A DNA stretch of 22,639 bases, from positions 1 through 22,639 of the IMG/VR virus record IMGVR_UViG_3300030430_000273; one strand, 5' to 3'. The stretch's first letter is position 1, and every line of letters begins with the position of its first letter. The DNA comes from a virus. Shown piece after piece: positions 1 through 22,639 of this stretch. Under the pieces are notes generated by a model that made no database searches, had not been told where the DNA came from, and was given only the letters and a program-made list of their open reading frames with translations. Position numbers and translations under genes: made by a program.

Positions 1-59
1 CGATTATGATATGCCTCAACTTCTTTTCGAGGTTTATAGTTTATTTCTATTTCTTCCAT
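1..59 (-). CDS. Terminase large subunit, N-terminal fragment
   Basis: Only the first 19 codons are inside the window. They read MEEIEINYKPRKEVEAYHN and the frame runs open off the left edge. Large terminases of many tailed phages begin with a short segment of the type '(I/L)xYxPRxxxxxYHN', followed by the ATPase domain, so this is the packaging motor subunit that cuts and translocates DNA into the procapsid. The start lies inside the end of the small terminase gene (13-base overlap), the usual terS-terL coupling. The ATPase and nuclease domains lie outside the window, so the call rests on the N-terminal signature and on the neighbour. Confidence 0.7.
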   Translation of the reverse strand, partial: MEEIEINYKPRKEVEAYHN

Positions 60-382
60 GTAAGCTTAACCATGTGTTCACCAGATGCGCCTGAACCGCT
101 TATCTGCATAGGAAGCACTCTACCCATTAGTGACATAAATGATTGTGGATTTTCTATAGCTTGGTGTTCTAGGTAATGCACCATACCTTCCTTTTTAGCT
201 TCCTCTACAAATCTAGGATCAGCTTTGCTTGGGTCATCGTATCTTGCTAAGACAATATTCTGCCCAGCCCTATCTGCTGCCTCTAGTATAGCATCTTTAA
301 GTAGCCTTGGAACTTTGTTACCTGTTCCTTTTTTTCTACCTGATCCTTCTATTTTAGTTCGATGTTCTTCTTTTGTACTCAT
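47..382 (-). CDS. Terminase small subunit-like protein
   Basis: A 111-residue protein. Residues 15-22 give GRKKGTGN followed by a helix-rich stretch (KVPRLLKDAILEAADRAG), then near the C-terminus NPQSFMSLMGRVLPMQISG. This combination (GRPKGTPNK-like start, 'NPxxFxxLxGxVLPxQ' end) is a familiar small protein directly upstream of large terminase in many phages, where it recognises packaging-site DNA. An AGGACGG ribosome site precedes the ATG by about five bases. It overlaps the large-subunit start by 13 bases. The preceding gap of about 155 bases holds a strong terminator-like hairpin, so transcription of the terminase pair may be separately controlled. Confidence 0.75.
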   Translation of the reverse strand: MSTKEEHRTKIEGSGRKKGTGNKVPRLLKDAILEAADRAGQNIVLARYDDPSKADPRFVEEAKKEGMVHYLEHQAIENPQSFMSLMGRVLPMQISGSGASGEHMVKLTWKK

Positions 383-435
383 ATGTCCGTCCTAACAGGG
401 TACTACCATATTTAGTGTAAATTAACTGATTTGCT

Positions 436-481
436 AAGAAAAGGAAACCCCCACCATAAGGCTCCGAACTTACGATGGGGG
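436..481 (-). terminator. Strong intrinsic terminator before terminase genes
   Basis: Read on the minus strand, bases 481-469 pair with 460-448 in an uninterrupted 13-bp stem that includes two G-U pairs, with an 8-base loop (468-461) and then a pyrimidine tail UUUCCUUUUCUU (447-436). The two wobble pairs exist only in minus-strand RNA; in plus-strand RNA they would be A-C mismatches. The structure therefore belongs to the leftward transcript. Five G-C pairs sit at the base of the stem next to the U-rich tail, the classical Rho-independent layout. It lies between the 538-1011 gene and small terminase, so it would end or attenuate the replication transcript. Confidence 0.7.
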
Positions 482-482
482 G

Positions 483-517
483 AGGCTCTTGTGTAGGGAG
501 GGTTCACGAGAGAGCCT
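483..517 (-). other. Second hairpin upstream of the terminator
   Basis: On minus-strand RNA, AGGCUCU (517-511) pairs with AGAGCCU (489-483) over 7 bp, and a further GUG/CAC pairing (507-505 with 493-491) sits inside, across a small internal loop. It lies two bases before the terminator stem. The same AAGGCUC segment (518-512) can instead pair with GAGCCUU (464-458), which covers the terminator loop and the top of its 3' arm, so the two folds compete. It is not a tRNA: there is no T-arm consensus and no full cloverleaf. Confidence 0.4.
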
Positions 518-537
518 TGCCTAACCTGTATCACAAT

Positions 538-1011
538 TTAGCCTCTTTTCATATTGTTAAGATATTCTCTATACGGTTGCAACTGTTCTTGTGTAACCAA
601 ACCCAATCTTACCATTTGATTTGCCATTGTGCCAAAAATATAATTTTCTCCTACATCCTGTCCTTCATTTATTCTTTTAGCATTAATTTTTAACTCGTCA
701 GGTTGATAACCTTTTTGCTGTGTATCATCTCTAAACTCTGGACGTTTAGGAGCAATTTCTTTTGCTGCCTGACCTATTTGTTTTGCTGTAGGCCATGTTC
801 TAGTTTCTAAGTTACCTAACAAAGTGTCCTCAAAATCGCTAAACCATTCTGTGTATTGCCTGGTAGGAGCTAACTTTATAACTTTATCTACAAGAAACTG
901 TGCCTCTGTTTTAAGTGCATCTGTATTGCCTTGAACGGCTTTAGGAGCGTTTAATCTAGCTAACAGTTTCATTGTATTATTTTTTAGTTCATCATTTCTT
1001 TGATTATTCAT
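538..1011 (-). CDS. Unknown replication-operon protein in the lambda P position
   Basis: A 157-residue, mostly helical, charged, soluble-looking protein with no membrane segment. Its start overlaps the end of the replication initiator gene by 8 bases, so the two are translationally coupled. Residues about 55-85 contain an aromatic patch (YTEWFSDFEDTLL, then TRTWPTAKQIGQA) of the type seen in small proteins beside phage initiators. In lambda the gene directly after the initiator O encodes the helicase loader P. The position suggests a loader-like role, but I see no sequence motif that proves it, and the protein is shorter than P (about 230 residues). The product is best called unknown. A strong leftward terminator follows it. 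Confidence 0.6.
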   Translation of the reverse strand: MNNQRNDELKNNTMKLLARLNAPKAVQGNTDALKTEAQFLVDKVIKLAPTRQYTEWFSDFEDTLLGNLETRTWPTAKQIGQAAKEIAPKRPEFRDDTQQKGYQPDELKINAKRINEGQDVGENYIFGTMANQMVRLGLVTQEQLQPYREYLNNMKRG

Positions 1012-1702
1012 AACTCAATCCTAATTCCTCTAATGCTTTTTTCATATCATTTTCTTGTAAACCTTCTATTCGATCATTCCACCGTCTACCATTTAACCAA
1101 GTAGTTGGGTGAGGTATAAATTTCTTTTCTTGATCTTTCATTGCTTCTGCAAATTTATCAGTAGCGTCAAGTAAAACATTTAGCTCTACTTCTTGTCTAA
1201 TTTTACTGAACAAAGAGGCGGCTTTATACTTTCCCACCTTTCTTGGATATTTATCCCACCAACGCTCAAATTCATTTATAGTTGCATAAGTACTTTTGAT
1301 CTTTATTACATTATTATTTCCAAGGTTTCTTTTTACAAGGTTATTCATGCGCAGATTTTGCGTATCCCCATGCGCAGATTTTTCGCTACCCATACGCAGA
1401 TTTTGCGTATCGTCTAAGTTCTCAAGAGTTCCAGTAAGTTCTAGTAAGTAACTATTAGCTGTTTTGCCACCTGTATCTCTGTATTGAGATATTCTTTTCA
1501 ATAATCCTTGATCTTCTAATGCTGTTATATGTGTCTCTACTGAACGCCTAGACATCTCACATAATGTAGCCAATCTACTTATGCTAGGAAAACAATCGCC
1601 TGTTTCTGAATTATGATGATCTGCAATCCAATATAAAACTACTTTTGTAGCTGGTCTTAATCCTTGCTGTTTCATTGCAAGTGCAGTCATATAGTGTGAC
1701 AT
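1004..1702 (-). CDS. Phage replication initiator (O-like) with winged helix
   Basis: A 232-residue protein. Residues about 14-88 form a helix-turn-helix or winged-helix domain (ATKVVLYWIADHHN, then FPSISRLATLCEMSRRSVETHITALEDQGLL) of the HTH_36 type found in phage replication proteins. Residues about 144-210 form a second domain (FERWWDKYPRKVGKYKAA, ending FIPHPTTWLNGRRW) that commonly follows it in O-like initiators. The linker (about 98-119) repeats DTQNLRM because three DNA iterons lie within the gene. It should bind these iterons, open the adjacent AT-rich DNA and recruit the host helicase, as lambda O does. An AAAGGG ribosome site precedes the ATG. It is cotranscribed with the downstream 157-residue gene. 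Confidence 0.8.
   Translation of the reverse strand: MSHYMTALAMKQQGLRPATKVVLYWIADHHNSETGDCFPSISRLATLCEMSRRSVETHITALEDQGLLKRISQYRDTGGKTANSYLLELTGTLENLDDTQNLRMGSEKSAHGDTQNLRMNNLVKRNLGNNNVIKIKSTYATINEFERWWDKYPRKVGKYKAASLFSKIRQEVELNVLLDATDKFAEAMKDQEKKFIPHPTTWLNGRRWNDRIEGLQENDMKKALEELGLSYE
1266..1346. other. AT-rich stretch beside the iterons (candidate unwinding element)
   Basis: This segment of the initiator gene, directly next to the iterons on the side of the protein's C-terminal half, is dominated by A and T and encodes an Asn/Lys/Ile-rich linker (NNLVKRNLGNNNVIKIKST). In the lambda origin an AT-rich region sits at the same place relative to the O-binding iterons and is where strands first open. 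The composition is visible here; the function is inferred from that parallel. Confidence 0.45.
1347..1410. repeat. Replication origin: three 19-bp iterons inside the initiator gene
   Basis: Three copies lie at 1347-1365, 1370-1388 and 1392-1410. The third, ATACGCAGATTTTGCGTAT, is a perfect dyad: 7-bp arms ATACGCA/TGCGTAT around a GATTT spacer. The first (ATGCGCA-GATTT-TGCGTAT) has one arm mismatch, and the second (ATGCGCA-GATTT-TTCGCTA) diverges in its right arm. The copies start 23 and 22 bp apart, about two helical turns, so they lie on one face of the DNA. They sit in the linker between the two domains of the initiator and abut an AT-rich stretch. Lambda ori has the same plan: iterons of about 19 bp with internal dyad symmetry, inside gene O. 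Confidence 0.75.
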
Positions 1703-1727
1703 TATTTTTACCCTTTCTGTCCCAATA

Positions 1728-1755
1728 ACTTTACGCTATTGTGACATTGTGTGAA
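1728..1755 (-). promoter_or_regulatory. Candidate promoter of the initiator gene
   Basis: On the minus strand, TTCACA (1755-1750) is followed after 16 bases by TAAAGT (1733-1728), a fair sigma-70-type match that would start RNA about 15-20 bases upstream of the initiator ATG at 1702. A 9-bp direct repeat TGTGACATT occurs at 1695-1703, over the start codon, and at 1740-1748, inside the promoter spacer, so the promoter could be regulated. The call rests on sequence likeness only. Confidence 0.3.
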
Positions 1756-1786
1756 CGTGCTGCTGCCTGTGGCACGATCCTTTTTA
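1756..1786 (+). terminator. Plus-strand terminator-like hairpin 1
   Basis: CGTGCTGC (1756-1763) pairs with GTGGCACG (1769-1776) around the 5-base loop TGCCT, with two G-U pairs that exist only in plus-strand RNA. A tail ATCCTTTTTA follows (1777-1786). This is an intrinsic-terminator layout for rightward transcription, although no plus-strand gene ends here. Confidence 0.45.
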
Positions 1787-1800
1787 CCTCAATAAACTTT

Positions 1801-1829
1801 GGCCCACATTAATTTGTGGGTCATTTTTT
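1801..1829 (+). terminator. Plus-strand terminator-like hairpin 2
   Basis: GGCCCACA (1801-1808) pairs with TGTGGGTC (1815-1822) around TTAATT (8 bp, one G-U pair valid only in plus-strand RNA), followed by ATTTTTTA. The hairpin overlaps the stop codon of the minus-strand repressor gene. In the minus direction the outer pairing is interrupted and the downstream bases are A-rich before any U, so the rightward reading fits better. A weak bidirectional role for the repressor transcript cannot be excluded. Confidence 0.5.
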
Positions 1830-2009
1830 ATCAAGAAAGTAATCAGATAACACTTTCACTGTTTCATAATTTACATTGTCTATTGCCCCATCTCGCACAC
1901 GATATACTGTATGACGAGACAAACCAGTAGCATTACAAATTTGTGCAGGGCTTTTATCCTTCAGTGCGTCCTGAATTTTGTCTAGCGATAATAAATCAGG
2001 TTCTAACAT
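1821..2009 (-). CDS. Cro/CI-type small HTH repressor
   Basis: From the ATG at 2009 the product is 62 residues starting MLEPDLLSLDKIQDALKD. This start is preferred over upstream in-frame codons because GGA lies about seven bases before it in an otherwise A-rich leader, and the upstream extension would run through the promoter region. Residues about 20-45 (SPAQICNATGLSRHTVYRVRDG) are a clear helix-turn-helix of the XRE/Cro class, followed by a typical third-helix and dimer tail (YETVKVLSDYFLDKK). Its size matches lambda Cro. It lies between the divergent promoters and the initiator gene, as Cro does relative to cII-O in lambdoid phages, so it probably represses one or both promoters at 2036-2067. 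Confidence 0.8.
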   Translation of the reverse strand: MLEPDLLSLDKIQDALKDKSPAQICNATGLSRHTVYRVRDGAIDNVNYETVKVLSDYFLDKK

Positions 2010-2022
2010 TTTTTTCCTTTTT

Positions 2023-2041
2023 TTGCATTTATAGGTTGCAT
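2023..2041. repeat. Direct-repeat operator-like element, copy 1
   Basis: TTGCATTTATAGGTTGCAT: two TTGCAT hexamers separated by 7 bases (13-bp period). The second hexamer doubles as the -35 box of the rightward promoter. A matching element with the same spacing lies at 4829-4847 in the other divergent gap. Confidence 0.5.
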
Positions 2042-2063
2042 ATAAGATACAGATGTGTATATT
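2036..2063 (+). promoter_or_regulatory. Rightward early promoter
   Basis: TTGCAT (2036-2041), a 16-base spacer, then TATATT (2058-2063): a good sigma-70-type promoter starting about 20 bases before the first gene of the plus-strand recombination operon. A dyad ATACAGATGTGTAT (2047-2060) lies across its spacer and -10 box. Confidence 0.55.
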
Positions 2064-2067
2064 ACAA
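2039..2067 (-). promoter_or_regulatory. Leftward promoter of the repressor gene
   Basis: On the minus strand, TTGTAA (2067-2062), 17 bases, then TATATG (2044-2039). It overlaps the rightward promoter almost exactly: each -10 box overlaps the other's -35 box. It would make the repressor mRNA starting near 2030, about 20 bases before the ATG at 2009. Confidence 0.45.
2047..2060. promoter_or_regulatory. Candidate repressor operator
   Basis: ATACA-GATG-TGTAT is a perfect dyad of 5-bp arms, in the size range of Cro-type operators. It lies within both overlapping promoters. The octamer AAGATACA occurs at 2044-2051 and again at 2066-2073, 22 bp apart, so there may be a second half-site two helical turns away. 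Confidence 0.4.
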
Positions 2068-2093
2068 GATACAAAATAAAACAAGAGGTAAAA

Positions 2094-2285
2094 ATGGATA
2101 AATTATCACTACATCGTATAAATCATGTTTCTCATTTGTTTATTACAACATCTGTATACAAAGTATTAGTTGATACGGACGTTAAACCATCCGATGCAAA
2201 AAAAATTATTGATGCAATAGAAAGCGGAATTAACAATGCTAACGCATATGATGAAATGTTACAAAGGGAGTTAGGAAATGTCTAA
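2094..2285 (+). CDS. Small early protein of unknown function
   Basis: A 63-residue product beginning MDKLSLHRINHVSHLF; AGAGG lies six bases before this ATG, which sets the start and excludes an in-frame upstream extension through the promoter. It is helical with an acidic C-terminal half (KKIIDAIESGINNANAYDEM) and has no membrane segment, cysteine motif or recognised domain. It is the first gene of the rightward operon and overlaps the next by 8 bases. The position right after the early promoter would suit a regulator or anti-host protein, but nothing in the sequence shows which. Confidence 0.6.
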   Translation: MDKLSLHRINHVSHLFITTSVYKVLVDTDVKPSDAKKIIDAIESGINNANAYDEMLQRELGNV

Positions 2286-2862
2286 ATCATTACCAAAAAA
2301 ATTATTAGAAACATTGAAGACAATAGATATGACGCAAGAAGAAGCCACATGGGATGTTCATGGCACACCTGTTTTATTACATAAAGCTTGTGAAAGAATT
2401 GCTGCCGTAAATAATATTGTATTTGATGCACCAGTGATGATTGAAAGTGACGCTGGTAAAAAACATGCTGTCATGTGTGTTACTGGTCATATGGGTGACA
2501 ACACTGAATGGTCTATTGGCGAAGCCACACCTTACAACAACAAAAACAACTACCCTTACGCTATGGCAGAGAAACGTGCCAAAGATAGGGTAATACTCAA
2601 ACTAATTGGTTTGCATGGTCACGTTTACAGTCAGGCAGAAGCCGATGAATTAGAAGAAGCTATGCCAAAAAAAATAATGAACCTAGACACAGAAGCTAGG
2701 GTAGATGCTGCTATTACATTTTATGAAGATTGCAACATGGACAAATTTATAGCTAATGAAAAGCGGTATAAAATTTTATTGAACAGCGCAGATATAACAG
2801 AACCTCAATACAATGCTGTTGTCGAAGCGCACAACAAAAGAAAAGTAGAGTTAACATTATGA
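2278..2862 (+). CDS. Putative Rad52/ERF-like single-strand annealing protein
   Basis: A 194-residue protein. The core (residues about 24-120) holds WDVHGTPVLLHKACERIA, then TEWSIGEATPYNNKNNYPYA running into MAEKRAKDRVILKLIGLHG. The final segment, with a conserved tyrosine, AxxxKRAxxR-like helix and glycine, resembles the DNA-binding helix of ERF, Sak and Rad52-type annealing proteins, and very similar proteins are common next to SSB in marine phages. It would anneal complementary single strands during recombination or genome circularisation. GGGAG lies seven bases before the ATG, and the end overlaps the SSB start by 4 bases. The family placement is my inference from motif and context; the existence of the gene is secure. 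Confidence 0.7.
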   Translation: MSKSLPKKLLETLKTIDMTQEEATWDVHGTPVLLHKACERIAAVNNIVFDAPVMIESDAGKKHAVMCVTGHMGDNTEWSIGEATPYNNKNNYPYAMAEKRAKDRVILKLIGLHGHVYSQAEADELEEAMPKKIMNLDTEARVDAAITFYEDCNMDKFIANEKRYKILLNSADITEPQYNAVVEAHNKRKVELTL

Positions 2863-3263
2863 AAGTTATTACAATATTCGGGCGTCTTACCAAAGACGGT
2901 GAGCTTCGTGAGACAGAGAGAGGGGGATTTGTCACCTTTTCTGTTGCGGTTAACGACGGCCCTAAACAAAATCAAACGACAACGTACTTTGATGTAACTT
3001 TTAATCGTGAGGGCATCGCGCCATACTTAAAAAAAGGTAAACAGGTAACAGTACATGGTGATTTTAAAACCAGTGTCTATAACGACAAAACCTACCTAAA
3101 AATACAAGCTTACAAAGTTGAGTTAGGCGCTGGTGAAATTAAAGAACGTGACATGACTTCTGACGAATTTATTAAAGTAGATCGACAGGTAGGATTGCAA
3201 AATCGAATGGCTGAAGGACAGTCAGTAGCGGATGATTTAGGTAATGACGAAATCCCATTCTAA
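2859..3263 (+). CDS. ssb: Single-stranded DNA-binding protein
   Basis: A 134-residue SSB. The OB fold covers residues about 1-100: MKVITIFGRLTKDGELRET at the N-terminus, VTFSVAVND, TTYFDVTF, YLKKGKQVTVHGDF, then KTYLKIQAYKVEL. The C-terminus ends in the acidic tip DDLGNDEIPF, like the DDDIPF peptide that recruits partner enzymes in bacterial SSBs. It protects single strands during replication and recombination. It overlaps the annealing protein gene (4 bases) upstream and the next gene (20 bases) downstream, so translation is coupled. Confidence 0.93.
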   Translation: MKVITIFGRLTKDGELRETERGGFVTFSVAVNDGPKQNQTTTYFDVTFNREGIAPYLKKGKQVTVHGDFKTSVYNDKTYLKIQAYKVELGAGEIKERDMTSDEFIKVDRQVGLQNRMAEGQSVADDLGNDEIPF

Positions 3264-3648
3264 AATACAAGTTTATGTAAGAGATGGGCAACTATTGCCT
3301 GTCTCACAATATGATGGTGAACAATTAGAAGATGCTAAACAGGGTCAAGCTTATAATTTGCAACCAACAGGCAAACGATCAAACCCTCACCATAATATGT
3401 ATTGGTCTATACTTAGAAATACTTGCAAAGCTACTGGACGCTGGCCTACAGAAAAACATTTGCATAGCGAACTGAAGTGGGCTTGTGGTTATGTAAAAAT
3501 GCGATGGAATTCATTAGCAAGCGCACACATGAGAATTATGGACAGCATCTCTTTTGACGATATGAGCCAACAAGAATTTAATCAATACTTTGAACTATCT
3601 ATGCAAAAACTATCTGAAGCTGTAGGTTATGATGTCCTCGGAGTATGA
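3244..3648 (+). CDS. DUF1367/NinB-like recombination-region protein
   Basis: A 134-residue protein. The central part reads RSNPHHNMYWSILRNTCKATGRWPTEKHLHSELKWACGYV, followed near the C-terminus by SISFDDMSQQEFNQYFELSMQKL. That pattern (short basic segment before a helix with 'R(S/N)xxHHxxYW', a tryptophan-proline 'WPT', then 'SI(S/A)F..M.QxEFNxxFExxxxxI') matches DUF1367/NinB-type proteins of lambdoid and marine phages, which lie in recombination operons and are thought to help strand annealing or exchange. No catalytic motif is evident. The start overlaps the end of SSB by 20 bases. Confidence 0.65.
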   Translation: MTKSHSKIQVYVRDGQLLPVSQYDGEQLEDAKQGQAYNLQPTGKRSNPHHNMYWSILRNTCKATGRWPTEKHLHSELKWACGYVKMRWNSLASAHMRIMDSISFDDMSQQEFNQYFELSMQKLSEAVGYDVLGV

Positions 3649-4060
3649 TGGCATATATAAAAAGGGTGATGAGCAGAGTGAAGAAGAGATCAGCGCCTAT
3701 TTAGGTTACAGATGGAAGTGTGAAATGATTAAACAAGGTCATTACGATAAGTTTGATTACATCGCAAAAAGAAACAACAAAATTTCAGCATTTGTAGAAA
3801 TTAGGTGTCGATCTCATCCTTACGGAAAATTTTCTGACTGTTTTGTATCACTAACTAAAAAAATTAGAGCAGACGAACTAACCAGGGCAACAGGGTTAAT
3901 GTGTTTTTTTGTTGTGGCTTGGGATGATCAAATTGGTTACGTTAATCTTGACCAACATTTTGATCTCACAAGAAGCGGTAAAAAATGGAACCGTAGAGAT
4001 AATCCAGAAATATCAGAATTATTGTGTAAAATACCAATAAAAAGTTTTGTAAAACTATGA
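3629..4060 (+). CDS. Possible PD-(D/E)XK-fold nuclease
   Basis: A 143-residue protein. Residues 43-61 read DYIAKRNNKISAFVEIRCR, a beta hairpin of the type D-(x13)-E-x-K that forms the metal site in PD-(D/E)XK nucleases (D43, E57), with arginine at 59 where lysine is usual. Then come SLTKKIRADELTRATGL, a helix, and FFVVAWDDQIGYV, a strand pair, as in small VRR- or RecB-like folds. The assignment rests on the pattern and on neighbours that process DNA ends. Two adjacent ATGs are possible; AGG five bases upstream favours the second, at 3632. It overlaps the preceding gene by about 20 bases and the next by 4. Confidence 0.55.
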   Translation: MMSSEYDGIYKKGDEQSEEEISAYLGYRWKCEMIKQGHYDKFDYIAKRNNKISAFVEIRCRSHPYGKFSDCFVSLTKKIRADELTRATGLMCFFVVAWDDQIGYVNLDQHFDLTRSGKKWNRRDNPEISELLCKIPIKSFVKL

Positions 4061-4386
4061 GTAATTTAGCTAACAAACCACCGTTGGGGCAAAAAAAATT
4101 TAAGAAAAAAAAGAACAAAAAGTTTTTAAATAAAATTAGAGAAATGAAATGTTGCGTGTGTCAAAAATTTGGTGAAGTACAAAACTCACCGACAACAGCA
4201 CATCACCCAATACATGACAGGTATAGCACTCGTAAAAGGCCAGATGGTGAAGCTATCCCCCTCTGTGAAGGACACCACCAAGGTTTGTGGGATAACTCCA
4301 AGATTGCTATACACAAAGAACCTAAGTTATGGCAAGAGACATATGGCTCTGATTGGTCTTACTCTGTCCAAGAAACAGCTAAGTAA
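4057..4386 (+). CDS. Ref-like/HNH nuclease
   Basis: A 109-residue protein. The N-terminus is very lysine-rich (about residues 13-22), a probable DNA-contact segment. Then come CCVC (32-35), AHHPIH (48-53), IPLCEGHHQG (67-76) and a distal His86. The cysteine pairs plus the HH and C-x2-HH motifs fit a beta-beta-alpha-metal (HNH) nuclease of the P1 Ref or DUF968 type: zinc held by the cysteines and a histidine-metal active site. Ref cuts DNA at RecA-coated displacement loops. It belongs to the recombination operon (4-base overlap with the gene before) and its end overlaps the converging RusA gene by 28 bases. Confidence 0.72.
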   Translation: MSNLANKPPLGQKKFKKKKNKKFLNKIREMKCCVCQKFGEVQNSPTTAHHPIHDRYSTRKRPDGEAIPLCEGHHQGLWDNSKIAIHKEPKLWQETYGSDWSYSVQETAK

Positions 4387-4799
4387 AGCACTGGGCCTTT
4401 GTCTGGGTGACAGAACACTTTTTTTGCGTTGACGCTAGTTACTTGCGCATCAGTATGATACACAGCGCCCTGAAGCCCATCCATAGCAGCTTTAAGTATG
4501 TTATCGACATCAGGCTTAGACGCAGGCAATATTGCACCATATTCGGCCTCTAAACGCTTTACTTTGGGCCATGACTTAGGAATATCCATAAACGCTATCA
4601 TTTCTAGGTGACAGAATTTGCTAATTACTTCTAGCTTCATTTCTTTCATCTTGGCCCAGGCTGCTGCTTGGATACGACTTTCGTAATCTTTTGTTTTCTG
4701 TGGTGTATAGGTGTGACCGTTACGAGTAAAACGTGGTCTGCCTTTACCTAATGGTTGTCCAGATATTTCTATCTCAACCTTTTTTAATATCCTGCTCAT
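4359..4799 (-). CDS. rusA: RusA-type Holliday junction resolvase
   Basis: From the ATG at 4799 the product is 146 residues. Near the N-terminus it has the RusA hallmark SGQPLGKGRPRFTRNG, followed by TYTPQKTKDYES. The catalytic region is KPDVDNILKAAMDGLQG, then VYHTDAQV: Asp97, Asp99 and Asp117 match E. coli RusA Asp70, Asp72 and Asp91 in spacing. It cuts four-way junctions symmetrically, clearing branched DNA before packaging. A longer reading to 4913 adds a hydrophobic, cysteine-rich extension that would overlap the plus-strand gene at 4898 and the regulatory gap, so I reject it. No strong ribosome site is visible at 4799. It faces the recombination operon and overlaps it by 28 bases. Confidence 0.88.
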   Translation of the reverse strand: MSRILKKVEIEISGQPLGKGRPRFTRNGHTYTPQKTKDYESRIQAAAWAKMKEMKLEVISKFCHLEMIAFMDIPKSWPKVKRLEAEYGAILPASKPDVDNILKAAMDGLQGAVYHTDAQVTSVNAKKVFCHPDKGPVLYLAVSWTE

Positions 4800-4828
4800 A
4801 AACTTTATGTATGTTTTTTTAATTTTAT

Positions 4829-4847
4829 TTGCAATTACCTCTTGCAA
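4829..4847. repeat. Direct-repeat operator-like element, copy 2
   Basis: TTGCAATTACCTCTTGCAA: two TTGCAA hexamers, each self-complementary, separated by 7 bases (13-bp period), in the gap between rusA and the rightward gene at 4898. It aligns with 2023-2041 at 13 of 19 positions with identical spacing. The second hexamer can serve as a -35 box. Confidence 0.5.
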
Positions 4848-4870
4848 TCTTGTATCACCTATGCTACATA
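4842..4870 (+). promoter_or_regulatory. Rightward promoter of the second early operon
   Basis: TTGCAA (4842-4847), 17 bases, then TACATA (4865-4870), followed at once by further TATAAT-like sequence (4869-4874). This places a start roughly 20 bases before the ATG at 4898. It is moderately convincing; the exact -10 box is uncertain. Confidence 0.4.
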
Positions 4871-4897
4871 TAATGTATAAGGTAAAAAGGATATAAC

Positions 4898-5146
4898 ATG
4901 AGCAACGTATCAACAGACATAACTATTACTGTAAAAGGTCAAGATCTACAGATAGACATTTATGCAGATGTAGACAGTGACCGTGTGCCAGACAATATAG
5001 ATTTAACCTGGAAAGGCAAAGATTTGCCGCCACGTTTAAAAGCCCATGTCGAGGAACATTTTGAAGATGAAATCAACGAAGCTATTTGTTTAGCACCATT
5101 AGACTTTGATGATACTTCTTATGATTTATCGAAAGAGTGTTTCTAA
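4898..5146 (+). CDS. Small acidic protein of unknown function
   Basis: An 82-residue acidic protein (SNVSTDITITVKGQDLQIDI, then a helix rich in Glu and Asp, ending DLSKECF). The first 40 residues look like beta strands and the rest helical. I recognise no domain. AAGGA lies seven bases before the ATG. It is the first gene after the second regulatory gap, and its stop overlaps the next ATG by one base (TAATG), so it heads the 4898-6808 operon. It could be a DNA mimic or regulator given its charge, but that is speculation. Confidence 0.6.
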   Translation: MSNVSTDITITVKGQDLQIDIYADVDSDRVPDNIDLTWKGKDLPPRLKAHVEEHFEDEINEAICLAPLDFDDTSYDLSKECF

Positions 5147-5397
5147 TGGATGAAGAGTGTGACTGCTACGGTTGCGTCACCATGCGTAAACCTTGCGTCA
5201 AAGAAGTTTTTGGAAGAAAATCATTAAACAAAGCGGAGGAAGCAGAATATATATTTTTAAAACGTGAAGTCGATAAATGGTCCGATGAACTCTATCGACT
5301 TGACGCCCACCCAAACGTCCAGGTTAATCTTTGGGTAGCACAAAAAGAACTAACAAAGTTTACAAGTAGAAAGAGGAAAGAAGGAGTAAACATATGA
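5146..5397 (+). CDS. Cysteine-rich small protein
   Basis: An 83-residue protein from the ATG at 5146 that shares its first base with the previous stop codon; an in-frame GTG at 5137 is less likely. The N-terminus carries Cys5, Cys7, Cys10 and Cys17 (DEECDCYGCVTMRKPC), a compact cluster that could bind zinc. The rest is helical (AEEAEYIFLKREVDKWSDEL, then a basic tail FTSRKRKEG). I do not recognise a family. It overlaps the next gene by 4 bases (ATGA). Confidence 0.6.
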   Translation: MDEECDCYGCVTMRKPCVKEVFGRKSLNKAEEAEYIFLKREVDKWSDELYRLDAHPNVQVNLWVAQKELTKFTSRKRKEGVNI

Positions 5398-5777
5398 TAG
5401 ATCAACGTTTAGTGTTGGCTAGAGAATTAGGCCGTATGCCTACTGAACAAGAAATTGGTCAGAGGATGAAAGATTTTACAGCTTCACACGATAAACTTAA
5501 CCACCATACAAAAGTAAATAAAGTGGTAAATCATCTTAGTGAGAAAGCAAAAGAAAAAGCTAACAAACATCGCAGGCAAAAAAGTATACAAGCTTCTCCC
5601 AGGGTGCGAACAATTAATATATTGATCCATTATAATTTAAACGCCAAGCAAATTGCTAATGCTTTAAATCTAACTGTTAGAGCGGTTAGAGACACTATTC
5701 ACCGCTACAAATTGCCAAGAGAAGAGGTAAAACCAATAAAAGGTAAGTGCGGTCATAAAGATATTGTGGGAATATAA
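5394..5777 (+). CDS. Helix-turn-helix DNA-binding protein, sigma-like N-terminus
   Basis: A 127-residue basic protein. Residues 7-25 (VLARELGRMPTEQEIGQRM) resemble the start of sigma factor region 3 ('ELGRxPTxxEIAxxM'). After a basic, lysine-rich linker, residues about 75-108 (NILIHYNLNAKQIANALN, then LTVRAVRDTIHRYKLP) form a helix-turn-helix of the kind found in sigma region 4 and transposase or homing-factor N-termini. It probably binds DNA and could act as an early or middle transcription regulator. It is too short and incomplete to be a functional sigma factor. AGGAG lies seven bases before the ATG. It ends one base before the nuclease gene's start. Confidence 0.65.
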   Translation: MIDQRLVLARELGRMPTEQEIGQRMKDFTASHDKLNHHTKVNKVVNHLSEKAKEKANKHRRQKSIQASPRVRTINILIHYNLNAKQIANALNLTVRAVRDTIHRYKLPREEVKPIKGKCGHKDIVGI

Positions 5778-5778
5778 G

Positions 5779-6600
5779 ATGCCTATTGTAGACAGCTTAG
5801 AAGTAGAAAACACTTTGCGATCACATTGGGCTTATCAAAAAATATCTAAGAGGCCAGATGAATTTACTGACTGTCAAAGAGAAGATGCTTTTCGACAGTA
5901 TGTCAGATCATTAGAAAACAACACTTTTCATTTTACTTTTGAAGATATGAAAAACTTTGAAGATTGGCACACAAAAGAATATACCGTTACGTGCCGATAT
6001 GTTTACATTTTTTTAGACAAAGAAAATGACAAATTCATACCTATTTATGTTGGAAAAACTGCACGCCTTAAAGAGCGCTTCAAACAACACTCTGAAAAAG
6101 ATTGGTTCAAACACGTTAAGCATTTAGCGGTAGAAGTTCATTTTGACGATGAAGAAGCAGGAGCAAGAGAAACAGAATTAATAAAAGTTTTGACACCGCT
6201 ATTCAACAAACAAGGCGGTCTAGGCATGTCGTTTAAAAAAAATGAAACAGATCTCGATCTTAAAGTACCTAAAAACAATGATGTTACTAACTTACCGTTT
6301 GCGCCTACTAAAGATGCTGTTGAAAAATACAACAAACTTGGAGCGACAACAAAATATTATTTACACGATGGTATGCTTGAGAAAAAATGCCCAAAAGCAG
6401 AAGCCTTTGCAAAAAAACATTTAAAACGATTGCAACACCTTGGAAATAAAAGATTAACAGAAAGCAGCAAACAATGGCTAAAAATTGACAAGTACCAAAT
6501 GCAGCAAGAAAAAAAACACCGTATGAAGTGGCAAATGAAAATGCAAAATGGGCAAAGTTTGATAGATCAACTTGAAGCAGTTATAAACGGAAGGGCATAA
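5779..6600 (+). CDS. GIY-YIG family endonuclease
   Basis: A 273-residue protein from the ATG at 5779 (GGGA seven bases upstream); an in-frame TTG at 5764 is less likely. The nuclease domain covers residues about 74-146: YVYIF (74-78, the 'GIY' strand), IYVGKTARLKERFKQH (89-104, the 'YIG' strand and the helix with Arg100 and His104), then a glutamate-bearing helix GARETELI (128-135, Glu131) and PLFNKQGG. These are the catalytic elements of GIY-YIG enzymes. The C-terminal 120 residues are lysine-rich and helical and may bind DNA. It could be a homing-type enzyme, a host-DNA degrading enzyme or a repair nuclease; no intron is apparent around it. Confidence 0.75.
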   Translation: MPIVDSLEVENTLRSHWAYQKISKRPDEFTDCQREDAFRQYVRSLENNTFHFTFEDMKNFEDWHTKEYTVTCRYVYIFLDKENDKFIPIYVGKTARLKERFKQHSEKDWFKHVKHLAVEVHFDDEEAGARETELIKVLTPLFNKQGGLGMSFKKNETDLDLKVPKNNDVTNLPFAPTKDAVEKYNKLGATTKYYLHDGMLEKKCPKAEAFAKKHLKRLQHLGNKRLTESSKQWLKIDKYQMQQEKKHRMKWQMKMQNGQSLIDQLEAVINGRA

Positions 6601-6601
6601 C

Positions 6602-6808
6602 ATGGATTACTGGACACTGCTTACGCTAGGCTATCAGGTACTTGAGCATACTATGTATGTCAGCATTTGGTTTCCTAATGAAGAAGATTGTTGGAGCGTA
6701 CTACTTAACAATAATACGCTCTACGATCAGATCAATGCTCAAGAAGGTTATTGTGATGTTAGCGAGGTCACATCAAGATTAGTCAAACCTAAAATAAGGC
6801 CCTGGTAA
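6602..6808 (+). CDS. Small protein of unknown function, end of early operon
   Basis: A 68-residue protein (MDYWTLLTLGYQVLEHTMYV, ending VTSRLVKPKIRPW) with many aromatic residues, moderately acidic and without a clear membrane segment. AAGGG lies seven bases before the ATG, and the gene starts two bases after the nuclease stop. Its stop codon abuts the endolysin stop codon exactly (6808 and 6809), so the early and late operons meet tail to tail without spacing. I recognise no family; small proteins like this are common in phage early regions. Confidence 0.6.
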   Translation: MDYWTLLTLGYQVLEHTMYVSIWFPNEEDCWSVLLNNNTLYDQINAQEGYCDVSEVTSRLVKPKIRPW

Positions 6809-6816
6809 TTACAGCC
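6798..6816. terminator. Weak bidirectional terminator at the convergent junction
   Basis: GGC and TG (minus strand) pair with CA and GCC across a two-base bulge to give about 5 bp with a 7-base loop. U-rich sequence follows on both sides (UUAUUUU leftward, AGCUUUU rightward). It straddles the two abutting stop codons, where a terminator would be expected, but the stem is weak and interrupted. Confidence 0.25.
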
Positions 6817-7237
6817 AAGCTTTTACAGAAAAACATGGGCAGGCTTTAGAAGCATATTCATTATGTCCAGACACTTTTGTAATGCTTGGGAACTTCTTTT
6901 TGTAATCTTCTATAAGCTGGCGCAAGGATGATTCTTGTTCTGGTGTAAAGTTGTCGGCAAATTCTCCATCAGCAATGCCACCTCTACCACCAACTAGGCT
7001 TACCCCTATGGTAGTCTTGTTTCGGCCCCCAACGTGCGCTCCTGTGCGCTCTACAGGGCGTCCGTAGCCTACTGCGCCATCTCTATGTATAACGGCATGA
7101 TAGCCTATGTCAGACCACTTGCGCTCTTCAACGTGCCATCTGCGTATTTCTGCAACGACATCATCAACAGGTTTGTCTGCCATCCAACTAGGGTTTGTTG
7201 CCGTAGCGTGAATTATTATTTCGTCTATATCTCTCAT
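6809..7237 (-). CDS. N-acetylmuramoyl-L-alanine amidase (T7 lysozyme-type endolysin)
   Basis: A 142-residue Amidase_2 enzyme that cuts the bond between MurNAc and L-Ala in peptidoglycan. It matches T7 lysozyme closely: IIIHATAT with zinc ligand His10, WSDIGYHAVIHRDG with Tyr46 at the T7 position, GAHVGGRNKTTIGVSLVGG, NFTPEQ, then VSGHNEYASKACPCF with His125, Lys131 and Cys133 at exactly the spacing of T7 His122, Lys128 and Cys130. The extra Cys135 replaces a small residue. There is no signal peptide, so release depends on the holin. Its start overlaps the holin stop by 4 bases. T7 lysozyme also inhibits T7 RNA polymerase; no such polymerase is visible here. Confidence 0.93.
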   Translation of the reverse strand: MRDIDEIIIHATATNPSWMADKPVDDVVAEIRRWHVEERKWSDIGYHAVIHRDGAVGYGRPVERTGAHVGGRNKTTIGVSLVGGRGGIADGEFADNFTPEQESSLRQLIEDYKKKFPSITKVSGHNEYASKACPCFSVKAWL

Positions 7238-7611
7238 TTTTTACTATCCGTTTTGTTAAGTTTATCGAACGATCTCATTCCAGAAATTCCAAGCATTCCT
7301 AAAAGCAGAGGCATCATAACTGACATATCAGCTTGTGGAATAACTACACCGAACCCCATAGCTATGGGCGCAACCATATAATTTATGCCAAGAGAAATAC
7401 CACATATCCAACCAATCAGTGGCCGCCACGAAGCCTGAAACCAATTTCCCTTTGCGTCAGCTTTGAGTATTTCTAACTGAGCCATAGCTAGTTCTTGCGC
7501 ATGTTTGTCGCTCATGGTTGCAATTTCATGCGCTAATTTTGCAGCTTGATCTTTGTCCTGTATCACCTTTCCAAGAAGGCCACTAACAGGTTCAATAAGT
7601 TTATCTATCAT
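7234..7611 (-). CDS. Holin of the 3TM superfamily
   Basis: A 125-residue membrane protein. Residues 1-50 are an amphipathic charged helix (KDQAAKLAHEIATMSDKHAQE). Then comes the signature NWFQASWRPLIGWICGISLGI (first membrane segment), a second one around YMVAPIAMGFGVVI, and MMPLLLGMLGISGMRSFDK (third). 'WRPxIGWxCG' and 'PLLLGMLGxxGxRxxxK' are diagnostic of the Holin_3TM family. It forms the timed membrane hole that releases the endolysin, whose gene follows with a 4-base overlap. Confidence 0.9.
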   Translation of the reverse strand: MIDKLIEPVSGLLGKVIQDKDQAAKLAHEIATMSDKHAQELAMAQLEILKADAKGNWFQASWRPLIGWICGISLGINYMVAPIAMGFGVVIPQADMSVMMPLLLGMLGISGMRSFDKLNKTDSKK

Positions 7612-7913
7612 TCTTTTTTACCCATGTTTGTAAAACCATAATAAGCCGCAACTATAGCAGCAATACTGACATAATATATATTACTCATACTGCTTAACAT
7701 TTCTGATGCCCTAGGTAGATCCATCCATTCAGTAAATACTACGCCAAACGGAAACAAAAGCATACCTGTCAAACTAAACCACGCCATTCTGCGTTGCGCA
7801 TCGCGTTTGGCATCAGCGTCAATCATAATTCTGCGCCGATCCTCTAGCATTATTTCACGTTCTTCGGGATCTATTTTTCCGTTGTCGTTTAAGTCGTATT
7901 TTTGTTTGGGCAT
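7608..7913 (-). CDS. EF-hand two-pass membrane protein of the lysis cluster
   Basis: A 101-residue protein. The start at 7913 (MPKQKYDLNDNG) is preferred over an ATG six bases earlier because AGGAG lies seven bases before it. Residues 7-18, DLNDNGKIDPEE, are a perfect EF-hand calcium loop (Asp7, Asn9, Asn11, Gly12, Ile14, Asp15, Glu18). A charged helix follows (MLEDRRRIMIDADAKRDAQR), then two membrane segments around MAWFSLTGMLLFPFGVVF and VSIAAIVAAYYGF. Similar proteins are frequent in marine phages, usually unannotated. It lies directly before the holin (4-base overlap), so a role in lysis timing or as a second holin is likely but unproven. Confidence 0.75.
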   Translation of the reverse strand: MPKQKYDLNDNGKIDPEEREIMLEDRRRIMIDADAKRDAQRRMAWFSLTGMLLFPFGVVFTEWMDLPRASEMLSSMSNIYYVSIAAIVAAYYGFTNMGKKE

Positions 7914-8091
7914 CTGCATACTCCTGACATATGCGCCTATTATAACCTAATATAATTAATTTACCATTTTTATCGTAAACAGCCCATTTTTTGCCACGCT
8001 CTACGGCAACTGGGTTGTTATCTCCAAACACAAAAGTTCCTGACTTGAGTGATTTTTCATTACGCTTGCTCTCTTTTTTTCTTCTTGGCAT
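7855..8091 (-). CDS. Small basic protein of unknown function
   Basis: Up to 78 residues. The central segment GKKWAVYDKNGKLIILGYNRRICQEYADA looks like a real small fold (strand-turn-strand-helix). The ends are very basic. An ATG at 8091 lacks a ribosome site; a GTG at 8034 has AGGA six bases upstream and would give 58 residues. It overlaps the membrane peptide gene (8001-8180) in another frame and the EF-hand gene at its end by about 60 bases, so only part of it is free of overlap. I recognise no family. Confidence 0.45.
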   Translation of the reverse strand: MPRRKKESKRNEKSLKSGTFVFGDNNPVAVERGKKWAVYDKNGKLIILGYNRRICQEYADAQTKIRLKRQRKNRSRRT

Positions 8092-8180
8092 TGGCTCATT
8101 TCGGGAAAGGTTGCTATTTGATAGAACCTTAAATTATCTGTATTCACAAATTGAATAAAAACTAAAACATAAACTACCAC
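8001..8180 (-). CDS. Small single-pass membrane protein
   Basis: A 59-residue protein from a GTG at 8180, which has GGGA nine bases upstream and overlaps the preceding stop by 7 bases; a TTG at 8207 is an alternative. The N-terminus is one membrane segment (VVYVLVFIQFV), followed by an outside tail with two cysteines (FPEMSQCQEEKK and ELLCLEI), a layout common in small exported phage proteins. No lipobox is present, so it does not look like an outer spanin. It overlaps the 7855-8091 frame heavily; both cannot be under free selection over the shared 91 bases. Confidence 0.45.
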   Translation of the reverse strand: MVVYVLVFIQFVNTDNLRFYQIATFPEMSQCQEEKKRASVMKNHSSQELLCLEITTQLP

Positions 8181-8644
8181 GGCCAATAATCCCAAATATT
8201 TATCCAACCTTTATGGTGCAGCCATGCCGTAGAGCCAATGAACGAGGCCAAGATAAGCAAAACGATTGATGTAAGGGTAAGTGCTAAGTCAGCCCTTTCT
8301 TGTGCCTCACGCCTCGCTAGACGCTCTGCTTCGCGTTTTTCTGCTAAAACTTCTCTTCTAATTTTTAACAAAGTATTCCAGTGCGATGGTCCTAATCCAC
8401 TTTTTGTTGGATCACAAATCCAATCCTTAAGCTCCTGTTCCGCTTGGGCATTTTTTAATTCAGTTTCCCACCTTGCGAATGCCTCAGATCGTGCGTCTTT
8501 AGTTGTAATACCTTTTTTTTGTAGTTTCTTTTTTGCATTATCTGTTGCGTCAAAAAATTGACCGATTTGTTTACTTAAACCAGCAACGGTTTTCCCTGCA
8601 GATATGCCAGCCTTGATGGACGCGAGCAAGCTGATAGGATCCAT
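8174..8644 (-). CDS. C-terminally anchored phage protein, function unknown
   Basis: A 156-residue protein. The N-terminus (MDPISLLASIKAGISAGKT) is mildly hydrophobic, followed by a long charged helix region: LKDWICDPTKSGLGPSHW, then RREVLAEKREAERLARREAQERADL, a probable coiled coil. Residues about 119-141 (LALTLTSIVLLILASFIGSTAWL) form one membrane segment, and the tail is tryptophan-rich (WINIWDYWPW). Proteins with this 'ELxDWIxxxxGPxxWxxLLxIRxE' pattern are common in phages beside structural and lysis genes, without known function. It lies two bases after the coiled-coil protein gene and belongs to the membrane-protein cluster before the holin. Confidence 0.7.
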   Translation of the reverse strand: MDPISLLASIKAGISAGKTVAGLSKQIGQFFDATDNAKKKLQKKGITTKDARSEAFARWETELKNAQAEQELKDWICDPTKSGLGPSHWNTLLKIRREVLAEKREAERLARREAQERADLALTLTSIVLLILASFIGSTAWLHHKGWINIWDYWPW

Positions 8645-8646
8645 AT

Positions 8647-9051
8647 CTACATCCCGTCTTTACGGGTAAACTCTACTGTCTTTTCTAAGACTGCAACTCT
8701 TGCTTGCAGCTTAATTATAGCCATCATATGTTGAGCCATAGAAGCAGTTTCTTCGTGTAGCGCGTCGATTTCTTCGTATATCTCATCAATCGTTTCGCCA
8801 CCTTCCTCTTCAACCTCTACAATGTAATCTATAATCTCATCTATTTGTTCGCTATTTGCTTCTACATCCCTAATTAAATTAGTTCGATCAGTTGCATTAT
8901 TTTCAATAGTCAACCTTTCTACTTCTGCACTAAGACCCTCAATAATAGAAGCTTGGCTAGAAGCATACCATATGCCACCACTTATTGTACCGACAATCGC
9001 TACTATCATTGTGCCAGCGGTAAGTATATTTACCTTGGGCAATTCCATCAA
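8647..9051 (-). CDS. Membrane-anchored coiled-coil protein (possible inner spanin)
   Basis: A 134-residue protein. Residues about 7-32 form a membrane anchor (ILTAGTMIVAIVGTISGGIWYA), followed by an acidic heptad-rich helix to the end (IEGLSAEVERLTIENN, then a run of EEEGGETIDEIYEEIDALHEE, ending AVLEKTVEFTRKDGM). A type II signal-anchor plus periplasmic coiled coil is the layout of inner-membrane spanins (Rz type), which join the membranes in the last step of lysis. No partner lipoprotein with a lipobox was found, so the call is tentative. It overlaps the next upstream gene by 4 bases. Confidence 0.65.
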   Translation of the reverse strand: MMELPKVNILTAGTMIVAIVGTISGGIWYASSQASIIEGLSAEVERLTIENNATDRTNLIRDVEANSEQIDEIIDYIVEVEEEGGETIDEIYEEIDALHEETASMAQHMMAIIKLQARVAVLEKTVEFTRKDGM

Positions 9052-9323
9052 TAACCGTTAGCTACCAGTTTACTAAACTCACCTGACATCAGTTTTTTCT
9101 TAATGTATTCGTTTAGCTCTTCGCTACCTATTTTTGCACCGCATTCTTTCATCCACATTTCAATCACAACAAAAGGTATCGATCCTGCAAGCCTCATATC
9201 AGATTTGCGGTTATGCCCATCTATGTTGCGCTCTTTATTAAAATCTAGAATGCTCTGAATATCCTGACTGCGGTTAATTACAATCTTTCCGTCCTCATCA
9301 AAATATTTTGTTTGTACACTCAT
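9048..9323 (-). CDS. Conserved phage protein of the head region
   Basis: A 91-residue soluble protein: YFDEDGKIVINRSQDIQSIL, then NKERNIDGHNRKSDMRLAGS, IPFVVIEMWMKECGAKI, and a C-terminal helix ending EFSKLVANGY. The 'SQDxxxxLxxNKxxxN' and 'xMRxxxSIPxVVxExWxKE' pattern is familiar from small proteins encoded near the capsid genes of many podoviruses and siphoviruses, with no proven role. It overlaps the adjacent genes by 4 bases on both sides, so it is cotranscribed with the head genes and is probably a virion-assembly factor. Confidence 0.7.
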   Translation of the reverse strand: MSVQTKYFDEDGKIVINRSQDIQSILDFNKERNIDGHNRKSDMRLAGSIPFVVIEMWMKECGAKIGSEELNEYIKKKLMSGEFSKLVANGY

Positions 9324-9589
9324 TTTTTGGCTTTCTTTTTCTTCGTTTTTTTAGCAGGGCCTTTTCCGTCCTCCCAAGCTTCGTTGACATTAGGTGTAGA
9401 TGGATCATCGCTTAGAACCTGTCCTTTAGCGTTTCTTGCTCTTTTAGGTTTAGATGCTCCAATCTCTAATGCAAAGCCTGCTTGCAATAAAATTGCACCT
9501 TCTTCAGCGTCAACTTCTACTTCTTCGCCTTCATTTGCAGCAACACCGTTTACAAAAGGTCGCCTGTCAGTTGTAATTTTAATTTTCAT
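9320..9589 (-). CDS. Small protein directly after the major capsid gene
   Basis: An 89-residue protein from the ATG at 9589, which has a perfect AGGAGG five bases upstream; a longer reading to 9625 would cross the hairpin at 9607-9624 and is rejected. Residues 1-40 (MKIKITTDRRPFVNGVAANE, then GEEVEVDAEEGAILLQAGFA) match small 'KVxVxGxxxxxGExxxVdeexAxxLixaGxA' proteins often found just downstream of phage coat genes. The C-terminus is lysine-rich (PAKKTKKKKAKK). It may decorate or complete the head. Strong ribosome loading suggests high expression along with the coat protein. Confidence 0.72.
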   Translation of the reverse strand: MKIKITTDRRPFVNGVAANEGEEVEVDAEEGAILLQAGFALEIGASKPKRARNAKGQVLSDDPSTPNVNEAWEDGKGPAKKTKKKKAKK

Positions 9590-9606
9590 AATATCCTCCT
9601 TACGGA

Positions 9607-9624
9607 TGGGGCATTGCTGCCCCA
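9607..9624 (-). other. GNRA-capped RNA hairpin behind the capsid gene
   Basis: On the minus strand, UGGGGCA (9624-9618) pairs with UGCCCCA (9613-9607) in a perfect 7-bp stem capped by GCAA, a GNRA tetraloop in the leftward transcript. It lies eight bases after the capsid stop codon and just before the AGGAGG of the next gene. There is no U-tract, so it is not a standard terminator; an mRNA-stabilising or processing element is more likely. Confidence 0.5.
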
Positions 9625-9631
9625 CCTAATT

Positions 9632-10624
9632 TTATGATGCGTTGATATCTGCCACGATCCCATGGGCTTTCTGCGAAGTTACCTGTAAGCCATATTCGCA
9701 GGAAATTAATCTGCGCTCTGACAGACCAGTTTTGGCTAAGGGTTCTTGTTTAGCAGTCTGCAAGTAAGCAACCTCTGCATATGATGGATCAAGAACAAGA
9801 ACATCAGGTGTATAATCTACACTTGACACTGTTCTGACACGCATATGACGATTAGGTACAATTTGTACTTCACCAAAATCACTGATGTACACATCAATAG
9901 CTGCATTTAGCTTGCTATCTTCTGCTTCTTTAAAGCGTGTTGCGTTACCAGTAAAAGTTGAGATTTTTTGCTTCTGCGCTGAACCACACATGACAATTTT
10001 AGGTGTAGCCCCTGCGTTCCAACAATCAGCTATTACTCCTTTGAGAAGTGCTTCTGTAATTGGTCGCAAAGTTCCGTCAGTAGCCGCTGCATTTACAAAC
10101 CCAGCTTCGCCTGTGCCTGAAGTTGTACCGTTAGCACCACCAGAGCCACGAGAAACGTTTGTGGTTAGGTATGCTGGTAAACCAGCAGTTGCCCTAGCAG
10201 TACCAGAAGCCCCTGCGTTTGAGGCTACGTTATCAAGAAGCATTGCCTCCATGTCACGCTTTAGCTCGCTAAGTTTATAAGCAACCTGTTTAGCAACAGT
10301 TTGGGCATTTGCTACTCCATTAACTGCCTGGTTTGTTGAAGAAACTTCGACAACCTTTGCAGAAATTTGAGTATGCGCTCCTTTACGAACAGCATTTGTG
10401 GGGGCTGTATTGGAAAGTCCGACATCGCCCTCTATCTGTCTGTTCGCGCTAGTTGCAGCAAGATCAACTTCACTCCACTCGAAGAACGTGTTGTCGACGT
10501 TGCGTGTTCCAATAGAGGACATCAAAATTGTCTCTGTTGGGGTTATAGAGGCCATTGCCTCACTGAGATCCTCACGAATTGTCGTAACATCGTAAGTCTC
10601 GTTTGTATTAGCTGTTACAGCCAT
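9632..10624 (-). CDS. Major capsid protein (DUF5309-type, HK97 fold expected)
   Basis: A 330-residue coat protein. The N-terminus reads MAVTANTNETYDVTTIREDL, then PTETILMSSIGTRNVDNTFFEW, QIEGDVG and the helix KQVAYKLSELKRDMEAMLLDN. Further along are TEALLKGVIADCWNAGATPK, AIDVYISDFGEVQIVPNRHMR and VLVLDPSYAEVAYLQ, near the end. This series, 'DlsdxixxlxPxeTPxxs' followed by 'ELKRDxExxll' and 'YxtdFGxvxvvxnrxm', is the signature of DUF5309/SU10-like capsid proteins of many marine phages. It follows the scaffold gene, and a good AGGAG site precedes the ATG. It forms the icosahedral head lattice. Confidence 0.88.
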   Translation of the reverse strand: MAVTANTNETYDVTTIREDLSEAMASITPTETILMSSIGTRNVDNTFFEWSEVDLAATSANRQIEGDVGLSNTAPTNAVRKGAHTQISAKVVEVSSTNQAVNGVANAQTVAKQVAYKLSELKRDMEAMLLDNVASNAGASGTARATAGLPAYLTTNVSRGSGGANGTTSGTGEAGFVNAAATDGTLRPITEALLKGVIADCWNAGATPKIVMCGSAQKQKISTFTGNATRFKEAEDSKLNAAIDVYISDFGEVQIVPNRHMRVRTVSSVDYTPDVLVLDPSYAEVAYLQTAKQEPLAKTGLSERRLISCEYGLQVTSQKAHGIVADINAS

Positions 10625-10647
10625 AATTTAGTCTCCTAGACAAAAGT

Positions 10648-11643
10648 TTACGATAAAAGAAAGTCAGCAACACTGTCGATGCTTCCTGTCTTGTTCATGT
10701 TTGCTTTTGCAGTTTTTGCTCGTGTCGCTTTGCTAGTGACAGCAGTTTTTCTAGCTGATGGTTTTACTACAGTTGTTCTCGCACCTTCTGCTTTTTTAGT
10801 AGCATTAGCTTTGTTTTTCTGTAGTTGTTTCCATTTAAGAGCGTCATTTAATATCATAATCTCTTCAGACGTTTTAACAGTTCTAAATTGTTCTTCTGTC
10901 AATCCGTAAAATTCTGCGGATTTGTCTTTAAGATTAGTTACAAACAACTTGCGTTTTTCATCGTTTTTAAACTCTGGCAACCATTCAGCAACTCTCGCAG
11001 CCTGTTGACTTAAAAAGTTTTGTTCTTCTTGTTGAATTGCAAGTTGTTCCTGTTCAGCAATGTACTGAACTTTTTGTTTCCACTCTTGCTGTTTTTCTAC
11101 TGCACGGCGATAATCTTCAACTGCATGAGAAAATCCAAGAGGGTCACTGGTTCTCAGTTCCTCTGACGGATACTCAGGCACTTGTGGCATACCGCCACTT
11201 TGCATTTGTTGCGCCATTTGCATAACTACTTGGCGTTGTTGGGTAAGTTTCTGACTTTCTGCTTCAAGTTCTTTTCTTGTTGCAGCGTTTTCAGCCATAC
11301 CCTTTTGGATATACTTTTGCCCTGAATAATCCTGTTTGAGTTCATCTAAGGTAACTTGTCGCTCTTCACCATCTACTTTAACAGCGTATCGCTCTGGTTC
11401 TTGCTGAACTTCAGTTTCTTCAATCTCAATATCCTCAATATCGGTTATTTCTTCATCAATGTCCGATACATCATCGACATCCTCTACTACTTCAGCATCT
11501 TCTATTGCTTCGGTCTGAGTGTCCTCAGTTGCCTCTACAACTTCTTTTGCTTCAGGTTCAGGATTTTTAGGTGTTTCCATAATCAAGCCTTCGGCAACCG
11601 AACCTAGATCATTGCCGTTGATTGGGTTAGTCTCGTTATCCAA
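10648..11643 (-). CDS. Capsid scaffolding protein
   Basis: A 331-residue protein. Residues about 25-85 are extremely acidic (a run of Glu, Asp, Val and Thr). A short folded segment follows (RYAVKVDGEERQVTLDELKQ, then DYSGQKYIQKGMAE), then a long glutamine-rich coiled coil (about 120-220), and a basic C-terminus (VVKPSARKTAVTSKATRAKT). Acid head, helical middle and basic tail are the plan of phage scaffolds, whose basic end binds coat protein during procapsid assembly. It lies between portal and coat genes, the standard site. The 'VKVDGxExxVxLxELxxxYxxxxxxxxK' segment is shared with many podovirus scaffolds. Confidence 0.8.
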   Translation of the reverse strand: MDNETNPINGNDLGSVAEGLIMETPKNPEPEAKEVVEATEDTQTEAIEDAEVVEDVDDVSDIDEEITDIEDIEIEETEVQQEPERYAVKVDGEERQVTLDELKQDYSGQKYIQKGMAENAATRKELEAESQKLTQQRQVVMQMAQQMQSGGMPQVPEYPSEELRTSDPLGFSHAVEDYRRAVEKQQEWKQKVQYIAEQEQLAIQQEEQNFLSQQAARVAEWLPEFKNDEKRKLFVTNLKDKSAEFYGLTEEQFRTVKTSEEIMILNDALKWKQLQKNKANATKKAEGARTTVVKPSARKTAVTSKATRAKTAKANMNKTGSIDSVADFLLS

Positions 11644-11878
11644 GGTGCTTTCCCTTCTTTTCTAACAGTGTCAAGCTATCTACATCAGCCTTTAATGACA
11701 CTTCTATTGCATTTAACGCCCTCAAGATAGCATGAGCATCCTCACGTTTTTCTACCTCTTCGGCACTACTATTTGCGAAAATAGTTTTTTGCTCTTCTCG
11801 CAAATTCTGTATAGTTTCAATGAACCAATCATTTTTTAACAATGCGTATGATCTTTTTGCTTTCTGTTCAATATCCAC
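11636..11878 (-). CDS. Small helical protein between portal and scaffold
   Basis: An 80-residue, all-helical charged protein (KAKRSYALLKNDWFIETIQN, then NLREEQKTIFANSSAEEVEK and a C-terminal helix ADVDSLTLLEKKG). It overlaps the portal end by 11 bases and the scaffold start by 8. A gene of this size and helical pattern, with a spaced RExAxxxLxAL motif (here REDAHAILRAL), is commonly found between these two genes in related podoviruses; its function is unknown, possibly assembly. Confidence 0.65.
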   Translation of the reverse strand: MDIEQKAKRSYALLKNDWFIETIQNLREEQKTIFANSSAEEVEKREDAHAILRALNAIEVSLKADVDSLTLLEKKGKHLG

Positions 11879-13973
11879 TATTCATTCCATTCATCATTTG
11901 AGCATTATGCTCTCGTACAGTCGCTTGTTCTTGTTTCACTTCCTCTACGTCAACGGCTGTACCATACTTGCCTAATTGTTCAGCTACGGCAACGGCTAAG
12001 TCTTGGATCATTTTATCCCTAGCCAAATCATCGTCCATAGCTAATTTGTGCATTTTGTATTGATTATCCATTGCCGCTTTTTGCATAGAAACTTGTGCGC
12101 CTGTTTGCGCTTTAATTGCTTCAGCTTGTAAATATGCAGCGTTAGGATCTTGCTGTTGTTGCGCCATAGCCATTTGTTGTTGTTGGGCCATCGCCATCAT
12201 TTGCTCTTCTACTTCCATAGTCATAGGCATAAAATAACGGTCTGCGTTTCTTATACCACCAACAGCAAGCAAATCAGCTAGTGTGTTTCGTATCTGTGTT
12301 AATGTTACCAAGCCATTGTTAGGCCCATAACCCTGGTATATTTGCTGCTGTATGCTTAATGCTTGTTGCAATGCGGCAGCACGTTCATTTTCTCGTCCTG
12401 TGCCTATACCGACATTACAAATCAAATCCATGTCTGCGTTCCAGGCTTGCACATCTATTGGCACAAACTGACCGTTTAAACGCATCATCTGCTCTTCATC
12501 TACATTTTTAATCATAAGGTCTAGCATGAGTTTAAACATTTGTTTCATGCCACCTTCTGCAAAATTTCTAGCAATAACTTCTGCTTGACCTGTTTGACCT
12601 TCTTGTGATGCCGCTATAGCTGTTGCTGTAGATGATCTTAGTACATCTGGATCAAGACCTTGCGCCATTTTTGACACGCCAGTTTTATTATCAACTAACT
12701 GATCAAAGTATTGTAAAGCTGGCAATGTAGCCCCTGCTGTAAAAGGAACCGCCATTTCTGTAATTGCATTTGGCGATTTAACTCGCACAATGCGTCCTAT
12801 TTCATTGTTAAGCAAATCATCTATTGCAGCTTGTCCGTCAACCACTTGCAAACCTGGATTGTTTGTCAGTGCTACATTATCTAAAACACCTCTTAACATT
12901 GCCGTTGCCGCATCCTGATCATGCAGAACTAAATCAACTAATGACGTTCCAAAAAACGCATGGCTTTCTGGATCACACTCAAAAATAGCGTAAGGTGCGC
13001 AATCTGCCTCAGAAAAATCTAAAAGTTTATATAAACCACCAGCGCATAAAAATTGATAAAGTTTGGGTTGACCTGTGCCTTCTACGTCAAGCATCATAAA
13101 CGCTGTTGTTACTGTTATTTTTTTAGAAGAAGCAGATATGTTTTCATCATCACTTTCGTCTGTTGTGTATCCTCTTCGCTCGAACTCTACTTCGTCATCT
13201 ACAGAGCTATAATCGTCATTTTCCAGACCTTGTAAATCGTCTAGACTGTATCCAAGAGCTAACAAATCAGCGACACGCTTTTCACTGCTATGACCGCAAA
13301 TATAATAATCCTCTATGCTACGAGCATTTCTATCTATAAAAAAATCTTCTGGGGGTATGCTTTCAATACAAATATCGCCATGAGGTATTGATCTAGCAAT
13401 TTTAACGTCATGCTCTGGTGTGTCAATTTCTACGCCAGCTTCGTCTACAGACATACTGGACCGCATCTCATGCTCTATAACTTCAACATTGTCATCTTCT
13501 ACAATAACGGCAAATTCATCGTCAGATAAATTAGTGTATGTGTGTATCTCTGTTTCCATCTCCTCATTATAATAGACGTAGGCTATCCCAGTTTTCTTAA
13601 CCATTGCATCTTGGAACACGTCATTTAACACACGATATCCGTTATGTTGTTGAAATTTATAAGAAATAAATGATGTAGCTTGTTCAGCAGCTTGCACATC
13701 CTCTGGGCCTCTTGGCACAAATTCTACTGGCTTTTCGCTTGTCAAGAAAATTCTTTGAATAGAGGGTTTTAAACCCCTTACAACTTCACGACATTTAGTT
13801 GATACACAACTACTGCGCCCTTCTTCATGGCCTATATCAACCTGTGCATCGTAATAGCGTTGCGCCTTAATTCTTTGTGGCTCTATTTCATCATCTATAA
13901 AATCTACAGCGTCCTGTATTGCTTTGGAAACTATACTTTCTATTTGCGTTTGATCTAGTGGTTCTAATCGCAT
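11868..13973 (-). CDS. Portal protein (P22-like)
   Basis: A 701-residue protein in the size range of P22 gp1 (725). The N-terminal stretch has RYYDAQVDIGHEEGRSSCVS, VVRGLKPSIQRIF and VFQDAMVKKTGIAYVYYNEE, typical of P22-type portals. An acidic insert (about 240-290) is followed by AYPYAIFECDPESHAFFG-like sequence, DQDAATAMLRGVLDNVALTNNPG and SKMAQGLDPDVLRSSTATAI, the conserved stem region. The C-terminus (from about residue 590) is a Gln/Met/Ala-rich coiled coil containing a tandem MAMAQQQQ repeat, probably a barrel extension as in P22. Twelve copies form the DNA channel at one head vertex. AAGGA precedes the ATG. Confidence 0.88.
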   Translation of the reverse strand: MRLEPLDQTQIESIVSKAIQDAVDFIDDEIEPQRIKAQRYYDAQVDIGHEEGRSSCVSTKCREVVRGLKPSIQRIFLTSEKPVEFVPRGPEDVQAAEQATSFISYKFQQHNGYRVLNDVFQDAMVKKTGIAYVYYNEEMETEIHTYTNLSDDEFAVIVEDDNVEVIEHEMRSSMSVDEAGVEIDTPEHDVKIARSIPHGDICIESIPPEDFFIDRNARSIEDYYICGHSSEKRVADLLALGYSLDDLQGLENDDYSSVDDEVEFERRGYTTDESDDENISASSKKITVTTAFMMLDVEGTGQPKLYQFLCAGGLYKLLDFSEADCAPYAIFECDPESHAFFGTSLVDLVLHDQDAATAMLRGVLDNVALTNNPGLQVVDGQAAIDDLLNNEIGRIVRVKSPNAITEMAVPFTAGATLPALQYFDQLVDNKTGVSKMAQGLDPDVLRSSTATAIAASQEGQTGQAEVIARNFAEGGMKQMFKLMLDLMIKNVDEEQMMRLNGQFVPIDVQAWNADMDLICNVGIGTGRENERAAALQQALSIQQQIYQGYGPNNGLVTLTQIRNTLADLLAVGGIRNADRYFMPMTMEVEEQMMAMAQQQQMAMAQQQQDPNAAYLQAEAIKAQTGAQVSMQKAAMDNQYKMHKLAMDDDLARDKMIQDLAVAVAEQLGKYGTAVDVEEVKQEQATVREHNAQMMNGMNSGY

Positions 13974-13983
13974 TTTAGTTTCC

Positions 13984-15999
13984 TTATCTTACAAATCCTA
14001 AGTTTTCTGACAACAGACCGCCTCTAAATCTTAAATCGTCTATATTTTGCCTTCTAATTTCTGGGTCAAAAGCACTTTGCATAGTTGATGATGGGTCACT
14101 TGTTAAACCGTAAACACTGCCCCTAGTTGCACCTAAATTTATAGTGCTTGCAGTTTTTTCTAAAAAGTTTTGCAGACGTCTTGCGCCACTTCTATCATTT
14201 AATATAGACCTTATAAAAGCTGGGTCTTGGCTTGTTAATATTTCAGCAACTTGCCTTTTTTGTGGCTCTGTTAAACCTGGCATATTTCTGTTTAATATTT
14301 TCATTCCTAATTGGAAAAGACCTTGCAAATTAAAATCACCAAATCCGATAATGTTAGCTTGTTGCTGTGACGCACCTAATTTAGCTGCTGTGTCTGAACC
14401 ACCTGTTAATTCATTTAATGTTTCTTGCGCAAGTTTTGCAAAATCTGCTGTTCGCAAAAATTCTTCAAATTTATCTGCACCAAACACTCTTCTTAATGCT
14501 TTATTCTCTGCTCTATCATCATCTGTTATTCTTTTAATGTATGACGTTGGGCTGTCTTGTAATTGAGGGCGTAACTTACGCAGCACACCCATTTTAAATG
14601 CCGCGATAGCTTCTGGATTATTAAGTAACTCTAATGTGTCCATTTCAATATCAATTAGATCAGCGTCAAGTTTACCTGTTTTCCAAATTTTTTGACCTAA
14701 TTTAAACGCACTATCTTGATCCATCAAAGAACTATATTTTGCTCTTGCATTTTTAGTTGCGTCACTAACACCATCTATGATCGCTCTTAAATCTTTTTCA
14801 ACTGTTCCAACAGCTTGACTAGCTGTTTGAAAGTTTGTTTTTTCTGCAAGATTATCTACACTTTCAGCAATAGTTCTTCTTAATAATTCTGCTTCTTCTA
14901 TTGTTGGCATACGGTCTATTGTAACAACGCCATCTTTATCTACACTGAAAAATTTAGTTTTTTCTCTAGCTTCTGCAATAATATCAAATCCTTGAAACCC
15001 TTGCGTTGCTCTTTTTGATCTTTGTAAAATTGACCTTAATTCGTTTCTAAACTGATCAGGTAAAGCTCCTTGCGCAAAACCCTTACTATACAAACCTGAA
15101 ATTTCGTCTTTCATTGCATCAAATTTTGCAAATTGTTTTTTAAGTAAGTTTTGATTAACACCGCCACCTAATATTTCTGACGCTTCAGTTGTAACTGCGG
15201 TTTGAGCCGTTTTTGTTCTTGCTGGCAATTCTGTTTTAAATACAGCATTTGCTTGTGGGCTTTTCATGTAACCTTTAGCCATTTCTCTTATAGTTACATT
15301 ATCCGCAAGTATTTTACCGTCTAAAACCATTTGTACGGCTTCATCTTCTGTCAACCCTGCATCTCGTGCGTTTTGTTGAATAACTGCCTCGACTTGACCA
15401 CCTACATTATTACCAAGCTTAACTCTTAAAAAATCATAAAAACCTAACGTCAAAGGTTTTAACAATCTGCCAGCCACATCGACTGCGCCAGCCGTTCCTA
15501 CGCCTATAGCCGTACCTGTAGCCCCACCAGTAGCACGATCAATCATGTCACCTTCAGAACCCATATAGCCTGTAACACCGCCTTGCACTCCACCTATACC
15601 TAGCATTTGTAAAAACGAGCTTGGGTTTTTAAAACCTAAACCTTTAGCTATTGCACTTATAAGTGGCCTAGAAGCAGCAGTAGCAGCAACACCTGAACTA
15701 CCGCCTGTAAAGGGTGATGCAGCGACAGCAGCTACGACAGGAGCAACTGCACCTCCAGCTTCATAAACTAAACTTTCGCCTGGATATGCCGCTTGATAAT
15801 CTTTAATAGATTGTTGTATTTCTTTTAAAGTTTCCTCATAACCTTTATCGTTTACCATACTTCTAAAAAAAGCTTCTACCTCATCAGCAGATTGAAAAGT
15901 CAAACCTTGTAAAAAAGTTCGTGTTTTTTGTTTAGGAACCTCGGTAGAGACAATATTACCCTTTGCGTCGGAAACTAATTTATCCCAATTTGTACTCAT
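13984..15999 (-). CDS. Internal virion / DNA-ejection protein with glycine-zipper segment
   Basis: A 671-residue protein. Residues about 75-178 are a long hydrophobic region packed with Gly and Ala (AGGAVAPVVAAVAASPFTGG, then QMLGIGGVQGGVTGYMG and ATGGATGTAIGVGTAGAVDV), the type of glycine-zipper segment that inserts in membranes. The remainder is helical and charged with few cysteines. Large proteins of this kind encoded next to a transglycosylase are ejected ahead of the DNA in podoviruses to build a channel across the cell envelope. It overlaps the transglycosylase gene by 4 bases. The ejection role is inferred from architecture and context; no specific family was recognised. Confidence 0.68.
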   Translation of the reverse strand: MSTNWDKLVSDAKGNIVSTEVPKQKTRTFLQGLTFQSADEVEAFFRSMVNDKGYEETLKEIQQSIKDYQAAYPGESLVYEAGGAVAPVVAAVAASPFTGGSSGVAATAASRPLISAIAKGLGFKNPSSFLQMLGIGGVQGGVTGYMGSEGDMIDRATGGATGTAIGVGTAGAVDVAGRLLKPLTLGFYDFLRVKLGNNVGGQVEAVIQQNARDAGLTEDEAVQMVLDGKILADNVTIREMAKGYMKSPQANAVFKTELPARTKTAQTAVTTEASEILGGGVNQNLLKKQFAKFDAMKDEISGLYSKGFAQGALPDQFRNELRSILQRSKRATQGFQGFDIIAEAREKTKFFSVDKDGVVTIDRMPTIEEAELLRRTIAESVDNLAEKTNFQTASQAVGTVEKDLRAIIDGVSDATKNARAKYSSLMDQDSAFKLGQKIWKTGKLDADLIDIEMDTLELLNNPEAIAAFKMGVLRKLRPQLQDSPTSYIKRITDDDRAENKALRRVFGADKFEEFLRTADFAKLAQETLNELTGGSDTAAKLGASQQQANIIGFGDFNLQGLFQLGMKILNRNMPGLTEPQKRQVAEILTSQDPAFIRSILNDRSGARRLQNFLEKTASTINLGATRGSVYGLTSDPSSTMQSAFDPEIRRQNIDDLRFRGGLLSENLGFVR

Positions 16000-17351
16000 C
16001 CTGGTATTTCCCCTGTCCTAGCATACTCAATTTTTTCTTCTGGTGTTAAACCGTTCCAAATTGTTATCCAAATATTTGTTGCCTCTGTAAAATTAGCACT
16101 TCTTTCTCTTATTGGTGCTGGCACAGGTGGTAAATCATCTGGTTTGTCTATTACAGGTTCGTCAGGACTTGTAAAAATACTCTCTACATCTCTAGCTTCT
16201 GGCGCATTGATTGACGTCAAATATTGCTCATCAATCCCTGCTGCTTTTGCTAAATTCACAACTTGTTCTCTCGCCGATATAGCTTCGGCTCTAGTTTTGC
16301 CGTAAGCATTATTAGCTATTGCAAATATTTCTTCCCGAACAGGAGTAGGCAATGATTGACCGCCTTCTGTGGCGTTTCTAAACCGTTGGATTATACTTTT
16401 TACTTGACCGCCTGTATTTGCAATCGCAGCTTGCTCACTGTCTCTAACAACAGAACCAGGATCAAGAATTTTTGCAAAAGCAATAGTTAACGCATAGTCA
16501 CTAACGCCACCAGGATTATCGAAAGCATAAAGCATTGTCTCATAACCTGATCTTGCCTCATTCAACGCTTTTATAGCATCAAGACTATTTAAATCTTTGT
16601 TTGTTTTTTGGATCATATCGTATTGCGTTTTGCTAAGAGTGCCAGGCACTAGACCACCTTCTCTTGCCGCTTTTTGATATTCTGTAAACATTTGCGTTGG
16701 ATCTGCGCCTCGCCTTATCATATCAGCGTAAGGTTTACCGCCAGGTAATTTTTCAAGTTGGTCTGCCGTTGTGTTTCTGTTAGATAGAGCTACTTGTCTA
16801 GCGCCCTTGTCTCTTATAGCTTGCCCCATGCGTTGCTCTTGTGGCAGTAACGCATCTAAAGCTTGTGCAATATTGCCAAATCCTGTCAATCCAGTAATAG
16901 GATCTCGTTGTCTCATTCTTTGCATCATAGGCAAATTTGTCAGTGGATTTAAGCTCATGTTTTTATTCCTTGGCTCTTGATACGTTCCTAGTATATTTCT
17001 AACATAATTTTGCGTTTCTTTAAATGGGGGTATGCCTCCGTATTTATCTACGTTACCCATCCCAGCGTTGTAAGCCGCTAAAGCAAAAGGCATATTGCCT
17101 GGGTATCTATCCATCATTTGCCGTAAATATTGCGCACCACCAAATATATTTTCTCTAATGTCTCTAGGATTAACACCTAACTCTTGTGCTGTAGAAGGTA
17201 ATAATTGAGTTAATCCTATAGCACCTTTTGGAGAAACAGCATCAGGATTAAAATTACTTTCTTGCTGTATTAGACGAAGAAAAGTGTTTAAGGGTATCCC
17301 ATATTGAGATGCCGCCCTACGTGCTAATTCTTCTATCTCATTTCTTTGCAT
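15996..17351 (-). CDS. Virion-associated lytic transglycosylase
   Basis: A 451-residue protein. Residues about 1-125 form an SLT (lysozyme-like) domain: YGIPLNTFLRLIQQESNFNP with catalytic Glu31, SPKGAIGLTQLLPSTAQELG, then FALAAYNAGMGNVDKYGG and TQNYVRNIL. It cleaves glycan strands of peptidoglycan. The remaining 325 residues are helical with a proline-rich segment near 395-410 (PDDLPPVPAPI), suggesting a structural partner role as in T7 gp16 or other ejected proteins. There is no signal peptide, and it lies among virion genes, so it acts at infection rather than at lysis. It shares one base with the previous stop and 4 with the next start. Confidence 0.85.
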   Translation of the reverse strand: MQRNEIEELARRAASQYGIPLNTFLRLIQQESNFNPDAVSPKGAIGLTQLLPSTAQELGVNPRDIRENIFGGAQYLRQMMDRYPGNMPFALAAYNAGMGNVDKYGGIPPFKETQNYVRNILGTYQEPRNKNMSLNPLTNLPMMQRMRQRDPITGLTGFGNIAQALDALLPQEQRMGQAIRDKGARQVALSNRNTTADQLEKLPGGKPYADMIRRGADPTQMFTEYQKAAREGGLVPGTLSKTQYDMIQKTNKDLNSLDAIKALNEARSGYETMLYAFDNPGGVSDYALTIAFAKILDPGSVVRDSEQAAIANTGGQVKSIIQRFRNATEGGQSLPTPVREEIFAIANNAYGKTRAEAISAREQVVNLAKAAGIDEQYLTSINAPEARDVESIFTSPDEPVIDKPDDLPPVPAPIRERSANFTEATNIWITIWNGLTPEEKIEYARTGEIPG

Positions 17352-17989
17352 TAGCCCATCATACCAAAAGCTTGCATATAATTTAGCAAACCAGGGTTCA
17401 TATAACTTTGCTCACCACCCATAGGCACACGTTGCACACCTGTTAGCCCTTGTGCAAAAGCGTTCATCGCTTGCGTTGGTTGCCCTGCATAACCAGCAAA
17501 CTGTTTTCGCCCAGCATCTATCAATGATTGCATTGCGGCTTGTTGTAACGCCCCCTGACGCGCTTGTTGCTGTTGTACTGCCTGACCCATATTAAAAGCT
17601 TGTTGCCCTACATTCTGAAGCCCAGAAGCGCTTGTAAAAGCATTGTTCATTGCAGTGTTGTATCCTTGTTGACGTAATGCCCCAACTTTATCTAATGCTT
17701 GTTGTTGATAACCTTTAAGTGCTTCTGCTTGCGCTATCCCATGCCTAGACCCACCAAAAGCTCCTGCCGCTTGCGCTTGAGCATCTAATTGATTTTGCCC
17801 CATCAGAGCCGCATTTCCTACATCCCTTAAAGTTGTATCTACAACTTGTTGATTGTAAGGGTTCATCATAGATGCCGCCCTTGCTGCTGGATTTGCATAT
17901 GTTCCCATCGCCATTTGGTTCGCTTGGCTGGCCCTTTGAAAAGGGTTCATTGCTGGTTGAGCCATCATTGGATTTGCGCCGCCTGCCAT
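17351..17989 (-). CDS. Ala/Gln/Met-rich internal virion-like protein
   Basis: A 212-residue protein of low complexity, rich in Ala, Gln, Gly, Met and Asn. The central part (NPYNQQVVDTTLRDVGNAAL, then QAQAAGAFGGSRHGIAQAEA) matches a pattern seen in internal proteins of marine podoviruses ('NPYxxxVxDxxxxDxxxQxxxxxNxxxAxAxAAGAFGGSR'). It is probably helical, with an AGAFGGSRH turn. It lies just upstream of the transglycosylase and is likely packaged with it as an ejected or core protein. The function is inferred; sequence composition makes homology searches unreliable. Confidence 0.6.
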   Translation of the reverse strand: MAGGANPMMAQPAMNPFQRASQANQMAMGTYANPAARAASMMNPYNQQVVDTTLRDVGNAALMGQNQLDAQAQAAGAFGGSRHGIAQAEALKGYQQQALDKVGALRQQGYNTAMNNAFTSASGLQNVGQQAFNMGQAVQQQQARQGALQQAAMQSLIDAGRKQFAGYAGQPTQAMNAFAQGLTGVQRVPMGGEQSYMNPGLLNYMQAFGMMG

Positions 17990-17990
17990 A

Positions 17991-18428
17991 TTACTTCCCT
18001 CTTTTCTGTGCAGCAGTCATTTCTAACGCTACTGGTTGCATTGAAGGTGCAAATTGACCTGGTTGCCCACTTACAGGATCAACAGTAAATCCTTCTATTC
18101 TTTGTGCCTGACCTGGCCTTCTTGTTTGCAATTCGTTGACTGAGCCTTCATAAATCGGTGCTGATGAATAACCCATCGCACCACCAAAATTTTGCGCTTC
18201 TGGCATATACTGTTGCCCTTGCGTTGTAGGCATACCAAAAGCGTCTGCCATCATATCTGTGCTTTGAAATGATGCTTCTTGCATGGGGCTAAATGCCGCT
18301 ACATCTGGCCCATAATAAGGAACATACCCAGCTTCCGAAGCATCCCCTGCCATACCAACTTGTTGTTGCAATGCTGTTTCAAAAAATTTAGGTAAGGTTA
18401 CTCTTTGTTGATTTGTACCACCTGACAT
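17991..18428 (-). CDS. Virion-cluster protein of unknown function
   Basis: A 145-residue protein, proline-, glutamine- and glycine-rich with few hydrophobic runs (RVTLPKFFETALQQQVGMAG, later YVPYYGPDVAAFSPMQ and IEGFTVDPVSGQPGQF). It looks extended rather than globular, apart from the N-terminal helix. It lies one base from each neighbour in the run of virion genes, so it is very likely a structural or packaged component. I recognise no family. Confidence 0.55.
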   Translation of the reverse strand: MSGGTNQQRVTLPKFFETALQQQVGMAGDASEAGYVPYYGPDVAAFSPMQEASFQSTDMMADAFGMPTTQGQQYMPEAQNFGGAMGYSSAPIYEGSVNELQTRRPGQAQRIEGFTVDPVSGQPGQFAPSMQPVALEMTAAQKRGK

Positions 18429-18429
18429 T

Positions 18430-18804
18430 TTAAAATTCCTTTACAAAGTGCGTTTGTAATACTTCCCATCCTAACGCTTTTAATGGTTTTTTCCAGCCAA
18501 TTCTGCCTGACATCATTGCCGCATCGCATCCTTGATCAATACTCCAAGCTTTTACATCTTTATCCATATCTAATATTTGATCTAAATCACCACCAGCTAA
18601 AAACACATTAAGATACTTTTTTTGAGGGTATACCACAATTTCTGTGACAATGCACCCCCTTGGACTAGGCCATAACTGCATACGAGCTTCTTTTATACCT
18701 AACGCTATATCTTCAAAACTGTGAGTACCACCTGAATACTTTAATGCAGCCTCTATCCAGGGCCTACATCTTTCTATTTCATTTACAACAATATCTTTAG
18801 CCAT
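18430..18804 (-). CDS. Conserved small protein of the virion gene run
   Basis: A 124-residue globular protein: IERCRPWIEAALKYSGGTHS, FEDIALGIKEARMQLWPSPR, GCIVTEIVVYPQKKYLNVFL, AGGDLDQILDMD, then a C-terminal MSGRIGWKKPLKALGWE. The strand-helix pattern with 'ITEI..YP..K.LN.FLAGG' and 'GR.GW...L...GW' is familiar from phage structural clusters; the fold may resemble an acetyltransferase (GNAT), which is inference only. It directly abuts the 18805-19152 gene. Its job in the particle is not known. Confidence 0.65.
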   Translation of the reverse strand: MAKDIVVNEIERCRPWIEAALKYSGGTHSFEDIALGIKEARMQLWPSPRGCIVTEIVVYPQKKYLNVFLAGGDLDQILDMDKDVKAWSIDQGCDAAMMSGRIGWKKPLKALGWEVLQTHFVKEF

Positions 18805-19152
18805 CTAGTATGTAGACAATGCTACCCTTTTCCAAATTGCTGTACTGCCATCATGTGCAGCCGTACAAATATAAATATAATTAGTATCCCAAGCTATCAT
18901 GCCAGCCCCATCACCAACCGCACCAACACTAGAGCTAGGTGTAGTTTGTTTCATAGCAACTTGCTTAAAAGCGTTTTGCGCCGACACAACAGGATAATTT
19001 TTATCGTCATCCCACAAAAATATACCGTTCTCGCTAGGATTATCATCACTTGTTTTAAAATATAACTTACCTAAGTTTCTGCTTAGAAACAGATTTAGTT
19101 GTCTACCCCACTGCCTTACATCTTCGCCTAAAATTGGTGGTGTTACTGGCAT
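18805..19152 (-). CDS. Small tail-associated protein
   Basis: A 115-residue protein. The N-terminus (PILGEDVRQWGRQLNLFLSR) is helical; the C-terminal half reads TPSSSVGAVGDGAGMIAWDT, followed by NYIYICTAAHDGSTAIWKRV. The segment 'GDxxGxIAxDxxYIYxCxAxYDGxxxIWKRVxL' is a common beta-rich module at the end of phage tail-fibre and tail-spike related proteins. It shares one base with the upstream tail hub gene, so it is probably a tail component. Its exact role is unknown. Confidence 0.65.
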   Translation of the reverse strand: MPVTPPILGEDVRQWGRQLNLFLSRNLGKLYFKTSDDNPSENGIFLWDDDKNYPVVSAQNAFKQVAMKQTTPSSSVGAVGDGAGMIAWDTNYIYICTAAHDGSTAIWKRVALSTY

Positions 19153-22100
19153 TATCGCCTACCCCCTGCTTTAACTTCCAATCTCATTACACCAACACGC
19201 CAATCTGTAGCTTGATCCCCCTCAACACGCATTTTTAACTGTCTACCAGTAAAACGCAAAGAAGTAGGGTTGCTAGGATTGAATGGACCAAAAGTCCTTT
19301 CAGTGTCGTTAGGATTAAACTTAGTTTTAAATTTTAAATCTACATCACCCTGCGTTTTTTCATCAGTTATAACCTCAGTGACTTTTGCAACCTGATCACC
19401 GTTGCCAATACTTACTGGCCCTGTTTCGCAAAAAATAGAAGAACCTTCATAATTAAAACCTATCTCATGGTTCATTATATCTGTCTTTGTGCCGTGTTTA
19501 GCCATAAATGGATATGCAAAAACACCACGGCTTACACCAGATGTTCTTGATAGATTACCAATAAGCCAATGATTATCTTTAAAATCATACGCAACATAAC
19601 GGTCTATTTCTGTAGAATTAGCAGAACAATAAAACCACCAAATTTCGTTGTTTGCGCCATTAACCATTCCCCACACTTTTGATTGTTGAGCTTGGTTAAA
19701 ATCATTAAATACATAATCTTGAACATCGCAATTTAGTGTCTGTACGCTGTTACCATCGAAGTAATGAAAATTCTCTTGACCATACCAAAATGCACCTTGA
19801 TCAGTTGCTACCGCACTTAATCTCGATACTGCTCCACAGTTGGTTCCTACACGCTGAAAAGAGTAAACATAAGGTGGAGCAATGTACTGTGCCATGTGAG
19901 CATCTGTATCAGTAATGATTAACGTAACGCCTCTTGTCCTAACACCGCACATAATCTGACCACTTGTGGCAAGCTCTATATCTCCTGCCTCATTCGTTGC
20001 GGCTGGTGTCCACTGCGTGTTGTTTTCTTTATCACACCACTGCACTTTACGACTATTGCCACCAGCGCCTAATGCAAAAATAAATCGCTCCTCTGTAACA
20101 ACTATTCCTTTATTGTTTATAGGTGCGTTTGCTATTGGTTCAGCAACCGTCTTTTTTCTTAAAGAAATGTTATCAATGTCAAAATTAGGCGTGTTGTAAG
20201 CTTGCGGTATTATTTCTATTTTCACAGCCGTATCATCTGCGCCAAATCTAAATATATTTGAGCCAACGGCTAATGTTTCATGAACAAGAACTGTTGTGCT
20301 TGTTGTACCAGTTACTTTAATTTTGACGTTAGGCACAGTTGCAGTATTACTGTCATCGTTTGGATCAATTAAGTCTACAGTGACATCATAGCTGTCTTGA
20401 GCATCAGGCGTTGCAACTAAACCGCTTGCTGTTTGATCTAAATTACCAAAGTTAACTCTTTGTAATTGGTGCGTAGAACCAATGTCCTGTCTAAGAACAT
20501 GGCTTGACCCAATATCTAAATCAAAAGAATGATTTGTTCCTAACGATCCACCAGCGTCCGTTAGGTTGATTGCAGAACCGCCAGATGTAGCCGACAACTT
20601 AAATGTATTCGTTGTTGCCGATATTACAAAATAATTTGTTCCTGTTGTTAAACCACCTATATTTGTGCCGCCACCGTTAGAGTAGGTTACTTCGTTACCA
20701 TTTGATAACCCATGATTATTTATAGTTATTGTTTCCGTACTATAATCTATAGGCCCACCACCAACAGCTACAGTTGTAATGCTATTACCCATACCAGCAC
20801 CATGAATTGAACACAGATATGTCAAACCAGTTGCAGGAGCATTTGCTGGTACTGCAAAGGTTACACTTGCGCCTGACGTTCCTGCCGTTCCTGTTGTGGT
20901 AATTCCTGTGGTATAGCTTGAACCACCATTTGCAAATACTAACGGATGACCACTATTAGAGTTGTCGCTTAGATCAAAAGTATAAGTTGTGCCTCTTATT
21001 AAAGTTATAGCTGGCGCAGTAACACCATCAAAATGAAATTTGTTAACACCGCCTACGTTAGCAACCGTTACCGTTACTGAAGTTGGACTAGTAGAAATAC
21101 CGTTTGGATCAAACGCAACATTTAAATCAGCCGTTAAATCAATAGCACTACCCCCAGAAGTAGCCGCTAGTTGAAACTCTGAACTTGAAGCATTCACAAT
21201 AAAATAATTTTGGTTGTTTACTAAGCCACCAATATCTGTTCCAGAGCCATTAGAATAACTAACTTCATCACCATTAGTAAATGTATTTGATACAACAATT
21301 TTATTGTTTGTTGTGTCTTTTACAGAATTATTGTCAGCATCAAAAGTAACTTGCTTGTTTGCTGAGATATTTATGGCAGAGCCACCACTTGTTGCAGATA
21401 ACTTAAAAGTGTTTGTTGTTGCAGAAACTATAAAATAATTAGTTCCACTTGTTAGCCCATCTATAGCTACTTGCCCACTTGGAACAACATAAGTAACTTC
21501 ATCATTGTTAACAAAATTGTGACCATTAATTGTAATCGTATCATTTGCCACATCAACAATAGTTGTATTATTCGCATCAAACGAAGGCTTGTATTGAGCA
21601 TACTCAGCAACACCACCAGAGATTGACCAATTAGTTCCTTTATTCCAGTTAGCGTCAGATGCAAATGCACCATTAGTAACTAACTCAGCGCCAACAGTTG
21701 TTGTTAAGTTCCACTCAAAAATACGTCCATCATCTTGATGTAAGGCTACTAAGTTTTGACCAAAATTATCGAGCTGCCAAGTTGTAGCTTCTTGCGGAAC
21801 ACTATCGGTTGTAACCGCTCTTGGCTGACCATAATAACCAGTACCATAAAACCCAAAACCATAACCAGTATTTACTGCCGCATCTTCACGTCCAGCCGCT
21901 AAATCATCTGGCGTTAAATCATAACAAATCCCTGCACCTGTCATTGCTATTAACTGATCATGTGATCCACCAGCAAGCCAAGCTGTGCCGTCATTTGCTT
22001 GCCATGAGTGCATACCCCTGACAGGATTATTTGCAAAAGCCGCTTTCCGTGTTGTCCAACCACCTATTGGTTTTAAACTACCGTCAAGCCAACGAACAAG

Positions 22101-22187
22101 ACTACCGTCACGCCATCGGTTACTAGCCTCAAACTCAGTGCCGTTTCTGTAAAATCCTGCTGGTAATTTTATAGGAACTAAAGCCAT
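19152..22187 (-). CDS. Giant tail hub-like protein with nested inserted domains
   Basis: A 1011-residue protein. Residues 1-166 (VPIKLPAGFYRNGTEFEASN, RWRDGSLVRWLDGSLKPIGG) and 679-1011 (INNKGIVVTEERFIFALGAG, later WGMVNGANNEIWWFYCSANS) together form a beta-rich tail protein of about 500 residues, of the hub or DNA-stabilisation type (P22 gp10-like position) common in marine podoviruses. Inserted at 167-200 and 561-678 is a split jelly-roll resembling a carbohydrate-binding module (LVTNGAFASDANWNKGTNWS, then FDIDNISLRKK). That is interrupted by three repeats of about 75 residues and a cupredoxin-like domain (371-475). The start shares a base with the previous stop (TAATG). Hub identity is from memory of family patterns; the domain layout is read directly. 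Confidence 0.72.
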   Translation of the reverse strand: MALVPIKLPAGFYRNGTEFEASNRWRDGSLVRWLDGSLKPIGGWTTRKAAFANNPVRGMHSWQANDGTAWLAGGSHDQLIAMTGAGICYDLTPDDLAAGREDAAVNTGYGFGFYGTGYYGQPRAVTTDSVPQEATTWQLDNFGQNLVALHQDDGRIFEWNLTTTVGAELVTNGAFASDANWNKGTNWSISGGVAEYAQYKPSFDANNTTIVDVANDTITINGHNFVNNDEVTYVVPSGQVAIDGLTSGTNYFIVSATTNTFKLSATSGGSAINISANKQVTFDADNNSVKDTTNNKIVVSNTFTNGDEVSYSNGSGTDIGGLVNNQNYFIVNASSSEFQLAATSGGSAIDLTADLNVAFDPNGISTSPTSVTVTVANVGGVNKFHFDGVTAPAITLIRGTTYTFDLSDNSNSGHPLVFANGGSSYTTGITTTGTAGTSGASVTFAVPANAPATGLTYLCSIHGAGMGNSITTVAVGGGPIDYSTETITINNHGLSNGNEVTYSNGGGTNIGGLTTGTNYFVISATTNTFKLSATSGGSAINLTDAGGSLGTNHSFDLDIGSSHVLRQDIGSTHQLQRVNFGNLDQTASGLVATPDAQDSYDVTVDLIDPNDDSNTATVPNVKIKVTGTTSTTVLVHETLAVGSNIFRFGADDTAVKIEIIPQAYNTPNFDIDNISLRKKTVAEPIANAPINNKGIVVTEERFIFALGAGGNSRKVQWCDKENNTQWTPAATNEAGDIELATSGQIMCGVRTRGVTLIITDTDAHMAQYIAPPYVYSFQRVGTNCGAVSRLSAVATDQGAFWYGQENFHYFDGNSVQTLNCDVQDYVFNDFNQAQQSKVWGMVNGANNEIWWFYCSANSTEIDRYVAYDFKDNHWLIGNLSRTSGVSRGVFAYPFMAKHGTKTDIMNHEIGFNYEGSSIFCETGPVSIGNGDQVAKVTEVITDEKTQGDVDLKFKTKFNPNDTERTFGPFNPSNPTSLRFTGRQLKMRVEGDQATDWRVGVMRLEVKAGGRR
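20526..20750 (-). repeat. Tail hub repeat 3
   Basis: Encodes residues 480-554 (TITINNHGLSNGNEVTYSNG, GLTTGTNYFVISATTNTFKL, SATSGGSAINL). The stretch SATTNTFKLSATSGGSAIN is identical to that in repeat 1. It follows the cupredoxin domain. Confidence 0.75.
20763..21077 (-). other. Cupredoxin-like domain within the tail hub protein
   Basis: Encodes residues 371-475. Strand-rich sequence (VNKFHFDGVTAPAITLIRGT, TYTFDLSDNSNSGHPLVFAN) is followed by ASVTFAVPANAPATGLTYLC and SIHGAGMGNSI. His414, Cys459, His462 and Met466 (C-x2-H-x3-M) occupy the places of the four ligands of a type 1 copper site as in plastocyanin-type cupredoxins. Similar domains occur in virion proteins of marine phages, but their metal binding is not established to my knowledge. 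Confidence 0.65.
21114..21344 (-). repeat. Tail hub repeat 2
   Basis: Encodes residues 282-358 (FDADNNSVKDTTNNKIVVSN, GDEVSYSNGSGTDIGGLVNN, QNYFIVNASSSEFQLAATSG). It aligns with repeats 1 and 3 along its full length with no gaps of note but is more diverged. Confidence 0.7.
21345..21581 (-). repeat. Tail hub repeat 1
   Basis: Encodes residues 203-281 (FDANNTTIVDVANDTITING, NDEVTYVVPSGQVAIDGLTS, GTNYFIVSATTNTFKLSATS). The unit pattern is FDxxN, TITI, NxDEVxYxxGxGxxIxGL, then NYFIVxAxxxxFxLxATSGGSAI. Confidence 0.75.
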
Positions 22188-22639
22188 TATGTTGTTGCTC
22201 CGTAAATTGTACCACTATTATTTAGAGTGTATGAGTTTCCGCTATCTTCTATAGCCTTGCCTCCTGCACCGCCCTGACATTGGTGACTCGCAGAAGCAAA
22301 AGTTCCTCGGTAACCTTTACCACCAGCAGCACCCCAGCCACCACCACCACCAGCTTTACCTGTATTACCACCAGAGCCACCGTTTGAACCAGCGTTACCT
22401 CCAACACCTGGGGCTACAAAGAACGAGTTAACTCCAGAAACAATTACGCCTGGAAGTATACGGCCTCCACCGCCGCCACCGCCTGATCTTTGGTCTTCAC
22501 TAGCTGAACCGTTACCATAACCTCCTGCTTGACCGCCTGGAGCAGAATTTATTCCTGCTACACCACTGGGAACAATATATTGAGATCCTGCTGCATTTAA
22601 TGCACCACCTGATCCTCCGTTATTACCAGTGCCAACGCC
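22187..22639 (-). CDS. Glycine-rich tail fibre or adhesin tip, C-terminal part
   Basis: The last 150 codons of a gene that enters from the right edge. It is very rich in glycine: GGSGGALNAAGSQYIVPSG, then a run of seven Gly, VIVSGVNSFFVAPGVGGNAG, AGGGGGWGAAGGKGYRGT and the end SGNSYTLNNSGTIYGATT. Glycine-rich segments with 'GGGGGWGAxGG' followed by 'GGAGGKAI...GNSYTLNNxGTIYGA' are typical of the host-binding tips of phage tail fibres, where polyglycine strands pack as a stack and the loops between them vary (gp38-type adhesins). Its stop overlaps the tail hub ATG by one base. The fold is inferred from sequence pattern. Confidence 0.7.
   Translation of the reverse strand, partial: GVGTGNNGGSGGALNAAGSQYIVPSGVAGINSAPGGQAGGYGNGSASEDQRSGGGGGGGRILPGVIVSGVNSFFVAPGVGGNAGSNGGSGGNTGKAGGGGGWGAAGGKGYRGTFASASHQCQGGAGGKAIEDSGNSYTLNNSGTIYGATT

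Follow-up and report, generated by a model that had tools for sequence, protein, structure and literature searches.

The tail nozzle protein of a viral contig of 22,639 bases, which in its entirety forms the window analysed here and comes from a short-tailed marine bacteriophage, carries a domain at residues 371-475 that almost certainly adopts a cupredoxin fold, the fold of the blue copper proteins that serve cells as electron carriers. The explanation we favour, which we hold to be somewhat better than an even chance, is a copper-binding cupredoxin in an insertion of the nozzle, where it would serve as an exposed host-contact module at the tail tip, swapped among virion proteins.

A tail nozzle protein with an inserted cupredoxin domain

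The carrier of the domain was described as tail hub-like in the initial annotation. A tail protein it is, but profile and Foldseek matches to solved nozzles identify it as the nozzle, not a hub, of a podovirus tail, with a core homologous to the solved nozzles of Pseudomonas phage Pa223 and Vibrio phage VP1. The family phrog_3287 (virion structural protein) matched the protein at 2e-68. A sequence profile of the core matched the solved nozzles 9nwi_Y (3.7e-22), 8zkm_E (4.1e-15) and 8zkk_O (6.9e-15), with the proteins of Pa223 (E 3.7e-22) and VP1 (about 4e-15) among those recognised. Fold matches of the core in Foldseek were the nozzles of SU10, Pa223, VP1, cyanophage A4, P22 gp10 and T7, and the podovirus nozzles of SU10, Pa223, VP1, P22 (gp10) and T7 (gp12) are homologous or structurally similar to it. 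Genes close to that of the nozzle code for portal, scaffold and major head proteins, as well as for tail or internal virion proteins that bear a transglycosylase. The parts of the carrier are as follows.

19152..22187, minus strand: tail nozzle protein of 1011 aa, carrier of the domain (open reading frame; phrog_3287; profile and Foldseek matches to nozzles)
21693..22187, minus strand: N-terminal part of the nozzle core, residues 1-165 (conserved in relatives whether or not they have the insertion)
20157..21692, minus strand: insertion of about 510 aa, residues 166-677 (absent from 45 of 85 full-length relatives)
21330..21575, minus strand: repeat unit 1, residues 205-286 (45-56% identity to units 2 and 3)
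21090..21329, minus strand: repeat unit 2, residues 287-366 (related to units 1 and 3)
20763..21077, minus strand: cupredoxin domain, residues 371-475 (AlphaFold2, Foldseek against the PDB, hhalign to the plastocyanin-type family)
20502..20750, minus strand: repeat unit 3, residues 480-562, C-terminal of the cupredoxin (related to units 1 and 2)
19155..20156, minus strand: C-terminal part of the nozzle core, residues 678-1011 (best phrog_3287 stretch, 678-1011; nozzle profile match)

Several neighbouring features were also recorded. A 451-aa protein at 15996-17351 has a transglycosylase/lytic tail domain (phrog_669, phrog_2013) and is probably a lysin of the tail or of the virion interior. The open frame immediately upstream of the nozzle gene (22187-22639) is Gly-rich, has no family match and runs off the end of the window. 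This nozzle protein is also encoded in contigs filed as Euryarchaeota and Flavobacteriaceae MAGs, which are probably misbinned phage contigs.

Inside the insertion, three related units of about 75 aa each lie alongside the cupredoxin. The insertion was compared across 85 full-length nozzle relatives, a set that includes overlapping fetches of identical contigs. It is missing from 45 of them, whose proteins are about 490-511 aa long, and three others have an insertion of roughly 400 aa at the same residue (~165) that lacks a cupredoxin, i.e., other cargo in the same slot. All remaining relatives have an insertion with one or two cupredoxins, always at residue about 165. Since more than half of the relatives do without it, the cupredoxin insertion is an optional module of the nozzle. 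In a full-length AlphaFold model the insertion point comes after 8-11 core strands, a place that may correspond to the gap between propeller blades 2 and 3 used in SU10. The cupredoxin itself has low confidence in this model (pLDDT 55-70), probably because the underlying alignment holds few copies of it, and the model is too weak to place the domain relative to the tail axis. The edges of the insertion (residues 166-200 and 560-680; 20148-21692) look by eye as if a single jelly roll of the carbohydrate-binding kind had been divided in two by the repeats and the cupredoxin; they have no Pfam match.

The domain was then modelled separately by AlphaFold2 with 51 relatives. The model has a mean pLDDT of 89 (about 96 in the core) and nine strands, in keeping with a Greek-key beta-sandwich of 7-8 or more strands, and it bears out the cupredoxin strand pattern proposed for these residues from the sequence. 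His414 stands just ahead of a strand, Cys459 closes the next-to-last strand, His462 lies in the loop after the Cys strand, and Met466 is within the last strand. When the model was compared with known structures by Foldseek, the best 50 PDB matches listed were all cupredoxins (rusticyanin, copper nitrite reductase and multicopper oxidases/CueO), and no other fold appeared among them. Rusticyanin matched with E 6e-5 and copper nitrite reductase with TM 0.59-0.62; TM-scores against solved cupredoxins were modest (0.45-0.62), with an rmsd of several angstroms. Among viral predicted structures, many marine phage structural proteins matched, including those of S-TIM5, P-SSM2 and P-TIM68 (E down to 9e-12, TM up to 0.76).

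Ligand conservation and family placement

Residues 371-475 correspond exactly to positions 20763..21077, and the four proposed ligands and their spacing, C-x2-H-x3-M, were confirmed at the codons below; each was followed by position check and column conservation.

20946..20948, minus strand: codon of His414, the first ligand
20811..20813, minus strand: codon of Cys459, a ligand
20802..20804, minus strand: codon of His462, the second His ligand
20790..20792, minus strand: codon of Met466, the axial ligand

The His-Cys-His order, with Cys and the second His in one C-terminal loop and an axial Met, is that of cupredoxins. Among 20,000 shuffled versions of the nozzle protein, 0.4% contained C-x2-H-x(2-4)-M and 0.25% the complete pattern of four ligands. 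Because shuffled protein can yield the pattern at this rate, the motif alone is suggestive and not decisive, and conservation carries more weight. An alignment of 52 relatives showed no variation in any of the four ligand columns. In a larger collection, His, Cys and His were each kept in 203 of 204 distinct near-complete relatives, and Met in 205 of 205 sequences including the query. Two of the relative sets were gathered with search patterns that covered ligands (His414 and His462/Met466 in one, His414 in the other), so the conservation of those residues is overstated there. A pattern set from viral contigs touched no Cys, His or Met, and a tblastn set, which agrees with the others, used no pattern at all. 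The tblastn search of phage records, made without motif selection, found the complete set in 25 of 27 loci, the two incomplete ones being cyanophage PSS2, in which ligands are lost, and a locus cut by the record end. The ligand loop was C-x2-H-x2-M in 109 sequences of the large set, x3 in 94 and x1 in one; x4 occurred once, in Sf-CH1b of the tblastn set.

Homologs that had lost Cys and both His were looked for, and PSS2 gp080 was the only one among the 204 distinct relatives. Its His, Cys and His are replaced together by Asp, Ala and Thr, and on its sequence it is a natural apo (ligand-less) form of the family. Joint loss of three ligands is what a single metal site predicts, which suggests that the residues act as one site. 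The gene encodes a stand-alone protein of 112 aa beside the tape-measure genes and is annotated as a baseplate wedge subunit. At six cyanomyovirus structural-protein loci, an intact cupredoxin is accompanied by another copy that is degenerate and seems to be interrupted. Among close relatives the domain had a median pN/pS of 0.26, compared with 0.14-0.15 in the nozzle core; the domain is thus under purifying selection but less constrained than the core. Intact ligands had been taken as a sign against a mere relic, and the invariance described above agrees with that view. We consider a functional metal site in the domain very probable.

To place the family, PF00127 proteins gathered from bacterial genomes were made into a template profile for hhalign. 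The phage domain family aligned to this plastocyanin-type profile with a probability of 93.3% (E 2.7e-7 for one comparison; score 42; 79 columns), in a register that puts His414, Cys459, His462 and Met466 onto the four plastocyanin copper ligands. Column-permuted controls (59) scored at most 15 and the reversed control 12. Limiting the template to C-x2-H-x(2-4)-M sequences raised the score to 47 (probability range 93-95%). A Pfam search of the window domain gave no match; 5 of the 52 relatives match PF00127 Copper-bind weakly, and the highest score of any relative was 17.9 bits against a cut-off of 21.2. A single-sequence PDB search of the query returned nothing significant, with plastocyanin as the top match at E 0.24 only. 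Since it scores below the curated cut-off, the family does not belong to PF00127 as Pfam itself draws the line, but is a divergent family of cupredoxins.

The plastocyanin/azurin family (PF00127, including amicyanin-like proteins) and the phage domain share a fold class and the ligand order His...Cys-x2-His-xn-Met, whereas only 1 of 69 proteins in the PF00127 sample has the loop of the window domain, C-x2-H-x3-M. In plastocyanin the first His is followed by Asn, and Pro stands at C+2. The phage domain shows the reverse: 195 of 202 countable relatives have Pro directly behind the first His, and none has it at C+2. Judged from these residues, the phage site is plausible, though it does not reproduce the second shell of plastocyanin. 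PF00127 proteins are free periplasmic carriers, while the phage domain is embedded in virion proteins. The best structural matches, rusticyanin and the CueO type 1 domains, differ in that the phage domain is without other copper centres or the oxidase motif HCH, and its ligand loop is shorter. With multicopper oxidases the phage family shares a Pro directly after the His of the type 1 site, visible for the oxidases in the hhalign sample as HPMHLHG.

These details bear on whether the domain is a redox-active cupredoxin that exchanges electrons with, or docks onto, a redox protein of the host envelope, thereby sensing or setting off attachment or DNA release. The complete His-Cys-His-Met set with amicyanin- to plastocyanin-like loops (C-x2-H-x2 to x4-M) favours such a role, as does Pro after the first His, found likewise at the sampled multicopper-oxidase type 1 sites; with this Pro and none at C+2, one backbone NH could bond the thiolate. 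However, the hosts differ widely (cyanobacteria, SAR11 and OM43), and it is not evident what would supply electrons to a particle that lacks a metabolism. We regard this role as quite improbable, and give electron transfer by a virion domain about the same small chance.

Homologs of the domain in the phages P-HM1, P-HM2 and MED4-213 are annotated as immunoglobulin-like, and the ligand motif could then have arisen by chance. Record notes cite PF07686, UniProt names M4QD42 an immunoglobulin-domain protein, and a profile search of the PDB gave weak matches to antibody chains and an Fc receptor through a YYC motif. Against this, no Ig family is among the best 50 PDB fold matches listed, Pfam gives the same P-HM1 and P-HM2 proteins a weak Copper-bind match and not V-set, and the four invariant ligand columns of the 52 sequences and the hhalign result both contradict it. 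The combination of a Pfam match and an Ig fold that defines the V-set (PF07686) was not found. We therefore consider an Ig-like domain extremely unlikely. The antibody and Fc receptor matches were rejected as convergence on the YYC motif, the fold search listing no Ig protein. The Ig-annotated P-HM1 protein also holds a subtilisin-like peptidase. The annotation of a domain unnamed in Pfam, and called immunoglobulin in three phage genomes, is hereby corrected.

Spread of the domain among marine phages

The window phage is not alone in having the domain, which is frequent among virion proteins of marine phages and is found in certain surface proteins of marine bacteria as well. It was present in 55 of 50,697 phage records, whose named hosts or sources are all marine, with carriers among phages of Synechococcus, Prochlorococcus, SAR11 and OM43 and in seawater phage records. 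Viral contigs contained at least 555 relatives, and a search of plasmids found none. The carriers are unrelated proteins: a protein encoded next to the portal (S-TIM5), tail fibres, the gp7 baseplate wedge, the stand-alone gene of PSS2 and a subtilisin-like protein. Most likely, the domain is one of several interchangeable modules swapped among marine phage virion proteins. Ig-like domains on phage virions are likewise small beta-sandwiches that have been exchanged between virion proteins unrelated to each other, but they have another fold, and conserved metal ligands are a feature of the cupredoxin module. No description of this virion cupredoxin was found in the open-licence literature, which is no proof of absence; the fold is known, and its use as a widespread, ligand-intact virion module is undescribed in the literature found.

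Cyanophages carry plastocyanin (petE) as an auxiliary metabolic gene (PMC2984593, PMC3037559), which is likewise a cupredoxin in marine phages. petE, however, is a free-standing copy of a host photosynthesis gene, whereas the domain described here lies inside structural proteins and also occurs in phages of non-photosynthetic hosts. In bacteria, five loci in Candidatus Actinomarina genomes encode short proteins that end in this cupredoxin, one with an N-terminal hydrophobic signal-like stretch, a Cys and a Thr-rich linker; these proteins may be a cellular lipoprotein source of the phage module. Five loci in SAR86 genomes code for proteins that are about 2650 aa long unless truncated by the contig, with one domain copy and a lipobox-like start. 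SAR86, Actinomarina and Bacteroidetes copies form clades of their own.

Some carriers hold tandem cupredoxin copies, and the domain is frequently placed among spacer-like repeats. Both features fit a purely structural metal cap, in which copper, zinc or another metal steadies a spacer exposed to seawater with no contact or redox role, and PSS2 gp080 is still recognisable as a family member after ligand loss. Stability alone, however, seldom needs all four type 1 ligands, and the axial Met is invariant (205/205). We judge this reading unlikely.

Trace metals are scarce in seawater, and iron in phage tails has been proposed to be carried to the host, the Ferrojan Horse idea. The wide occurrence of the domain in marine phages would suit a parallel role in copper capture or protection, in which it scavenges copper or brings it to the host. 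Type 1 sites, however, hold copper tightly and are poor transporters, and no genetic link to copper uptake was seen within the window. Copper capture is very unlikely in our estimate.

Probable copper binding and a possible host contact at the tail tip

We return to a copper-binding, host-contacting module in the nozzle. In the proposed mechanism, a cupredoxin with the complete His-Cys-His-Met set is inserted, together with repeats of about 75 aa, into a podovirus nozzle. The invariant ligand set speaks for a requirement for a metal, most likely copper, and copper binding would stabilise a rigid, exposed beta-sandwich at the tail tip. Copper is likely to be bound in the natural particle. The SU10 nozzle has four Ig-like domains between its propeller blades, which straighten toward the cell at genome release (PMC9509320). 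It is thus another nozzle with inserted beta-sandwich domains, although the SU10 insertions are described as Ig-like, whereas the insertion here consists of repeats and a cupredoxin with metal ligands. By this analogy the nozzle insertion would sit at the distal tip, and we infer that position for the domain. There it may act in adhesion or docking. Surface contact is proposed because of modular swapping, tandem copies and exposed carriers; resting as it does on modular spread and analogy, such a role for the domain has, in our view, a chance a little short of even.

A broader proposal is that marine phage particles are copper proteins whose widespread type 1 domains dock on, or exchange electrons with, the host envelope, making attachment or DNA release copper- or redox-dependent; we consider it improbable, slightly less so than the redox role alone. 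If copper is bound, highly abundant viruses, the phages of Prochlorococcus, Synechococcus, SAR11 and OM43, bear a metal cofactor on the particle. Infection would then be linked to seawater copper chemistry, and the site would offer a spectroscopic handle on virions.
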